From Synechococcus sp. UW69 (lineage in GTDB: Bacteria > Cyanobacteriota > Cyanobacteriia > PCC-6307 > Cyanobiaceae): a stretch of DNA of 64,000 nucleotides. The stretch is from the NCBI RefSeq assembly GCF_900474185.1, contig NZ_UCNW01000011.1, forward strand, positions 1 to 64,000, read 5' to 3'. Of the stretch, positions 1-64,000 are shown in pieces (within the stretch, counting starts at the first letter, position 1; every line of letters begins with the position of its first letter). Under the pieces are notes generated by a model. That model made no database searches. It saw only the letters and a list, made by a program, of their open reading frames with translations, and was not told the DNA's origin. A program made the translations under genes and the position numbers.

Positions 1-182
1 TCGGTGGGGTAGACGTCGGAGAACTGGGTGACGCTGGTCACCTGATCAGCGGAAGCCGCGTAATCAGAAACGCCGTTGATGTTCAGCTCGGCGGCATTTG
101 CTGCTGGGCTGTTGACAACAGCCAAAGGGGCCAGAAGGCCAAGGGCAGCAGGAGCCACCAGCAGTTGCCGGCAAAGCTTCAT
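1..182 (-). CDS. Picocyanobacterial porin (SLH/iron-uptake porin type), N-terminal fragment
   Basis: Only the first 60 or so codons are inside the window; the gene continues past the left edge. The translation starts with a classic signal peptide (MKLCRQLLVAPAALG...), cleaved near ANA, followed by AELNINGVSDYA and then QFSDVYPT, the opening of a surface-layer-homology domain. This arrangement is characteristic of the abundant outer-membrane porins of marine Synechococcus, in which the SLH domain binds cell-wall polymer and a long C-terminal beta barrel forms the pore. The start at 182 directly follows the terminator of hupE, so the gene probably has its own promoter. Substrate cannot be judged from this fragment. 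Confidence 0.85.
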   Translation of the reverse strand, partial: MKLCRQLLVAPAALGLLAPLAVVNSPAANAAELNINGVSDYAASADQVTSVTQFSDVYPT

Positions 183-196
183 GGATAGGAAGAGAC

Positions 197-226
197 AAAA
201 AAACCCCAGATGCGATCGCTGGGGTC
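197..226 (-). terminator. Rho-independent terminator after hupE
   Basis: Read on the minus strand, a stem of ACCCCAG pairs with CTGGGGT around a short CGATCGCAT loop and is followed by a run of seven T. It lies 27 bases past the hupE stop and just upstream of the porin start, so it should separate the two transcripts. Confidence 0.8.
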
Positions 227-252
227 AAAGGTTGCAAAAGGAATGCTTCCGA

Positions 253-885
253 TCAGTCTATCAGGGCCACCCAGGCAAAGGCCATGCCGATCCCCATCCA
301 GATCCCAGCACCCAGCCGCTGGCCTTGGGAGCCAAGACGTTCCAGCAGCCCTTTGGACCATGCCGCCACCAGCAGAAGCAAGGCTCCCTGGCCTAACAGC
401 AGGCCAAGGAAATACGTCAGTAGAGGCGTGGCTTCAGCCCCAAAGATCGTGCTGCCCAGTAGAAAGCCATGGAGGGCGATCAACGGGCACAACCAGAACG
501 GTGACAGCACGGTGAGGGCAATCAATCCCTCCGCAACAAGGCTGAGAGACACCAGAGCTTCTGCCCAAGGCGCAATCGCATCAGGCAGCGGAATGAACTG
601 CGAAAGCACACTGCCACCGAGGCCAAGGGCCAGAAGCGGTACCACCCAGGCCAGAGGGCGTTTCAGCCCGATCAAGGCGATCGCCAACAGGAACAAAAGA
701 TGGTCAGGACCCAGGAGCGGGTGCCCGATGCCACTGATCAAGCCCTGCCAAGCAGTCAGTGCTGAGCTGTCACCCATGCCGAAGGGATGGTGCGCAAACG
801 CCGGACTGGCGATCAAGACAACTGCCGTAAGTGACGTGGCAGCAATCTGAAATGGCCTCCGAAAGGCCAAGGGCAAAAAATTCAA
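253..885 (-). CDS. hupE: HupE/UreJ family metal permease, probably cobalt uptake under B12 control
   Basis: A 210-residue membrane protein: signal-like N-terminus ending in SPAFA, then HHPFGMGD and about six hydrophobic helices, with the family motif HPLLGPDHLLFLLAIAL. HupE/UreJ proteins carry nickel or cobalt across the inner membrane. I place the start at a TTG (885) because GAGGA lies six bases upstream and the signal peptide begins there; the longer reading frame back to 1125 would translate through the riboswitch. The cobalamin riboswitch immediately upstream argues that the substrate is cobalt, repressed when B12 is plentiful. HupE genes under B12 riboswitches have been predicted as cobalt transporters in cyanobacteria. 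Substrate is inference; nickel remains possible. Confidence 0.85.
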   Translation of the reverse strand: MNFLPLAFRRPFQIAATSLTAVVLIASPAFAHHPFGMGDSSALTAWQGLISGIGHPLLGPDHLLFLLAIALIGLKRPLAWVVPLLALGLGGSVLSQFIPLPDAIAPWAEALVSLSLVAEGLIALTVLSPFWLCPLIALHGFLLGSTIFGAEATPLLTYFLGLLLGQGALLLLVAAWSKGLLERLGSQGQRLGAGIWMGIGMAFAWVALID

Positions 886-899
886 AGTCGATCCTCGTC

Positions 900-1033
900 G
901 GTGTTGTCCTGGCGGGCGTTCTGACTGACGTCGGCGGAGCCGACGTTTCACAGCTGCGGGACAGCGACGGATTTTCACCGCTCTTTCCCCGTTTCCATCA
1001 GCGGCTGATCCCCGCTGATACCAGCATTTCACT
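900..1033 (-). promoter_or_regulatory. Cobalamin (B12) riboswitch upstream of hupE
   Basis: On the minus strand the core reads GGGAAAGAGCGGTGAAAATC, then CGTCGCTGTCCCGCAGCTGT and GA, followed by a GTCGGCTCCGCCGAC hairpin and AGTCAGAACGCCCGCC (about 911-926), the B12-box position. These blocks match, in order, the conserved core of cobalamin riboswitches. The element ends just before the GAGGA ribosome-binding site of hupE, so it could mask translation initiation. Confidence 0.88.
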
Positions 1034-1057
1034 ATAAGGATGAGATTCGTGCTGAAC

Positions 1058-1092
1058 AAAAAAATCCCCTGACCGGTCAGCCAGCCAGGGGA
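1058..1092 (-). terminator. Rho-independent terminator after cytochrome c6
   Basis: On the minus strand TCCCCT (5' copy CCCCTGG) pairs with AGGGGA around a GC-rich loop that itself contains ACCGGT, followed by a run of seven T. It sits about 50 bases past the petJ stop and closes that transcript before the hupE riboswitch begins. Confidence 0.8.
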
Positions 1093-1144
1093 AACATTTG
1101 AGTCGAGCGTTCTCAGCTCTGCCACGAGCTGGGGGTTAAGGCCT

Positions 1145-1486
1145 TCAGGACCAGCCTTTTACCGACTGGGATTCGACATAAGCAGCAACATCAGCAATTT
1201 CAGCTGCGCTCAGATTTGGGCCAAAAGCAGGCATACCGTTTTTGCCATTGGTCACCTGATAAGCGATGGCCTCTTCATGACCCTCGTTGTAGTTGGCGAG
1301 ATAAGCCTTGAGGTCATCCTGTTGGAGGGTGCGCTGACCATTCACAACGTTGCCGCCGCCGATATGGCAAGCCGCGCAATTGGCGGAGAACACTTGCTCA
1401 CCATGGGCAGCATCTGCAGCAAATACCATGGATGGAGCGATCAATGCGATCAAAGCGGCCAGGGCCAAAGAAAGAAAGTGACGCAT
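1145..1486 (-). CDS. petJ: Cytochrome c6
   Basis: A soluble thylakoid-lumen c-type cytochrome that carries electrons from cytochrome b6f to photosystem I. The 113-residue precursor has a signal peptide ([12 protein letters not shown]... ending VFA), a mature N-terminus [14 protein letters not shown], one CAACH heme site (Cys37, Cys40, His41) and the axial methionine in NGMPAFGP. Length and motif order match cytochrome c6. I chose the second in-frame ATG because the signal peptide begins there; eight further residues upstream are possible. It is a single-gene transcript with its own terminator. Picocyanobacteria often have more than one c6-like protein, so which paralogue this is cannot be told here. 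Confidence 0.9.
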
Positions 1487-1578
1487 GAATGAGTGTTTTG
1501 ACTCAAGCAACTTGATTCAGAGACCTCACTAAAGCCCCAGAAAAACACCGTTCTTCACTTTTTATACGTTGAGATGTA

Positions 1579-2100
1579 ATGGATAACTCTGCAGAATGGC
1601 GAATGTGTCATGGGGCTCTTAAGCCATTGAGAGCACTCCTGATTGGCCTAGTGGCAGTGTTTGTGGTGATTCTTCCTGGGCACCCGGCCTCAGCCTGTGT
1701 GGAGGGCTTGGCCTGGGGAATGCCTCTGGAGCAGGTGGATGCTCATTTGGGTCAGGCGAAACCCATCGGAGATCGTCCCCAGGAAAGATTTGAAGTTCAA
1801 GATGTGATGCTTGATCGGCTGCCTGTCTCCCGCGTCACGTTTGAGTTGAGCCAGTCCCAGGGCTTGCAATGGCTCGCCTACGAATTCGCGATCGATGACA
1901 TGACGGAAGTGCTGGCCGGATTGCGGGCCCGCCATGGCTCACCACTCAGCACGAGTGTTGAAGAAGCGGACCACAACGATCAGATTTGGGTCTGGAACAC
2001 AGGGGAAGACCTGATCACAGCTGTTAAACGGAAGGCCAATGAAGAGCAGAAATTCCTGCTCTCCTATCGCCCAAGTCGCCTGCATCCGCAGACGCTCTAA
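1579..2100 (+). CDS. Exported protein of unknown function
   Basis: A 173-residue protein with a hydrophobic segment at about residues 17-36 ending HPASA, probably a signal peptide; the second Met (residue 9) would give a more normal signal length. The mature part opens CVEGLAWGMPLEQVDAHLGQ, a pattern seen in small periplasmic proteins that compare two states, and then shows alternating beta/alpha segments with no catalytic motif I recognise. It is transcribed divergently from petJ and nearly touches the convergent gene downstream. I do not recognise the family. Confidence 0.7.
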   Translation: MDNSAEWRMCHGALKPLRALLIGLVAVFVVILPGHPASACVEGLAWGMPLEQVDAHLGQAKPIGDRPQERFEVQDVMLDRLPVSRVTFELSQSQGLQWLAYEFAIDDMTEVLAGLRARHGSPLSTSVEEADHNDQIWVWNTGEDLITAVKRKANEEQKFLLSYRPSRLHPQTL

Positions 2101-2108
2101 AGAACTCC

Positions 2109-2339
2109 TTACTGGACCACCTCTGCCGCATGAAAATTCCAGGAGTCACCGTCCTCCAGCCATAACTCCCAAGCCAATCGTCGGCCACGTTTAAGGCGAA
2201 GCTGACCACCAAAGCCAGCCGGGGAAGGCTGATACAACTCGGTGATGTCATCGACAGGATGACCATCCCGAGTGAGCACCTCCTCCACCGCCTCTCCAAG
2301 CCGGGCCGTCAAGTCGCACCGCAGCTCATCAATCGTCAC
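2109..2339 (-). CDS. Small conserved-looking protein, unknown function
   Basis: A 76-residue acidic protein (MTIDELRCDLTARLGEA...). It starts with GTG inside the GTGA overlap with the stop of the gene before it, so the two are translationally coupled. The sequence has a helical first half and a likely beta sheet second half (GGQLRLKRGRRLAWELWLE). No membrane segment, signal peptide or known motif is visible. The tight overlap and regular composition support it as real. Confidence 0.6.
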   Translation of the reverse strand: MTIDELRCDLTARLGEAVEEVLTRDGHPVDDITELYQPSPAGFGGQLRLKRGRRLAWELWLEDGDSWNFHAAEVVQ

Positions 2340-2644
2340 GATTGCTGGCTCGAAAAATCGAGCACCAGATCGCCGACGTCATCGCGACTGATCTGAAACC
2401 CGAACCCATCAACAGTTCCTGACCACAAGCCTGCATCGAGATCAGCCTCGACCCCCTGCAGCTGCTCCACCTTGTGATCGAAGAGGAGGCCGAAGCAATG
2501 GGCGGCGACCTGGGCGGCCTGGGACGCATCCATCTCATCGAGTTCATGGGCCTCCACCGGACACCCGTCGAGCAGTTCGGCATCGATCACGTTGCCGGAA
2601 CCGACATCCTCAACAAGAGCTCGCAATCCAGCCAGGTCGTTCAT
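2336..2644 (-). CDS. Small acidic protein, unknown function
   Basis: A 102-residue, strongly acidic soluble protein (MNDLAGLRALVEDVGSGNVI...) rich in Asp and Glu. It is the upstream member of a two-gene coupled pair and lies 34 bases after the RsmE-like gene on the same strand, so all three may be one transcript. No domain recognised. Confidence 0.6.
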   Translation of the reverse strand: MNDLAGLRALVEDVGSGNVIDAELLDGCPVEAHELDEMDASQAAQVAAHCFGLLFDHKVEQLQGVEADLDAGLWSGTVDGFGFQISRDDVGDLVLDFSSQQS

Positions 2645-2678
2645 TGCAGCCGCCGTTGAACCAACACATCACCCACCA

Positions 2679-3383
2679 TCATCCCTGGGCCAAAGCCGTG
2701 GTGAGGGCCGTGTCCACACTCAATGTGCGCGATCCCAAATGCACCGGCTGCGCCAGCACAGCCTGAGCCAACTCCAGTTCAAAGGGAACAAAACCACCCT
2801 CCGGACCCACCATCACCACAGCATCCCCCGGAGGTGTTTCGCGCAGCGCGAGGGAGGCCCCCATCTGTGCAATCCAGCAAGGCCGTCCCGCACAGATGTC
2901 CTTCAGCTGGTCTTCCACAAAAGGGCGAAAGCGTCTGTATTGATGCACCTTTGGAACCACGGTGTCGCTCGCGCGTTCCATCCCGGCCAGCAACGCGTCA
3001 TGAACCTTGTCCGGTGCGAGTAAAGGCGACTGCCAATAGCTCTTTTCCACTCGGGCGCTTTGGATCAGATGAAGATTGGCCACCCCGTACTCCGCCACGG
3101 TGCGGAACAGACGGCGCAGCACCTTGGGCCTCGGCAACGACAGAACAACGTCGAACCGGTGTCGCGGCGGCGGTGGCTGACTCAATTCAACGCGTAACAC
3201 CACTGAATCCGCATCGATCGCGCAGATGCGTCCGTGACCCAAAAGGCCATTGAGCTCACCAACCCGAACGCTGTCGCCTACCGCAGCCCGCAGCACCGCA
3301 CGAATGTGATCAGCCCGGCGATCAACAAGACGAACATGCTCTTCATCCCGCCAATCAGAACGATCTAAGACAACGATGTTCAT
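2679..3383 (-). CDS. rsmE: 16S rRNA (uracil-1498 N3)-methyltransferase, RsmE family
   Basis: A 234-residue SPOUT-class methyltransferase. The N-terminal PUA-like part contains HIRAVLRAAVGDSVRVGELNG, and the knotted SAM-binding half contains ALRETPPGDAVVMVGPEGGF and LGSRTLSVDTALTTALAQ, the family signatures VGPEGG and LGxRxLxxETA (here VDTA). RsmE methylates U1498 near the decoding centre of the small ribosomal subunit. Length fits the family. It probably heads the short operon with the two small genes that follow. Confidence 0.9.
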   Translation of the reverse strand: MNIVVLDRSDWRDEEHVRLVDRRADHIRAVLRAAVGDSVRVGELNGLLGHGRICAIDADSVVLRVELSQPPPPRHRFDVVLSLPRPKVLRRLFRTVAEYGVANLHLIQSARVEKSYWQSPLLAPDKVHDALLAGMERASDTVVPKVHQYRRFRPFVEDQLKDICAGRPCWIAQMGASLALRETPPGDAVVMVGPEGGFVPFELELAQAVLAQPVHLGSRTLSVDTALTTALAQG

Positions 3384-3523
3384 ATCTGAGGCAAGTCATA
3401 TGAGCCACAGGCAGCTCCTGTTTAGGACGCCATGCCAAGCAGAGGGGCAACCGAACTGATGCTGACGGTGTTTACACCAAGGCAACAGTTGGAATCAGTC
3501 AGGAACTGCAGAACAATGCTGGT

Positions 3524-3751
3524 ATGCAACAACCAACATCAAACTTCGGCAACAACAATCTCACACAACTTCTCAGCCAAAGACTAGATCTTTGGGATCA
3601 ACAAGATGCCGCACAACGGGATGGAGCATTCCATCGGGCGTTATCTCTGGAACAACAGATCCGGCAAATCAGCGATGAGATCCACAAAGCAATAGCACTT
3701 CAGCAGTGCTCAAACACCCCGGGGATCAACTCCTGCTGGCGACGCGCCTGA
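3524..3751 (+). CDS. Small Gln/Asn-rich helical protein, unknown function
   Basis: A 75-residue reading frame (MQQPTSNFGNNNLTQLLSQR...) with a plausible amphipathic, coiled-coil-like middle (LDLWDQQDAAQRDGAFHRAL). Its last 50 bases overlap the end of the convergent gene at 3700-4005. The first 60 residues look like a real picocyanobacterial small protein; the Cys/Arg-rich tail is just the antisense of its neighbour. No known domain. Confidence 0.5.
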   Translation: MQQPTSNFGNNNLTQLLSQRLDLWDQQDAAQRDGAFHRALSLEQQIRQISDEIHKAIALQQCSNTPGINSCWRRA

Positions 3752-4005
3752 TAGTCGGCATCGGCAGCGCGCAACGCTGCCGCATCCTCCTGGAACCAAC
3801 AGCCATACAGCAGGTTCAGGATCCGATCGACATCCAGATCGCGATCAGCCACGTCCTGCCAGAGGCGCTGGCTTAACTCAACATCAGCGAACTGAAATTG
3901 GGCCTGAGCCAGACGTCGGGCTGCGTCGAAATGAGCCTGCTGAAGCTGACGTGACGGCGAGTCGTACTGGAGCAGGCGACCTTGAATTGTCTGAAGCAAA
4001 CCCAT
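3700..4005 (-). CDS. Small helical soluble protein, unknown function
   Basis: A 101-residue protein (MGLLQTIQGRLLQYDSPSRQ...) with a continuous helical, Ala/Gln/Asp-rich sequence. No signal peptide or membrane segment is visible. It converges on the small gene at 3524-3751 with about 50 bases of overlap. I do not recognise the family; composition and codon pattern look genuine. Confidence 0.6.
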   Translation of the reverse strand: MGLLQTIQGRLLQYDSPSRQLQQAHFDAARRLAQAQFQFADVELSQRLWQDVADRDLDVDRILNLLYGCWFQEDAAALRAADADYQARRQQELIPGVFEHC

Positions 4006-4114
4006 GCCACAAACCTGACTGCACTCAATTTGAATCCGCAGCTGCCCTTCGACAATGGGTTGTCATGCTGATTTTCATTAACAGACCTAGGGTCAATTCA
4101 GACGCGCTGCTGCA

Positions 4115-4618
4115 ATGTCCTCCAACCGCCAGAGGCAACTCGCAGCAGCGCTGCTGATTCTTGGGGCCGTAGCGGCAATCCTTCTCCCCTTCATTTCAGC
4201 GACGCTGCTGACACTGGCCTTAGGAGGCATCGCCTTTTCGGCAGGGGTGAGTCAGCTCCTGCGGCTGGGGCAAGGCAATGCTCCGGGGAAGCTCTTCCGC
4301 GTGCTCTCGGCTCTTCTCTATATCGGTGGAGCGATCTTCATTTTGATCGACCCGATCGAAGGAGAGATCAGCCTGACCCTGTTCGCGGGAGTGGTTGTGC
4401 TGTTTGAGGGAATCATGGAGCTCGCTGCGGGCGCAACGTCGAAAGGCCCGATGGCTGGACTGGTGCTCCTCGATGGTCTGCTCTCCGCAGGCATCGGCCT
4501 GTTATTAGTGCTCGAGTGGCCGAGTGACAGTGTCTGGGCCTTGGGAACACTGTTCGGCATCACCCTGCTGTCCTCAGCATTCAAGCTCCTGCAACAGCCC
4601 GGCGGGGAAGTCGCTTAA
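4115..4618 (+). CDS. HdeD/DUF308-like integral membrane protein
   Basis: A 167-residue protein made of about six closely spaced hydrophobic helices with very short loops, for example QLAAALLILGAVAAILLPF and GPMAGLVLLDGLLSAGIGLL. The repeated pattern of a helix pair containing GxxxL and FEGIMEL, and the total size, match the DUF308/HdeD family, whose members are linked to acid resistance in enterobacteria but have no defined role in cyanobacteria. No operon partner. The 220 bases that follow (to 4837) hold no gene I can see. Confidence 0.65.
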   Translation: MSSNRQRQLAAALLILGAVAAILLPFISATLLTLALGGIAFSAGVSQLLRLGQGNAPGKLFRVLSALLYIGGAIFILIDPIEGEISLTLFAGVVVLFEGIMELAAGATSKGPMAGLVLLDGLLSAGIGLLLVLEWPSDSVWALGTLFGITLLSSAFKLLQQPGGEVA

Positions 4619-4837
4619 CCAGGCAAATCCCCAACCAGACCCTGGGGCAATCAGGGAACGTTGTAGAAAGCAGAAAAAACCACAACCCATGGATCTTGCT
4701 CCGTGGATCTAGGTCTTTCAATGGGATAAACAGCGATAACTTGTGAGCAAAAAACAAGCTTCTCGTCGCTTATTGATGACAAATCAAGCCCGAGTTTTTC
4801 CCATTATCGCAAATAAAAATACCGCAAGAGCGTGTGA

Positions 4838-5128
4838 TCAGCAGACATCAAATCCCAACAGAATCGTGTCTTGTAAGGCGGCGTGATTAAGGCTCGGGCG
4901 TTGCCGTTGCAGGGCGGGAAGAATCTCCAATAACAGATTGTTAGCGCGGCGTGATTCAGTGCACACGCCGACGCGATCTCCAACGGAACGGGCGAGGCGG
5001 ATCTGATCAATCACCAGCTGCAGCTGGAACACCTGCTGATCCAGGCTCTTGGATTGGGCTTGGGCGCTCCCCATCAAGCTGCAGCCCAGCAGCACTGCCA
5101 ACCACCAGCCCTGTGATCGCATCGGCAC
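4838..5128 (-). CDS. Small exported protein of unknown function
   Basis: A 96-residue protein with a signal peptide (GWWLAVLLGCSLMGSAQA, cleavage after AQA) and a short mature helical domain containing two cysteines that could pair (VGVCTESRR and the C-terminal GFDVC). It starts 24 bases past the 5-oxoprolinase stop on the same strand, so it may be co-transcribed. A lipobox-like reading is possible at LLGCS but less likely than signal peptidase I cleavage. Function unknown. Confidence 0.6.
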   Translation of the reverse strand: MPMRSQGWWLAVLLGCSLMGSAQAQSKSLDQQVFQLQLVIDQIRLARSVGDRVGVCTESRRANNLLLEILPALQRQRPSLNHAALQDTILLGFDVC

Positions 5129-5152
5129 ACAACTCCACGCCAGGCATCCCCC

Positions 5153-8100
5153 TCAACCTCCCATGCCGCCTCCCCCCGGAGTGAGCATGCGAATGGCCTC
5201 GCCAGCCTCGAGCTCCAGCTGAACAGAACCGGGTAGGGGATGCTCCGCCCCGTCACAGTCCAGGCGCAGATTCACACCACAAGCTCCGCTTGACCCACCG
5301 TTGAGCCCGAACGGAGGCACCTGCCGGGATCCACTGATCAACGACACACACATCGGTTCAAGGAAACGGATCGTGCGCTCCAGGCCGTCGCCCCCAGGCC
5401 AACGGCCGTTCCCACCACTGCCGCAGCGCACAGCGAAGGATTCCAGCCGCACGGGATAACGGCTTTCCAGCACTTCGGGATCCGTCAGCCTTGAGTTGGT
5501 CATGTGCGATTGCAGGCCCACGGAGCCGGCAAAGCCATCCCCAGCTCCACCGCCACCGGCCACCGTTTCGTAGTACTGACAGCGCCCATTGCCGAAGCTG
5601 AAATTGTTCATCGTTCCCTGGCCGGCCGCCTGGACACCAAAGGCACCGAACAACAGATTGCAAAGGACCTGAGACACCTCCACATTGCCGGCCACCACAG
5701 CCGCTGGGTAACGCGGATTCAACAGACAGCCCGGTGGCACCACCAGATCGAGTGGTGCGAAACAGCCCTCGTTCAAGGGGATGTCGTTGTCGAGGAGGCA
5801 ACGGATCACGTACAGCACGGCCGCGCGCGTCACCGCCAAGGGGGCATTGAAGTTGCCCGGCCGTTGGGGCGATGTTCCGGTGAAATCCAACCGCAGCCGT
5901 TGGCGTTGCCGATCAAGGCTGACCTCCACCACCAGGCATGAGCCGTCATCCATCACAAGCTGTTGACGGGCGCCCGTCAGGCGCGACAACAGGTGCTGAA
6001 CACTGCTTGCTGCATCCCTCTGCAGAAGAGTCATCTGCCGTTGCACCACGACCTCCCCCTCCCGCTCCACGAGATGTTGCAGCGCCGCAATTCCGGCCTG
6101 ATTGGCCGCCACCTGCGCCTGCAGGTCGGCCAGCAGTTCTGATGGGTTGCGTGGCGGCGTTGCCATTCCGCTCCACGCCGTTTCCAAATCAGCGTCGAGG
6201 ACCCGGCCCTCGCGAACAAACAGCAGGTTGCGCAGCAGCAGGCCCTCATCAGCCATGGTGAGGCTGAAGGACGGCATCGACCCGGGGGCAATTCCGCCCA
6301 CATCGGCGTGATGGCCACGACTGGCCACAAAGAAGCTGGGCTGATCCCCATTGCAGAACACCGGCGATATGGCGGTGATATCGGGCAGGTGGGTGCCGCC
6401 GTGGAAGGGGTCGTTGCTGAGCAGCGTGTCGCCCGGCTGCAGCGGTGCAACATCGCCAGCGGATACCTGAGCCAGCAGGTCACGCACGCTGTCTCCCATC
6501 GATCCCAGATGCACCGGGATGTGGGGGGCATTGGCCACCAGGGCACCCGAGGCATCGAACAACGCACAGGAGAAATCCAGGCGCTCGCGAATGTTCACGG
6601 ATCGGCTGCTCTGCCGCAGTTGTTCCCCCATCTGTTCGGCGATCGCCATGAAGCGGTGGCGAAACAGTTCCGCCTGAAGCGGGTCGTCCGCATCACCCTC
6701 CGCCAGCGATGGCGAACCGGCCTGAGGCTGCCGGCGCTCCAACAACAACGTGTCCCCCTGCGCCACCCTTGCCTGCCAGCCGTCATCCAGAACCGTGCAT
6801 CCGGTGGATTCGGCGATCAGAGCTGGGCCTGAGATCCTTTGATCCAGCACCAAGGCGCTGCGCTCGTACAGGGGAACCTGGGTCCAGCCGCTCTGCTCGA
6901 GGTGCATCGGCACCAGCTGGAAACCCGCCAGTTCTGACGTTCGTTCGGCAATCCCATTCGGCCCATTCGGCCCATTCGGTGCTGTCGCATCGAACTGTTG
7001 CGGCGCTGTGACCTCAACATTGAGCTGTTCGACGATCAGAGCCTGATCGGCATCGATGCAGTAGCCGAAGCGCAATTGATGGCTCGTCTGAAAGGCCGAG
7101 ACCAGGTCGTCAACAACTTGGTCCGGAGACCAGGTGAGCACCAACGTCTGTTCTGCAGCGGCATAACGCAGGGCAAGGTTGACCCAGACCTCCGGCGCCT
7201 CAGAGTCGAGGTCAGCACAATCGCCCTGGCGACGTAACTCCTCCTGCGCCTCATGGGTCAGCATCTCGACCTGATGAGGCATCTCAGCCAGCAGGGCGGA
7301 GGACAGCGGAACGCCGAGATGCACTTGTCGCCGGCAGCGCTGGCGGGCCTGCCCCATGCCAAAGGCGGAGAGAACACCGGCCATGGGGTGCAACAGCACG
7401 GTGTTGAGTCCGAGTTCATCCGCCAGACGACAGGCATGCTGACCACCGGCACCGCCGTAGGCCACCAACACCCCGCCACGGATGTCCTCACCCCGATGCA
7501 GCGAAACGCGGCGAATGGCTGCGGCCATGGTTTCCACCGCCAGTTGCAACGCCCCCGCCGCTAGCCGCTCCGAGGTCTGCCCCAGCGTTGCAGCAAGATC
7601 CGCGAACGCACGCCGCACCACGTCAACATCCGGGGGCAAATCAGCGCAAGCGCCGAACACCGCCGGGAAGCACGCCACCTGCAGACGCCCCAGCAGCAGG
7701 TTCGCGTCGGTGATGGTGAGCGGTCCCCCAGCGCGGTAGCAAGCGGGACCCGGTCGCGCCCCCGCGGAGCGGGGACCCACCCGCAGGCGCTCCCCCTGCA
7801 GCTCCAGCACCGATCCGCCTCCGGCAGCCACCGTTTCAATCGGCAAGCGGGAGGCCAGCAACTGCAAGCCGGCGATCTCGGTCTGCTCCTTGACCTGCCG
7901 CAACGCCTGCGCATCAGCGGAAGCCACGCAGAACACATCCGTCGACGTCCCCCCCATATCGAAGCCCAGCACCGGTACCCCTTCAAAACCGGCAAGCCGC
8001 GCCGCCGCGATCGCACCCACCATCCCGGCCGCCGGCCCCGAAAGGATGGTGTCTTTGGCCTGCAAGGTGACCGGAGCCTGCAACGCTCCGCTGGAAGTCA

Positions 8101-8806
8101 TCACCCGCAGTGGCGTGGCAGATCCAAGCGCCCCTCGCACTTGCTGCAGGTAGCCATCCAGCACCGGATGCACGGCCCCCTCCACCAACGCCGTCTGCCC
8201 CCGCGGCACCAGGCGGGGCATCACGCTCACCTGATGGGAGCAGACCACGGTGCGAAAGCCAACCTCGCGCAGCATTGCCGCACAACGCTGCTCATGGAGT
8301 GGATTGCACTGGGCATGCAGGAACGCCACCACGGCGACGTCGAGACCGGACCGGCGCAGCTCCTCCAAACGCCGCCGCAGCGGTTGATCCAGCACCAAAG
8401 GCTCCACCTCATCACCCCGCGCATCGAGCCGACCGGCCACCTCCAGCACCGTTTCCGCCAGAAAGGGACGCTTGGATTGCTCAAGAGCGAACAGATCGTC
8501 GCGATGTTGATCGCCGATCCACAGCTGATCCCTCAGGCCTGCATTGGTGAGCAAAAACAATGGCGCACCACAGCCCTCCAACAACGCATTGGTGGCGACA
8601 GTGGTGCCGAGGCGCACCTCATCGACGTCCCCCAGATCCACACCAGACGACCCCGAATCCAGCATCGCGACCATGGCCGACACCGCAGGGTCTCCAGAAC
8701 TCGCCTGCTCAGACAGCACCTTGCGCACATGCAGCCGCCCCTCTGGATCGCGACCAATCAGATCGGTGAAGGTGCCGCCGCGATCAATCCAGAAGCACCA
8801 ACCCAT
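5153..8806 (-). CDS. 5-oxoprolinase (ATP-hydrolysing), fused HyuA-HyuB
   Basis: A 1217-residue enzyme that opens 5-oxoproline to glutamate with ATP, as in the glutathione salvage cycle. The N-terminal HyuA half opens [19 protein letters not shown] and contains the actin-fold phosphate loop [14 protein letters not shown]. The HyuB half begins near residue 700 with [18 protein letters not shown] and contains [19 protein letters not shown] and [15 protein letters not shown]. The single-chain fusion and length match eukaryotic and cyanobacterial OPLAH proteins rather than separate hydantoinase subunits. A triple PNG repeat (around residue 610, bases 6953-6980) marks a flexible linker. It may be followed by the small exported gene. 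Confidence 0.88.
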
Positions 8807-8848
8807 CCCGCTGCCACTGATGACTGGGCACCACCTTGACGCGCCAGC

Positions 8849-9352
8849 TCAACGACGGGCCACGGCGTACTGATCCCGCCACAGGATCGCCTCAACAGGA
8901 AGCACATCCCAGGGCTGGGGAAGCTTGAGGCCATCGTGAACCGCACGGTGCCGGTGCTCACTGATCCAAAGCAGAGAGCCAACCACCCAGTTGGGCAGGT
9001 TGGCCAAAAGCCGGGCCTCAAACTCCTGCTCCGTCTCCTGCTCGTCGTAAAGGAGAACCGTCATCACCTCACGGTCATCCATGGTCCAGCGGACCAGCCA
9101 GGTGAGTAGCGGCTCGGGAATCACCGACATTCGAAGATCAAAGTTCTCCTGAATGGCATGCACCATTTCATGGCGTAACACCCGCTCGAGATCCTGATCA
9201 GAACGACGAACATTGCTCTCGCAAAGCTCAATCAAGTTGGTGCCACTGATGTAGCCACCCATGAGCCCAGGTTGATCACGGCAGTCGCGGGGACTGTCCA
9301 CGACACTCACGCCAGACAGGGCGAGAAAAACTGACAAACCAAGATCCAACAC
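8849..9352 (-). CDS. Exported HExxH protein, putative metallopeptidase
   Basis: A 167-residue protein with a hydrophobic N-terminus (LDLGLSVFLALSGVSVV) likely to be a signal peptide and a clear zinc-peptidase motif RHEMVHAIQ (His61, Glu62, His65). Downstream acidic residues such as EQETEQEFEAR could supply a third ligand. Four cysteines or fewer, with DCRDQPG and LCESNVRR near the N-terminus, might form a disulfide. Single-copy small proteins of this type occur in marine picocyanobacteria without known substrates. It precedes the 5-oxoprolinase on the same strand with a 42-base gap. Peptidase activity is inferred from the motif alone. Confidence 0.6.
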   Translation of the reverse strand: MLDLGLSVFLALSGVSVVDSPRDCRDQPGLMGGYISGTNLIELCESNVRRSDQDLERVLRHEMVHAIQENFDLRMSVIPEPLLTWLVRWTMDDREVMTVLLYDEQETEQEFEARLLANLPNWVVGSLLWISEHRHRAVHDGLKLPQPWDVLPVEAILWRDQYAVARR

Positions 9353-9488
9353 CCTTTCCCTCCTTAATCATCCCTTAAGAATCCAAGCACTGGCCTTGCC
9401 CGGCTCGGCATGAGCTCAACAAAGCGTTTCCTGGCTTTCCTTTAACGGGCCGACCTGGGAACGTTGGAGTGCGTTTCACCCCAACGAC

Positions 9489-10445
9489 TTGGACAAGCTC
9501 GCCACCGCCTGGGCGATCTTTCAGGGGTTGCTGTTGGAAGCCATTCCGTTCCTGATGCTGGGCGTCGCCATCGCGGGGCTCGCCAGATGGGCGGTGCCGC
9601 CGGGCGCATGGATCGACAGGCTCCCGAAGAACCCCGTGCTGGCACCGATCATCGGCGCCTTAATGGGGTTTGCACTGCCGGCCTGCGAATGCGGCAATGT
9701 CCCGGTCGCCCGCCGTCTGCTGGCCAGCGGTGCCCCAATGGGCACCGCGTTTGGCTTTCTGTTTGCTGCGCCGGTGCTCAATCCCATCGTCCTGGCCAGC
9801 ACCTGGGCGGCCTTTCCCGATCAGCCCTGGCTTCTGGTGGCCCGACCATTGGGGGCTTTTCTGCTGGCGATCCTGCTGAGTCTGTTGCTGGTGCAATTGC
9901 CCGAGACACAGCTGCTGGCAACAGCGCTTCTGGAGGAACGCCGCATGAGCCAGCCCCTGAGCAACGTGGGGCTGCTGCAGCGCAGCAGTGGCCTGATTGG
10001 AGCTTCATCCACCACAAAACGCCCAGCCACCAACCAACGGATCAAGGGCTGGCAGGTGTTGGATCAAAGCTGCCGCGAGTTTCTCGATCTCCTGGCCCTG
10101 CTGGTGCTGGGGTGTGTGATCGCAGCTCTGGTGCAGACCTGGCTGCCGCGCAGTTGGCTCTTGGCCGTTGGGGGCGCACCGACGGCGTCGATCCTGGCCT
10201 TGATGCTGCTGGCCGTCGTGGTGTCGGTCTGCTCCAGCGTGGATGCCTTTCTCGCCCTCGGATTTGCAGCTCAGATCACGCCAGGAGCCCTTCTGGCGTT
10301 TCTGTTGCTGGGCCCCGTCGTTGATCTCAAACTGGCGGGACTGTTCACGGTGCTGATGCGCCCACGGGCCATCGTGATCACTGCGATCAGTGCGAGTCTT
10401 GGGGTGCTGCTGATCGGTCAGTGGATCAACCTGTGGCAGCTGTGA
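9489..10445 (+). CDS. COG0701-type permease (YraQ/YcgR, DUF318)
   Basis: A 318-residue membrane protein in two blocks of four helices separated by a hydrophilic stretch near residues 150-190. It carries the family motif ALPACECGNVPVARRL (Cys66, Cys68) and a second-half counterpart VVVSVCSSVDAFLALGF, the internal repeat of this family. Relatives include ArsP, an efflux permease for organoarsenicals, and permeases paired with DUF1980 proteins. The start is a TTG; no better in-frame start exists. It leads a three-gene run with 10-base and negative spacing. Its substrate is unknown; the neighbouring zinc uptake genes suggest metal handling, which is inference. Confidence 0.8.
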   Translation: MDKLATAWAIFQGLLLEAIPFLMLGVAIAGLARWAVPPGAWIDRLPKNPVLAPIIGALMGFALPACECGNVPVARRLLASGAPMGTAFGFLFAAPVLNPIVLASTWAAFPDQPWLLVARPLGAFLLAILLSLLLVQLPETQLLATALLEERRMSQPLSNVGLLQRSSGLIGASSTTKRPATNQRIKGWQVLDQSCREFLDLLALLVLGCVIAALVQTWLPRSWLLAVGGAPTASILALMLLAVVVSVCSSVDAFLALGFAAQITPGALLAFLLLGPVVDLKLAGLFTVLMRPRAIVITAISASLGVLLIGQWINLWQL

Positions 10446-10455
10446 GGGGCTGGTC

Positions 10456-11112
10456 GTGCTGAAGAGCGGATCCCTGATGGTGCTCTGGGGCCTCACACTT
10501 CTGTGGAGTTTCCACAGTGGCCGCCTCGACCTGCTGCTGCGGGGGGTCTTTCACAGCCTGGTGGGGGTCACCGGCCTGTTGTTGCTGATGGTGGGAGTGG
10601 CCCTTTTGCTGGAAAAGGGTGGCCGCCGGGAACGGTGGCGATGGCCCTGGCTGCTCAGCGGCTTGATGGGCGTGCTGGTTTTGATGGTGCCGCCGACCCC
10701 CTCCTTTAGTGACCTGGCCAGCAACCGCCCCCAGGGCCTTCCAGATCCACCGGAATTGGCGTTTGTGCTGCCGCCGGAACAACGCAGCCTCACGGAATGG
10801 GTGCGTTACCTGCGCAGCCAGCCAGACCCCGATCTTGTCGCTGACAACCCTGTGCGAATCAGCGGATTTGTCTGGAGGCAGCCGGAGGGTCCACCGCTGA
10901 TCGCGAGGCTCACCGTTCGCTGTTGCCTTGCCGACGCCACACCCGCTGGCCTGGCAGTGGAGTGGCCTGAGTGGTTCACACCAAAAACCAACCAGTGGTT
11001 AGCCATAAGCGGGACGATGACAGTGCAAAGCCGGAAGGATCGGCGCATCCCTGTCGTCGTTCCATCAACCATCACTCCGATTGAGAGGCCCGAGCGGCCC
11101 CTGGAGCCATGA
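10456..11112 (+). CDS. TIGR03943/DUF1980 (YcgQ-type) permease partner
   Basis: A 218-residue protein with three hydrophobic helices in the first 80 residues and a C-terminal extracytoplasmic domain containing LIARLTVRCCLADATP (Cys156, Cys157, Asp160), the diagnostic CC-x-AD motif of this family. It begins with GTG ten bases after the permease stop and overlaps the next gene by four bases. Proteins of this family nearly always sit beside a COG0701 permease and are thought to form a complex with it. As I recall, such pairs turn up in predicted zinc regulons of other bacteria; that link needs checking. Confidence 0.8.
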   Translation: MLKSGSLMVLWGLTLLWSFHSGRLDLLLRGVFHSLVGVTGLLLLMVGVALLLEKGGRRERWRWPWLLSGLMGVLVLMVPPTPSFSDLASNRPQGLPDPPELAFVLPPEQRSLTEWVRYLRSQPDPDLVADNPVRISGFVWRQPEGPPLIARLTVRCCLADATPAGLAVEWPEWFTPKTNQWLAISGTMTVQSRKDRRIPVVVPSTITPIERPERPLEP

Positions 11113-12431
11113 GGCAGCGGTTGTTGATGCTCATGCTGATGGCCTGCACTGCAGTCCTGGCGCAGCAACAACTGCTGCTGCGCCGAACTCCGCGACTGGT
11201 GCAGCTCAAGCCCCAGCAGGTGCAGAGCGGCACCGCGGCACTGGATTTGCAGTTCAGTCGACCGATGAATCGGACCAGCGTCAGCGACGCCACCCGACTG
11301 GAACCGAACGTGGCCCATCAGTGGCTGGGGGAGACAACACCCCTGCGGATGGTGATCGATTCAAAGGTCGTGCTTAAGGCCCCGATCGAACTATCCCTCT
11401 CCGGCCAAGACCAACGCGAGCTGCTGCTGGATCGGCAGCAATGGTGGTGGGATCCGAGACCCTGGCTGATCGCGACGCGGCCAGTGCCAGGCGGCGAGCA
11501 GGTTCAACTGCAAACGCGATCAGGAGGCTGGATTCCCATCAGTCGGGTCTGGCCTGCCATCCCCAGCGTCGTGCCCTTAGGCAACGGCCGAGGCATCGCC
11601 CTGGTGGGGCGTGATCAGAACGGCACCGAACAGGTGTGGTGGGAGCAACTGACTCCCCGCAGCACCGCCATCAGCGTGGCGGCCTTAGGGCCACCGACTG
11701 TTAGCAGCACGCAGCCACTCTTAAAGGGGGAAGTGCTCTTCGCTCATCTCAGCAGCAATCTCAATGGCGATCTGCTGGTGCAAAGCGGAGGGTTCCGTCC
11801 TGGGAGCGATCAAGCCCTGCTGGTGCAGGCCAATGGCAAACGGAAGCATTTGGCCTTGAAACCATCCGGGCCGATGCAGTTGCTTCCCGCCGGGGGTGGC
11901 GTCGTGATGCCCACCTATGACGGCCTGACCCTTCGAGCGCTGGAAACAACGAACCAAAAGCCTCAGATCCTGCCTGGGAGCAGGGAGCTAGGTGCCTTCT
12001 GCGGCGCCTCCGGACGGGCTGTGCTGATCCGACATTGGCCGGATTACAGACGCTCGATCGAGCTGGTGATTCCTGGAAAAGCACCGAAACAGCTTCACCT
12101 TGGCGATCAGGCCGTACTTGGGGTGGCCTGCGACAACCGCGGCGAAAGGGTCTGGGCAGTTCTTGGTCGCTGGGAACAGCAACGCGGGAATCACGAACTG
12201 GTGCTGATCAATCAAGAGGGAAAGGTGTCACAACGCCGGGCCCTGGCCCCCTGGACGCTTAAGGCAGGAAGCCCCATCCAATGGAACCCAGTGACAAACC
12301 AATTGTTGATGACCCTGACGCAACCCAACCGAACCAATGCTCATGCCGGCTTGATTAACTCCGACAGCTTGCAGATCATCAAGGTCATCAACGACAGCAT
12401 CAGCGAAGCGCAATGGCTCAACGCAGGCTGA
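11109..12431 (+). CDS. Exported Ig-like/propeller-like protein, third gene of the permease operon
   Basis: A 440-residue exported protein starting within an ATGA overlap with the DUF1980 gene, so it is translationally coupled. The N-terminus (RLLMLMLMACTAVLA) is a signal peptide that may be a lipoprotein signal with Cys13. Residues 30-110 resemble an SbsA-type Ig-like domain, with LDLQFSRPMNRTSVSDATRL. The rest is beta rich with repeated strand-turn units such as GRGIALVGRDQNG and GERVWAVLGRWEQ, as in TolB-like propellers. No enzyme motif. Its job is probably to serve the permease pair from the periplasmic side, which is inference from the coupling only. Confidence 0.65.
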   Translation: MRQRLLMLMLMACTAVLAQQQLLLRRTPRLVQLKPQQVQSGTAALDLQFSRPMNRTSVSDATRLEPNVAHQWLGETTPLRMVIDSKVVLKAPIELSLSGQDQRELLLDRQQWWWDPRPWLIATRPVPGGEQVQLQTRSGGWIPISRVWPAIPSVVPLGNGRGIALVGRDQNGTEQVWWEQLTPRSTAISVAALGPPTVSSTQPLLKGEVLFAHLSSNLNGDLLVQSGGFRPGSDQALLVQANGKRKHLALKPSGPMQLLPAGGGVVMPTYDGLTLRALETTNQKPQILPGSRELGAFCGASGRAVLIRHWPDYRRSIELVIPGKAPKQLHLGDQAVLGVACDNRGERVWAVLGRWEQQRGNHELVLINQEGKVSQRRALAPWTLKAGSPIQWNPVTNQLLMTLTQPNRTNAHAGLINSDSLQIIKVINDSISEAQWLNAG

Positions 12432-12516
12432 CCAGCAGCCTCAACTGATCAACATCAAAAGGAAGCAATCAGTGAAGAGCACGCCCAAATAAGACGTCAG
12501 GAGTGACAGCCAAGAA

Positions 12517-12545
12517 CAAAAAAAGGAGGGCAATTATGCCCTCCC
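12517..12545 (-). terminator. Rho-independent terminator after the His/Asp-rich gene
   Basis: GGAGGGC pairs with GCCCTCC around an AATTAT loop; read on the minus strand it ends in seven T. It lies about 35 bases beyond the stop of the His/Asp-rich gene and also sits between convergent genes, so the stem may serve both sides. Confidence 0.85.
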
Positions 12546-12576
12546 GATCAACTAAAAATCCGCCGATCGCCGAAAC

Positions 12577-13659
12577 CTAGAAGGCAAAGGTCACACCAGT
12601 ACCGACATGGTGCTGCCACCCTTCACCCCAGCCCGGAGCATCTTCCCAACTGTAGGTTTGCTGCCAATGCAGGAACAAGGTTGCATCGCCGACGGGAACA
12701 GAGAGTTCGATTTCACCAGCAAAGTCTGTGCGCGGATCTAAGCCTGCATAGCTGCCAGGGACATAAAAACGAGGGCCAGCCTCAATCATCAACGAGATTT
12801 CATCACCGCCAAATTTGAATCCCAAACCAACACGAGGATCGGTGTAATTACCGACGTACATCCCATCAGACTCCCAACCCTGACGGTGATCCAGAGAAAG
12901 GTAAACACCGTTCACCAGATCTTCAATTCCATCGCCTAGGCCAAAGTTGACATCTCCATCACCAAGAGCCCAGGTCAGATTTGCCCCTAGTTCATTCTTA
13001 AGGCCCTGAATATCTTCGCCTTGATCCTGAGTGACGTAATAAGGGTTCCAGGAGAGAGCAACACTTAAACGGTCATTCGGCGCATAACGGGCCTGAAGAA
13101 AGCCTCTGATATCCGTGCGCTTGAAGTCGGTGTCATGACCATGATCATCGTGGCCATCATGATCGTGATCGTCATGATCATCGTGGTTGTCGTGATCATC
13201 ATGGTCGTCGTGATCATCATGGTCGTCGTGATCATCATGATGGTCATCGTGGTCATGATGATCGTGATCGTCATGATCATCGTGGTCATCATGATCGTCG
13301 TGGTCGTCGTGGTCGTCATCGTGATCATGGACATGCACTTTTCCATAAAAGTGCTCAGCTTCTCCCCACACAAGTGCGGGACCTACAGCAGCCTCAATGA
13401 CGATAGAGCCACCATTTTCGAGTCCCCACTCAAAAACACCACCAAACATGCCATCAATGGCGTAGTGCTTGGGATCTCCCTCGAGGTTGATGTCAAATCC
13501 GCCATGACCTTCGATGGTGACGATCGGCGTAAAGTTGAATTCACCAGCTTCTAGAGATTCTTCACCACCACCACCATGGGATCCATGGGCCTGGGCGGGT
13601 GAAATACCCGCCAAGGGACTCAACAGAAGAACCAGAAGCAGAAGACGTGAACGGAACAT
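12577..13659 (-). CDS. Exported beta-barrel-like protein with a His/Asp-repeat metal-binding tract
   Basis: A 360-residue exported protein. Seen: signal peptide ending PAQA, mature N-terminus HGSHGGGGEE, then beta segments, a tract at residues 109-176 made almost only of His and Asp (repeating unit HDD), and a second half of alternating amphipathic strands ending in TGVTFAF, the aromatic C-terminus typical of outer-membrane barrels. Such a tract should bind many Zn or other soft divalent ions. It follows znuA by 63 bases on the same strand with no terminator between, so the two are probably co-transcribed under the Zur-like box. I infer an outer-membrane or periplasm-facing zinc acquisition or buffering protein; no characterised homologue is known to me. 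Confidence 0.75.
   Translation of the reverse strand: MFRSRLLLLVLLLSPLAGISPAQAHGSHGGGGEESLEAGEFNFTPIVTIEGHGGFDINLEGDPKHYAIDGMFGGVFEWGLENGGSIVIEAAVGPALVWGEAEHFYGKVHVHDHDDDHDDHDDHDDHDDHDDHDHHDHDDHHDDHDDHDDHDDHDDHDNHDDHDDHDHDGHDDHGHDTDFKRTDIRGFLQARYAPNDRLSVALSWNPYYVTQDQGEDIQGLKNELGANLTWALGDGDVNFGLGDGIEDLVNGVYLSLDHRQGWESDGMYVGNYTDPRVGLGFKFGGDEISLMIEAGPRFYVPGSYAGLDPRTDFAGEIELSVPVGDATLFLHWQQTYSWEDAPGWGEGWQHHVGTGVTFAF
13132..13329. repeat. In-frame GAY-GAY-CAY tandem repeat encoding the His/Asp tract
   Basis: About 200 bases built of degenerate nine-base units (minus strand GAT/GAC GAT/GAC CAT/CAC) with small interruptions such as NHD and DGH. The codon choices vary between units, which indicates selection on the amino-acid pattern rather than recent slippage alone. 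Long reading frames of Met/Thr/Ile or Val on the other frames are by-products of this repeat. Confidence 0.9.
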
Positions 13660-13693
13660 GAGATGAGATGAGATGAGACGAGACGAGACGAAA
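13660..13693. repeat. Pentanucleotide tandem repeat abutting the start of the His/Asp-rich gene
   Basis: On the minus strand three GTCTC-type units are followed by three to four ATCTC units that run directly into the ATG start (...ATCTC ATG). No Shine-Dalgarno sequence is visible in this leader. A five-base repeat here changes leader length when it slips. Confidence 0.75.
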
Positions 13694-13722
13694 GAGAGTT
13701 GAAGACGGAAGTAGGAGTTACA

Positions 13723-14640
13723 TCACCGGATCGATGACCACTGGGAATTCAACGAATTGGCTCCTGACTGATCACAGGAACCACCCTGACCATTGACGAT
13801 CGTGCAGACGTTGAGCGTCGCTGTCGAAACGGCATTGCGACCTGCAGCAATCCCTTCTCCATAAAGAGGTGTTGTCGCGATCGGCAACCCCGTGTTCTTG
13901 CTGATGCGCCTAAGGGTTTTGTTCGGAGTAGCCGAAGGTGAAAAGATCGTTTTGGCACCGGAAGATTTCACTTCCTGCGTGATCTTGCGAAGACTGGAAG
14001 GCCTCAAAACGCCACCGGTGGTGTGACTGTCCAACATCGAAATCTCAACAAGTCCAAAGCGATCGGCAAGATGGCTGTAAGTCTTGTGATCAGTTACAAG
14101 GACACGGTTCTGAGATGGCAGAGAACCGAACTGCTTGGCTTCCCAGACCTGAAGAGCCTCAAAAACAGCCACGGCGCGTGCGGTGCGCTGCTGCAAGGCA
14201 GAGCGCTCACTGGCCGGCAGAACAGGTGACAGAGAACTGGATACAACCCGCACCATCGCAGCGGAATTGGCAGGATCGTGCCAAACATGCGGGTCGCTGC
14301 CTCGATAAGACGGCAGGGCAACTTCACCAACAGCGACAACCGTGCCGGGGTTCTTGAGTTTTTTGGCGGAAGGCGTCAGGCCAAAACCGATGTGAAGAAC
14401 AAGATCGCTCTTGGCAATCTGACTGCGATCACTGGGCTTCAATCGATAGGAGTGGGGATCCCCGCCGGGAGGGATCAGGCAAGTTACCGAGGCGGCAGCA
14501 CCAGCCAAAGTTTTGGTGATGTCGCAAAGCGTGCCATCAACTGCAACCACTACAGGTTGAGCCGCATGGGCAGGAACAACAGCAGCGCCAAAGGCCAGGG
14601 CCACACCGACGCCAGCCGATCGAACCAAGACAGAACGCAT
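13723..14640 (-). CDS. znuA: Zinc ABC transporter substrate-binding protein ZnuA
   Basis: A 305-residue periplasmic cluster A-I binding protein that hands zinc to the ZnuBC permease. The signal peptide ends PAHA; the three conserved histidine sites are visible in GGDPHSY (His63), SDPHVWHDP (His118) and VTDHKTYSHL (His185). The His-rich loop found in many ZnuA proteins between the first two sites is missing. The C-terminus has CTIVNGQGGSCDQ, a likely disulfide. It is transcribed divergently from znuCB across a palindromic box and leads into the His/Asp-rich gene. Manganese-type MntC is an alternative, but gene context and the single-Asp loop favour zinc. Confidence 0.88.
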   Translation of the reverse strand: MRSVLVRSAGVGVALAFGAAVVPAHAAQPVVVAVDGTLCDITKTLAGAAASVTCLIPPGGDPHSYRLKPSDRSQIAKSDLVLHIGFGLTPSAKKLKNPGTVVAVGEVALPSYRGSDPHVWHDPANSAAMVRVVSSSLSPVLPASERSALQQRTARAVAVFEALQVWEAKQFGSLPSQNRVLVTDHKTYSHLADRFGLVEISMLDSHTTGGVLRPSSLRKITQEVKSSGAKTIFSPSATPNKTLRRISKNTGLPIATTPLYGEGIAAGRNAVSTATLNVCTIVNGQGGSCDQSGANSLNSQWSSIR

Positions 14641-14656
14641 GGACGACGGAATTGAG

Positions 14657-14669
14657 AATGATTATCATT
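14657..14669. promoter_or_regulatory. Zur-like operator between znuA and znuC
   Basis: The perfect 13-base palindrome AATGATTATCATT lies 17 bases upstream of the znuA start and about 80 bases upstream of the znuC start. Its form matches Fur-family operators; next to znu genes it is best read as a Zur box repressing both directions when zinc is sufficient. Confidence 0.75.
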
Positions 14670-14746
14670 TTGCTGAACACATGGTTCCGCGCCACCATGA
14701 GGTGTGCAAAACAACAAGAGGCCCAAGTCAGGTCGCTGAAGAGTTG

Positions 14747-15436
14747 ATGAGCGATTCGTCGTGCGTACTGAGCACAACCGAACTGAGTTTCAGCTACGGG
14801 GGCCGCAAGACCGTTGACAGGGCCAACCTGCAGCTTCAGGCGGGAACACTGACCGCACTTGTGGGGCCAAATGGAGCAGGCAAGTCAACGTTGTTGCATC
14901 TTCTGGAGGGGCGGCTCAAGCCCAGCCAAGGATCAATCAATTGCAGCAAGCAAATCGGATTGATGCCCCAAAGAGCAGCCATTGACTGGTCATTTCCAAT
15001 CACCGCTCAGGACATGGTGCAGCTGGGCACGCCCAGCAACTGCAACACAACATCAGCAAACCACCCCAATCAACTTCTGGAACGCGTTGGCATGGGAGCC
15101 ATGGGGTCCCGGCGCCTCAGCCATCTATCCGGCGGCCAGCAACAAAGAATTTTGCTGGCAAGAGCGTTGATGCAACAGACCGAGATCCTGCTGCTGGATG
15201 AACCCTGCAGCGCCATCGATCCGCCAACACGGGAACACTTGCTCAGAGTGATGCGAGAACAGGCCGAATCAGGCCAGACGCTTCTGGTCAGCAGCCACGA
15301 CTGGGGCAGCGCCCTTAACGACTACGACCAGGTTGTTGTGATGGATGGACAGATCCTTGCCAACGGAACACCCGAAACAGTTCGCGAAAAACTGAGCGAC
15401 ATGACCTGCATGATGGGGAGCCATTGCTGTGGTTGA
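14747..15436 (+). CDS. znuC: Zinc ABC transporter ATP-binding protein ZnuC
   Basis: A 229-residue ABC ATPase. Motifs in order: Walker A VGPNGAGKST, Q-loop GLMPQRAAIDW, signature LSGGQQQR, Walker B ILLLDEPCSAID and the switch histidine in LLVSSHDWG. I start at the ATG at 14747, which has GAAGAG just upstream; the open frame reaches back to 14639 but would cross the operator. The stop overlaps the znuB start by eight bases, so the pair is translationally coupled. It powers zinc import with ZnuA and ZnuB. Confidence 0.9.
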   Translation: MSDSSCVLSTTELSFSYGGRKTVDRANLQLQAGTLTALVGPNGAGKSTLLHLLEGRLKPSQGSINCSKQIGLMPQRAAIDWSFPITAQDMVQLGTPSNCNTTSANHPNQLLERVGMGAMGSRRLSHLSGGQQQRILLARALMQQTEILLLDEPCSAIDPPTREHLLRVMREQAESGQTLLVSSHDWGSALNDYDQVVVMDGQILANGTPETVREKLSDMTCMMGSHCCG

Positions 15437-16217
15437 GCTGGACATCTGGTGGCTTCTGCCCTTGGTGATCTCGTTGTTGATTGGAGCCATCTGTCCAGCC
15501 ACTGGAGCTCTGCTGATCACCCAACGACGGGTCCTTCTGGCCAATTTGATGGCCCATTCCGTTCTGCCCGGCCTGGTCATCGCCCTCGCCATCGGCATCG
15601 ACCCAAGCATTGGCGGGCTGGTCAGTGGACTGCTGGGTGCCCTGTTAGCGGAACGCCTGAACCGACGTTTCAAAGGCCGGGAAGAAGGTGCGATGAACAC
15701 TGTTCTGGCTGGCTTCACAGCACTAGGCGTTCTGCTGGTGCCACTACTGGAAACACGCGTTGATCTCGAGACAATTTTGTTCGGCGATCTACTGGCAGCC
15801 AACACAGCCGATCTGGTTCGAACAGCAATCTCAGCCAGCGCACTGTTGGCCATGGTGGTGTGGGGCTACCGCGACCTGGTGTTCATCGGCATCGATCCCG
15901 AAGGTGCCGCAGTTGCCAGACGACCTGTGATCCTGATTCGGCTGATCTGCAGCCTGATCACAGCCCTGGTTGTGATTAGTGCGATCACAGCCGTTGGCGT
16001 GATTCTTGTGATTGGTTTGCTCTGTGCTCCTGTTCTGATGCACGTCGAGCGGAGCCGAAGCCTCAAAGAATTAATGCTCAGAAGCGCGAGTACAGGACTG
16101 CTGCTATGTGGCGGCGGAATGATGTTGGCTGTTGCCATTGATCTGCCGCCAGGACCACTCATTGGCACGCTGTGCTTAGGGCTCTTGTTCACCTACAAAA
16201 TTGCAGATCAAAATTAA
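15429..16217 (+). CDS. znuB: Zinc ABC transporter permease ZnuB
   Basis: A 262-residue inner-membrane protein with about eight helices, of the ABC-3 family (MntB/ZnuB). Seen: LLITQRRVLLANLMAHSVLP, the cytoplasmic coupling region, and TAVGVILVIGLLCAPVLMH near the C-terminus. It starts with GTG inside the end of znuC. No gene follows on this strand; the small genes beyond are convergent. Confidence 0.9.
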   Translation: MVELDIWWLLPLVISLLIGAICPATGALLITQRRVLLANLMAHSVLPGLVIALAIGIDPSIGGLVSGLLGALLAERLNRRFKGREEGAMNTVLAGFTALGVLLVPLLETRVDLETILFGDLLAANTADLVRTAISASALLAMVVWGYRDLVFIGIDPEGAAVARRPVILIRLICSLITALVVISAITAVGVILVIGLLCAPVLMHVERSRSLKELMLRSASTGLLLCGGGMMLAVAIDLPPGPLIGTLCLGLLFTYKIADQN

Positions 16218-16222
16218 TGTGA

Positions 16223-16408
16223 TCATTCTCTCAAAGAACTTTCATTTGAGATCATCCGATTAAGGCGGAACCTCATTCTTTTCATCAATGTGCGCTCTCG
16301 CTCCGAACGAAAAGTGCGCTGAAACCCAAAAAATAAAACAGTAAGAGTACTTGCCATACCCACACTAAAGAGCGAGATAGCCGTTGCCTCATTCATCGCG
16401 TAATTCAT
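16223..16408 (-). CDS. Small single-helix membrane protein, unknown
   Basis: A 61-residue protein with one hydrophobic helix (ISLFSVGMASTLTVLFFGF) followed by a strongly basic tail (RTFRSERERTLMKRMRFRL). It starts a few bases after the stop of the small gene before it, suggesting a two-gene unit. No family recognised; short, so the call rests on the helix-plus-basic-tail pattern and on the pairing. Confidence 0.5.
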   Translation of the reverse strand: MNYAMNEATAISLFSVGMASTLTVLFFGFQRTFRSERERTLMKRMRFRLNRMISNESSLRE

Positions 16409-16412
16409 CTAC

Positions 16413-16646
16413 TCAACGAACAACAGCAAACCATGCGCCAGCCAAGGCCGCAATAAGCCCACATGCAAGAGCCTGAAGAACGAATTGGCCTGAATCGTTC
16501 TTCTCCCATCGATCGATGACCTTCGATGCCGTGACAAAGGGCTCGTTGTTTCTGATCAATTTGGCGATATAGCGATCAACGAACTCATCATCGAGAGCAA
16601 GCCTGTGGAGCTTGGCACGAATCTGATTGACCTCAAACTGATTCAT
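16413..16646 (-). CDS. Small membrane-anchored protein, unknown
   Basis: A 77-residue protein whose first 50 residues are soluble and helical (RAKLHRLALDDEFVDRYIAK) and whose last 23 form a membrane helix (LQALACGLIAALAGAWFAVV), giving a tail-anchored layout. I use the ATG at 16646; the TTG just before it is in frame but less likely. It pairs with the 61-residue gene four bases downstream. Function unknown. Confidence 0.55.
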   Translation of the reverse strand: MNQFEVNQIRAKLHRLALDDEFVDRYIAKLIRNNEPFVTASKVIDRWEKNDSGQFVLQALACGLIAALAGAWFAVVR

Positions 16647-16984
16647 CAATCAAGAAGACGCAAAGTCTTGAACACTAAACAGCCGAAAAGTGCATGGTTC
16701 AATTAATTTTAGAGGATGCGAGCCGCAAGACGATTTCACATTTACCAGCTGAATCAGCATCAGACTCTAGCGAGCTTGCCGCCTTCATGGGGCTCGCCTC
16801 AGCGAAAGCGAATCAGCCATTAGCGCCAACGGGAAAAGCAGCACATACAAATGCAAAAAATCATAAAAACGCTTTTACGCAGACCGCCAAACAATCAAAA
16901 GCAAATAGCGAAACAAATAGATCAATCAAGCGCCGAGGCCATTCTCAACTCTTGTCGCAGCAACAACGATTTCTGTCCAACCAT
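16647..16984. other. AT-rich stretch without a convincing gene
   Basis: About 340 bases, richer in A and T than the surroundings. A plus-strand frame from 16694 reads a Lys/Asn/Ser-rich low-complexity sequence and runs on antisense through the next small gene, so I do not accept it as it stands. The part before 16984 could still hold a short real gene. Confidence 0.4.
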
Positions 16985-17176
16985 CTAGAAGCCCGTTGCC
17001 CCCTTTCGTGTCTTCGGCTGCATGACCTCAATTGTCTTGGGTCTTGTAGTGCTCGAATACCAAACTCTTTGCGCTTCGTCGTAGCTCTCGACATCCTTAA
17101 ACGACCCATCACTCAACCACACACGGTAGTGATGTCGGTCATAGGGGTCCGAACTGGTTTCGGTGAACTGTTTCAT
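16985..17176 (-). CDS. Small soluble protein of picocyanobacterial type
   Basis: A 63-residue protein (MKQFTETSSDPYDRHHYRVW...) predicted as a compact beta-rich fold with VWLSDGSFKDVESYDEAQRVW and a basic tail. The sequence style, with aromatic and charged residues well spread, is that of a real small domain, and I recall similar proteins in marine Synechococcus. No known function. It stands alone, with an 120-base upstream spacer that should contain its promoter. Confidence 0.6.
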   Translation of the reverse strand: MKQFTETSSDPYDRHHYRVWLSDGSFKDVESYDEAQRVWYSSTTRPKTIEVMQPKTRKGATGF

Positions 17177-17298
17177 GCGGCTGAACAGGGCATAGGAGCA
17201 GTTCTTGTAAGAATCTGAAAAACCATTTTATCGAGAGAAACTCATAACTGCATAGAACCTCTATCCAACACATGATGATATTGAACAGATCCTCTTGA

Positions 17299-18537
17299 TC
17301 AGTCATATCCCATTCTTGTGAAGGCTTCGCGCCGAACTTCTCTGTACTGCTCCGCCACATGTTTTCCCCATAACCCCTCCCAATAGAAGAAAATCACGCC
17401 GTGACCACGATTGCGGGCTAGGCGTACTTTTTGCTCCAAAACGGCCATGGATGTGGTGCGTTTGCCGAATCCCGCCAACACGCCGATCTGAGACGGAATT
17501 CCCCAGCTGCGGGCTTTGCGCAGGGCGGGTTGATCCAGGTCCTTCGCGAATCCTTGGACGGAGTAGGCGTAGTTCTGCACCACCAGCTCTTCAATCAGCC
17601 CCCCCAAAGCCCAGAGCTCCCAATCCTGAAGCCAGAGGTTGTATGCCTGACGAAAGGGGCCGGGAGACAGGCTGATCCGTGTGGAGAGTTGCTCCTTCTT
17701 GAGACGCTGCCGTAACTCACGCAGGAGAGACGTGAGTTGGTTCCGACGCCATTTCATCCACTGTCGATTGCTGTGATCCCGCGGTGGTGCCATTCCCGTC
17801 TCTTGTTTGTAGAGCGCCACGGTGGTGGGGTCGTAGCCGAATTGAACCGGCCAGGCGAAGTGGTCGTCCAGTTGCAGGCCATCCAACGGACAGCGCTTTA
17901 ACGTCTCCACCACCAAACCAATGAAACGGGCACGCACCTCCGGATGGGCAGGGTTGAGCCAAGCCATCCGATGGTTCCCGTGCATGGTCATCCAGCGTTG
18001 GCCATTCGCTTTGGCCAACACCCAGCTGGGGTTCTTGCGGATAACAGCTGAATTCGCCGGCTCCATCAAGCCGTACTCAAACCAGGGCATCACCTTGATG
18101 CCGCGGCGCCGACCTTCAGCGGCCAAGGTGCAGATGGGATCAAGACCGAGCCCCGCCTTCTGAAGCGGTGGCTCGACTGGAGCGAAACGGCTGCGGTGAA
18201 AGGTGGTTCCTCGGCTCCAGACATTGGGCACCACACGATTGAATCCAGCCTCCTGGAGCTGCTGCATCGCTGCGCTGATGCGCTTCCTGTCGTAATAGAG
18301 CTTGCTGGGGCTGTTGGTCAGCCACACCCCCATGGTGCTCCGGTTCCGCAGAAGCCGGTCCAATCGGGACTCCGCCATCAAGGGAGCCGGAAGCGCTGCC
18401 ATCAGGCTGGCCAGGGCAACGCAAGCCAGTGGCCTCCAGCGCTGATCCACTGCTGTTGAAGCACCGCACCGCACCGCAAGAGTCGCTCGAATCAATCGCG
18501 ATGCAGCCGCAGCAAGCCCGCTCGTTGAACAGTCCAT
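17299..18537 (-). CDS. Exported glycoside-hydrolase-like protein (GHL10/DUF187 type)
   Basis: A protein of up to 412 residues with a TIM-barrel fold of the glycosyl-hydrolase-like 10 family. Seen: TMGVWLTNSPSKLYYDRKRI, FNRVVPNVWSRG, GIKVMPWFEYG, and the acidic CPLDGLQLDDHFAWP that marks the active-site strand. Family members are thought to act on peptidoglycan or other glycans at the cell surface. The annotated start has GGTGG just upstream, 17 bases past the prs stop; a GTG at 18450 would put the signal peptide (LACVALASLMAALPAPLMA) at the very N-terminus and may be the true start. It follows prs closely and may share its transcript. Confidence 0.78.
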   Translation of the reverse strand: MDCSTSGLAAAASRLIRATLAVRCGASTAVDQRWRPLACVALASLMAALPAPLMAESRLDRLLRNRSTMGVWLTNSPSKLYYDRKRISAAMQQLQEAGFNRVVPNVWSRGTTFHRSRFAPVEPPLQKAGLGLDPICTLAAEGRRRGIKVMPWFEYGLMEPANSAVIRKNPSWVLAKANGQRWMTMHGNHRMAWLNPAHPEVRARFIGLVVETLKRCPLDGLQLDDHFAWPVQFGYDPTTVALYKQETGMAPPRDHSNRQWMKWRRNQLTSLLRELRQRLKKEQLSTRISLSPGPFRQAYNLWLQDWELWALGGLIEELVVQNYAYSVQGFAKDLDQPALRKARSWGIPSQIGVLAGFGKRTTSMAVLEQKVRLARNRGHGVIFFYWEGLWGKHVAEQYREVRREAFTRMGYD

Positions 18538-18554
18538 TCCACCGAACCCAGCAT

Positions 18555-19550
18555 TCAGCGGAACATCGAGCTCACGGAGCTCTCTTCGTGGATGCGCCAG
18601 ATGGCTTCCCCCAGCATGTTGGCCACGGAGAGAACCTGAAGCTGAGGGAAGACCCGATCCTGCGGAATCGGAATGCTGTTGGTCACCACCACCTGTTCAA
18701 ACAGGCCCTCGACGGAAAGACGTTCGCTGGCGGGGGGTGAGAACACAGCGTGGGTGGCGCAGGCCAGCACCCGTTCAGCTCCTTGCTCCCGCAACAACCG
18801 TGCACCTGCACAGATCGTGCCGCCGGTGTCGATCATGTCGTCAATCAAGATCGCCGTTCGGCCAGCCACATCACCGATCACCGTGAGGCTCTCAGCCATG
18901 TTGTGACCGGTGCGGCGCTTGTCGATGATGGCCAGCGGGGCATCGTTCATCTGCTTCGCGAACGCCCGGGCACGCGCCACACCCCCCACATCCGGAGACA
19001 CCACGACGACATCCCCCAGATCCTGAGTGGAGAGATAGTCCACCAGCACGGGTGATCCGTAGATGTGATCGCAGGGAATATCGAAATACCCCTGAATTTG
19101 GGCGGAGTGCAGATCCATGGCCAGCACACGATCAACGCCGGACTGCACCAGAAGGTTGGCCGTGAGCTTGGCCGTGATCGACTCACGACCGGCGGTTTTA
19201 CGGTCCGCTCTGGCGTATCCGTAATAAGGGACCACAGCAGTGATCTGCCGCGCTGATGCCCGTCGGCATGCGTCCACCATGATCAGCAGTTCCATCAGGT
19301 GGTCGTTCACCGGCGCGCAGGTGGGCTGGATCAGGAACACATCGCAGCCCCGAATCGACTCCTGGATCTGCACATACAGCTCACCGTCCGCAAACCGCTT
19401 GCAGACGCGGGGGCCATCTGGCACACCGAGATAAGCAGCGATCTCCCGCGCCAGAGCGGGATTCGAGGTGCCACTGAACAGACGCAGACGTCGGCTATCT
19501 GGAGCCATCTGCTCCTGTTCGGTACGGGCTGCTGTCAGGAAACTGGTCAC
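18555..19550 (-). CDS. prs: Ribose-phosphate pyrophosphokinase
   Basis: A 331-residue enzyme making PRPP from ribose 5-phosphate and ATP for nucleotides, His and Trp. Motifs: RRLRLFSGTSNPALA at the N-terminus, YYGYARADRKTAGRESITAK, the catalytic flexible loop region, VVSPDVGGVARARAFA and the PRPP loop ILIDDMIDTGGTI. I take a GTG at 19550 as the start (TSFLTAARTEQEQM...); the open frame extends further but into a Trp/Arg-rich sequence that does not belong to the family. The M at QEQM-APD is another option. Divergent from the gene at 19583. Confidence 0.93.
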   Translation of the reverse strand: MTSFLTAARTEQEQMAPDSRRLRLFSGTSNPALAREIAAYLGVPDGPRVCKRFADGELYVQIQESIRGCDVFLIQPTCAPVNDHLMELLIMVDACRRASARQITAVVPYYGYARADRKTAGRESITAKLTANLLVQSGVDRVLAMDLHSAQIQGYFDIPCDHIYGSPVLVDYLSTQDLGDVVVVSPDVGGVARARAFAKQMNDAPLAIIDKRRTGHNMAESLTVIGDVAGRTAILIDDMIDTGGTICAGARLLREQGAERVLACATHAVFSPPASERLSVEGLFEQVVVTNSIPIPQDRVFPQLQVLSVANMLGEAIWRIHEESSVSSMFR

Positions 19551-19582
19551 GGCGCCCGCGTAACGAATTCTGCTGTAATCCG

Positions 19583-20107
19583 ATGGTAGAGGTGAGCAGC
19601 ACCCCCATGTCCAAAGGTTTCCCCCTGCTCGTGGGTGCGGGCCCACTTCCAGAGCTGAAAATGCGCCAAGCCTGCGAAGCCTTAGCCCAGGCCTGTCAAT
19701 GCCCTTTGACCACCGTTGCCAGCGGTGCACCACCCGCAGCAGTCCTGCAGAACAATCCAGCTATTAAAGGGCTTGTGCGGCTAAGCGGTGACGCAGCACA
19801 GCCAACGCCGCAGGGTGATGTCAGCTGGTTGCAGGCCCTGGCTGACTGGCGTCAGACGGTGCTGCTGCTGACAACAGCCGACAGTGATGGAACGATCCCC
19901 GGCACGGCCCCGGCCTATGCCGCCCTCTGCCGAGAACTGCATGTCCCCCTTCTCGGCCTAGTTCAGCTCCAGGGCCCCTGGAACGGCCCTGCACGACGCA
20001 GAGACGGCCTCAGCTGGCTGGGGTGGATTCCCGATGAGAACCATCCAGATCAGGCCGAATGCATCGAGGCTCTCGCCCGGAGACTGCAGCTGCGCAGCCC
20101 GGGTTAA
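19583..20107 (+). CDS. Conserved-looking soluble protein, unknown function
   Basis: A 174-residue protein with an alternating alpha/beta layout: GFPLLVGAGPLPELK, then QTVLLLTTADSDGTIPGTAP and VPLLGLVQLQGPW, which look like strands and loops of a nucleotide-binding-like three-layer fold. It has no classical motif. A start at the second ATG (19607) is equally possible. Its last bases overlap the stop of the convergent LCP gene. I do not recognise the family. Confidence 0.6.
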   Translation: MVEVSSTPMSKGFPLLVGAGPLPELKMRQACEALAQACQCPLTTVASGAPPAAVLQNNPAIKGLVRLSGDAAQPTPQGDVSWLQALADWRQTVLLLTTADSDGTIPGTAPAYAALCRELHVPLLGLVQLQGPWNGPARRRDGLSWLGWIPDENHPDQAECIEALARRLQLRSPG

Positions 20108-21036
20108 GGCTGGGGCCAGAGGGGACGGCTCACCCCGGATTTGATTTGGCGCAACGTCTGCTCACCAGACCGGTCGGCCAGCGGTAGGCGGGTGATTGCT
20201 GCAGGTTCAGGGCTGGCGATGATCGCCGCGGCCAAGCTCAACTGTTCCGAACGACTCAAGTTGGTCTCCACGTCAGCATCCAGTTGATCCACCAGAGCAG
20301 GGATCAACTCAATGCCACTGGGAGCCTTGACCTGTTCGATCAAGGCCTCAACAAGAATGTCCTGGCGCTGACGACGCTGGGAGACATCTTTGGGGTCTGG
20401 TAGGTGACGCACCAGCTGTTCCGCCTGGACTCCGTTCAGGCTTTGGCGCCCAGCCTGGAGATTGACGCTGTAGCCCTGTGCCTTGTCTTGGCGCTGGTAA
20501 GACTGCCCAAGCACCACCTCCACTTCGCCAAGTCCGTCCACCAAACGGCGTAAGGCCGCACGGGGCATGACCACATAGCGCTTCGGGTCGCCGTCCTCAA
20601 GGCCAACAATGTCGTGGATGGCATCACTGACAAGGCTGACGCCGCCCTGTCGCCACAACTCCGACAAGCGGCCTGGATCCTTCTGCCCAGGGAGCTGAAC
20701 GCCAAGCTCGGTGGGGATCTGGAGCACCTGAAGCGGCTCCCTCGATGCAATGCGAAGCATCAAAAGGGCATCGGCGTTGGCAGGCCCCTTGGGCGCGGCC
20801 TGATTCGTGGGCGCACCAAGACGATTCGCATCAAGACCAATCACCAGCACCGTGACAGGGCTCTCGGGGAAGGGAGCCAGGGTTTCAGGTTGATCTGCGC
20901 TGAGAGGAGCTCCCTGGGCAACACGATCGGGTTCAGGCCACAGAGTCGCCAGCAACCACCCGGTGACACCGAGACCCAGCAACGCTGAACCGACACGCAG
21001 CACGCCGCGAACTCGGGGTGGCGACAACCAGTTCAT
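20104..21036 (-). CDS. LytR-CpsA-Psr (LCP) family protein
   Basis: A 310-residue membrane-anchored protein: short cytoplasmic N-terminus, one helix (VGSALLGLGVTGWLLATLW), then the LCP domain with VTVLVIGLDANRLG, ADALLMLRIASREPL, LQIPTELGVQLPG and a conserved arginine pair in QLVRHLPDPKDVSQRRQRQD. LCP proteins transfer lipid-linked polymers onto cell wall. I cut the open frame at the Met at 21036, where the anchor begins. The usual DSR pattern is weaker here, so catalytic competence is unproven. A second LCP gene lies at 52051-52998. Confidence 0.8.
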   Translation of the reverse strand: MNWLSPPRVRGVLRVGSALLGLGVTGWLLATLWPEPDRVAQGAPLSADQPETLAPFPESPVTVLVIGLDANRLGAPTNQAAPKGPANADALLMLRIASREPLQVLQIPTELGVQLPGQKDPGRLSELWRQGGVSLVSDAIHDIVGLEDGDPKRYVVMPRAALRRLVDGLGEVEVVLGQSYQRQDKAQGYSVNLQAGRQSLNGVQAEQLVRHLPDPKDVSQRRQRQDILVEALIEQVKAPSGIELIPALVDQLDADVETNLSRSEQLSLAAAIIASPEPAAITRLPLADRSGEQTLRQIKSGVSRPLWPQP

Positions 21037-21114
21037 TTCGCTGGAACAAGCGCAATGGCGCTTAGTTTCGCCCAGATCTCCAGTTCTTAGCCTGGCCCCG
21101 TGAAGCCGTCCTCG

Positions 21115-22143
21115 ATGTCCCTCCGCCACGACTACCGCAACCGACCTCCCGAACAGGTGCGCGTGGTCGTGTTCGGAGCCACCGGGTACATCGGCCGTTT
21201 TGTGGTGAAGGAGCTGGTGGAGCGGGGCTACCAGGTGATTGCCTTTGCCCGAGAACGCAGTGGTGTGGGCGGCCGTCAGAGCAGAGACGAGGTCATCGCC
21301 GATTTTCCTGGGGCAGAGGTGCGCTTTGGGGATGTCAGCGATCCCGCCTCGATCACGGCCGAGGCCTTCGATCAACCGACGGATGTAGTGGTGAGCTGCC
21401 TGGCTTCCCGCACCGGCGGCCGCAAGGATTCCTGGGCCATCGACCACGCGGCGACCCTCAACACCTACGAACAGGGACGGGCTGCCGGGGTAGCCCATTA
21501 CGTGCTTCTCTCGGCCATCTGCGTGCAGAAGCCACTGCTGGAGTTTCAAAAAGCCAAGCTGGCCTTTGAGGCCGTTCTGCAGGCGGACGAAGAGATGACC
21601 CATTCCATCGTTCGCCCCACCGCCTTCTTCAAGAGCCTGGGCGGACAGGTGGAAAGTTGCCGCAAAGGTGGCCCCTATGTGATGTTCGGCGGCGGCACCC
21701 TGGCCAGCTGCAAGCCGATCAGCGAAGCAGACCTGGCCAGGTTCATGGCGGACTGCATCCAGGACGATGCCAAATGCAACCAGGTGCTTCCCATCGGCGG
21801 GCCCGGTCCGGCGCTGAGCGCTCGGGAGCAGGGAGAAATGCTCTTCCGCGCCCTAAACCGCCCCCAGCGGATGCTCTCCGTCCCCATTGCTCTGATGGAT
21901 GGTCCGATCGCCCTTCTGGACGGTTTGGCTCGGCTGTTCCCAGGCATCAAAGACACGGCGGAATTCGGGCGCATCGGTCGCTATTACGCCAGCGAATCCA
22001 TGCTCGTCTGGGATGAGCAACAGCAGCGCTACGACGCCGATGCCACACCGTCCTATGGAACCGACACCCTGGAGCAATTTTTCGAGCGCGTGGCTCGGGA
22101 CGGCATGGCCGGGCAGGACCTAGGAGATGCCGCCCTGTTCTGA
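21115..22143 (+). CDS. bciA: Divinyl (proto)chlorophyllide a 8-vinyl reductase, BciA/DVR type
   Basis: A 342-residue short-chain-dehydrogenase-like enzyme that reduces the 8-vinyl group with NADPH during chlorophyll synthesis. Seen: VVVFGATGYIGRFVVKELVE (dinucleotide loop GATGYIG), DVVVSCLASRTGGRKDSW, HYVLLSAICVQKPLLEFQKA, HSIVRPTAFFKSLGGQVE and QVLPIGGPGPALSAREQGE. These are near-diagnostic for the plant DVR/BciA clade, as opposed to the BciB type of many cyanobacteria. I use the ATG at 21115; a GTG five codons earlier is possible. It precedes malQ by about 30 bases on the same strand. It should make monovinyl chlorophyll, consistent with Synechococcus rather than Prochlorococcus. Confidence 0.92.
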   Translation: MSLRHDYRNRPPEQVRVVVFGATGYIGRFVVKELVERGYQVIAFARERSGVGGRQSRDEVIADFPGAEVRFGDVSDPASITAEAFDQPTDVVVSCLASRTGGRKDSWAIDHAATLNTYEQGRAAGVAHYVLLSAICVQKPLLEFQKAKLAFEAVLQADEEMTHSIVRPTAFFKSLGGQVESCRKGGPYVMFGGGTLASCKPISEADLARFMADCIQDDAKCNQVLPIGGPGPALSAREQGEMLFRALNRPQRMLSVPIALMDGPIALLDGLARLFPGIKDTAEFGRIGRYYASESMLVWDEQQQRYDADATPSYGTDTLEQFFERVARDGMAGQDLGDAALF

Positions 22144-22175
22144 AGTGGCCATCCTTGGGAGACCGAAGGGCCCCC

Positions 22176-23744
22176 ATGGATCAGTCCACTGTTGAACCAG
22201 CCAAGGCTGGAGGGGGGCGCTGCACTGGGGTGCTGCTTCATCCGACCGCACTACCAGGGAGTCCCGTCTGCGGCAGCTTCGGTGAGCCATGCCGCCGTTG
22301 GCTCAACCTCCTCGCTGCCCACGACATCGGGGTCTGGCAGATGCTGCCCCTGGCCCCGCCTGATTCCACAGGCTCGCCCTACAGCTCGCCGTCATGCAAT
22401 GCCTTGAACCCCTGGTTCCTGGATGGACAGGACTTGGCCAACGAGGGGTTCATCCATGAGGCAGCGCTCAGGGCAGCTCCGGGCGCTGATGCACCACTGG
22501 AGGGCGCAGAGCGTGTGGATTTCAGCCTGGCCCAGCAACGGGCCGATGCCCTGGGAAATGCACTGCTCGAGGCCTGGAGTGACCAGGATCCGGCGCGACA
22601 CACCGACTTCGGCAACTGGGTGCAGCAGCAGCGCGCCTGGTTGGAAGACCATGCCCGTTTTCAGGTTCTTCATGATCAGCACAGGACGGCTTGGTGGGAC
22701 TGGCCACTCCCGCTGGCACGACACAACAAAAAAGCGCTGCGGAGCTGGGCGGAGCAACACCAAGAGGCCTTGCTACGGGAACGGCTGATCCAGTGGCACC
22801 TCGACCGTCAGTGGCAGGCGATCCGTCGACAGGCGGCAGACCTGGGCATCCAGCTGTTTGGCGACCTGCCCTTTTACGTCAGCAGTGACAGCGCTGATGT
22901 ATGGAGCAACCGTTCGCTGTTCACGGTCAAAGAGAACGGCCAACTCACCACCCAGAGCGGCGTGCCACCCGATTACTTTTCGGAAACAGGGCAACTGTGG
23001 GGCTCACCGGTTTACCGCTGGGGACAACATCGGATCACGCGATTCCACTGGTGGCGGCAAAGAATCGCTCGCCAGCGAGAGTTTGTTGATCTTCTACGCC
23101 TGGATCACTTCCGGGCCCTTGCCGCCTTCTGGGCCGTCCCCGGTGCCGACTGCACCGCTGAAAACGGGCAGTGGCAGGCCTCACCAGGCCACACCCTGCT
23201 GCGCTACCTCCGCAGGGATGCTGGTGGCGCCCTCCCCTTGATTGCCGAGGATCTTGGCGTGATCACACCGGATGTGGAGGCACTCCGTGATGCATTCCGA
23301 CTGCCAGGAATGAAGGTTCTGCAATTTGCTTTTGATGGTCATCGCGACAATCCCTATCTGCCTGAAAACACCGATGGTCATGGCTGGGTCGTCTACACCG
23401 GCACCCACGACAACCCCACGACCCTGGGCTGGTGGAACAATTTGGATGCCGACAGCAGGGCCCGCATTGCCACGCGGGTGAATGGTGAGATCTCAGCACC
23501 CGCCTGGCATCTGCTTGACATGGCCTTTGCCACGACCGCAGGACTGGTCGTCGCCCCACTTCAAGACCTCATGCATCTGGATGACCGGGCCAGATTCAAC
23601 ACACCTGGCACCTGTGAAGGCAACTGGAGCTGGAGGCTGCGCAGCTTTGATGCTGATCTGGAGAATGCCCTTTGCGGCTACGGCACGAGGGGAGCGGTCT
23701 GGGGACGATCGCTCTCGGGAGCAGGCAGCTTGTTGACCCGGTAG
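22176..23744 (+). CDS. malQ: 4-alpha-glucanotransferase
   Basis: A 522-residue GH77 amylomaltase that moves maltooligosaccharide units during glycogen turnover. Family features: GVLLHPTALPGSPVCGSFG, VWQMLPLAPPDSTGSPYSS, FGDLPFYVSSDSADVWSN, the nucleophile region LLRLDHFRALAAFW, LIAEDLGVITPDV (acid/base Glu) and VVYTGTHDNPTTLGWW. I choose the ATG at 22176, which has GAAGGG just upstream, over the TTG seven codons before. The last 67 bases overlap the end of the convergent RodZ-like gene. Confidence 0.94.
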   Translation: MDQSTVEPAKAGGGRCTGVLLHPTALPGSPVCGSFGEPCRRWLNLLAAHDIGVWQMLPLAPPDSTGSPYSSPSCNALNPWFLDGQDLANEGFIHEAALRAAPGADAPLEGAERVDFSLAQQRADALGNALLEAWSDQDPARHTDFGNWVQQQRAWLEDHARFQVLHDQHRTAWWDWPLPLARHNKKALRSWAEQHQEALLRERLIQWHLDRQWQAIRRQAADLGIQLFGDLPFYVSSDSADVWSNRSLFTVKENGQLTTQSGVPPDYFSETGQLWGSPVYRWGQHRITRFHWWRQRIARQREFVDLLRLDHFRALAAFWAVPGADCTAENGQWQASPGHTLLRYLRRDAGGALPLIAEDLGVITPDVEALRDAFRLPGMKVLQFAFDGHRDNPYLPENTDGHGWVVYTGTHDNPTTLGWWNNLDADSRARIATRVNGEISAPAWHLLDMAFATTAGLVVAPLQDLMHLDDRARFNTPGTCEGNWSWRLRSFDADLENALCGYGTRGAVWGRSLSGAGSLLTR

Positions 23745-24598
23745 ATCCCCGGCCGCTCTTGATCCACAGGCAGGGGGTCTCCGTTCCAGAGCACCTGATC
23801 GCCAGCACCGGCGGGGGGATCCAGGCGGACCTCAATCGGGGCCTGCAACTGGAGCATCAACGTGCCGGCACTGGCCGTGAATTCAAACCTATCTCCACCA
23901 CCGCTCGAGAGCTGCAGTGCTCTGGGCTCAGCAACAACAACCTCGAGAACCCCCTGAGACTGCGTCAGCGAGCCACTCACCAGCTCAAGCCACTCCTGCG
24001 GTGTGCGTTGCTGAACCTGTTCCAGGGGCCGCAAGGCGGCGATGCGGTTGTCAGAGCCAGCCAGGTTCGGGCGACGGTTGATCGCCTCCAGATCAGCACG
24101 CACGGGCTCGAGAGTCAGGCTGTTGCGAAGGGCCAAATCCTGCTGTTGTCGGTTGATAGCAAGCAGGCTGAGCGCAATCACGACGGTGTAAACCACCGTG
24201 CCCTGCCAGGTGGTGAACACATCGATATTGCCGAGGGTGAAGCGCCGCAGACCCGCCTTTGCAGATCCGCGGCGGAGCAACACCGGCTGGGGAAGCAAGG
24301 GGTCGAGGCATCCACTGGGAAGAGCCAGGCGGATCTCGATCTGAGGGAGCATCGAGGCGAGATAAGCCCGCTCGGGCAATCGATCACGCCAGCCACGCTC
24401 CAACGCTTCGATGACGGGTGTTGTGATCCGGGTTTCATTGGCCAGGTCCCGTAGCGAGAGGCCAAGTTCCTCCCGCCGCCGCCGCAGCATCAGTCCCAGA
24501 TCCTGACTTTGCTGATCCTGGGTCTCAACAGAACCAGCATCAGCGCTGGCTCCACTGCGGGCACGGCGCCACCAAAGTCCTGGACGCTTCAGTCGCAT
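23678..24598 (-). CDS. RodZ-like membrane protein with helix-turn-helix domain
   Basis: A protein of about 306 residues: an N-terminal XRE/HTH_25 domain (LGLMLRRRREELGLSLRDLANETR), a single membrane helix (GTVVYTVVIALSLLAIN) and an exported C-terminal beta domain like DUF4115 (QAPIEVRLDPPAGAGDQVLW). This order is that of RodZ, the MreB-linked shape factor, though coccoid picocyanobacteria often lack MreB, so the role may differ. I start at the Met in MRLKRPGLWW. It overlaps the previous gene by ten bases and the convergent malQ by 67. Confidence 0.75.
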   Translation of the reverse strand: MRLKRPGLWWRRARSGASADAGSVETQDQQSQDLGLMLRRRREELGLSLRDLANETRITTPVIEALERGWRDRLPERAYLASMLPQIEIRLALPSGCLDPLLPQPVLLRRGSAKAGLRRFTLGNIDVFTTWQGTVVYTVVIALSLLAINRQQQDLALRNSLTLEPVRADLEAINRRPNLAGSDNRIAALRPLEQVQQRTPQEWLELVSGSLTQSQGVLEVVVAEPRALQLSSGGGDRFEFTASAGTLMLQLQAPIEVRLDPPAGAGDQVLWNGDPLPVDQERPGIYRVNKLPAPESDRPQTAPLVP

Positions 24599-25338
24599 GG
24601 GCGATGCAGATCCAAGGGGACAGCCCGGTCGAGCATTGGCTTCCATTCTCCCTCGCTCAACCACATCCAGCACCCCTCAGCCAGATCGCCAAGCGGCAAC
24701 CCCGCAATGACCGTGCGCCGGAGGTCAAGCACCGGATGGCCAAGGACCTCCGCCATCCGGCGAATCTGTCGGTTTCGACCTTCCCGCAGCTCGATCTCCA
24801 ATAACGAGCGCCCGCCCCTGGTCTGCAGTCGGCGCACCTCTGCGGGTCGGGTCGGTCGCCCATCCAAGGGAAAACCCCGACACCAGCGGTCGAGAACCGC
24901 TTCGGACGGCACACCCTCCACCCAAACCCTGTAGGTCTTGGCATGGCTATAGCGCGGGTGGGTGAGTTTCAACGTGAGCTCACCCAGATCGGTCAGCAGC
25001 AGAGCCCCACGACTGTCGGCATCGAGACGGCCAACAGGATGCAGTCCTGCCCGATGCTCCGGTGGCAGCAGGTCGAGCACCGTTCGGCGGCCCTGAGGGT
25101 CATCGCAGCTGCAGATCACCCCCACGGGCTTGTTCAGCAAAAGCACCCTCGCCGCGCCACGGCTGGGCAAGGCCCTGCCATCCACCCGAATCGTCTGCTG
25201 GTGCGGATCGGCCTGGTCCCCAACGCGGGCGACCTGGCCATCCACCGTGATACGTCCCGCCTGAATCCATTCCTCAGCACGGCGCCTGGAACAGAGACCA
25301 GCAGCAGCAATCAGTTTCTGGAGACGCTGACGCGTCAT
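24589..25338 (-). CDS. rRNA pseudouridine synthase, RluB/RsuA family
   Basis: A 249-residue enzyme. An S4 RNA-binding domain (RLQKLIAAAGLCSRRRAEEW) is followed by the catalytic domain with LLNKPVGVICSCDDPQGR and the signature PVGRLDADSRGALLLTDLGE, where the Asp after RL is the nucleophile. The C-terminal EIELREGRNRQIRRM is also typical. RluB modifies 23S rRNA and RsuA 16S rRNA; the sequence alone does not settle which. Its start overlaps phoR by four bases, so it is coupled to the phoBR pair. Confidence 0.9.
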   Translation of the reverse strand: MTRQRLQKLIAAAGLCSRRRAEEWIQAGRITVDGQVARVGDQADPHQQTIRVDGRALPSRGAARVLLLNKPVGVICSCDDPQGRRTVLDLLPPEHRAGLHPVGRLDADSRGALLLTDLGELTLKLTHPRYSHAKTYRVWVEGVPSEAVLDRWCRGFPLDGRPTRPAEVRRLQTRGGRSLLEIELREGRNRQIRRMAEVLGHPVLDLRRTVIAGLPLGDLAEGCWMWLSEGEWKPMLDRAVPLDLHRPCD

Positions 25339-26465
25339 CCAACAGGCTCCCGGGGGAGAAGGAGGTCCATGCAGGCGCCCCCAGCAGGGTGGTTGCGCGC
25401 TTCGATGCGACCACCATGATTCACGGAGATCTGCTGCACGATGGCCAGCCCAAGGCCGCTGCCACTACGGCTGGAGCGTGCCCGCGAGGGATCCCCCCGG
25501 TAGAAGCGTTGAAACATGCGACTGAGATCGGTCTCACTCAACCCGGGGCCGTGATCACGGATGCTGAGCAGCCACCAGCCGCCGCTCTGGCGCACGGTCA
25601 CATCGACGCTGCTGTCCTCTGGGGAGTAACGCAGAGCATTGTCGAGAAGATTCAGCACCGCGCGGTGCAGACGGCGTTGATCCCCAAGCAAGGGCCCGGA
25701 TTCAGAGCGATCCAACTGCAGCGTCACCCGCCGCCCCTCCGCGATCGGGCGAATGGTTCCCCAAGCGCTGTCGACCAGATCCTCCAGGGTGAGAGGGACG
25801 TAATCGCTGTATTCCTGGGGCAGGCTGTTCTCCAGGCGTGAGAGCTCCAGCAGATCCTCCACAAGCAGCTGAAGACGCCGGAGTTCCTTCTGCAGCCGTT
25901 GCACCAGAGCCGTGTCCTCTGAACTCACGGCCAGCTCCAGCCGATCGCTCACCAGCATCAGGGCGGTCAAAGGGGTCTTGAGCTCATGGGCCACATCACT
26001 GACCCAGCGCTCCTGCTGCTGTTGCTGGGCTTCGAGGGACTGGCGGCTCTGGATCAACACCAACAAGCATTCATCGCTGCCCGGCAGAACGATGGCCTCC
26101 AGCGGGTCCCCCTGTTGCTCCCATTCACATCGCTGGGGGCGCTGCTGATAGCGGCTGCTGAAGATCACCTCCTCAAGTGCGGGAATGTCAAGGGCATCCC
26201 TGAGGTTCATGCCACGAACCAGACGATTGCGAGAAATGTGCAGCAAGCGTTCGGCCCGACCGTTGAGATAGGCGATGGAGTGATCCGGAGCCAGGATCAT
26301 CCAGCCCTGGGTGGCCGCATCAATCCAGGCCAGAAGCTGAGGTGCGTTCAAGGCAAAAGGCCGCTCCTCCTCCTCTCGCAACGACTTCAGGAAGCGCCAT
26401 CGTCGCTGCAACAGAAGCGTGATCCCGATGCCGGCCGCAAAGCCAAGTACTCCAGAGATCAACAC
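25335..26465 (-). CDS. phoR: Sensor histidine kinase, PhoR type
   Basis: A 376-residue kinase with one N-terminal membrane helix (ISGVLGFAAGIGITLLL), a PAS-like domain (residues 45-100, ILAPDHSIAYLNGRAERLL), then the H-box SDVAHELKTPL with His160, N-box NLLDNALRYSP and G-boxes DHGPGLSE and SGLGLAIVQQI. This single-helix PAS-kinase layout and the adjacent OmpR-type regulator are those of the phosphate sensor PhoR. The gap to phoB is seven bases. Its stop overlaps the pseudouridine synthase start. PhoR senses phosphate shortage through the Pst system in the known model; no pst gene is in this window. Confidence 0.78.
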   Translation of the reverse strand: MLISGVLGFAAGIGITLLLQRRWRFLKSLREEEERPFALNAPQLLAWIDAATQGWMILAPDHSIAYLNGRAERLLHISRNRLVRGMNLRDALDIPALEEVIFSSRYQQRPQRCEWEQQGDPLEAIVLPGSDECLLVLIQSRQSLEAQQQQQERWVSDVAHELKTPLTALMLVSDRLELAVSSEDTALVQRLQKELRRLQLLVEDLLELSRLENSLPQEYSDYVPLTLEDLVDSAWGTIRPIAEGRRVTLQLDRSESGPLLGDQRRLHRAVLNLLDNALRYSPEDSSVDVTVRQSGGWWLLSIRDHGPGLSETDLSRMFQRFYRGDPSRARSSRSGSGLGLAIVQQISVNHGGRIEARNHPAGGACMDLLLPREPVG

Positions 26466-26472
26466 AACAAGA

Positions 26473-27195
26473 TCAGCCGAAGCGGTAACCGAAGCCGCGG
26501 ACCGTGCGGATCAACTGGGGAGATGAGGGCTCATCTTCAACCTTTTCCCGTAACCAACGGATGTGAACATCCACTGTTTTGGTGTCGCCGACAAAATCAA
26601 CACCCCAGATTTTCTCCAGCAACTGATCGCGACTCCAGACGCGCTTGGGGTTCTGAATGAACAACTCCAGGATTTTGTATTCCTTCGGGGAGAGGGTCAG
26701 ATCAGTGCCATCCCGGGTGACCCGGCACTCATTGGAGAACAGGCAAAGATTGGCGTAATTGTGTGATTCAGAGGGCGACGACTCGGTTTGACGGGATCGC
26801 CGCAGCAACGCCCTGCAGCGGGCCACCAACTCACGTAGCCCAAAGGGTTTGACCAGATAATCATCAGCGCCAACCTCCAGCCCAAGCACCCGATCGGTTT
26901 CACTGTCGCGGGCACTGATTACAAGAATCGGTGTGGTGTTCTTGAAGCGACGAAGCTCGCGACAGAAATCAAGCCCCCCCAGCCCCGGAAGCATCAGATC
27001 AAGAACAATCAAATCAACCGGATCAGAGGATCTGTCCACGACCAGTTCGAGAGCCTCTGAGCCATTTGAGCTGGTGAGCACTTCATAGCCCTCCAACCTC
27101 AAGGCCTCACCAACTGTCTCCCGGATGCTGTCGTCGTCTTCCACCACGAGCAAGCGGCATGTGGAAACCGCCGCAGACAAGGTCGTCACATCCAA
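26473..27195 (-). CDS. phoB: Response regulator, PhoB type
   Basis: A 240-residue OmpR-family regulator. The receiver has the acidic pair VVEDDDS, phosphoacceptor Asp66 in IVLDLMLPG and the lysine in DDYLVKPFG. The winged-helix effector ends with VDVHIRWLREKVEDEPSSP and IRTVRGFGYRF. It lies directly upstream of the PhoR-type kinase. Assignment to phosphate control is from family resemblance and known phoBR pairing in marine Synechococcus. In the 85 bases upstream I cannot pick out a convincing Pho box. Confidence 0.8.
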   Translation of the reverse strand: MDVTTLSAAVSTCRLLVVEDDDSIRETVGEALRLEGYEVLTSSNGSEALELVVDRSSDPVDLIVLDLMLPGLGGLDFCRELRRFKNTTPILVISARDSETDRVLGLEVGADDYLVKPFGLRELVARCRALLRRSRQTESSPSESHNYANLCLFSNECRVTRDGTDLTLSPKEYKILELFIQNPKRVWSRDQLLEKIWGVDFVGDTKTVDVHIRWLREKVEDEPSSPQLIRTVRGFGYRFG

Positions 27196-27280
27196 CAGGC
27201 TGGAAACGAGTTAATTCTGACGGCTGCCTCAGCCAGAAGGATGAGATCAGCGGCTTCGCTTAAGAGGTCAGAAGACGAGA

Positions 27281-27700
27281 TCAGAAGAATTCATCGAAAT
27301 TGTCGAAATCAACCGCTTTGAAATTGCCCTCTTCCACCTGCACCATCAGGCGCTCGAGCTGAGCGAACAAGGCTCCACCCGTCAGCAGAGACAGCAAGAG
27401 AGCCACCAGAAGGGCAGCACCTGCCGCAAAACCGAAGATTTGAAGGCAGCAGCCAATAAACAAGGTCACACCGATCAGGGTGCCGCCGTAACTGAGGTTG
27501 ATCTCAACTGTTCCAAGAGGCAACAGGGGGAGCCGGTCCTGCTTCCAGCCATCCAATTTGTTCTGGACCTGACGACCGAAAGTCAAGCCGCAGAGCACTG
27601 CCATCAACAGGCCGATACCTGCCAGCAGGTAAGGCGGCTGGGGCAGGGTCATCATCCGAAGCAGCTGCTCAAGCTCCTGGGCGCTGATCTCCTCAGGCAT
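27281..27700 (-). CDS. Small integral membrane protein, unknown function
   Basis: A 139-residue protein with one helix near the N-terminus (YLLAGIGLLMAVLCGLTFG), a hydrophilic loop, then two to three helices (LIGVTLFIGCCLQIFGF and ALLVALLLSLLTGG), and an acidic, Phe-rich tail (FKAVDFDNFDEFF). Start at the second Met chosen because it looks like a cyanobacterial N-terminus (MPEEISAQELEQLL). Similar proteins occur across cyanobacteria without assigned role. It lies between the phoB promoter region and the binding-protein gene. Confidence 0.65.
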   Translation of the reverse strand: MPEEISAQELEQLLRMMTLPQPPYLLAGIGLLMAVLCGLTFGRQVQNKLDGWKQDRLPLLPLGTVEINLSYGGTLIGVTLFIGCCLQIFGFAAGAALLVALLLSLLTGGALFAQLERLMVQVEEGNFKAVDFDNFDEFF

Positions 27701-27741
27701 CGACGCCGATCTCAAAGAGCTGCGACCTTAGCGATCTCAGC

Positions 27742-28911
27742 TCAAGGTTCCCAGCTTTGGGAGCCGAGAAAGGTGAGTTCGACAAAGTCGCTGGCGTTGT
27801 GATCGTCCCTCCCCATCTGAATTCGGAAGCCCCCCAGATCAAGATCATTGATTGACTCAAGAGCCTGGACAAGGGATTGACGCGTTGGGTTCTTTCCAGC
27901 CCGTGCCAGCGCCTCGGTGATCATCCGCGCCGCGAGATACCCCTCAAAACTGGTGAAGCCAAAACCCGATGCCTCATCACTCAGCCGCAGGCAGCGCTGA
28001 TAGTCAGCCACAACGGGGATCCAACGATTCCACGGGAACGGCACCACCTGGGCCACGCCGATGCCATTGGCTTCGCCCACCGGCATCGCCCTCTGCAGAG
28101 CTTGGGTGCCCACAAACGACACATTCATGATCTGAGCGCTGCTGCCTCGTTCGCGCAGCGAGGTGGCCAGGGCAGCCGAACTCACATAGGCAGAAACGAG
28201 CACGACTCCGTTGGGATTGACCGCCATAAGGTCGTCCAATGCATCCCCCACCTGAGCTGAATTGCGTTGCACCGTCGTGACCGCCACCGGTTTGAGCCCA
28301 TGGCTGGTGAGGGCAGCCATGGCGCCGTCAAGGCCATCCTGACCAAAGGCGTCGTCTTGATAAACGATCGCAATGCGATGGTGCGCATCACGCACCAGCT
28401 CGTCGACCATCGCCGCAATCTCCCGGCGATAGCTGCTTCGCATGTTGAACACCATGCGCAGCTCCGGCCGTCGAAGCAGACTTGCCCCCGTCATCGGCGC
28501 CACCAGCGGCACCTCCGCAGCCTCGATTAACGGCAACGCCACTTTTGTGGTGGGCGTGCCCACATAACCGAACAACGCCAGCAGATCATTGCGTTTCAAC
28601 AATTGGCGCGTGTTGATCAGCGTCTGCGACGGCTCGTATTTGTCATCAAGACTGACCAACTCGATTCTGCGCCCGTGAATTCCTCCCTCACGGTTCACGG
28701 CCTGAAACCAGGCCATGGCCCCGCGTCGATAATCCAGACCGAGTTGTGCCGAAGGGCCCGAGAGCGGTAGGGACTGGCCAAGCACCAGAGCATTGGGATC
28801 TTGCCCACTGCCAGGGGGCTGAGAAGCAACAGGGCGAGGTTGAAGCAGCGTGAGCAGTCCACTGCTCAGTAAGGCCCAGCACGTCAGAGTGACTCCAGAG
28901 CTGCGCCGCAA
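27742..28911 (-). CDS. Periplasmic binding protein, branched-chain amino-acid/LivJ type
   Basis: A 389-residue exported type-I periplasmic binding protein. After a signal segment (LTCWALLSSGLLTLLQ...) it shows NALVLGQSLPLSGPSAQLGL, then a two-lobed Peripla_BP_6 pattern: WFQAVNREGGIHGRRIELVS, DDKYEPSQTLINTRQLL and HRIAIVYQDDAFGQDGLDG. These bind amino acids or amides for ABC importers or sensors, yet no permease or ATPase gene is nearby. I put the start at a TTG (28911) because GGAGG lies four bases upstream; this makes the gene start exactly beside the ATG of the divergent channel gene. An ATG at 28935 would overlap that gene by 24 bases. Confidence 0.78.
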   Translation of the reverse strand: MRRSSGVTLTCWALLSSGLLTLLQPRPVASQPPGSGQDPNALVLGQSLPLSGPSAQLGLDYRRGAMAWFQAVNREGGIHGRRIELVSLDDKYEPSQTLINTRQLLKRNDLLALFGYVGTPTTKVALPLIEAAEVPLVAPMTGASLLRRPELRMVFNMRSSYRREIAAMVDELVRDAHHRIAIVYQDDAFGQDGLDGAMAALTSHGLKPVAVTTVQRNSAQVGDALDDLMAVNPNGVVLVSAYVSSAALATSLRERGSSAQIMNVSFVGTQALQRAMPVGEANGIGVAQVVPFPWNRWIPVVADYQRCLRLSDEASGFGFTSFEGYLAARMITEALARAGKNPTRQSLVQALESINDLDLGGFRIQMGRDDHNASDFVELTFLGSQSWEP

Positions 28912-30141
28912 ATGGCCTCCAAGAAACAGAAGCACTGGAACTTCCTTGCCGTTGTTTCAATTCTGCTTGCCGGTCTTCTTGCGTTCACCGGCATCAACAG
29001 GCTTGATGTCGGTCGTGTCCCTAGCCGTGATGCGCTGCGCTTGTCATCGGCATCACGAGCCCTGACAACAGACAGTCAACGGATACCCGGGGACGGCTGG
29101 ACCTCCCTGCGGGGCGAAAAGCTGTCGGGCCAGGAGATGGTCCTGGATCAACAGGGGCTGGAGGACGCCTCGTACCACGTTCAGGTGGGGATCTATGCCA
29201 CCAGCACCTACGACCTGGATCTGAGCATCCCCAGTTATTCATCCAACGGTTACGTCTGGATGCGCTGGGGAGAGGAGCTGCAGCGCTATCTGAGTGAACG
29301 GGATCAAACCATTGAACAGGGAATCACCCTGGTGAACGGATTGCTCTCCGATGCCGATCCAGTGCTGACGCCGATGTCCTCAGCCCCAGTGCACAACGAC
29401 GACGGAACGTACTACCAACTGTTCAGCTATATCGGCCGCTTCTACATCGACAAAGCCAGCTTCAGGCACTTTCCCTTTGTGACCGTGAGCCTGCCCCTTG
29501 TCCTTGAAATGGAGGATGTGAATGGTTCCCTCGACTATCCCCATTTCCGCTTCGAGCCCGACATTCAAAACAGCGGAATGGGCCTGTTCGCAGGAATCAT
29601 CGGCTGGCTAAACCGAGGCTGGTCCATTGCCGAATACCGGCATAACTACGCCACCAATTTCGGGCTGGGGGGCAGCGCGGATGACTACAGCCTGGTCATC
29701 TTCGATATCACGTTCGGCACCTCCTCCTGGTCTGCGTTCTGGCGATTGATGCTGCCCCTGCTGGTGGTGATGGCCATGGTTCTTCTCGTGTTCAAAGTCC
29801 GAGCCGATGAACAGGATGCCCGCGCAGGAATTCCTGTCACCGTGCTGTTGACCCTGGTGTTCCTCCAACAGACCTACCGGGAGGAACTGCCCGACCTGCC
29901 CTATCTCACCTTTCTGGATCAGGTCTATGTGATTGCCTATGTGGTCACCCTGCTGGCCTTCATCCTGGTGATCTTCATCGGACGGCGTTACGGAGAGCTG
30001 GAGGCAATGCCGGAAGGCGACGCCAAAACTCGCAAAGAGCATCGGCTGGAGCAACTGGACGAAATCTGGCCGCTCACCGTTGTGGTCTTCAGTTCCGTCA
30101 GCATCTTCGGCTGCTGGATCACGCTGCCGCCAGGGGGTTGA
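28912..30141 (+). CDS. Pentameric ligand-gated ion channel homologue (Cys-loop superfamily, prokaryotic type)
   Basis: A 409-residue protein with an N-terminal helix (11-27), an extracellular beta domain and four C-terminal helices: M1 279-296, M2 305-322, M3 334-357, M4 386-404. Conserved-looking sites are YATSTYDLDLSIPSYSSNGY, a loop region GRFYIDKASFRHFPF, matching the FPFDxQ motif of these channels, and the M2-M3 link ELPDLPYLTFLDQVY, close to the NLPKTPYMTY of GLIC. There is no cysteine pair in the loop, as expected for prokaryotic members. Such channels open a cation or anion pore on ligand binding. It is divergent from, and touches, a binding-protein gene. Ligand and ion selectivity are unknown; I call the family with good confidence from the topology and motifs. 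Confidence 0.8.
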   Translation: MASKKQKHWNFLAVVSILLAGLLAFTGINRLDVGRVPSRDALRLSSASRALTTDSQRIPGDGWTSLRGEKLSGQEMVLDQQGLEDASYHVQVGIYATSTYDLDLSIPSYSSNGYVWMRWGEELQRYLSERDQTIEQGITLVNGLLSDADPVLTPMSSAPVHNDDGTYYQLFSYIGRFYIDKASFRHFPFVTVSLPLVLEMEDVNGSLDYPHFRFEPDIQNSGMGLFAGIIGWLNRGWSIAEYRHNYATNFGLGGSADDYSLVIFDITFGTSSWSAFWRLMLPLLVVMAMVLLVFKVRADEQDARAGIPVTVLLTLVFLQQTYREELPDLPYLTFLDQVYVIAYVVTLLAFILVIFIGRRYGELEAMPEGDAKTRKEHRLEQLDEIWPLTVVVFSSVSIFGCWITLPPGG

Positions 30142-31768
30142 GACGTTGCAGCAGCCCACCGGCCAGCCGCCCGGGCCCGAAAGTTCGTCCAAGCAGGCCA
30201 ACCAGGGCACGCACGTCGTCGGTGTGCAGGCGATCGTCACGGATCAGCGTCATCAGCAGACGCCGGCGAAGGTCGGCACCATCGCGGCTGAACAGCAACC
30301 GCAAGCCGGCACCGGCGACAGGAATCAGTTCCTTACCAGGCGCGGGTGCGTCCTGGCCGACCACTGCCAGAAGGCTTTCCAGCCGATCCAGGCGCAAGCG
30401 GCCTGACTCATCAAAAATCACCTCAAGCAACTTCTCGCGCATCTCGCTCGTGTCTCCCGCGAGCAGTCGACGGGCCACGTAGGGATAAGCGATGGCGATG
30501 ATCTTGAAGTCGGGATCGAGACGCAGGGCCAGACCCTCCTGGCTGACGACCGCACGGATAATCAGCGCGAAGCGAGCCGGCACCCGGAAGGGGTAATCAA
30601 ACATCAGCTCCGAGAAACGGTCGGTGATCGCCTTGAAGTTGAACGAACCGACCGAGTCACCAAGGCTGCCGCCGAGCACCTCCTCAAGAGCAGGAATGAT
30701 CGGGGTGAGATCAGCGGTGGGGCTGAGAAAACCAAGGGATTGGAAATCCTTGGCCAAACCGGGGAAATCACGGTTGATCAGATGCACCACTGCACCCGTC
30801 AGGGTGAGACGGTCGCTGTCGCTGATGGAATCCATCATGCCGAAATCGACATAGCCCACATGGCCGAGGTCCCCCGTTCGCCCCCGCATGGCGAACAGGT
30901 TGCCGGGATGGGGATCGGCGTGGAAGTAGCCGAACTCCAGCAGTTGCTGAAGACCGCAGATCACACCCGTGCGGATCAATGCCGTTGGATCGAGTTGCTG
31001 TGAGCGCAGCTCTTCGCTGTCGCGCATCTTGGCTCCATCAATCCAGGTGGTGGTGAGCACACGGGTGGAGCTGAGCATCCGCTCCACCTTCGGGACATAG
31101 ACGGCATCGTTTTGAGCAAAGAGAGCCGAGAACCTCTCAGCATTGGCCGCTTCAAGGCCGTAGTCGATCTCCTCGAACAGGCTGCGGCCAAACTCATCGA
31201 TGATTCCGCCCAGACCGAAGCCAAGATTGAGGGGCAGGAGAGGAGCCGTCATCACACCGAGCGCCCGGATCAGAACCAGATCCCGCCGCAGGATGAAGGT
31301 GAGATTGGGTCGCTGAACCTTCACCGCAACCCAGTGCTGGCCCTGTAAACGAGCTTTGTAGACCTGCCCGAGGCTGGCGGCGGCGACTGGCGTGTCGGGG
31401 AACTCCTCAAACAACTCTTCAGCTGGTGCACCCAGCTCTTCGCGGATGCACGCCAGGGCGACAGCATGGGAAAACGCCGGCAGGTCGTCCTGCAGGCGCG
31501 TCAATTCCTCGAGCCAATCCCGACGCACGAGATCGGGACGTGTTGACAGGGCCTGACCCAATTTGATGAAACAGGGACCCAGACCGGTGAGGGTGTTGAG
31601 GATGCGACGCGCCAAGCCCTGCTGCACAGCGGCGTTACTACTGCCTCCGCGCAGCAGCAACACCAAAACCAGGCCAGCCAGGGACCAGAGCACCTGCACC
31701 AGCCGCGGGATAGCGACCCAGGGACGCAGCAGCAACCAGCCCAGATCCCGCCGGGGGTCGTAACGCAT
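30119..31768 (-). CDS. ABC1/UbiB-type atypical kinase
   Basis: A 549-residue member of the UbiB/AarF/ADCK family. Diagnostic pieces: GPCFIKLGQALSTRPDLV (KxGQ motif), AAASLGQVYKARL (Ala-rich loop), VAVKVQRPN (ATP lysine), and YFHADPHPGNLF with VDFGMMD. Two hydrophobic helices lie near the N-terminus (WSLAGLVLVLLLR). Family members support quinone synthesis; in cyanobacteria plastoquinone or tocopherol metabolism and plastoglobule-like lipid handling are the likely areas. The stop overlaps the convergent channel gene by 23 bases. Confidence 0.85.
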   Translation of the reverse strand: MRYDPRRDLGWLLLRPWVAIPRLVQVLWSLAGLVLVLLLRGGSSNAAVQQGLARRILNTLTGLGPCFIKLGQALSTRPDLVRRDWLEELTRLQDDLPAFSHAVALACIREELGAPAEELFEEFPDTPVAAASLGQVYKARLQGQHWVAVKVQRPNLTFILRRDLVLIRALGVMTAPLLPLNLGFGLGGIIDEFGRSLFEEIDYGLEAANAERFSALFAQNDAVYVPKVERMLSSTRVLTTTWIDGAKMRDSEELRSQQLDPTALIRTGVICGLQQLLEFGYFHADPHPGNLFAMRGRTGDLGHVGYVDFGMMDSISDSDRLTLTGAVVHLINRDFPGLAKDFQSLGFLSPTADLTPIIPALEEVLGGSLGDSVGSFNFKAITDRFSELMFDYPFRVPARFALIIRAVVSQEGLALRLDPDFKIIAIAYPYVARRLLAGDTSEMREKLLEVIFDESGRLRLDRLESLLAVVGQDAPAPGKELIPVAGAGLRLLFSRDGADLRRRLLMTLIRDDRLHTDDVRALVGLLGRTFGPGRLAGGLLQRLNPLAAA

Positions 31769-31818
31769 CGCATCGAGCTGAGTACAGAGGGAGACTTTAA
31801 GGAGATCAGGCGGATTCG

Positions 31819-33222
31819 ATGGCGCTTCTGCCCCAGCTCACCCGTCGGCTCGGTGAGCCTCTGTTTCTGCCGGCCCATGGCCGGGGGGCCGCGCTTCCGG
31901 ATGGACTGCGTCAATTGCTGCGACAACGCGCTGGCATCTGGGACCTACCGGAACTCCCTGAACTCGGTGGTCCACTGGAACCGGACGGCGCCATCGCCGC
32001 AAGCCAACGCTGCGCCGCAGCTCAGATGGGTGTGGCGCGGTGCTGGTACGGGGTGAACGGGGCCACGGGATTGCTTCAGGCCGCTCTACTGGCGATGGTC
32101 AGGCCTGGGGAGCGGGTGCTTCTCCCTCGCAATGTCCATCGCAGCCTTATTCAGGCCTGCATTCTCGGGGATCTGCAGCCGGTGCTGTTCGATCTTCCGT
32201 TTCAAAGCGACCGGGGCCAGCCTGCGCCGGTGGATTCCGCCTGGATCGAACGGGTGCTGGCGGCTTTGCCGTCCGATGGGGCACCCATCCGCGCCGCGGT
32301 TCTGGTGCATCCCACTTACCAGGGCTATGCCAACGACCCCACGGAGGTGATCAAACGATTACAGGAGCGAGGCTGTTGCGTGCTGGTGGATGAAGCCCAC
32401 GGCTGTCATTTCGCCGCAGGCGTGAATCATCCCCTGCCTCCCAGTGCCGTGCACTGCGGCGCCGATCTCGTGGTGCATTCCCTGCAGAAATCAGCTGCAG
32501 CCCTCGCGCAAACGGCAGTGCTCTGGCTGCAGGGGGAGCGTCTGGATCCCGTGCGTGTCGAACGAAGTCTGGGATTGCTGCAGACGACGAGCCCCAGTGC
32601 GCTGCTGCTGGCCTCCTGCGAAGAAGCCCTTCAACACTGGCAGCGCCGCAGGGGACGCCGACAACTGCTGCAGCGTCTGCAGGAGGCTGAAGAGCTCGCC
32701 GATGTCTTACGCCGTAGCGGAGTCCCTCTGCTCAACAACCAGGACCCGCTGCGCCTGATCCTGCACACGGGCCAGGCGGGGATCACCGGCCTAGAGGCCG
32801 ACGCCTGGTTCCTGCCCAAAGGCCTCGTTGGCGAACTGCCGGAACCGGCAACGCTGACCTTTTGCCTAGGCCTAGCCCGACACCGTGGGCTCGGGCGCCG
32901 GATCAGGCACCACTGGCAGGACCTCCGGCGGACCTATCCCGATCGCGATCCACTGCCGCCGTTCGAAGCTCCGCCTCTGCCACTAGTCACCACCACAGAC
33001 CATTCACCGTCGCAGGCCTGGCACGCAGAACGTCTCCGCGTGTCGTTAGACGAAGCGGGCGGATGCTTGGCGGCTGAATTGCTGTGTCCGTACCCCCCTG
33101 GCATCCCACTGCTGATTCCCGGTGAGCGATTGGATCGCAACCGGCAAGCCTGGCTGAAACGCCAGCAGCTGTTCTGGGGTGAACAGATTCCCGACGGTCT
33201 GTTTGTCGTCAGCAGGGGGTGA
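31819..33222 (+). CDS. Orn/Lys/Arg decarboxylase-like PLP enzyme
   Basis: A 467-residue fold-type I PLP protein. Seen: [41 protein letters not shown] (Asp191, His194) and the PLP-lysine site [15 protein letters not shown] (Lys224). These are the core motifs of the Orn/Lys/Arg decarboxylase major domain; the short cyanobacterial form lacks the N-terminal wing domain of enterobacterial enzymes. It may decarboxylate arginine or lysine, but some members have other roles. It precedes rlpA and cdsA on the same strand. Confidence 0.82.
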
Positions 33223-33268
33223 AATCCAGCCCCACAACCGCTTCAATCCATGCATTCGGCAGTGGTGG

Positions 33269-33781
33269 ATGCAACCTCTGACCTGGCTGGTGCTGGCACT
33301 GCTGATCTGCCCCTCCGTTGGGGCCAGCCCCAATGGCGAGGAATTCCTTTTGGAAGACATCCAGAAGAGCAAGGAGATCACAGGAATCAAGGGGATCAAG
33401 GATGTCGACACGATCAACGCTTTGCCACTCCCTCCCCCAAGCCCCCTGGCCGAAAAGACTCCGGTACCAAGCAAGCTCATCCAGGTGGTTCAAGGAGCAG
33501 CAAGCTGGTACGGGCCAGGGTTCTACGGCCGAACAACCGCAAATGGTGAGCGCTTCCGCAAGGGCACGCTGACGGCAGCCCATCGGACATTGCCCTTTGG
33601 AACCCAGGTGCGCGTCACCAATCTGAGCAATGGACGCAGCGTTGTAGTGCGTATCAATGACCGTGGGCCTTTCAAGGACCACCGGGTGATTGATCTCGCC
33701 CATGGCGCCGCATCACAACTCAAGATGATGCAGGCGGGTCAAGTACCAGTGAAACTCGAGATCCTCAAGTCGTCGCCATAA
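33269..33781 (+). CDS. rlpA: RlpA-type septal/cell-wall protein
   Basis: A 170-residue exported protein with a signal peptide ([16 protein letters not shown]), a Lys/Asp-rich linker and a C-terminal double-psi beta-barrel: [39 protein letters not shown] and [20 protein letters not shown]. RlpA cleaves denuded glycan strands in some bacteria. I use the Met at 33269 because the signal begins there and the frame start at 33179 would overlap the previous gene by 44 bases. No SPOR domain is present, unlike E. coli RlpA. Confidence 0.88.
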
Positions 33782-33855
33782 AGCAGCTTCAGGCTCGCCA
33801 GACGAAGCCAACCATGAGCGATTGATAGCCTGAACCAACGAAGCCTCCAATCAGC

Positions 33856-34722
33856 GTGATCCGTGAGGTTGTCTTCGATCAAAGCCAAGCGCCAGCCGCT
33901 CGTGCGGTGCTGCGCAAGCGGCTGATCAGTGGCCTCGGTGTCGGCGGATTTGGCCTACTGGTGGTTGGACTCGGGGGCTGGTGGTTCACCGCTGCGCTGG
34001 GGGGAATGGTGCACCTCGGCCTGCTGGAGTTCTTCCGAATGGCCCAGTTCAAGGGGATCCGCCCAGCCACCAAAACAACCCTGGTGGCCTGTCAACTGCT
34101 GTTATTCACCACCCAATGGTCGATGCAGGGAGGGCTGCCGGAAGCGGTGGCCTCCGCGGTGTTGCCCCTATCTGGAGCTGCCATCTGCGGCTGGCTGCTC
34201 CTACAACCGGTGACGGGCTCCATCGCCGATATCGCAGCATCGATTTTCGGCTTGTTCTACCTCGGGTTTCTACCCAGCCACTGGTTGAGTCTGCGTGGTC
34301 TTGAGGACGGGCTGGCGATCACCCTTTCCGCCTGTCTCATGATCGTGGCCACCGACATCGGCTCCTGGGCCGTAGGCCGGCGTTACGGCAAGCGCCCCCT
34401 CTCGCCGATCTCTCCTGGGAAAACCATCGAAGGCGCCATTGGCGGCTTCCTCTCGGCGATGTTGATGGGCCTGATCTGCGGTCAGCTGATGGGGTGGGTC
34501 CTGCATGGTCTGCCAGGCCTGCTGCTGGGAGCGCTGATCGCTCTGTTCGCGTTGGTGGGAGACCTAACGGAATCGATGATGAAACGAGATGCGGGCGTCA
34601 AGGATTCAGGTGACGTCCTACCGGGCCATGGCGGGATCCTGGACCGCATCGACAGCTATCTATTCACCCCAGCGGTGGTGTACTACGCGATCGCCCTGTG
34701 CCAACCGCTGCTTTCGAAGTAG
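33856..34722 (+). CDS. cdsA: Phosphatidate cytidylyltransferase
   Basis: A 288-residue polytopic membrane enzyme making CDP-diacylglycerol for phosphatidylglycerol. The C-terminal signature is visible: SWAVGRRYGKRPLSPISPGK, then ALVGDLTESMMKRDAGVKD and PGHGGILDRIDSYLF. Seven or eight helices precede and surround it. It starts with a GTG. A short GCCGGT/ACCGGC inverted repeat follows the stop (34724-34745) between it and the convergent gene. Confidence 0.95.
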   Translation: MIREVVFDQSQAPAARAVLRKRLISGLGVGGFGLLVVGLGGWWFTAALGGMVHLGLLEFFRMAQFKGIRPATKTTLVACQLLLFTTQWSMQGGLPEAVASAVLPLSGAAICGWLLLQPVTGSIADIAASIFGLFYLGFLPSHWLSLRGLEDGLAITLSACLMIVATDIGSWAVGRRYGKRPLSPISPGKTIEGAIGGFLSAMLMGLICGQLMGWVLHGLPGLLLGALIALFALVGDLTESMMKRDAGVKDSGDVLPGHGGILDRIDSYLFTPAVVYYAIALCQPLLSK

Positions 34723-34746
34723 CGCCGGTTCAACAACAGACCGGCA

Positions 34747-35367
34747 CTAAGGGGTGACGATGGAATGGCCTTTCAGAACCAACTGGCCAGCAAACAGCTG
34801 GGCATGCTCGATCCGGATGGCCGGATCCATTGGAAGCAGGATGCAGGGTTCATCGTCTGTCTCAGGCCGGAAGCACAAGGTGCCTTGCTCAGCGTTAAGG
34901 CGGAAGCGACGGCGAGCCGGGTCTTGATGTGCAGCGACAACTGCATGCAACTCGATCAGATTCTCTTCAATGCTTAAGGCGCCCAAGGGGCTGAGACCCA
35001 TCAGCTGCTCAGCCATCCAGTCACCGAGCCAGCGCCAGGGCTCGGCAAGCACAGCGCTATTGAGCTGACGGCCGTTGAAGCTGACTTCACCCTCCACCTG
35101 AAATGGCTGCTGCAACGCCAGCATCTGGCCTGGAGTCAGCAGCTTCATGTCCACCGCAATCGGACCGCTGCACAACGCCACGCTCTGCAGAGGCAGCCCC
35201 TGAAAACAAACGTCCCGCGCATTAAGCGACACGCCGTCCAGACGTCCCCGCAGCAGAGACCAACTGGAACCGTTCAGATGCAGTTCGAGGCTTCCGAGGC
35301 GGTCGCAGCGGCTGCGAATCCAAAGACGCAGAGCCCCGGCGAGCACAGTGAGAAGGGGATCAGCCAC
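34747..35367 (-). CDS. DUF2993-type protein
   Basis: A 206-residue protein (MADPLLTVLAGALRLWIRSR...) with the alternating strands of the LmeA/DUF2993 family: LGSLELHLNGSSWSLLRGRL, then SLNARDVCFQGLPLQSVAL. These beta-rich domains bind lipid or lie at the membrane face; many cyanobacteria have several copies. It overlaps the hydrolase stop by eight bases and ends the three-gene run gldA-hydrolase-DUF2993. Confidence 0.7.
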   Translation of the reverse strand: MADPLLTVLAGALRLWIRSRCDRLGSLELHLNGSSWSLLRGRLDGVSLNARDVCFQGLPLQSVALCSGPIAVDMKLLTPGQMLALQQPFQVEGEVSFNGRQLNSAVLAEPWRWLGDWMAEQLMGLSPLGALSIEENLIELHAVVAAHQDPARRRFRLNAEQGTLCFRPETDDEPCILLPMDPAIRIEHAQLFAGQLVLKGHSIVTP

Positions 35368-36226
35368 AGGCCAAAAGCGAATAACAACGCTCAGCCACCC
35401 TGTGGGGCTGATCGATGTGCGGGAGGTGCCCGCAACAGGGGAACGTTTCTACAGGCCGATCCAGCAACGCCTGAAGCGCCTGTTTTTGCGGGGCGCGCAG
35501 AATGCGATCATCCGCACCCCAGATCACATGCAGTGACTGGGATGGCAGGGGTTCTCCACATCCTGCGAAACCACCACTGCGGGCAAATGCCGCCAAGGCT
35601 TCAGCCCAGCCGGGGCATTGCAGGTGCAACGAGGCAATTTGTTCTTCCGGAGCTCCCACATCAGCATCGGGATCGGCGAAGGCCTGGCGACACAGCCCCC
35701 GCCGCACGCCGGGGCGACCCAGAAACCAGGCACCAAAACGATCCAGCAGGGGCGGCACAGGCATGGGACGCCCCGTCAAACCTGCTGGAGCGAGCAGCAC
35801 AAGAGGACCCACCCGCTCGGGGTGACGCCGGGCCAACTCCACGGCCACGGAGCCGCCCATCGAGGCACCGATCACCCCAACAGGAGCCTCAGCGGGAAGC
35901 CGCTCAAGCAGGGCATCGAGATGACGCAAAACAGCGTCCGGCCCGTAGGTCAGGCCCAAGGGACGAGGTGAAAAGCCAAAACCGAACAGGTCGGGGATGA
36001 ACAGCTGAAAGCGATCGGCCAGGAGGGGAGCCAGGCGCCGGTATTCCAGAAAACTGCTGTCGAAACCATGCAGCAACAGCAAAGGAGAGCCTTGGCCGAG
36101 CACCGCCACCGGGAAGGGATCATCCAGACCCAGGCCAGGCAAATTCCACCACTGCACATCAGCGGCCAGGGTCTCGGCCTGCGGGTCAAGCAGAGCCGGC
36201 CGCAATTGATCCAGAAGCGTCTTCAA
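35360..36226 (-). CDS. Alpha/beta-fold hydrolase
   Basis: A 288-residue hydrolase with oxyanion region LLLHGFDSSFLEYRRL, nucleophile elbow GVIGASMGGSVAVEL, acid residue near VIWGADDRIL and the catalytic histidine in CCGHLPHIDQP. This is the MhpC/esterase-like group common in cyanobacteria; substrate is not evident. Its start overlaps the GldA-like gene by four bases. Confidence 0.85.
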   Translation of the reverse strand: MKTLLDQLRPALLDPQAETLAADVQWWNLPGLGLDDPFPVAVLGQGSPLLLLHGFDSSFLEYRRLAPLLADRFQLFIPDLFGFGFSPRPLGLTYGPDAVLRHLDALLERLPAEAPVGVIGASMGGSVAVELARRHPERVGPLVLLAPAGLTGRPMPVPPLLDRFGAWFLGRPGVRRGLCRQAFADPDADVGAPEEQIASLHLQCPGWAEALAAFARSGGFAGCGEPLPSQSLHVIWGADDRILRAPQKQALQALLDRPVETFPCCGHLPHIDQPHRVAERCYSLLACG

Positions 36227-37323
36227 AGGCTGATGGGGCTGAGTTCAGCGGCACCCACAAGGGCCTCCAGCAAAGCACCGGGCGTCACGGCGAAGGGCAA
36301 ATGATGCAGATCGGAACCCTCGCGACAGGCGAAGCGACACACCTCCTGCAATTCACTGAGGCTGGCCTGCGCCAGACCCAGATCATCAAGGCTGACAGGC
36401 AGAGCCAGCTGCCGCAGCAGCGGCAGCAATTGGCGGTGCGCCTGCCCGGCGAGCCGGTTGCCGCCCAGACGTTCCTCCAATCGAAGCTGCACAAGGATTC
36501 CGAAACCCACCTTCTCGCCATGGAGAACGTGGTGACACGCCTCCAGCTGGGTGAGGCCGTTGTGAACAGCATGGGCCGCGACGGTACGGCAACGGGCACC
36601 ACCAAGTCCTCCCATCACTCCGGCAGTCAGCGCGCAGGCTTCGGCGGTGCGCACCCACGCCGCGCTGTCTGGATCCTCCAGCGCCGTGAGGCTGTCGATC
36701 AGCAGTTGATCGCGGAGAACCCGTGCCATCTGCACGGCCTGCTGCACCAGACCATCGCTGCTGTCGCCACTGCTCACGGAGGCTTCGTACCACTTGGCCA
36801 GGGCATCAGCGACACCACTGGCCAGAGTGCGAGGCGGAGCTTGGCGCACCAAGCCGTGATCAAAGACGAGAAGGTCAGGGCAGCGATCCAGCGCCACATC
36901 CCCTTCGAAGGCACCTTGAGGGGAATAGATGTTGGCCAGAGCCGTCCAGCCCGCGCAAGTAGAGGCGCTCAGCGGAACGGTGATGCATGGAAGAGAAAGA
37001 CGATGGGCCAGCAGCTTGCCGGCATCCAGAACCTTTCCGCCCCCGGCTGCCAGAACGGCATCACAGCCGTCGGCTTCAGAAGACACTCTCTGGAGGTCCT
37101 GCTCACAGCAGTCGAACTGAAGCTGAGCTTGAAGAGGATTGAGTCCCTGGGCCTGCAAATCGGCGACGAAGCGCTGACGCTGCCCCGCGGTTGAGACACT
37201 GCGTCCGAGCACCAGCGGACGCGAACACAGCGCTTTGATCTGAGGCAAGGCCTCATCCCATGCTCCATCCCCCCGCAACACACTGGCGGGGGCAATGGAA
37301 TGGGACGAGATGGATCGAACCAT
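36223..37323 (-). CDS. GldA-like iron-containing alcohol dehydrogenase
   Basis: A 366-residue group III metal-dependent dehydrogenase. NAD loop AVLAAGGGKVLDAGKLLAH, substrate/nucleotide segment VPLSASTCAGWTALANIYSP and metal-ligand histidines in AAHAVHNGLTQLEACHHVLHGEKVG (two pieces) are those of glycerol dehydrogenase-like enzymes. The name glycerol dehydrogenase is by resemblance; other polyols are possible. Its start meets the clpC stop at the same base. Confidence 0.8.
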   Translation of the reverse strand: MVRSISSHSIAPASVLRGDGAWDEALPQIKALCSRPLVLGRSVSTAGQRQRFVADLQAQGLNPLQAQLQFDCCEQDLQRVSSEADGCDAVLAAGGGKVLDAGKLLAHRLSLPCITVPLSASTCAGWTALANIYSPQGAFEGDVALDRCPDLLVFDHGLVRQAPPRTLASGVADALAKWYEASVSSGDSSDGLVQQAVQMARVLRDQLLIDSLTALEDPDSAAWVRTAEACALTAGVMGGLGGARCRTVAAHAVHNGLTQLEACHHVLHGEKVGFGILVQLRLEERLGGNRLAGQAHRQLLPLLRQLALPVSLDDLGLAQASLSELQEVCRFACREGSDLHHLPFAVTPGALLEALVGAAELSPISL

Positions 37324-39860
37324 CAGAGGCTTGCACCTGCCAGTTGCGGTGCCGCTTCCACCTGACCTTTGTGACGCACAACCACCTTCTTGTTCTCGTC
37401 GACATCAACCTCGGCATGGTCGCCGTCCTTGATCCGACCTGACAGCACTTCTTCTGCGAGGGAGTCTTCGAGAAGACGCATGACGGCACGACGCAGGGGA
37501 CGTGCGCCATAGGCAGGGTTGTATCCCTCCTCAACAAGACGTTCCTTGAACGCATCGGACACGGTGAGGGTGATGCCCTTCTCGCCCATGCGACCAAAGA
37601 CTTCCTTGAGCATGATCTCGGCGATCTGCTTGACCTCCTCGCGGTTGAGCTGACGGAAGACAATGATCTCGTCGAGACGGTTGAGAAATTCAGGACGGAA
37701 GTACTGCTTGAGCTCCTCATTCACCAAGGAGCGAATCCTGGTGTATTGAGAATCTTCAGCGCTTTCACCGGAGAACTCGAAGCCAAGGCCGCCACCCCCC
37801 TTCTCGATGACCTTCGAACCGATGTTCGACGTCATGATGATCAGGGTGTTCTTGAAGTCAACTGTGCGGCCCTTGGAGTCGGTGAGACGACCATCTTCCA
37901 GGAGTTGCAGCAGCAGGTTGAACACATCGGGGTGCGCTTTTTCGATTTCATCGAAGAGCACCACGGTGTAAGGGCGCCGACGCACCGCCTCAGTGAGCTG
38001 TCCGCCTTCGTTGAAGCCCACGTAGCCAGGAGGCGAGCCGATCAGCTTGCTGACCGTGTGGCGCTCCATGAATTCCGACATGTCGAGGCGGATCATGGCC
38101 TCTTCGCTGCCGAAGAAATAGGTCGCCAGAGCTTTGGTGAGCTCGGTTTTACCAACACCCGTGGGGCCGGAGAAGATGAAACTTGCAATCGGTCGATTGG
38201 GGTTCTTCAAACCAACCCGGGCCCGGCGGATGGCCTTGGACACGGCTTTCACCGCTTCGTCCTGACCGATGAGGCGTTTGTGGAGGGTTTCCTCCATGTT
38301 GAGCAGCTTGACCGACTCGCTCTCAGTCAGCTTCTGCACCGGGACACCGGTCCAGGAGGCAACGATCTGAGCGATGTCCTCCTCATTCACCATGGGGGAA
38401 CTGTCTGAAGCAACCGACTCGGCAGCCGTCGTTTCACCGGGCTCTGAAGAAGTGTCGGCTTTGACCTCGTCCTTGTTGGCTTGCAGCAGGGAACGAATCT
38501 GCTCCCGCAGCTCTACTTCCTTCTCACGCAACTCACCCGCCTTGGTGAAGTCCTGATCGCGGACAGCATCCTCTTTGTCCTTCTGGACGGAACGCAGCTC
38601 CTTATCAACCTCCTTCGCAGCAGGAGGCAACTTCGAATTGAGCAGGCGGACCCTGGAGCCAGCTTCATCGATCAGGTCGATGGCCTTGTCGGGCAGGAAG
38701 CGATCAGAGATGTACCGATCACCAAGGGTTGCCGCCGCGACAAGCGCTTCATCGGTGATTTTGAGGCGGTGATGCTGCTCATAACGCTCTCGAAGACCGC
38801 GAAGGATTTCGATGGTGTCATCGATGGACGGCTCACCGACATTGACCGGCTGAAAACGCCGTTCCAAAGCAGCATCCCGTTCGATGTGCTTGCGGTACTC
38901 GTCGAGGGTGGTGGCGCCAATGCACTGCAACTCACCACGAGCAAGCGCCGGCTTGAGAATGTTGGCAGCGTCGATGGCACCTTCAGCAGCACCTGCACCG
39001 ATCAAGGTGTGAACTTCGTCGATCACGAGGATGACGTTTCCGGCCGACTTGATCTCCTCCATGATCTTTTTGAGACGCTCCTCAAACTCACCCCGGTACT
39101 TGGTACCAGCAACCAACAAGCCGATATCAAGGGTCAGGACGCGCTTGTCTTCGAGGATGTCGGGAATATCTCCCTGCTGAATGCGCTGGGCCAGGCCTTC
39201 AGCGATGGCCGTCTTACCGACGCCGGGCTCACCGATCAGAACTGGATTGTTCTTGGTACGGCGCCCAAGGATTTGGATGACGCGATCGATTTCGTTGTGA
39301 CGGCCCACAACTGGATCGAGTTTCGCCTCTGTCGCGAGCTGCGTGAGGTTGTTACCGAACTCATCGAGGGTGGGAGTCTTGGTGGAGCCCTTTCCACCAC
39401 CGCCGCCACCGGCAGACACTTCGGCCGTTTCACCCAGCATGCGAATCACTTGGGTTCGCACCTTGGCCAGGTCGACACCGAGGTTCTCCAGAACCCGGGC
39501 CGCTACACCTTCGCCCTCTCGGATGAGACCGAGCAACAGGTGCTCCGTACCGATGTAGTTGTGACCAAGCTGACGAGCCTCTTCAAGAGAGAGCTCCAGA
39601 ACACGCTTGGCGCGGGGAGTGAACGGAATTTCAACGGCAACGAAACCGGACCCACGCCCAATGATTTTCTCTACTTCCACCCGGGCATCCTTGAGGTTGA
39701 CGCCCATGGACTTGAGGACCTTGGCAGCTACACCCGTTCCTTCGCCAATGAGACCGAGGAGTATCTGTTCGGTTCCAACAAAGTTGTGACCAAGCCTGCG
39801 AGCCTCTTCTTGGGCCAGCATGATCACTTTGATGGCCTTCTCGGTGAAACGTTCGAACAT
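37323..39860 (-). CDS. clpC: ATP-dependent Clp protease ATPase subunit ClpC
   Basis: An 845-residue AAA+ unfoldase that feeds ClpP/R. Two N-repeats ([20 protein letters not shown] and [20 protein letters not shown]), Walker A GEPGVGKT, a UVR motif ([20 protein letters not shown]), second Walker A GPTGVGKT and arginine-finger region [15 protein letters not shown] are present in order. Length and motifs match the essential ClpC of cyanobacteria. The 175 bases upstream contain its promoter region and the rimI terminator. Confidence 0.97.
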
Positions 39861-39964
39861 CGCTGGGCCAATGCAGTGATGTAACCAAGCTATCAGGGTT
39901 GAGGGACCGCCGCGAGTGTTCGGTTTGTACGGTCACTTTCCAGTCTGAGACTGGCCTTGAGCGC

Positions 39965-39998
39965 GCAAAAAATAACAATGAATCCCACAAGATTCACT
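39965..39998 (-). terminator. Likely terminator after rimI
   Basis: On the minus strand TGAATC pairs with GATTCA around TTGTGG and is followed by TTGTTATTTTTT. A second perfect hairpin, GTTTCCC/GGGAAAC at 40009-40028, sits between it and the rimI stop and may add to the stop signal, although it lacks its own T run. Confidence 0.65.
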
Positions 39999-40037
39999 GC
40001 TTATTTTTGTTTCCCAGGGACGGGAAACCGAACAACA

Positions 40038-40577
40038 TCAATCCGACGTTGGAGATGTCGGTGGTGGGATGCGACACCACTGAATGAGGGCATCGCGACC
40101 ATCGGAGTAGTACCCGGAACGGGTGCCTGCGGTGCGGAAACCGTTCCGGGCGTAAAGCGCCAGAGCGGCAACGTTGTCGCTGGCCACCTCGAGCGTGGCG
40201 TGCACCGCACCAACCCGACGTGCCCGTTGCAACAGTGCTTGTAAAAGAAGACCTCCATAGCCGCTGCGGCGACTGGCCGGATCCACAGCAACTGCCGTGA
40301 TGTGGAGTTCATCGGCCACCAACCAGCCGCAGGCAACTCCTATCAATGTTTCGGAGTCAACAAGACCGATGCAGAGGCGCCTGGTGTCGTCCAGCTCACG
40401 CCGCCATTGGTCAGCCGTCCAAAGACCATCGAGAGCAGTCTGATCCAGAACCAGACAGGCGTGCTGCCATGAGGGATCAAGACGCAGGATCTGCAGGGTC
40501 GATCCACCCACCGCAGGGTCGATTCCTAGATTGCCCTTCGACGCCGACACTCCGTGACCCAAACCATCACTAGTCAA
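40038..40577 (-). CDS. rimI: Ribosomal-protein-alanine N-acetyltransferase, RimI-like
   Basis: A GNAT protein of up to 179 residues. Acetyl-CoA site VDPASRRSGYGGLLLQALLQ, then VASDNVAALALYARNGFRTA and SGYYSDGRDALIQW, which are RimI-like. The frame starts 24 bases inside the divergent lysA gene; a later GTG (in PAVGGSTL) may be the true start and would remove the overlap. Substrate could be ribosomal S18 or another protein N-terminus. Confidence 0.82.
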   Translation of the reverse strand: MTSDGLGHGVSASKGNLGIDPAVGGSTLQILRLDPSWQHACLVLDQTALDGLWTADQWRRELDDTRRLCIGLVDSETLIGVACGWLVADELHITAVAVDPASRRSGYGGLLLQALLQRARRVGAVHATLEVASDNVAALALYARNGFRTAGTRSGYYSDGRDALIQWCRIPPPTSPTSD

Positions 40578-41933
40578 CGGCCCTTCGAGGCGAACCGGGA
40601 TGCGGAGAGCCCCAATCGCAACCTGGCACCGCTTACAACCGAGCTCGACGCCACAGACCGACTGGTCGTCGGAGGTTGTCGTCTCAGTGATCTGGCGGCG
40701 CGCTACGGCACACCTTTATATGTGCTGGATGAGGCGACCGTTCGCGTCACCTGCCGGGCCTATCGCGAGGCTCTGGCCAAGCACTACGCAGGTTCATCTC
40801 TGCCGATCTACGCCTCAAAAGCCAATAGCTCCCTGGTGATGAGCAGCATTGCGGCCTCTGAGGGCTTGGGCCTGGATGCCGTTTCCGCCGGTGAACTGCT
40901 GACGGCGCTGCGCGGAGGGATGCCAGGGGAGCGCATGGTGCTCCACGGAAACAACAAATCCGACGAGGAGCTGCTGCTCGCCTACGCCAACAAGGTCACG
41001 ATCGTTGTGGACAACCAACACGATCTGGATCGCCTGGCCGAACTGGTGCCCGCTGGATCAGAACCAGCGCGCCTGATGCTGCGCTTCACCCCAGGCATTG
41101 AGTGCCATACGCACGAATACATCCGCACGGGTCACCTAGACAGCAAGTTCGGCTTCGATCCCGATCAGGTGGAGCCCGTGCTGCGCAAACTTGTGGGACA
41201 ACCCTGGGCCCAACTCACCGGCCTGCACGCCCACATCGGATCTCAAATCTTTGAACTCGAACCCCACCGTGATCTAGCCGCGGTGATGGCCGACAAACTG
41301 AAGCTCGCCCGCGACCTGGGCCATCCCGTCAACGACCTCAACGTTGGAGGCGGACTTGGGATCCGCTATGTGGAATCCGATGATCCGCCGAGCATTGAGC
41401 AATGGATCAAGGTGGTGGCCGAAGCCGTCACAGCGGCATGCCGTGAGCGTGGCCTCGAGCTGCCACGGTTGATGTGCGAGCCGGGCCGTTCGCTGGTGGC
41501 GACCGCCGGTGTGACCTTGTACACCGTGGGCTCCCGCAAAACGATCCCCAACGTCCGCACCTACGTGGCCATCGACGGTGGAATGAGCGACAACCCCCGC
41601 CCGATCACCTACCAATCGCTTTACACCTGTTACCTGGCTGACCGCCCTCTGGCCCAGGCTGACGAAAGCGTGAATCTGGTGGGCAAGCACTGTGAATCCG
41701 GCGATGTGCTGCTGAAGGACCTTCCCCTGCCCAGCACCGAGAGCGGAGACATCGTTGCCGTGTTCGCGACCGGTGCCTACAACGCCTCGATGAGCTCGAA
41801 CTACAACCGGATCCCGAGGCCTGCAGCCGTCTTGGTGCACGACGGATCCGCGGAGCTGGTGCAAAAGCGAGAGCAGCCGGATGACCTGCTGCGCTACGAC
41901 GTTTTGCCAGAACGATTCAACGCGTTACGTTGA
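40554..41933 (+). CDS. lysA: Diaminopimelate decarboxylase
   Basis: A 459-residue PLP fold-type III enzyme for the last step of lysine synthesis. Motifs: YGTPLYVLDEATVR, PLP-lysine YASKANSSLVM, HGNNKSDEELLLA, GLHAHIGSQIFE, VGGGLGIRY, EPGRSLVATAGV and HCESGDVLL. It starts with GTG. It leads the lysA-cdaA-uppS-bioB run; the gap to cdaA is 22 bases. Confidence 0.96.
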   Translation: MTQTITSQRPFEANRDAESPNRNLAPLTTELDATDRLVVGGCRLSDLAARYGTPLYVLDEATVRVTCRAYREALAKHYAGSSLPIYASKANSSLVMSSIAASEGLGLDAVSAGELLTALRGGMPGERMVLHGNNKSDEELLLAYANKVTIVVDNQHDLDRLAELVPAGSEPARLMLRFTPGIECHTHEYIRTGHLDSKFGFDPDQVEPVLRKLVGQPWAQLTGLHAHIGSQIFELEPHRDLAAVMADKLKLARDLGHPVNDLNVGGGLGIRYVESDDPPSIEQWIKVVAEAVTAACRERGLELPRLMCEPGRSLVATAGVTLYTVGSRKTIPNVRTYVAIDGGMSDNPRPITYQSLYTCYLADRPLAQADESVNLVGKHCESGDVLLKDLPLPSTESGDIVAVFATGAYNASMSSNYNRIPRPAAVLVHDGSAELVQKREQPDDLLRYDVLPERFNALR

Positions 41934-41955
41934 CGTCAGCGGTTCGTAGATCGGA

Positions 41956-42786
41956 GTGAACGTGTTGGCGGTGGTGGATCCGCGCCTGGTGCTCGACGTT
42001 CTCTTTGCATCTTCCATCGGCTTTCTTCTGTTCTCGCGCGTCAACGAGCAGCGCACCCTCTGGTTGCTGCGGGGCTGGTTGTTCCTGGTGGCCATGGCCT
42101 GGTTTGTCCAGCGATTCGCCAACCTGCCTCTCACCACAAAACTGGTGGACGGGTTGGTGATGGCCTGCTCGCTATCGCTGGCCATTCTTTGGCAGGGGGA
42201 GCTGCGGCGCTTGATGGAGCTGCTGGGAACTGGTCGACTGGCGGTGTTGCTGGGGAATCCCCAGAAGGAGTTCCGGGCATCCGCCGGCACCGTGAGCCAG
42301 ATCACCGATGCCGCTGGCCGGCTGTCTCAGCTGCGCCGTGGGGCCTTGATCGTTGTTGACCTGGGGAGCGACCTCAGGCCCGAGGATTTTCTCAATCCCG
42401 GTGTTGCTATCGGCGCAGTGCTGAGTCGCGAGTTGATGCTGAATCTGTTTGCTGCCGACACACCACTGCACGATGGTGCCGTTCTGGTGCGTGGGAACCG
42501 GATCGAATCGGCCGGGGTCATTCTTCCGCTCTCCCGGCACAGCGTGAGTCGTTTCGGCACTCGGCATCTGGCGGCGCTTGGCATTACCGAACGCTTTGAT
42601 CGCTGCATCTGCATCGTGGTATCCGAGGAAACAGGGACGCTGTCCCTGGCCAACCAGGGCAAGCTGGAACGCCCGATCACGAGCTCTCGCCTTAAGGAAC
42701 TGCTGCAGGAGCTGTTCAGCACCGCCGAATCGATGCCGCCGGCACGACGTACGGTGGGAAGCTCTCAGTCTGAATCGCTGTCTTGA
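41956..42786 (+). CDS. cdaA: Diadenylate cyclase CdaA (c-di-AMP synthase)
   Basis: A 276-residue membrane enzyme with three N-terminal helices (residues 11-28, 38-52, 64-79) and a DAC domain carrying [15 protein letters not shown] (DGA at 173-175) and [11 protein letters not shown], the two catalytic motifs that join two ATP into c-di-AMP. No CdaR gene follows, unlike in Firmicutes. It starts GTG and its end overlaps uppS by four bases. In cyanobacteria c-di-AMP has been linked to osmotic and night-time survival. Confidence 0.95.
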
Positions 42787-43565
42787 GCCGCCCTCCGGCC
42801 ACCAGCACTGACACGGCCGATCGTTCGCTTCTCCCTGCGGACCTCGACCCAGGCCGGCTCCCGCAGCACGTGGCCTTGATCATGGATGGCAACGGACGTT
42901 GGGCGAAATCGCGCGGGTTACCTCGGGTGATGGGGCACCGTGCCGGCGTGGAGGCATTGAAAACCAGCCTGCGGCTCTGCAGCGACTGGGGCATCCCAGC
43001 CTTGACGGCCTACGCCTTCTCCACGGAGAACTGGTCGCGTCCAGGGGAGGAGGTGAATTTCCTGATGACCCTGTTCGAACGGGTGTTGCAGGCCGAACTT
43101 CAGGCACTGGAAGCCGAACAGGTGCGGATTCGCTTTCTCGGAGATCTGGAAGCCTTGCCCCAGAAACTGCAGCAGTTGATCGCTGACGCCACGACCCGTA
43201 CAGCCTCCAACAACGGCATTCATTTCAACGTGTGCACGAATTACGGCGGGCGACGGGAACTGGTGCAGGCAGCCCAGCGCCTCGCCCGACGCGCTGCAGC
43301 GGGGGAGCTCGATCCGGACAGCATCGATGAGAACAGCATCGCCGCTGAATTGTTCACCGCTGGCGAGCAGGATCCCGATCTGTTGATCCGCACCAGCGGG
43401 GAACACCGCATCAGCAATTTTCTGCTCTGGCAGCTGGCCTATGCCGAAATCCACGTCACCGACGTGCTCTGGCCCGACTTCAATGCCGATGCGTTGAAAG
43501 AGGCCCTACTCGATTTCCAACGCCGTAACCGCCGCTTCGGCGGACTCGATCCGATCAGCCCATGA
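42783..43565 (+). CDS. uppS: Undecaprenyl diphosphate synthase (cis-prenyltransferase)
   Basis: A 260-residue enzyme making the C55 lipid carrier for cell wall. Motifs: [31 protein letters not shown], and [20 protein letters not shown]. Starts with TTG inside the cdaA end and overlaps bioB by four bases, so three genes are translationally coupled. Confidence 0.96.
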
Positions 43566-44554
43566 CGCTCAGCATCCGCCACAACTGGACCACCGCGGAG
43601 ATCCAGACCCTGCTGGAACTCCCCTTGATGGAGCTGCTTTGGCAGGCGCAAACCATTCATCGTGAGGCCAACCCTGGCTATCGGGTGCAGCTGGCCTCGC
43701 TGCTGAGTGTGAAAACAGGGGGCTGCGAAGAGGATTGCGCTTACTGCTCTCAGTCGATCCATAACAGCAGTGATGTGGCGGCCTTTGAGGCCCAAATGCA
43801 GGTGGAACCGGTGCTGCAGCGCGCCCGAGCTGCCAAGGAGGCCGGTGCCGATCGCTTCTGCATGGGCTGGGCCTGGCGGGAAATCCGCGACGGTGCCCCC
43901 TTCGAAGCCATGCTTGAGATGGTGCGCGGAGTGCGCGGCATGGGGATGGAGGCCTGCGTGACCGCGGGGATGCTTACCGATCAACAAGCGGAACGATTAG
44001 CCGCAGCCGGGCTCACGGCCTACAACCACAACCTCGACACCAGCCCCGAGCACTACGACCAAATCATCTCCACACGCACTTATCAAGAGCGGCTGGAAAC
44101 ACTCCAACGCGTCCGCAACGCCGGTGTCACCCTCTGCTGTGGCGGCATCATCGGCATGGGAGAAACCCTGCGGGACCGAGCCTCGATGCTGCAGGTGCTC
44201 GCCAGCATGAACCCTCATCCCGAAAGCGTGCCGGTGAACGGATTGGTGGCCGTTGAAGGCACCCCTTTGGAAGAGCAAGCCCCCTTTGAGCCCTTGGAGC
44301 TGGTGCGGATGGTGGCGACCGCCAGAATCCTGATGCCACACGCCCGGGTGCGGTTGAGCGCGGGCCGTGAATCGATGAGCCGGGAAGCCCAGATTCTCTG
44401 CCTCCAGGCAGGTGCCGATTCAATCTTCTACGGCGATGTTCTGCTCACCACTGGAAACCCCGATGTGGAGGCCGATCGCCAGCTGCTCGCCGATGCCGGG
44501 GTAACCGCCAACTGGCAGGAGGAGGCTGCTCCTGCCAACTGTGCTCCCCGCTAA
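43562..44554 (+). CDS. bioB: Biotin synthase
   Basis: A 330-residue radical-SAM enzyme that inserts sulfur into dethiobiotin. The cluster motif is [15 protein letters not shown] (Cys55, Cys59, Cys62); [22 protein letters not shown] and [13 protein letters not shown] are also typical. The last member of the coupled lysA-cdaA-uppS-bioB run. No terminator with a T run is visible right after it. Confidence 0.96.
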
Positions 44555-44697
44555 ACAAGACGCGCCCCATTCCGAACCCCCGACAACATCTGCGGGACGC
44601 TTGCAGAACAAACTTCCGCAATCGTTAGGCCCAACTCCAGTGGGTGTTGATTAAGCAGACTGATTTTCGACAGCCCTATGGATGAAACGCCTAAGCA

Positions 44698-44742
44698 ATG
44701 ACATCGGCCATCCTTTCCATTGAAAGGACTGAGCGATGTCAT
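44698..44742. repeat. Long two-part inverted repeat (stem-loop)
   Basis: ATGACATCG at 44698-44706 pairs perfectly with CGATGTCAT at 44734-44742; inside it TCCTTTC (44711-44717) pairs with GAAAGGA (44722-44728) around a four-base CATT loop. The two stems are separated by a small internal loop. No T run follows on either strand, so it is not an ordinary terminator. Confidence 0.85.
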
Positions 44743-45076
44743 CAATTGGTCGAGATCACTCCTCCACAGAAACGTTCTCTAAAGGACCGTTGCATGCTCC
44801 ACGGAGTGCGTCTTCTGTTTAGGCATCATAAATTTTGCATCCGGGTGCAGTTGGCGACACATCGCAACGCTCTTCCCAGTACAGGTCGTGTTGCGACTGG
44901 ATTGCTTGTCGAGGCTCGGAATCCTGCTTGGATTGCGTTTTATCGACCAAACCGAGAGGGATGCAGATATCAAAAAAACCAGAGCAGATCGTGATCATCG
45001 CTATCCTTGATACTGATTTCTGTCTACTCCTCTAGGCGATAAAAACAATAGGTACTTAACCCGAGAAGAGGAAGCG

Positions 45077-45111
45077 AAAGGATCACCTCACAAACATGAG
45101 GCGACCCTTTT
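45077..45111 (+). terminator. Possible terminator-like hairpin, orphan
   Basis: AAAGG and CCTCA pair with TGAGG and CCTTT around CAAACA, with a small internal loop, ending in four T. It could end a short transcript from the upstream gene-free stretch; no gene to assign it to. Confidence 0.35.
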
Positions 45112-45461
45112 GGCCACGGCTACATCAATCCAGGATGATCAAGACCAGAGAGACATGAGCCACACGGCTCAACAACCATGCCCTTGCTTGTCGCGAAAAC
45201 CTTATAAGGCTGTCATCCGATTGAAGGAGAAATAGTTCTCTTCTCCTCCCAGCCCAAAGCACCCATTGCATGGGCAAACGCATCACCAAACCAAAAAGGA
45301 AAACCTTTCAAAGTCACCTCCTTTGAAGATGAGAAATCTGTAGAACAGATGTCTGGCGGTTGACGATAGGCACTTAAAACTCACCAACTTCAAACAACAA
45401 AAATCTGACCCGACAGCCACCAGCCGCCAAATCGGGTAAGAAGGTGCATCATCAAAAGACA

Positions 45462-45887
45462 ATGCAGTTCAAACGTTTTGGCTTGACAGCCGGCATCTTG
45501 CTTCTGGCCAGCAGCGTGCAGGCTGCACCTCAGCCAGAGATTCAGGAGTTGTTCAGGGCGAGTCGAACACCAGGCGAACGGATCGTGGCCTATCCGCAGG
45601 GCACGCCGGAGCTGAGGGTGGTTCGGGTCAGCCTCCCCGTTGGAGCAACGATTCCACTCCACACCCATCCCTCACCCGTGGTCGTTGTGGTGACGAAGGG
45701 CGCGATGACCAACGTGCGCCTTGTCGACGGCAAAGAGGTTGTGAGCGTGGTCCGGCCCGGCAATGGCTTCCTGGATGGCCACCCGGATGAACCTCACTTC
45801 GTGACCAACAAGGGCCCAGAACCAGCAGAAGCAATGGTGACCTTTGCCAGCGTTGAAGGTCTCCCCAACATGATCCCCATGAAGTGA
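45462..45887 (+). CDS. Exported cupin-fold protein
   Basis: A 141-residue protein with a signal peptide (FGLTAGILLLASSVQA) and a single cupin domain: VSLPVGATIPLHTHPSPVVV (two His), then VVRPGNGFLDGHPDEPHFVT. These histidines could bind one metal ion. The frame also contains an ATG six codons earlier; the one used begins the signal peptide. No partner gene. Enzymatic role unknown. Confidence 0.75.
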   Translation: MQFKRFGLTAGILLLASSVQAAPQPEIQELFRASRTPGERIVAYPQGTPELRVVRVSLPVGATIPLHTHPSPVVVVVTKGAMTNVRLVDGKEVVSVVRPGNGFLDGHPDEPHFVTNKGPEPAEAMVTFASVEGLPNMIPMK

Positions 45888-45901
45888 GCCATCAACCCAA
45901 T

Positions 45902-46072
45902 TCACAACGAGCGTTGACCCATCTGCTTCAGCATTAATTTGGCATCCTGCTCCGTCAGCGGTGACACCATCCGCAGCACCTTGCGATGGATCTCCTGGGG
46001 TGCGGTGACATGGCCCTGCATCGATCCCCAAGACCTTTCCCAGAGTTCAGCCAATTGATTTTTATGTTGCAT
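45902..46072 (-). CDS. Small helical protein, unknown
   Basis: A 56-residue frame (MQHKNQLAELWERSWGSMQG...) ending KLMLKQMGQRSL. Sequence is amphipathic and regular, and I think it is real, but no ribosome-binding site decides the start; the open frame extends to 46168 with a less likely N-terminus. Convergent with the cupin gene, 14 bases apart. Confidence 0.4.
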   Translation of the reverse strand: MQHKNQLAELWERSWGSMQGHVTAPQEIHRKVLRMVSPLTEQDAKLMLKQMGQRSL

Positions 46073-46255
46073 TGAAGGATGAAAATTCATGCGTCGTCTG
46101 TATGAATGATCCGAAGCGCATTGATATAGATGCCAATGCAGATTGCTACCAATACAAAAACCATTCATCGATTTCGTCTAGAGGTGTTCTAAGGGGAGAG
46201 AGGTAAAACCACCTCCCTCAACTGAGCGATTACCGGGTCCACTTGGCTCCACCGA

Positions 46256-46280
46256 CTGGGGGATAGAGCGCATCCCCCAG
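46256..46280. repeat. Perfect nine-base inverted repeat
   Basis: CTGGGGGAT and ATCCCCCAG flank AGAGCGC. No T run follows on either strand. It lies about 85 bases upstream of the tiny plus-strand ORF at 46364 and could be part of its leader. A weaker GGGAG/CTCCC hairpin precedes it at about 46193-46217. Confidence 0.7.
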
Positions 46281-46363
46281 GAACTCGTGTAACAATCTCT
46301 CTACTGGCACACAGCCTGGGCTGGAGCAGGGTTAAACCAGAGGTAGCCCTTCAACGAGGAGCC

Positions 46364-46471
46364 ATGATTGACCCCATCGTCCTTCCATCACTATTTGGCC
46401 TCTTTGTTCTGTCCGTCATTCTTGATGCCGTAAAAGACGACCGCGAGCGTCACCACCATCGCCGTTATTGA
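46364..46471 (+). CDS. Tiny single-helix membrane ORF (35 residues)
   Basis: The frame begins MIDPIVLPSLFGLFVLSVIL and ends in a charged tail (DDRERHHHRRY). GAGGAG lies two bases before the ATG, a usable ribosome-binding site. One membrane helix followed by a His/Arg-rich cytoplasmic tail is a common layout for small cyanobacterial membrane proteins. The longer minus-strand frame 46391-46711 overlaps it and lacks a convincing start. Confidence 0.5.
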   Translation: MIDPIVLPSLFGLFVLSVILDAVKDDRERHHHRRY

Positions 46472-46479
46472 GTGCTGGG

Positions 46480-46581
46480 CTAACGCTGCTTCCCCTTCAC
46501 GAAGCCAGTGGCGTTTGATCTGGACGACAGCTCCTTGATCAGGGTTGCTGTGATGATCAGCGCTACAAAAACAAGTTCCAT
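46480..46581 (-). CDS. Tiny single-helix membrane ORF (33 residues)
   Basis: Reads MELVFVALIITATLIKELSS and then a basic tail (NATGFVKGKQR). One membrane helix is clear. It starts 12 bases after the stop of the next tiny ORF on the same strand. No strong ribosome-binding site is visible, so the call is tentative. Confidence 0.4.
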   Translation of the reverse strand: MELVFVALIITATLIKELSSRSNATGFVKGKQR

Positions 46582-46593
46582 CACCAAAGCCAA

Positions 46594-46698
46594 TCAGTAC
46601 TTGTTGTGAAACACAGTTCCGATGGCTGTGGCTGTGAAGACAACAGCGATTAAAGCGAGTGCCATAGACGGAAGCGGAGCACCTTTCCGTGATGGCAT
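46594..46698 (-). CDS. Tiny single-helix membrane ORF (34 residues)
   Basis: Reads MPSRKGAPLPS, then MALALIAVVFTATAIGTVFH and NKY at the end. The basic N-terminus before the helix gives an N-in orientation. An internal ATG (residue 12) is an alternative start. Upstream member of a probable two-gene unit with the 33-residue ORF. Confidence 0.4.
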   Translation of the reverse strand: MPSRKGAPLPSMALALIAVVFTATAIGTVFHNKY

Positions 46699-46757
46699 TG
46701 AAGTCACTCAAGCGGCCGTATCGAAAAGCACCATCTCAGTGGAATCGGCAGAAGTAA

Positions 46758-46949
46758 CTAGGAACGAACCTGACGAGCGAGCGTCAAAATCAAATACGCC
46801 GTCACCAAAGCCAGGAATGCAACCACGATCCGTCTCTGACCCAGAACACCGTTCAAACCAAAGGATTGTCCGGGTGAAGCAGACCGGTTGAGCCATTTGC
46901 TACCTGGCCTGACCAAAACACTGCAAGAAAGACTCATTGTTGGTGTCAT
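46758..46949 (-). CDS. Small single-helix membrane ORF, unknown
   Basis: Up to 63 residues; the convincing part is the last 30: GVLGQRRIVVAFLALVTAYL followed by ILTLARQVRS. The start is unclear: ATG at 46949 or 46937, or a TTG at 46856 giving 32 residues. Same layout as its neighbours, helix then basic tail. Confidence 0.35.
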   Translation of the reverse strand: MTPTMSLSCSVLVRPGSKWLNRSASPGQSFGLNGVLGQRRIVVAFLALVTAYLILTLARQVRS

Positions 46950-46987
46950 CCATGTTGAGCTACACCGGATAGGTCAGAGGCTCAGCC

Positions 46988-47113
46988 ATGAAGATCGACA
47001 GCGCAAACGCTCAACCCATGGGAAGCCTCATTTTTGAAGAGGGGCACAAGCCCTTTCATGCCCTGGCGTGTCCACTGCGGCCTGCCTCTGTGCGCATCAG
47101 CAGGAAGCACTGA
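46988..47113 (+). CDS. Possible small ORF (41 residues)
   Basis: MKIDSANAQPMGSLIFEEGH followed by a Pro/Arg-rich end (CPLRPASVRISRKH). CAGAGG lies seven bases before the ATG. Nothing else supports it; it may be a leader ORF of trhO, 53 bases downstream. Confidence 0.3.
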   Translation: MKIDSANAQPMGSLIFEEGHKPFHALACPLRPASVRISRKH

Positions 47114-47166
47114 AGGGGAACCCACCGTCCTGATGCAGGCTGGAGGGACGTTGAGCCTGGAGCACC

Positions 47167-48120
47167 GTGGACCCGATCCGCCAAGAGCCTGTGCTGGCGA
47201 AAGACAGCCGACTCCTGGTGGCTGCTTTTTATGCCTTCGTACCCCTTGATGACGAGCATCGCGAGACGTTGCTGGCCAGCTTGCCGACGCTTGCTCGCGA
47301 AGGGAGTGTGCTCGGCTCGGTTTTGATAGCTCTAGAAGGAGTCAACGGCACGATCAGTGGGCCAGAGGTAGGCGTTAGCGCAGTGCTGGATCACTTGCGC
47401 TCCTCCCTGGAACTCGGCAACGATCACTTCGCGCGGCTCGAGGTGAAGCGCAGCTGGGCCGACAAGCCGGTATTTCGCCGCTTCAAAGCCAGGCGCAAGA
47501 AAGAGATCGTGACCATCGGCGTGAACAGCGTGGACCCCCACGCCAGCGTGGGCACCTACGTGGAACCTGAAAACTGGAATGCGCTGGTGGATGATCCCGG
47601 CACGCTGGTGATCGACACCCGCAACAGCTACGAAACAGCGATCGGAACGTTTGACGGCGCCATCGACCCCGGCACTGAGAGCTTCCGTGAATTTCCGCAA
47701 TGGGCAGAAGAAACGCTGCGGCCGCTGATGGAACAAAACGGCAGCCAGCGCATCGCCATGTTCTGCACCGGTGGCATCCGCTGCGAGAAGGCCAGCAGTT
47801 ATCTGCAACAACGGGGCTTTGGAGAGGTGCACCATCTGCGCGGCGGCATCCTCAAGTACCTGGAGCAGGTGCCGGAAGCCGAGAGCCGCTGGCAGGGGGA
47901 GTGCTTCGTGTTCGATCAGCGGGTGGCCCTGAACCACCGCCTTGAACCCGGTGAATACAGCCTCTGCCATGCCTGCGGCCTGCCGGTTTCAGCCGAACAA
48001 CGCGCACTGCCCAGCTACATCAAAGGCGTGCAATGTGTGCATTGCGTGGATCGCTTCACCGACGCCGACCGGGAACGGTTTGCGATGCGGCAACGGCAAA
48101 TTGATCAGATGCAGGCTTGA
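47167..48120 (+). CDS. trhO: tRNA uridine-34 5-hydroxylase TrhO (rhodanese family)
   Basis: A 317-residue protein: N-terminal ferredoxin-like domain (FYAFVPLDDEHRETLLASLP), LIALEGVNGTISGP, a rhodanese domain with active site FCTGGIRCEKASSYL (Cys200) and GFGEVHHLRGGILKYLEQVP, and a C-terminal Cys-rich piece (CHACGLPVS and CVHCVDRF). The order is that of YceA/TrhO, which hydroxylates U34 of several tRNAs using oxygen or prephenate-derived groups. Starts with GTG. Its stop overlaps the GST gene start. Confidence 0.9.
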   Translation: MDPIRQEPVLAKDSRLLVAAFYAFVPLDDEHRETLLASLPTLAREGSVLGSVLIALEGVNGTISGPEVGVSAVLDHLRSSLELGNDHFARLEVKRSWADKPVFRRFKARRKKEIVTIGVNSVDPHASVGTYVEPENWNALVDDPGTLVIDTRNSYETAIGTFDGAIDPGTESFREFPQWAEETLRPLMEQNGSQRIAMFCTGGIRCEKASSYLQQRGFGEVHHLRGGILKYLEQVPEAESRWQGECFVFDQRVALNHRLEPGEYSLCHACGLPVSAEQRALPSYIKGVQCVHCVDRFTDADRERFAMRQRQIDQMQA

Positions 48121-49145
48121 GGGATTCAGACCGCATCGGACAATCCTTGCAAGGACGACTCCATGCCGTGCTGCCGATCCTCTACAGCTTCCGCCGCTGC
48201 CCCTACGCCATGCGCGCCCGCTGGGCCCTGCTGGAGGCCGGTCTTCTGGTGCAGTGGCGCGAAATCGCGCTGAAGGCCAAACCGGCTGAGATGTTGGCGG
48301 TCTCCCCCAAGGGCACCGTTCCGGTGCTGGTGTTGCCAGACGGAGAGGTCATCGAAGAAAGCCATGCGGTGATGGACTGGGCCCTGAATCAGGCGGACCC
48401 ACGGGAGCTGCTGTGGTCCAGCGATAGCGACACGTCAGCGCTGATCCAGCAGAACGACGGACCGTTCAAGCACCACCTGGACCGGTTCAAATACACCGAT
48501 CGCTATCCCGGCACCAACAAGGATGAGCAGCGGAACGCCGGCCTCACGATTCTGAAAAGCTGGAACCAGAGGATTGCCGAGCAGGGCTGGCTGCTTGGCG
48601 AGCGCATCTCACTGGCTGATGCGGCCATCTGGCCGTTCGTGCGGCAGTGGCGTATCGCCGATCCTGAGGGTTTCGACAACGACACCGCTCTGGCGCCACT
48701 GCGCAGCTGGCTCACCGGCTTCCTGGAGGCCCCCCGCTTCGAACGGCTGATGCAGCGGGCCGATCCCTGGAGTGCCGGTGGGCAACAGCACCACTTCCCT
48801 GCCGATGCCGTGGCGGTGCCCCTGGATCAACCCCTGTTCCACCTGGCCCTCAAGGGCGACTGGCAGGCCGCGCAGACCAACGGCAGCTATCGCATCTCCA
48901 CGCGAGGTATGGGACTCGATCAAGTGGGCTTCATCCACTGCTCCTGGCAGGAGCAGGTGAACGCCACCTTTGAACGTTTTTACGCGGATGCCGGCGACGT
49001 GCTGCTGCTGGAGATTGATGCCGCTGCCGTCGATGCTCCCCTGCGCGCCGATGCGATTCCCAGCGGCGAACTGTTCCCCCACCTCTACGGAGCTTTGCCG
49101 CTGGAGGCGGTGCGCTCGGTCGTCACCATGCCCGCATCAGCATGA
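48117..49145 (+). CDS. Glutathione S-transferase fused to a DUF952 domain
   Basis: A 342-residue two-domain protein. Residues 20-215 are a GST: LPILYSFRRCPYAMRARWAL (glutaredoxin-like CPY at 28-30), KGTVPVLVLPDGEVIEESHA and WLLGERISLADAAIWPFV. Residues 238-338 are a DUF952 domain: PLFHLALKGDWQAAQTNGSY, then VGFIHCSWQEQVNATFERFY and SGELFPHLYGALPLEAV. DUF952 is usually a stand-alone small protein of unknown role. Starts with TTG in a TTGA overlap with trhO. The fusion suggests a shared substrate. Confidence 0.85.
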   Translation: MRDSDRIGQSLQGRLHAVLPILYSFRRCPYAMRARWALLEAGLLVQWREIALKAKPAEMLAVSPKGTVPVLVLPDGEVIEESHAVMDWALNQADPRELLWSSDSDTSALIQQNDGPFKHHLDRFKYTDRYPGTNKDEQRNAGLTILKSWNQRIAEQGWLLGERISLADAAIWPFVRQWRIADPEGFDNDTALAPLRSWLTGFLEAPRFERLMQRADPWSAGGQQHHFPADAVAVPLDQPLFHLALKGDWQAAQTNGSYRISTRGMGLDQVGFIHCSWQEQVNATFERFYADAGDVLLLEIDAAAVDAPLRADAIPSGELFPHLYGALPLEAVRSVVTMPASA

Positions 49146-49161
49146 GCACGGCACCATAAAA

Positions 49162-49677
49162 ATGGCCAGATCCCGATCGATGCTTGAACACCTGGAAGCC
49201 GAGGCCCGCGAACGGGGCCTGCTGCTGCGATTGCAGGTTGGCCGTCCCCTAGGACTGTGGAGCCTGAGGTTGGTGGTGGCCCAGCAAGCCACGAGCGGCA
49301 GCCTGCTGCTGCTGGGGGAAATGAAGGGATGGGCCTATCCCGCCGCCACGGGCCTGCAACTCGACACGATGCGCGTGATGCCGATGGCACCTCCAGGCGT
49401 TGGTGATCTGATCTGGGCCGCCACCATGGCCTGGGCCCAGGAGGCCACGCCTTGTGCAAGAGCCCGTTTGCTGGCCATCCGCGACGACGAGCGGCAACAC
49501 CGACGGCTGGTCCGCTACTTCCACCAACGCGGGTTCAGCACGATGCGCGAGGTGGAAGCAGCACTTTGGGATCTTCCCCTCCGAATGGTCTGGGGTGGCG
49601 CCGGTGCCCTGATGAGTGGAGAGATCTCCACCGTTCTTGAACGCAGTCTGCGGGGATGGCGTCAGTCAGCAGCGTGA
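49162..49677 (+). CDS. Putative GNAT-like protein
   Basis: A 171-residue protein with a GNAT-like outline: [20 protein letters not shown], then [20 protein letters not shown] and [19 protein letters not shown]. The typical acetyl-CoA RxxGxG/A site is not clear, so it may be a degenerate or distant member. I start at the ATG at 49162, just after the DUF952 fusion gene; the open frame upstream overlaps that gene. Ends 16 bases into the convergent lipA. Confidence 0.55.
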
Positions 49678-50561
49678 TAGCTGCTGCGCACTAAAGGGCC
49701 GCTGCGCACCTGGGCAAAGCCCAGTTCACGGGCTACCGCCGCAAGCTCATCAAACTCCTGCGGCGTCCAGTAGCGGGCCACCGGAATGTGCTCCAGCGAA
49801 GGACGCAGGTACTGCCCCAGGGTGAGCCGCTGGCAATCCACAGCGCGGAGATCGTTGAGGGTGGCGATCACCTCATCACGGGTCTCTCCCAAGCCGAGCA
49901 TCAAGCCGCTCTTGGTGGGGATTTCAGGCGCCAGTTCACGGGCGGCCGCCAATAGCCCGAGCGACCGCACATAGGTAGCCCCCCGGCGCACCTCGCCCTG
50001 GAGACGCTGCACCGTCTCCAGGTTGTGGTTGAAGCACACCGGTTGGGCTGATAACACCGTGGCCAGCCGCTCACGCTGAGCCTTCACCGCCAGGGCCTGA
50101 TCAGCCACGCCCCCCCAGAAATCGGGAGTGAGCACCTCAAGAGCGATGAGCGGATTTCGGGCCCGGATCGCCGCCATGGTGGTGGTGAACAGGCTGGCGC
50201 CGTGATCGATGAGATCGTCACGGGCGACTGCCGTGAGCACCACATAACGGAGCTGCATCGCTTCCACCGCATCAGCCACCCGTTCGGCTTCTGCAACATC
50301 CACCGGCATCGGTGCCTGCCCCTTGTCCACCTGGCAGAAAGCACAGCTGCGCGTGCAGATCGAACCGCCCAGCAAAAAGGTTGCCGTCCCTGCGGCATAG
50401 CACTCACCACGGTTGGGGCAGCGCCCTTCCTCACAGATGGTGTGCAGGCGGTTTTGCTTCACCAGCCCCTGCACCCGCTCCAATTCAGAGGCGTTACCAA
50501 TCGGCCGACGCAGCCATTCGGGCAATCGCTCCGCAGGGGGAATGGCGCTGAACTTGCTCAT
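49662..50561 (-). CDS. lipA: Lipoyl synthase
   Basis: A 299-residue radical-SAM enzyme. Auxiliary cluster [15 protein letters not shown] (Cys43, Cys48, Cys54), radical-SAM cluster [13 protein letters not shown] (Cys69, Cys73, Cys76), and the C-terminal [11 protein letters not shown] with the serine ligand. I start at the internal Met ([16 protein letters not shown]). It lies downstream of recR on the same strand with about 60 bases between them. Many cyanobacteria have two lipA genes; only this one is here. Confidence 0.95.
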
Positions 50562-50622
50562 ACCGGCGGACGGCCTGTGTTGATTCTGCTCAAGAAACAA
50601 CGAATCAGGGCACTGACATCAA

Positions 50623-51201
50623 TCAATCAACCGGCCGGCGCCCCTCCAAGGCTCGGCTCAGGGTGACCTCATCGGCGTATTCGAGTTCACTCCCCATCGG
50701 CAAGCCGTAGGCGATTCGGCTCACCGGACAGAAGGGCTTCAACAACCGTGCCAGATACAAGCTGGTGGTATCCCCTTCAACACTTGGGGTAAGGGCCAGG
50801 ATCACCTCGGTGATCTCCTCCTTGCTGATCCGCTGCACCAGTGCCGTCACATGAAGAAGCTCCGGACCAATGCCATCCATCGGCGAAATCAATCCACCGA
50901 GCACGTGATAGCGCCCTTGAAATTCGCGGGTGCGCTCCAACGCCAGAAGATCCCGGGAATCGGCCACCACGCAGATCACCCCATTGCGGCGCTCCGGGTT
51001 ACGGCAAATCTCACACTCCGGCTCAGCGGAGAGGTGAAAGCAGATCTGGCACTGGCCCACCTGGGTGCGGGCCGCTAAGAGGGCATCCGCAAACTGGTGA
51101 ATCTGCTCCTCGGGCTGATTCAGCAGATGCAGAGCAAGCCTCTGGGCCGTGCGCGGACCGATGCCTGGCAGACGCTCGAACTGATCAATCAGTCGGGCCA
51201 A
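50623..51201 (-). CDS. recR: Recombination protein RecR
   Basis: A 192-residue DNA-gap-binding protein of the RecFOR pathway. HhH motif [18 protein letters not shown], zinc site [20 protein letters not shown], and Toprim piece [20 protein letters not shown]. The start is a TTG; the residues just upstream (TRP before LARLID) resemble the usual family N-terminus, so translation may begin slightly earlier at a non-standard codon. Confidence 0.95.
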
Positions 51202-51495
51202 CGGTCGGGTGAAGCCGCTCAGTGGTCTGCCGCCAATGCGAGGAATGTAGGAGTTGTTGAGATCATCTGCCGGAACACCAATCCATGATTAGAGAATTCG
51301 ATGAGCAACCCCGCTTCACCGCAAAGCAAGGGAGCTCAGGGTCTTGAACAGTGGAAGCATCAGGCCTGAATCTGATCCGAGGCCAAGGCGTGCCCCGATC
51401 AAACGCTCCGAAGATGCCACAGGTTGCGCTTTTTTGGCGCTTCACATCAATGAGGCCGCAACGGCAGAATGGGTCGTGGATTGATTTCACCGTTA

Positions 51496-52050
51496 ATGCA
51501 GCTCCTCCGGTCTCTCAGTCGCCTAATCGTTTGCGGCGTCCTGGCACTGGTGCTGGGAGCCTGTGCGGCGGGACCGACGGCAGGGCTGCAGTCGTACCAG
51601 AGCCCGGATGGCCGTTTCGCCTTCCTGTATCCCACCGGTTGGACCGAGGTTCAGGTGAGCAACGGTCCGCGGGTGGTGTTTCACGACCTGATCCACAGCG
51701 ATGAGACCGTGAGCCTGATGATCAACAAGGTGAGTGAAGACAACGAACTCAACGAACTTGGCAGTGCCGTCGCGGTCGGTGAGCGCTTGCGCCGAGAAGT
51801 GATCGCCACCGCCGGCAGCGGCCGCACTGCTGAGCTGGTAGAAGCGCAGGAGCGCGAGGTGAATGGCCACACGTTCTACGACCTGGAATATGCGGTGCAC
51901 TTGGAAGACCGCGACCGTCATGAGCTAGCGACCGTGGTGGTCGACCGCGGCCGGCTTTACACCTTGGCAACCAGCGTCAACGAAGACCGCTGGAGCAAGG
52001 TTGGTGAAATCTGCGGCCGGGTGGTGCGCTCACTAACTCTGCTGATCTGA
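51496..52050 (+). CDS. CyanoP (PsbP-like) lipoprotein of photosystem II
   Basis: A 184-residue lipoprotein: signal peptide with lipobox VLGAC, then the PsbP fold (YQSPDGRFAFLYPTGWTEVQ, VVFHDLIHSDETVSLMINKV, YDLEYAVHLEDRDRHELATV, and SVNEDRWSKVGEICGRVVRS). CyanoP sits on the lumenal face of PSII during assembly. I use the ATG at 51496 because the signal peptide starts there. Its stop meets the convergent LCP gene stop with no gap. Confidence 0.9.
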   Translation: MQLLRSLSRLIVCGVLALVLGACAAGPTAGLQSYQSPDGRFAFLYPTGWTEVQVSNGPRVVFHDLIHSDETVSLMINKVSEDNELNELGSAVAVGERLRREVIATAGSGRTAELVEAQEREVNGHTFYDLEYAVHLEDRDRHELATVVVDRGRLYTLATSVNEDRWSKVGEICGRVVRSLTLLI

Positions 52051-52998
52051 TCAGAACAAAAATCTGAAGCGTTGGCTGCTGGCCTCACTGGCATCAGCAC
52101 CACTGCTGGACTTGGCCGGCCACTCTGTATCCAGGTAGCTGATGCCATCAGCATTGAAAGGCACCGCATTCAAGCTGGAGGCATTGAGGTCAGTTGTGCC
52201 CATCGCAGTAATCAAGCCGCCCAATTCCATCGGCCCAAGGTCTGTTTCCAACGCCTGACCCGCAGCAGTAATCAAGGCCGGCAGGCGAATCAAATTCTGA
52301 GGTTGTTTCATCTGTTCGAACAGGCCCTTGAGCGCCAACTGCTGCCGTTCCAGGCGACCGAAATCACCTCGGCCGTCATTGCGCCAACGCAGAAAACCCT
52401 CGAGATCCTTCCCCTTTAAAAGTTGAGGCCCGGGCTGCAGGTCGATCACCAAGTTCTGACTGCGGTCGACGTAATACAACCGCTTGGGCACATCCACCTC
52501 GATCCCCCCCACCAGATTGGCCAGGGTTTCGATCGCATCCAAGCGCACCACGATGTGATGGCGGATCGGGCGATTCATTAGTCGAGACAACTCCCGCTCC
52601 ACCGCCTCCACACCGCCGTAGGCCATCAGGGCATTGAGCTTGATGCCCCCCAAGCCCTCAGCATCGATGTAGCTGTCGCGGGGAATCTGAGTAATCGTCG
52701 TGGTGGTGCCCTTCACCCGCACCGTGAAGATCACATCGGTGTTGTTGCCAGTGCGGTCACGCCCCAGCACCACCACTTCCCTGGCACCGAAGCCAGTCCA
52801 ACCAGCGAATGGGTTGGCCATCGGCGGGGGCTGAGCTGCCGCCACAGGTTGGTCTGCCGTGCTGGACGGTTCAGTATTGATCAATCGGCTCAGCGGCACC
52901 GACAGCATCAAGCCGCCGCTGAGACCCACCACGACAGCACAAACAACCGGCCACCTGGTGGCCGCAGAAGATGGCTTGGCAGGAGGGTCTTGTGCCAT
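52051..52998 (-). CDS. LytR-CpsA-Psr (LCP) family protein
   Basis: A 315-residue anchored protein: helix (WPVVCAVVVGLSGGLMLSV), Pro/Ala linker, LCP domain with VVVLGRDRTGNNTDVIFTVR, ITQIPRDSYIDAEGLGGIKL and NALMAYGGVEAVERELSRLM, and FLRWRNDGRGDFGRLERQQL. The catalytic Arg and Asp residues are all visible, so this is the better-conserved of the two LCP proteins in the window. Likely attaches secondary polymers to peptidoglycan. Confidence 0.9.
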   Translation of the reverse strand: MAQDPPAKPSSAATRWPVVCAVVVGLSGGLMLSVPLSRLINTEPSSTADQPVAAAQPPPMANPFAGWTGFGAREVVVLGRDRTGNNTDVIFTVRVKGTTTTITQIPRDSYIDAEGLGGIKLNALMAYGGVEAVERELSRLMNRPIRHHIVVRLDAIETLANLVGGIEVDVPKRLYYVDRSQNLVIDLQPGPQLLKGKDLEGFLRWRNDGRGDFGRLERQQLALKGLFEQMKQPQNLIRLPALITAAGQALETDLGPMELGGLITAMGTTDLNASSLNAVPFNADGISYLDTEWPAKSSSGADASEASSQRFRFLF

Positions 52999-53067
52999 GG
53001 AATACAAGCTATTCCGCATCTTGGCGTGCAGATCCTGTCTGCGGTAGAGGGTCGGACGGCCTCCCGC

Positions 53068-55221
53068 TTAAACCAGAGGATCGCTGATCACCATTGAGGC
53101 GCAGGGAAGCTGGCGGATCAATTTGCTGGTGCGATCACTGCCAGGAATCGGCAGACCCGCCACCCGTCTCCGCTGGGTGCGCAGGATCACCAGATCGTGC
53201 TCGCGGCTGAGTCGATGAATGGCCCCATCGATACCGGGTCCCCGCACGATGACGATGTGGAACCGCTCCGCCGGAATCCCCGGCGGTCGCCAGCGAATCA
53301 GCTGCTGCTCCATCCACTGACGGTCCTGCCCGCTGAAGCGAGGGTCGTGCACATGAAGCAGGGTGATCCGGAGGCGCTGTTCCTCCGGGGCTGAATTGAT
53401 CACCCGCAGCGCCAGTTCGAATTGCTCGCGAGCACTGGCGGAGAGGTCTTTGATCGGAACAAGGATCCGGCCCAGACCGCTGTCGGAATCGCGGCCAAAG
53501 TTCACCACCACCACTGGACAGTGCGCTGTGCGGCAGACCCCATCAACAATGTCGCCCATCAGCCAAGCCCGCAGCTGATCCGTACGTGCAGCACCGATCA
53601 ACAACAGGTCTGCGGCCTGTTCAAGCGCCGTGCGGCTCATGCCACCAGCAATATCCTCATCCAGCCGCAGCAGGCTGCGGGTGGGGACGGCCAACTGAGC
53701 GCCGATGGCCTCAGCCGTGCTGAGCCGCCCGCGAGCCGCTGCAACCGCCCGATTCAAGCCGCCGCGCATCTCCTCGAGGCTGGGATTCACCATTGCCAGA
53801 GGAAGCAGCAGACCTTCAGCCCCCGAAGAGCCCTGCACCAAGCGAGCGGCCATGCTCAACAGCCCCTTCTCGGTGCTGGGGTTAGCCACGGGCACCACAA
53901 TCCGCAAGGGGCGCTGAACAACCTCGTTGACGCCATCAAGAACCGCCGCCTCCTCCCCGAAGCTGACCGGCACCGCATCGGGACTGGGATCCTTGAGCCG
54001 GGTCACCGACTGCTCGGTCAGGATCGGCCCCAGGGTGGCCGTTACGACCATCACCGCCAGCACGCTGTTCAACACGGTCTGATTGAGCAGACCCGCCTGA
54101 TAGCCGATGAAGGCGGTGGCCAGCGTCGCCGCCACCTTGGGCATCGTCAGCGACCACATCATCAAAATCTGGGCTCGGCGATAGCCGAACAGCCGTCCGC
54201 TGAGCCACGACGCCAGCCCCTTGCCGCCGATCGCGCCCACCAGCATCAGCGCGGTGAACTGAAAGTTGCTAAGGCTCTGCCCCAGGCTGCCCAGATCCAA
54301 CAGCAATCCCAGATCAATGAAGAAGATCGGGATGAACAGCACCCCACCCACGAAGATCACCTGTTCCTTGACCCGGCCTTCGGGCAAGACGGAATTCACC
54401 GCCAGGCCGGCCAAGAAGGCGCCGACAATCTTCTCAACGCCAGCCAGCTCAGCGCCCAGGGAAGCCAGGAACAAGGCCACCAAAACGGCGAGCACCATCC
54501 TGTTTTCATCGCTGATGCCGCGCAGCACCAGGCGTCGGCCTAGCCAGCGGATGCCCAGCACCACAACCAGGGCAAAGATGCCGATTTTGAGCAGCAACAG
54601 GCTGAGGCCCATGCCGCTGAGGCTTCCCTGACCCAGACCAAGACCCACCGCCAACAGCAGCAGGGCAACGATGTCGGTGAAGATCGTGCTGCCCACACTC
54701 ACCACCACCGACTCATCCTTCTGGACGCCGTAGCTGCGCACGATCGGATAGCCAAGCGGGGTGTGGGTGGCCATCAAGGCACCGAGCAACAGGCACGACA
54801 CCGAAGCAAAACCAGCCAAGAGGCCGATCGACACGCCCGTTCCCACACCGATCAACAGGATCAGCAGGCCATAAATGAAAGATCGGCGTTTGACCCGGTT
54901 GAACTCCTCCAGGTCAATTTCCAGACCCATCGTGAACAGCAAATACACCGCCCCGAGATCTGAAAGCAGCCGAACCGTTTCGCTGGTGCTGTCGACCCAG
55001 TTCAAAGCGTGCGGCCCCACGACCACGCCGGCCGCCAGCAATCCCACCAGATCAGGCAGACCGAGCCGCCGGATCAACGGCGGCACCGCCGCACTGATGG
55101 CCACCAACAGCGAAAACACCCCGAGGGGGTGATGCATGACATGGCTGATCGAGGCCTGCATGGCCATGGCTGCACCGCCGGCTTGCGGACCCAGCATGGT
55201 CACCGCGCCGGCGGCCAACAA
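53068..55221 (-). CDS. CPA2-type cation/proton antiporter with C-terminal USP domains
   Basis: A 717-residue protein. The first 420 residues form about twelve helices of the Na+/H+ exchanger family (LPDLVGLLAAGVVVGPHALN, ATHTPLGYPIVRSYGVQKDE, GAFLAGLAVNSVLPEG). The rest is two universal-stress-protein-like domains (RPLRIVVPVANPSTEKGLLS and GRILVPIKDLSASAREQFEL), with CRTAHCPVVVVNF. The USP pair probably senses nucleotides to regulate transport. It starts nine bases after the ABC exporter stop, so both may be one transcript. Confidence 0.88.
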   Translation of the reverse strand: MLAAGAVTMLGPQAGGAAMAMQASISHVMHHPLGVFSLLVAISAAVPPLIRRLGLPDLVGLLAAGVVVGPHALNWVDSTSETVRLLSDLGAVYLLFTMGLEIDLEEFNRVKRRSFIYGLLILLIGVGTGVSIGLLAGFASVSCLLLGALMATHTPLGYPIVRSYGVQKDESVVVSVGSTIFTDIVALLLLAVGLGLGQGSLSGMGLSLLLLKIGIFALVVVLGIRWLGRRLVLRGISDENRMVLAVLVALFLASLGAELAGVEKIVGAFLAGLAVNSVLPEGRVKEQVIFVGGVLFIPIFFIDLGLLLDLGSLGQSLSNFQFTALMLVGAIGGKGLASWLSGRLFGYRRAQILMMWSLTMPKVAATLATAFIGYQAGLLNQTVLNSVLAVMVVTATLGPILTEQSVTRLKDPSPDAVPVSFGEEAAVLDGVNEVVQRPLRIVVPVANPSTEKGLLSMAARLVQGSSGAEGLLLPLAMVNPSLEEMRGGLNRAVAAARGRLSTAEAIGAQLAVPTRSLLRLDEDIAGGMSRTALEQAADLLLIGAARTDQLRAWLMGDIVDGVCRTAHCPVVVVNFGRDSDSGLGRILVPIKDLSASAREQFELALRVINSAPEEQRLRITLLHVHDPRFSGQDRQWMEQQLIRWRPPGIPAERFHIVIVRGPGIDGAIHRLSREHDLVILRTQRRRVAGLPIPGSDRTSKLIRQLPCASMVISDPLV

Positions 55222-55229
55222 CGCTTGCT

Positions 55230-57059
55230 TCAGGAAGAAATAACCCCTTCTCCGGCCTGCACCTGCCAGAGATTGGTGTAGATCCCGCCTTGGGCCACCA
55301 GATTGTCGTGGCAGCCCTGCTCCACAATCCGGCCTTGATCCATCACCACAATCCAGTCGGCATGGCGGACTGTGCTCAACCGATGGGCAATCACCACAGT
55401 TGTTCGCTCCTGGGTGATCTGAGCCAACGACCGCTGGATGGCAGCTTCGGTGTCGTTGTCCACCGCTGCGGTGGCTTCGTCGAGCACCAGCACCGGAGCG
55501 TCCTTGAGAATGGCGCGGGCCAGAGCAATGCGCTGGCGCTGCCCGCCGGATAGACGCTGGCCCCGTTCGCCAACCAAGGTGTCATACCTCTGGGGCAAGG
55601 CATCGATGAATCCGGAGGCTTCCGCTAAGCGAGCGGCCTGCTCAATGGCCACTGGGTCGGGATCCGCCACCCCATAGGCGATGTTCTCGGCAACGGTGCC
55701 ATGGAAGAGGTAGACGTCTTGACTAACCAGGGCGATGCAACGGCGCAGGTCTTGAAGCTGCAGGGTGTCGATGGGGACACCATCCAGGCAGATGCGTCCG
55801 CCATCGCGCTCATACAGACGCAACAAGAGTTTCACCACCGTGCTCTTGCCGGAACCTGTGGCCCCGACGATGCCCAGGGTCGAGCCTGCTGGAACTGTCA
55901 GATCAAAGCCCTGCAACAGCGCTGAACGCCCTGAATAGGCGAAATCAACCGCTTCAAAGCGAATCTCACCCCGCAGCTGATGCGGATCCACAGGGACCAT
56001 CCCTCCCTGAATCATCACCGGCGTATCGATTAGATCAAGCACCCGCTGCGTGGATGCCATCGAGCGCTGGTACTCATCCAGGGTTCGACCAATGGCGGTC
56101 AACGGCCACAAAAGCCTCTGGGTAATGAACACCAGAACGCTGTAGGTGGCGACCGGCAGTTCACCGGCCAAGGCCTTGAAGCCACCGATCAACAGAATCG
56201 CCAAGAAGGCGAACAGGATCGCGAAGCGGATCAAGGGGATGAAGGCTGCCGAAAGACGAATCGCACGGGCGTTGCTCTGGCGATAGGCCAGGCTTTCAGC
56301 GCGCAGGCGCTCCAATTCGAGAGCCTCTGCAGTGAAGCTCTTGATCGTGAGCATCCCCCCCAAGTTGTTGGCGAGCCGGGAGGCGAGATCACCAGCCCTT
56401 GCCCGCACTTCCCGATAACGCGGAGCCAGCTGACGCTGAAAATGCAACGATCCCCAGAGAATCACCGGAATCGGCATGTAGGCGAACAAGGCCACCTCCG
56501 GCGCCACCATCGCCATGCCAATGCCCACCACTAAAACAGTGGTGATCAACTGCAGGATCTGATTGGCACCTCGATCCAAAAACCGTTCGAGCTGATTGAT
56601 GTCGTCATTCAGCACCGACATCAGACGACCGGTGCTGTCCTGCTCGAAAAAGGCCAGCTCCAGCTTCTGTAGATGGTCGTAGGCCTCGAGCCGCAGGCTG
56701 TGTTGTGTGGTCTGCGCCAGGTTGCGCCAGAGCACGTCGTAGAGGTACTCGAATAGCGACTCCGCCGCCCAGATCACAAAGGTGAGAAGAGCCAGCATCC
56801 AGAGTTGCTGTCCCGCCGTCTTCAGGCCAAAGCCCGCCAACACAGATTGCTCACCACGCAACACCACATCCAGGGCAAGACCGATCAAGGCTGGTGGCGC
56901 CAGATCGAACAGCTTGTTGAGCAGAGAGCAGCTCACCGCAGCGAGCACCAAACGACGCTGCGGGGCGAGGTGGCGCAGTAGCCGCATCAACGGTGAGCGG
57001 CTTGCTGAAGCTTTGCTGAGGGTTCGTTCCAACAGGGTTTTCTCCCTCTGAAGACGCAC
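55230..57059 (-). CDS. ABC exporter, fused permease and ATPase
   Basis: A 609-residue type IV exporter (MsbA/lipid or multidrug type). Six helices in the first 330 residues, then Walker A GATGSGKST, LSGGQRQRIALARA, VLVLDEATAAVDNDT and IAHRLSTVRHADWIVV. Works as a homodimer or with another half. Substrate cannot be told. The downstream antiporter follows after eight bases. Confidence 0.9.
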   Translation of the reverse strand: MRLQREKTLLERTLSKASASRSPLMRLLRHLAPQRRLVLAAVSCSLLNKLFDLAPPALIGLALDVVLRGEQSVLAGFGLKTAGQQLWMLALLTFVIWAAESLFEYLYDVLWRNLAQTTQHSLRLEAYDHLQKLELAFFEQDSTGRLMSVLNDDINQLERFLDRGANQILQLITTVLVVGIGMAMVAPEVALFAYMPIPVILWGSLHFQRQLAPRYREVRARAGDLASRLANNLGGMLTIKSFTAEALELERLRAESLAYRQSNARAIRLSAAFIPLIRFAILFAFLAILLIGGFKALAGELPVATYSVLVFITQRLLWPLTAIGRTLDEYQRSMASTQRVLDLIDTPVMIQGGMVPVDPHQLRGEIRFEAVDFAYSGRSALLQGFDLTVPAGSTLGIVGATGSGKSTVVKLLLRLYERDGGRICLDGVPIDTLQLQDLRRCIALVSQDVYLFHGTVAENIAYGVADPDPVAIEQAARLAEASGFIDALPQRYDTLVGERGQRLSGGQRQRIALARAILKDAPVLVLDEATAAVDNDTEAAIQRSLAQITQERTTVVIAHRLSTVRHADWIVVMDQGRIVEQGCHDNLVAQGGIYTNLWQVQAGEGVISS

Positions 57060-57089
57060 TACAACGGAAGAACAACCGAAGGAGGTGCC

Positions 57090-57284
57090 ATGAGCCGATC
57101 AAGGTCGTTCAACCGCTTTCACCGTTACTTGGCACGACAAAAACGCCGTGGACTGCGGGCTGTATTGCCGCAGTTCCAGAATCACCAAGACAACCAACCA
57201 GGCCCAGTCGACGGCAGCGCAGATCGTCTGCATCAACTGAGCCAACGTGAAATGGAGTTGGACCTGTTGGAAGCCGAGGCTTAA
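57090..57284 (+). CDS. Small basic protein, unknown
   Basis: A 64-residue protein (MSRSRSFNRFHRYLARQKRR...) with a very basic first half and acidic helical end (REMELDLLEAEA). AAGGAGGTG lies four bases before the ATG, an unusually strong ribosome-binding site, which is the best evidence that it is real. A nucleic-acid-binding role is possible. Divergent from the ABC exporter. Confidence 0.6.
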   Translation: MSRSRSFNRFHRYLARQKRRGLRAVLPQFQNHQDNQPGPVDGSADRLHQLSQREMELDLLEAEA

Positions 57285-57287
57285 GCC

Positions 57288-57584
57288 TCAGCCGCGGTAA
57301 CCGCCGCCGCCGCCGCCGCCACCACGGGGGCCGCCTGAACGCTCCCGGGGGGTGGCTTTACTAACGCGAATCATGCGGCCCATCCACTCGACGTCCTGGA
57401 GGTCGTCGATTGCTTTCTGTTCATCGGCATCGTTGGCCATCTCGACGAAGGCGAAACCGCGTTTGCGACCTGTCTCCCGATCCAGGGGAAGGCTGCAGTT
57501 TTTGACCTCGCCGTACTCAGTGAAGAGATCAACGAGGTGCTCTTGCTCCGCCTGGAACGAAAGATTGCCGATGTAGATGGTCAT
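57288..57584 (-). CDS. RRM-type RNA-binding protein (Rbp family)
   Basis: A 98-residue protein with one RRM: RNP2 TIYIGNLSF and RNP1 KRGFAFVEM, followed by a glycine-rich tail (GGPRGGGGGGGGYRG). This layout is the cyanobacterial cold- and light-responsive Rbp group. I begin at the Met just before TIYIGNL, as is normal; the frame upstream is not coding. It converges on the small gene at 57090-57284 with three bases between. Confidence 0.93.
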   Translation of the reverse strand: MTIYIGNLSFQAEQEHLVDLFTEYGEVKNCSLPLDRETGRKRGFAFVEMANDADEQKAIDDLQDVEWMGRMIRVSKATPRERSGGPRGGGGGGGGYRG

Positions 57585-57781
57585 GGACCGTGGAACCGTT
57601 GGACTTGATCGATCGCTTGAGCCGGTTCCGAAAGCTCGGAAAGTGCCAGTGCTCAAACGTGAACCCGATGACGTTACAGGGCAGTCGTATGAAACAACAC
57701 AAAAAAAAGAAGCAATTCCGAAGACCTGCCCGCAATTCGCCCATCCACACCATTGTCAGAAGACCCTGACAGAGAAGTGAG

Positions 57782-57976
57782 ATGACATTCGACAGCCTTT
57801 ACTGCCAAACCCTGTGCTGGACCACTGACGGGGAACTGGATCCTGGTGACAAGCTTGTGCTGCTCAACAGCTTGATTCCACAGGCCACACCTACCGAGCA
57901 GATCGAGCTGATTCAAGTCGTGGAGAAGCTGGCCCTGCTTCAGCCTGAAGTCACCGTTCAGGTGTGCAGTCTCTAA
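57782..57976 (+). CDS. Small soluble protein, unknown
   Basis: A 64-residue acidic helical protein (MTFDSLYCQTLCWTTDGELD...) with LDPGDKLVLLNSLIPQATPT, consistent with a compact helical domain. AGAGAAG precedes the ATG. I recall similar proteins in picocyanobacteria. Converges with the next gene. Confidence 0.6.
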   Translation: MTFDSLYCQTLCWTTDGELDPGDKLVLLNSLIPQATPTEQIELIQVVEKLALLQPEVTVQVCSL

Positions 57977-57996
57977 CCAAAATCGAGCCCCTGGGA

Positions 57997-58245
57997 TCAG
58001 AAGGCGTAGGCCTCAGCCGCCTTGGCCTTACAGGAGGCCTGGGCTCCCGTGATTCCAGCCCCGTTCTGCACCTCCGCCAGGAAACAGCGGCAGGTGTCTT
58101 CCACCATGCCTTCAGGAGGAACCTTCCCAGCGCTCTGCAGCTCGGCCTTAACGGCCGTTCTGCAGAACTGGGTGATCAGGCTGTTGTCCGAAGCCACTAC
58201 CGAAACAGGGGCCAAAACCAGGGCAGCAGCCAGAAGCTTGCGCAT
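57997..58245 (-). CDS. Small exported cysteine-containing protein
   Basis: An 82-residue precursor with a signal peptide (KLLAAALVLAPVSVVA) and a 63-residue mature part with four cysteines (FCRTAV, DTCRCFLAE, ASCKAK), which could form two disulfides. It starts in a TGATG overlap with the helicase stop, so it is coupled to it. Function unknown. Confidence 0.65.
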   Translation of the reverse strand: MRKLLAAALVLAPVSVVASDNSLITQFCRTAVKAELQSAGKVPPEGMVEDTCRCFLAEVQNGAGITGAQASCKAKAAEAYAF

Positions 58246-60026
58246 CAGGAGGCCTGAGTGATCTGCAGTTCGCGGTTCATCACCCGCAGGCGACGCAGAT
58301 TGTTGAACACATCCTCGGGCATGCCCTTGGGCAGATCCACCAGGCTGTGGTTGTCGAAGATCTGAATGCGACCGATCAACCGTCCCTGCAGACCGGTCTC
58401 GCCGGCAATAGCTCCAACCAGATTGCCCGGCTTCACCCGATCGCGGTGGCCCACCTCAACCCGGTAACGCTGCATGTTCTCCTCGGGAGCCCGCGCCGGT
58501 CGGTCGCGCCGCTCCCGGCGATCTCCCCCATTCCGATCGCGGTCACGGTCGTTGCGACGGGTGTTCTGAATCCAGTCATCGTCCCCTTTACGCAGAAGCG
58601 GATCAGGACCGATCGCCAGATTGAGAGCCGCCATGGCCAGTTGCTCAGGGCTCAATTCCAGCTCGGTTGCCACCCGCTGCATCAACTCCTGAAGCAAAGC
58701 CGCTTCATCGGCATCGGCGCGTTCCGCCTGGGCCGCATCGCTCAATCGCTTGCGCAGACGGTCAAGACGTCCCTGGTTGATCGCCGTATTGCCAGGGACT
58801 TCGATCGCTTCGATCGGCTGACCGGTAGCCCGCTCAAGGTTGCGAATGAAGCGTCGTTCCCGGGGGGTCACAAACAGAACGGCTTCTCCGGTCCGACCGG
58901 CCCGGCCCGTACGGCCGATGCGGTGCACATAGGCCTCGCTGTCGAACGGCATGTCGTAGTTGATCACCAAGCCGATGCGCTCAACATCGAGACCGCGGGC
59001 CGCAACGTCGGTGGCCACAAGGATGTCGACCGAGCCACTGCGAAGCCGTTCCACGGTGCGTTCCCGCTGGTTCTGCGGAACGTCGCCATTGAGAACCGCC
59101 ACCTGATGGCCGCCTGCTTCGAGGGTTTCGGCCACCGTCAGGGTGATCGCCTTGGTTCTGGCGAAGATGATTACACCCTCTCCACCACAGGCATCCAGAA
59201 CCCGTTGCAAGGCCTCGAGCTTGTGCGGCATCGGCACCGTGATCGAACGCTGGCGGATTCGCTTGCCTTCTTGATCCTTGGTGCGGATCGTGACCTCAGC
59301 AGGATCCTTGAGATAACGCTTGGACAGGCGACGGATCTCCGGCGGCATCGTTGCCGAGAACAGCACCACCTGCCGCTGCTCAGGCAACTGGCCAAGGATC
59401 CACTCCACATCATCGATGAAGCCCATGCGGAGCATTTCGTCCGCTTCATCAAGCACAAGGCTGCGCAGCCCACTGGTGTCGAGCGTGCCCTGCCGCATGT
59501 GATCCATCACCCGTCCAGGGGTGCCCACCACCACATCAACCCCACGCCTCAGGGCACTGATCTGAGAGCGGAAATCCGTGCCGCCATAAACGGCAAGCAC
59601 CTTCAGGTGGGGATGGCCGGCGGAATAGGCCTTGAAGGAATCGGCCACCTGCATCGCCAGCTCCCGGGTGGGGGCGAGCACCAGGGCCTGGGGGGTTTTC
59701 TGGCCACTCTCCAGGCGCTCAAGCAACGGCAACGCAAAGGCTGCTGTTTTGCCGGTGCCGGTCTGGGCCTGACCCACCAGATCACGGCCAAGCATCAGTT
59801 CGGGGAATGCCGCCTTCTGAATTGGGGACGGTTCGCTGTATCCCTTATCAGCCAAGGTGCGCATCATGGCTTCGCTAAAGCCAAAACCAGCAAAACCGGA
59901 CTCCGGTTCAGACGGCGTGATGGTGGTGGTGAACACCTCAGCATTCGGTTCAGATTCCGGAAGAGCCGATGCAGAAAGATCGACTGCGCAGGCGGAATCG
60001 TCGCGCTGCTGCTGCTGTTCAGTCAT
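58245..60026 (-). CDS. deaD: DEAD-box RNA helicase, CsdA/DeaD type
   Basis: A 593-residue helicase. Q-motif GFSEAMMRTLADKGYSEPSP, Walker A AQTGTGKT, PTRELAMQ, DEAD in LVLDEADEML, SAT in LFSATMP and HRIGRTGRAGR are all present, followed by an Arg/Asp-rich region (RNDRDRDRNGGDRRERRDR) and a DbpA-like RNA-binding domain (YRVEVGHRDRVKPGNLVGAI). That C-terminal domain separates it from simple RhlE types; it probably helps ribosome assembly and cold adaptation. I start at the Met in MTEQQQQRDD. Confidence 0.94.
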   Translation of the reverse strand: MTEQQQQRDDSACAVDLSASALPESEPNAEVFTTTITPSEPESGFAGFGFSEAMMRTLADKGYSEPSPIQKAAFPELMLGRDLVGQAQTGTGKTAAFALPLLERLESGQKTPQALVLAPTRELAMQVADSFKAYSAGHPHLKVLAVYGGTDFRSQISALRRGVDVVVGTPGRVMDHMRQGTLDTSGLRSLVLDEADEMLRMGFIDDVEWILGQLPEQRQVVLFSATMPPEIRRLSKRYLKDPAEVTIRTKDQEGKRIRQRSITVPMPHKLEALQRVLDACGGEGVIIFARTKAITLTVAETLEAGGHQVAVLNGDVPQNQRERTVERLRSGSVDILVATDVAARGLDVERIGLVINYDMPFDSEAYVHRIGRTGRAGRTGEAVLFVTPRERRFIRNLERATGQPIEAIEVPGNTAINQGRLDRLRKRLSDAAQAERADADEAALLQELMQRVATELELSPEQLAMAALNLAIGPDPLLRKGDDDWIQNTRRNDRDRDRNGGDRRERRDRPARAPEENMQRYRVEVGHRDRVKPGNLVGAIAGETGLQGRLIGRIQIFDNHSLVDLPKGMPEDVFNNLRRLRVMNRELQITQAS

Positions 60027-60131
60027 AGAAGGTGGCTTCGCCTGATTGATCTCTGAAATCAGGCTCACAACCTCCCTGCAACCGAAACAGTTGCGCTCTG
60101 GTTGTGTTGCCTACGCTTCAAAGGTTGAAGT

Positions 60132-60473
60132 TCAATTTATCACCCGGCCGTAATCATCCTGCAGGCGTTCAATGTCGTCTTCCCGCAGATCCTCACCATG
60201 CTGAACCTCGAGAATCAGCAAATCAGCATCGTCTGCACGGGCGCGATGCACGGCGCCGCAGGGGATTGAGAGCATGACGCCAGTGCTGGCCGGTTGCGAG
60301 TGATCACCGCAGAGCAGAGCACCTGAACCAGACACCACGGTCCAACTTTCGCTGCGGTGATGATGCCGCTGCAGAGACAACTGCTGCCCGGCACGTACAA
60401 GCAAGCGTTTAACCAAATAATTCTCCCCCTGGACCAACGTTTCGTACCAGCCCCAGGGACGCTCAACACGCAT
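60132..60473 (-). CDS. Mannose-6-phosphate isomerase-like cupin
   Basis: A 113-residue single cupin: RPWGWYETLVQGENYLVKRL, SLQRHHHRSESWTVVSGSGA and IPCGAVHRARADDADLLILE. This is the C-terminal domain of type II phosphomannose isomerases as a separate small protein. No nucleotidyltransferase gene adjoins it. It follows recD by 13 bases on the same strand. Confidence 0.85.
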   Translation of the reverse strand: MRVERPWGWYETLVQGENYLVKRLLVRAGQQLSLQRHHHRSESWTVVSGSGALLCGDHSQPASTGVMLSIPCGAVHRARADDADLLILEVQHGEDLREDDIERLQDDYGRVIN

Positions 60474-60486
60474 CAGTACACCCGAG

Positions 60487-62067
60487 TCAGATCACTGTCA
60501 CCAGGTCAAGGCTGACACGGGCACGGGTAATGGCTGTGTATAGCAATCGGCGTTGATGATCAGCAGCCGGTCCATCCTCTAGGGGATCAGGCCAAAGCAC
60601 GATCACCCGATCCGCCTCACTGCCCTGGGCCCGATGGATGGTGAGGGCGACAGCAGGCTCCAAGCGACGCAAACGGGCTGGATGGAAGCGGCGCACCTCC
60701 AGTTGGCCATCAGGGTCCACCACCTGAAACAGCAAACGTCGTTCGGAACCGGCCCCGATGGCAACACCGAGGTCGCCATTGGCCAAACCGAGTTCCGGTT
60801 GATTGCTGCCGCAGATCACCGGCAACCCGACCGGCCATCGCTCGACCTTGAGCAGGGCACTGGCCCCCAGCAGCGTGCGGTGAACATCCTCGAGGCTCCA
60901 GGGCCCCCGACGGCGTGGACACAGCAGCAGGTCATGCTCCAGGGACTCGAACAACGACCGGGAAGCTGCCATCAGCTCCTGGTCGCTGCAGCGGTCAAGG
61001 TCACGCGCCAGCACCTCCAATTGTTTGAGGCGCTGGATGCAGCGCTCACGCACTAACGCCGGAAAACGACGCAAGGGGCTGGGATGCACCTGAAGATTGG
61101 CCTGTTCGGGCAAAGCAGTTAGATCCGCTGCAAATGCCGTCAGATCCCCCTGACGCAGCAGCTGCGCCATCTCGGCCAGAGCACCTCGGTTGCGATAGGT
61201 GCGTTCCAAATGCACCGCACCGGCGCCGAAACGGTCGCGCACCTCGGGCTGCTGAAGCCGATGCCAGACCGCTCCACTTCCCACCGGAGGCAGCTGGGCT
61301 GGATCCCCCACCAACAACAGCCGACAAGCGCTGGGCAACGCCTCCAGCAAGGCCTGGGTCAGGGCCAGATCCAACATCGACATTTCATCGATCACCAGGA
61401 GGTCCAACTCCAAAGGGCGATGACGGTGTCTGCCGAATCCACGGCTGCCAGCCTCGAGCCAGCGGTGGAGGGTGCTGCAGGGCAACGGAGCCCGCTCGGA
61501 CAGCACCGCATCCCCCAGGCGCCGGGCTGCCTTACCGGTAGGTGCCGCCAATCCGATGCGTAAGCCGGGATCGCGTGCTTCCGCCCGGGCCAAAATCTCA
61601 ACCACAGTGCTGGTTTTGCCCGTGCCGGGGCCACCGCTGAGCAGCACGACCGACGCCTGATCCAGGGCGCGCACGGCGGCGCACTGTTCAGGATTGAGAC
61701 GAGCCGACAGCCCTGGGTCGGCATCATTAACGGGCTCCGGGAAGGAAGCATGGGCCCGCTCCACCAGCTCGTCCACCACCTGCTCCATGGCCTGCAACCA
61801 GCGGCGCCAGCCCAGCCGGTCGCCCTGACGAAGCAGGGGGGAGGTCTCCCCCTGCAGCCATCCACTGGCTTCAGCAACGACCAAACGTTCCGGCGTGAGA
61901 GGCACCGTCAACTCCCCCTGCTCCAACGCCAAGACAAGGTCGCGACTGAGCTCCTCCAACTCCGGACCATCGACTTGGGGCGGAATCCGACGCCGCAAAG
62001 CGGCATGCAGACCGGCCGTAAAGCCGGAAGGCCAACCACTGTTTCCCAGGGGCAGGAGCTCCGTCAC
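60487..62067 (-). CDS. recD: Exodeoxyribonuclease V alpha subunit RecD
   Basis: A 526-residue SF1B helicase. Walker A VVLLSGGPGTGKTSTVVEIL, LDLLVIDEMSMLDLALTQAL, LLLVGDPAQLPPVGSGAVW and VALTIHRAQGSEADRVIVLW and YTAITRAR are RecD motifs in order. It works with RecB and RecC in double-strand break repair. Its start overlaps the recB stop by four bases. recC is not in the window. Confidence 0.93.
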   Translation of the reverse strand: MTELLPLGNSGWPSGFTAGLHAALRRRIPPQVDGPELEELSRDLVLALEQGELTVPLTPERLVVAEASGWLQGETSPLLRQGDRLGWRRWLQAMEQVVDELVERAHASFPEPVNDADPGLSARLNPEQCAAVRALDQASVVLLSGGPGTGKTSTVVEILARAEARDPGLRIGLAAPTGKAARRLGDAVLSERAPLPCSTLHRWLEAGSRGFGRHRHRPLELDLLVIDEMSMLDLALTQALLEALPSACRLLLVGDPAQLPPVGSGAVWHRLQQPEVRDRFGAGAVHLERTYRNRGALAEMAQLLRQGDLTAFAADLTALPEQANLQVHPSPLRRFPALVRERCIQRLKQLEVLARDLDRCSDQELMAASRSLFESLEHDLLLCPRRRGPWSLEDVHRTLLGASALLKVERWPVGLPVICGSNQPELGLANGDLGVAIGAGSERRLLFQVVDPDGQLEVRRFHPARLRRLEPAVALTIHRAQGSEADRVIVLWPDPLEDGPAADHQRRLLYTAITRARVSLDLVTVI

Positions 62068-64000
62068 GACGTCACCTCAGACAGGGCACGATCAAGAGCT
62101 GCGATGCGATCAAGCGGCACGGATTCGACGATGCGGCCAGGGCCGACAGGACCCTCTGGAGAGGCACTCATCGATCCGGGCATCCCCCGCAAGAAGCAGT
62201 AGACATAGCCCCCCAGATGCCGCTCGGGGGCGTAATCCGGCAGCCGCCAACGCAGATGTCGATGCAGGGCCACCAGGTAGAGGTGCGCCTGAAGGGGGTA
62301 GTGGTGATGCAGCATCTGATCCTCCATCGCGTCCTGGGAGTAGTGATGCGGACCGCACAGCCCGGGTTCAACACCGGTGCGCCGCTCACCGATCCAGTTG
62401 CTCTTCCAGTCGAGGACCCACCAGCGCTTGTGCTGGGGGTCCTGGAACACCAGATCGATCGACCCGGTGAGAAAGCCACGACTGTTGATCGACAACGACG
62501 CCAAAGCAGGGCTGTAGGACGCACCAAAACGGGCTTTGGCATCGAAGGCAAAGGCAGCGACCAGATCGGCAGTACGCACGTGCTGAACCGGCAAATCAAA
62601 GCTGAGTTCGGGCAGGCGCTGGTCCGGGCCCAGCTGATCCAGCGACAACGACCCCAACGGTCCACCCAGGGGCGTCTGAAGCACCTGATCCAAGCCCGTC
62701 AACACATCGTTCTGCAGGCCTGGATCGAGGCCAGCCCGCCGTAACTCGGCGGCGATCAGCTCCAGTCGTTCGCTTGGCTCCGGCGACTCTGCTGCGGTGA
62801 AGGGGAACTGTTCGAGAATCCGATGCAGGCAATCCCCCGCCGCGGCTCCACGGGGGAAGGCCGCCAAAGGCCCCGTCTCAGACCACTCTGATTCAGCAAC
62901 TGCCGAGACAACTTCCTCGGCCCCTGGGTCACGATCGCGCCCATGCTCATGGAGCCGAATCTCGTCGGATGAGGCAATCCAGGCTGAGTAACTGGCACGT
63001 CCCCAACTCCGATCGATGCGCTTGGGAATCGGACCCAAGGCCAACGTCTCCGCCCGCAGCGGAGACCGCCAACGCGCCCCGCTGGGCAGGCTCTCCGCCA
63101 GGGGGGAGACGCGGATAGAAACCTCTCGCTCGACCAGGGCATCACTCAGCCGTTGATCGGTCAGGCTTTCGATCGCGTCTCCAGCCGCCTCAGCACCAAA
63201 GAGCCAGGCAGGCATGGGCGAGCCCTCCTGGCCAAAGGCTCGAGCCCAGATCAGGATGAGCTGGGATTTGGCTCGGGTCACCGCGACATAGGCCAGCCGT
63301 TCGGCCTCGGCCATGGCCTCCTGCTGCGCCTGTTGCGCCGCTTGCCAGCCCTCACCCCAGTGGACATCCACCCGAACCAGGCACTCACCAGAACGGGGAT
63401 CACGCCAGAGCGGGCCAGCAACAGCTGGGGGTGACTCCCAGAGATACGGGCAAATCACCACCGGATATTCGAGACCCTTGCTGCGGTGAACAGTGACCAC
63501 GGCGATGGCGCTGTCGGCCTGATCGCTGTGGGGCTGGCGCGCTTCCGGCACGGGCCGACTGGGATGTAACCGCTCCCGCCGCAACCAATCCGCAGCAGTG
63601 GCCACGTCCAGCCCCTGGCGGTGCATTGCTTCCTGCACCAGCCGAGCTGCCTGCTGAAGATCCCCCAACATCCGCCCCCGTTCCGACAGACCCGCCAACT
63701 GTTCCCCCTTCAGCAGGTCGGCCAGCGCTCCGAGCAGGCCCAGCCGGGGCATCAACTCGGCCAGTCCACGCAATTGCAGGGCCAGCTGATCCAACCGGTC
63801 CTGGTCCAAGCCATCTGGCGGTATGCCCATCAATCCCGAACAGGCCAGCAAGCGCAGGCGAACGTCATCGCCCGGTTCTGCCAGCGCATCGAGGAACCAC
63901 TGCAAGAGCAGGGCGGCTTCACTTTCGAGCACATCCCCCTGCGTCACCAGACGCGTAGGGAGACCACAGGCACCCAGGGCGCGCCGCAGCGCTTCAGCCT
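62064..64000 (-). CDS. recB: Exodeoxyribonuclease V beta subunit RecB, C-terminal part
   Basis: About 645 residues of the C-terminal end; the reading frame is open to the right edge, so the gene starts outside the window. Helicase motifs V and VI appear as VVTVHRSKGLEYPVVICPYL and RLAYVAVTRAKSQLIL. The nuclease domain has FLTGSIDLVFQDPQHKRWWV and LDWKSNWIG. A Met inside (63947) is not the start, as the residues upstream (GLPTRLVTQGDVLESEAA) continue the family sequence. Confidence 0.93.
   Translation of the reverse strand, partial: AEALRRALGACGLPTRLVTQGDVLESEAALLLQWFLDALAEPGDDVRLRLLACSGLMGIPPDGLDQDRLDQLALQLRGLAELMPRLGLLGALADLLKGEQLAGLSERGRMLGDLQQAARLVQEAMHRQGLDVATAADWLRRERLHPSRPVPEARQPHSDQADSAIAVVTVHRSKGLEYPVVICPYLWESPPAVAGPLWRDPRSGECLVRVDVHWGEGWQAAQQAQQEAMAEAERLAYVAVTRAKSQLILIWARAFGQEGSPMPAWLFGAEAAGDAIESLTDQRLSDALVEREVSIRVSPLAESLPSGARWRSPLRAETLALGPIPKRIDRSWGRASYSAWIASSDEIRLHEHGRDRDPGAEEVVSAVAESEWSETGPLAAFPRGAAAGDCLHRILEQFPFTAAESPEPSERLELIAAELRRAGLDPGLQNDVLTGLDQVLQTPLGGPLGSLSLDQLGPDQRLPELSFDLPVQHVRTADLVAAFAFDAKARFGASYSPALASLSINSRGFLTGSIDLVFQDPQHKRWWVLDWKSNWIGERRTGVEPGLCGPHHYSQDAMEDQMLHHHYPLQAHLYLVALHRHLRWRLPDYAPERHLGGYVYCFLRGMPGSMSASPEGPVGPGRIVESVPLDRIAALDRALSEVTS

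Follow-up and report, generated by a model that had tools for sequence, protein, structure and literature searches.

A pentameric ligand-gated channel homologue and an orphan periplasmic binding protein in picocyanobacteria: a candidate two-part receptor

Why would a picocyanobacterium keep a homologue of the pentameric ligand-gated ion channels (pLGICs), relatives of the neurotransmitter receptors of animals, back to back with a periplasmic binding protein (PBP) that has no transporter beside it? The question is raised by the window analysed here, a stretch of 64,000 nucleotides from Synechococcus sp. UW69 (contig NZ_UCNW01000011.1), in which both open reading frames are present, the channel gene on the plus strand and the PBP gene on the minus strand. 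The features discussed below are as follows.

28912..30141, plus strand: pLGIC-type channel subunit of 409 aa, with N-terminal helix, linker, extracellular beta-sandwich and four TM helices (ORF, Pfam, phmmer against the PDB, profile, model)
28918..29001, plus strand: hydrophobic helix at the N-terminus (residues 3-30), either a signal anchor or a signal peptide (model secondary structure, alignments)
29023..29067, plus strand: conserved SRDxLRLxSxSRALTT at residues 38-52, predicted to be the motif on which the PBP docks (alignment, partner contrast)
29122..29724, plus strand: extracellular domain (ECD, residues 71-271) with invariant pro-loop P188 (alignments, profile, model)
29725..30123, plus strand: M1-M4, with M2 region QDARAGIPVTVLLTLVFLQQ and acidic residues at its inner end (model, alignment)
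27742..28935, minus strand: type-I periplasmic binding protein (Peripla_BP_6), orphan, 397 aa from a conserved GTG (Pfam, PDB matches, start comparison)
27745..27765, minus strand: PBP C-terminal tail GSQSWEP, a partner-specific W-x-P end (C-terminus comparison)
28912..28935, no strand assigned: 24 nt in which both coding starts overlap head to head (start-codon comparison)

The first-pass annotation of this DNA had read the plus-strand protein as a pLGIC and proposed a search against the Neur_chan profiles, which gave a mixed result: Neur_chan_memb matched at E 2.7e-5, its 25.0 bits falling short of the Pfam cut-off of 28.1, and Neur_chan_LBD had no match in the Pfam scan of the channel protein. 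The sub-threshold score is outweighed by profile and fold evidence, the threshold being a library cut-off and not a structural feature. A phmmer search of the PDB with the channel as query returned ELIC (5.7e-8) and GLIC (7.5e-7) across both the ECD and the TM domain, and a 59-row family profile matched ELIC at 2.2e-18. A single-chain AlphaFold2 model built with the family alignment (pLDDT 80.9, pTM 0.73) retrieved GLIC (3eam) and ELIC5 (8twv) first in Foldseek, at E 7.2e-18; it contains a helix at residues 3-30, a short strand at 41-44, a helix at 73-85, the beta-sandwich, and TM helices at 272-295, 301-323, 334-365 and 370-404. The protein thus combines an ECD beta-sandwich and four TM helices homologous to those of solved superfamily members, and the pro-loop proline P188 is invariant across the 59 alignment rows. 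The paired ECD cysteines of animal Cys-loop receptors are absent, the only cysteine of the channel lying near its C-terminus. The plus-strand protein is confirmed, by alignment and predicted fold, as a pLGIC homologue. Acidic residues occupy the inner end of M2 in both the paired and the unpaired channel sequences aligned, which suggests cation conduction.

The channel shares with ELIC and GLIC the homology over ECD and TM domain, the fold, the pro-loop proline and the lack of Cys-loop cysteines; it differs in an extra N-terminal helix, which precedes the part that aligns with ELIC and GLIC, in a conserved RDxLRL linker, and in a dedicated PBP neighbour. The aromatic residue of ELIC loop B is not conserved in the profile alignment of the window's channel family. 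The "unusual insertions" once described at residues 125-165 find no support in the alignment of the family profile with ELIC, where there are small gaps only and ELIC is the longer protein.

On the opposite strand, the assignment as a type-I PBP holds. The protein matches Peripla_BP_6 at 5.1e-52 (178 vs a cut-off of 31.7 bits), and 4kv7 (6.1e-59) and 3lop (2.2e-52), its nearest solved chains by sequence, again rank first when its model is compared by fold. Peripla_BP_6 proteins are normally subunits of HAAT importers. There is no ABC permease near the locus, as the first-pass annotation had noted, and a genome-wide scan extends this observation: the genome encodes two Peripla_BP_6 proteins, including that of the window, and two BPD_transp_2 permeases only. 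The permeases score as UrtC and UrtB and the second Peripla_BP_6 protein as UrtA, all above cut-off, and their genes are neighbours on contig C9. Judged from gene content, the window's PBP is an orphan, because the only BPD_transp_2 permeases in the genome adjoin their own UrtA; beyond UrtB and UrtC, the genome-wide BPD_transp_2 scan found no cognate permease that would make it part of a HAAT importer. It has the fold and Pfam family of HAAT-type solute-binding proteins (4kv7, 3lop, UrtA, LivJ), from which it differs in having no cognate permease beyond Urt, a W-x-P C-terminus and a channel as neighbour. Nor is this a fusion receptor: PBP and pLGIC are separate genes on opposite strands, and the two domains do not occur in one polypeptide.

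The start of the PBP gene has to be moved. A TTG start at 28911 (389 aa), as originally proposed, was ruled out as the conserved start, since two of the eight pair-bearing genus members have this codon, vs 8/8 for GTG at 28935, which lies 24 nt inside the channel gene. The PBP frame is also open across the channel ATG in all eight. The two genes therefore most likely overlap head to head by 24 nt, as read from the retained GTG and the open frame. Among 43 distinct divergent pairs scored, 32 keep a constant reading register between the channel start and the PBP despite varying distance, and the genus (8/8) keeps a second register. Such a pattern would follow if all of the interval were PBP coding sequence. 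(Another 26 matched pairs were unscorable; the distance for L058 is spurious, its register being unaffected.) One palindromic CATG can serve both starts in 20 of the 43, all of them in other genera, and three have a true gap between the frames. If the starts overlap, the promoter of each gene would sit inside the other gene.

Conservation of the back-to-back arrangement in picocyanobacteria, which had been suggested as a check, is extensive. Within the genus, the channel occurs in 8 of 34 genomes, and the same eight carry the back-to-back PBP; in a ninth genome the PBP is cut by a contig end. The empty site is clean in 10/10 channel-less genus genomes tested (26 lack the channel): a gene for a 144-aa protein abuts the gene for an ABC1 kinase, and in the window these two flank the gene pair. 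The pair is gained or lost as a unit in the genus. Among 400 genomes of the family, 51 of 57 listed channel places with at least 53% identity are divergent and adjacent to a family PBP. The six exceptions comprise a contig edge (G247:C155), a fragment (G348) and four genuine cases (G281, G195, G183 and G079), in whose genomes no PBP of the window's family is listed at 1e-30; the channel can hence persist without the PBP. Between 35 and 49% identity, 26 channel places are listed: divergent pairs number 2 and convergent ones 6, and the other 18 lack such a PBP. These are 20 places plus six added later (G261, G308, G223:C22, G172:C417, G247:C35 and G293:C17; 36-39% identity, match beginning after residue 54, no family PBP adjoining), weaker places beyond those listed being left out, as was the second piece of the G360 channel gene. 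The convergent places belong to a second channel clade (about 41-43% identity), in which a related PBP stands tail to tail with the channel in six genomes; G363 is not counted as a seventh, as it lies 243 nt from a PBP owned by another, divergent channel. The PBP itself is largely confined to the family: across a class survey of 388 genomes, its profile matched at E<=1e-70 in 12, of which 10 were within the family.

Both genes are under purifying selection, with dN/dS of 0.04-0.14 in seven comparisons each, several with saturated dS. Channel and PBP trees for 54 pairs, one of them an artefact, are congruent (r 0.91; 29/51 splits common), although the PBP tree contradicts 6 of the 36 strong splits among the channels, and this congruence can be explained by co-inheritance alone. 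Taken as gene neighbourhoods, these data indicate that the picocyanobacterial pLGIC homologue and its transporter-less PBP are usually inherited together. Neither outcome that the first-pass annotation had named as fatal came about: the fold of the single-chain model is that of a pLGIC subunit, and the two genes do occur together.

Does the partnership extend to the proteins? In the family alignment, the linker behind the N-terminal helix of the channel bears the segment SRDxLRLxSxSRALTT. In a set of 76 deduplicated channel ORFs (profile score at least 300 bits, length at least 390 aa), made up of 49 divergent, 6 convergent and 21 without PBP, 55/55 PBP-paired vs 1/20 unpaired channels carry R39 together with R43. 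Excluded from the 20 is L051, an unpaired channel at a contig edge that has the motif; the unpaired figure becomes 1/18 when the contig-edge cases L087 and L088, both without motif, are also removed, and 2/21 when all are counted. Fisher's test gives 1e-15 to 7e-17 for this contrast, values that are inflated by relatedness. On a tree built without the motif region, PBP status changes four times and the motif three times, and the changes coincide apart from a single loss, in L050, that looks recent. Close relatives point the same way: when four close PBP-less channels are set against 28 paired ones, the N-terminal segment has 3-5 of its 12 conserved columns broken, the TM domain 0-3 of 64 and the ECD 2-6 of 59, vs 1-2 of 13-14, 3-9 of 65-70 and 1-4 of 60-61, respectively, in three held-out controls, which are paired and more diverged. 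It may be that the deep unpaired clades never had the motif.

A constraint from the PBP promoter was also considered as the source of the N-terminal motif and was ruled out. Five of the six Arg codons are used at each of R39 and R43, and the convergent clade retains the motif though its PBP starts elsewhere, so it is the protein that is constrained, rather than a PBP promoter. Codon use at L42 is skewed (CTG in 41/48).

The PBP carries a corresponding mark at its other end. Its C-terminus is W-x-P in 56/56 complete pLGIC-partnered PBPs vs 0/10 with a readable end among relatives that adjoin a Bestrophin-like gene, which end in [FY]I[HN]. Left out of this count as incomplete or broken were 3 of 53 divergent-paired rows (L019, L022 and L085) and, among the 12 rows with a Bestrophin-like partner, the two from L128; another deduplication gives 57/57 for the pLGIC partners, and both contig-edge PBPs end in WEP. 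The tail is of low confidence in the PBP model. In the PBP tree, whose deep nodes are poorly supported, a single clade comprises the Bestrophin-partnered proteins. It is joined, with support 0.89, by the PBP of L063, whose partner is a pLGIC; this PBP still has the W-x-P end, and there the tail follows the partner. The number of independent events that can be read from these alignments is small: the channel contrast goes back to three to four state changes, the tail contrast to about one or two. Even so, tags on both proteins that track the partner point to contact between the two.

The PBP lineage also has other neighbours. Family PBPs without an adjoining pLGIC occur at 13 loci, two of them at contig ends (G010 and G328:C200); at the remaining 11/11, the gene that immediately follows the PBP, on its own strand, is Bestrophin-like. 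Identity of these PBPs to that of the window is mostly 43-47%; one has 36%, and partial matches reach 53%. A direct scan for PF14023 covered four of the 11 loci (L119, L123, L125 and L128), and the other partners were identified by matching a profile made from the L119 protein. A sequence comparison of the Bestrophin-like partner with solved bestrophins gave no match at E<=10, and its nature as a channel thus rests on the Pfam name and score. Further out in the class, two distant PBPs (G658 and G697) have sCache-HAMP-PAS-SpoIIE proteins as their tandem neighbours.

Distant pLGICs (about 28-34% identity), in turn, stand in tandem with UrtA-like PBPs. With the PBP first, this arrangement occurs at 12 of 23 loci with non-cyanobacterial or unplaced titles (Myxococcota, Gammaproteobacteria), drawn from the best 80 of 120 matches; with the channel first, it occurs at four cyanobacterial loci among the same best 80 (L117, L118, L132 and L142). 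The UrtA cut-off was passed by 3 of 6 PBPs scanned beside distant pLGICs, and nine nearby genes scanned at such loci included no ABC genes, two of them being without any match. At the other 11 distant loci, no PBP was found at the 10 scanned, with one neighbour each (two without any match). The W-x-P end was not found on these UrtA-like PBPs, and the tags are therefore at best particular to the window's PBP lineage. Judged from neighbourhoods, PBP pairing is common and not universal, many clades of the channel family being without a PBP.

The idea that a PBP can be coupled to a pLGIC has a history. Fusions of PBP-I to pLGIC domains in Magnetospirillum and Bradyrhizobium were described by Tasneem et al. 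(2004; PMC549065, in excerpt), and in the excerpted text the stand-alone neighbours of pLGICs, with which cooperation was proposed, are of PBP-II or Cache type only, cyanobacterial pLGICs are given a simple architecture, and a role in chemotaxis is proposed for bacterial pLGICs. Our case has the same functional idea and the same coupling as those fusions; it differs from the cases excerpted there in having a separate PBP-I, head to head or tail to tail, with tags and Bestrophin-like paralogues. The coupling itself was thus already published in 2004, and the separate PBP-I form appears to be a new variant of it. Our search of open-licence papers turned up neither a stand-alone PBP-I beside a pLGIC nor a PBP beside PF14023, and the words 'periplasmic', 'operon' and 'PBP' do not occur in the main text of PMC4795631. 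DeCLIC, a pLGIC with N-terminal periplasmic domains (PMC9897478, PMC12664993, both in excerpt), likewise has a periplasmic accessory module that modulates a pLGIC, as proposed here; in DeCLIC this is a covalent domain and involves calcium, and in the window it would be a separate PBP. Finally, marine Synechococcus are reported to carry orphan urtA genes without ABC subunits, which the excerpted part of PMC8786288 places near phage-associated genes and whose partners it states to be unresolved. The tandem UrtA-like/pLGIC loci may suggest a candidate kind of partner for such an orphan UrtA.

We consider it fairly probable, if well short of assured, that the two genes encode one two-part receptor, in which a pLGIC pentamer in the cytoplasmic membrane would be controlled by a free periplasmic PBP. 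The PBP would capture a small solute, probably in the range of amino acids, amides or related compounds, to judge from its family; it would also dock on the channel, its W-x-P tail meeting the N-terminal RDxLRL segment, and so control opening. On this best reading of the sequences, the channel would have in the PBP a detachable subunit for sensing. The support comes from the fold and homology, from the orphan state of the PBP, from a pairing conserved in either orientation, from the joint gain and loss of the two genes, from purifying selection and from the co-variation of the tags with partnership. A PBP serving the channel had been suggested in the first-pass annotation, and the pairing, unit gain and loss, tags and orphan status now lend that part weight, while the interaction, ligand and gating remain at the level of prediction; we infer binding, tag interface, pentamer, ligand class, gating direction and physiological output alike.

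Three other explanations have to be weighed against this receptor. That the PBP is an ordinary importer subunit, sharing urt or another ABC permease and adjacent to the channel because a common nutrient regulates both, would accord with the usual role of its family and with the UrtB and UrtC encoded in the genome; we think it unlikely, as urt already has its own UrtA, and sharing a permease leaves unexplained the loss of the N-terminal motif in PBP-less channels, the partner-specific C-termini of the PBPs and the relatives that adjoin a Bestrophin-like gene. The linkage might instead be structural, a 5'-overlapping cassette being gained or deleted whole and holding together genes without joint function. 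The 24-nt overlap, the shared in-register CATG start in 20 of the 43 distinct divergent pairs and the clean empty sites are all what such a cassette would give, but the pairing is kept in the convergent clade and in the three divergent pairs with a gap between frames, UrtA-like/pLGIC tandem pairs occur in other phyla, and the tags co-vary with partnership at the protein level, so that this too seems improbable.

A role for the PBP without docking, in which it buffers or concentrates a periplasmic ligand that the channel binds in free form at its own orthosteric site, strikes us as rather improbable. Y246 and Y259 of the channel, conserved at 90% or more in the family alignment and presumably in the loop C region (placed there by alignment), would suit such a site. 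PBP and Cache partners have also been proposed to aid preliminary ligand concentration or sensing (Tasneem et al., PMC549065, in excerpt). Against buffering, the missing N-terminal motif of PBP-less channels and the partner-specific tails point to contact, as the two-part receptor would have it.

It is tempting to go further and to regard binding-protein-dependent channels as a general class, a reading that we hold only tentatively and think possible more than probable. One PBP lineage might sense for pLGICs, for Bestrophin-like proteins and, further out, for a Cache-HAMP-SpoIIE receptor, the partner being chosen by the PBP end (W-x-P or [FY]I[HN]), with W-x-P reading the juxtamembrane RDxLRL on the pLGIC; UrtA-like PBPs would have been recruited to pLGICs separately, through other contacts and in other phyla. 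The pLGIC and the Bestrophin-like protein would, in that case, be channels of two unrelated folds.

For most prokaryotic pLGICs we know of no native ligand or role. If a soluble PBP gates the channel, simple binding assays with the PBP could reveal the ligand, and the tag residues make the idea testable by point mutation. Gating through an N-terminal docking segment, if true, would to our knowledge be new for the pLGIC superfamily. The pairing may also suggest what sort of partner orphan binding proteins could have, such as those that a review of picocyanobacterial SBPs (PMC8786288, in excerpt) gives as unresolved.

Relatives of the periplasmic binding protein (PBP) encoded head-to-head with the window's pentameric ligand-gated channel (pLGIC) homologue were also found beside other membrane proteins in other genomes or records (loci designated by L-numbers). 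At all 11 loci of one such set (L119-L129), where the PBP has no pLGIC neighbour, a Bestrophin-like gene directly follows a PBP of the same family, and stops interrupt the PBP genes of two of these loci (L127, L128). More distant PBP relatives lie in tandem with a receptor of the sCache-HAMP-PAS-SpoIIE phosphatase type:

L119:5546-7509, minus strand, PBP and Bestrophin-like gene (example)
L231:5681-9003, PBP relative and Cache receptor
L232:5902-9253, PBP relative and Cache receptor

UrtA-like PBPs occur in tandem with distant pLGICs, and the gene order of the cyanobacterial tandems is opposite to that of the other loci:

L117, L118, L132, L142, cyanobacterial tandems
L189, L190, L192, L193, L196, L198, L200, L201, L202, L205, L207, L208, other tandems (record titles non-cyanobacterial or unplaced)

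The two tandem-locus channels scanned (L192, L205) gave no Pfam match at E<=0.001. In some genomes (L047, L055, L132, L142) a second channel/PBP pair lies only a few kilobases from the first; in L132 and L142 one of the two is divergent and the other an UrtA-like tandem. The cyanobacterial-type pair also appears, at 63-65% identity, in records titled Bifidobacterium breve and Phycisphaerae (L143, L169), which are probably mislabelled or contaminated MAGs.

The coding starts of the pair overlap head-to-head in the window (28912-28935) and in relatives such as L017, L018 and L023-L028, and in many relatives both ATGs fit one CATG. At its other end, the channel gene shares 23 nt with a convergent ABC1-kinase gene (30119-30141). 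The opposite flank of the pair has two genes reminiscent of PhoBR:

window 25335-27195, response regulator and PAS histidine kinase

PBP-less channels of about 35-42% identity have recurring neighbours of their own. Two genes precede them in L064, L066-L068, L076-L078 and L081, one encoding an MFS protein (assigned from a scan of L066 only) and the other a large protein without a Pfam match. A further pLGIC was found in a Methylococcus MAG:

L184:4930-6960, plus strand, pLGIC directly 3' of the gene for EutC, the light chain of ethanolamine ammonia-lyase

Because the EutC gene lies directly upstream, its position hints at an amine as the ligand of this channel.
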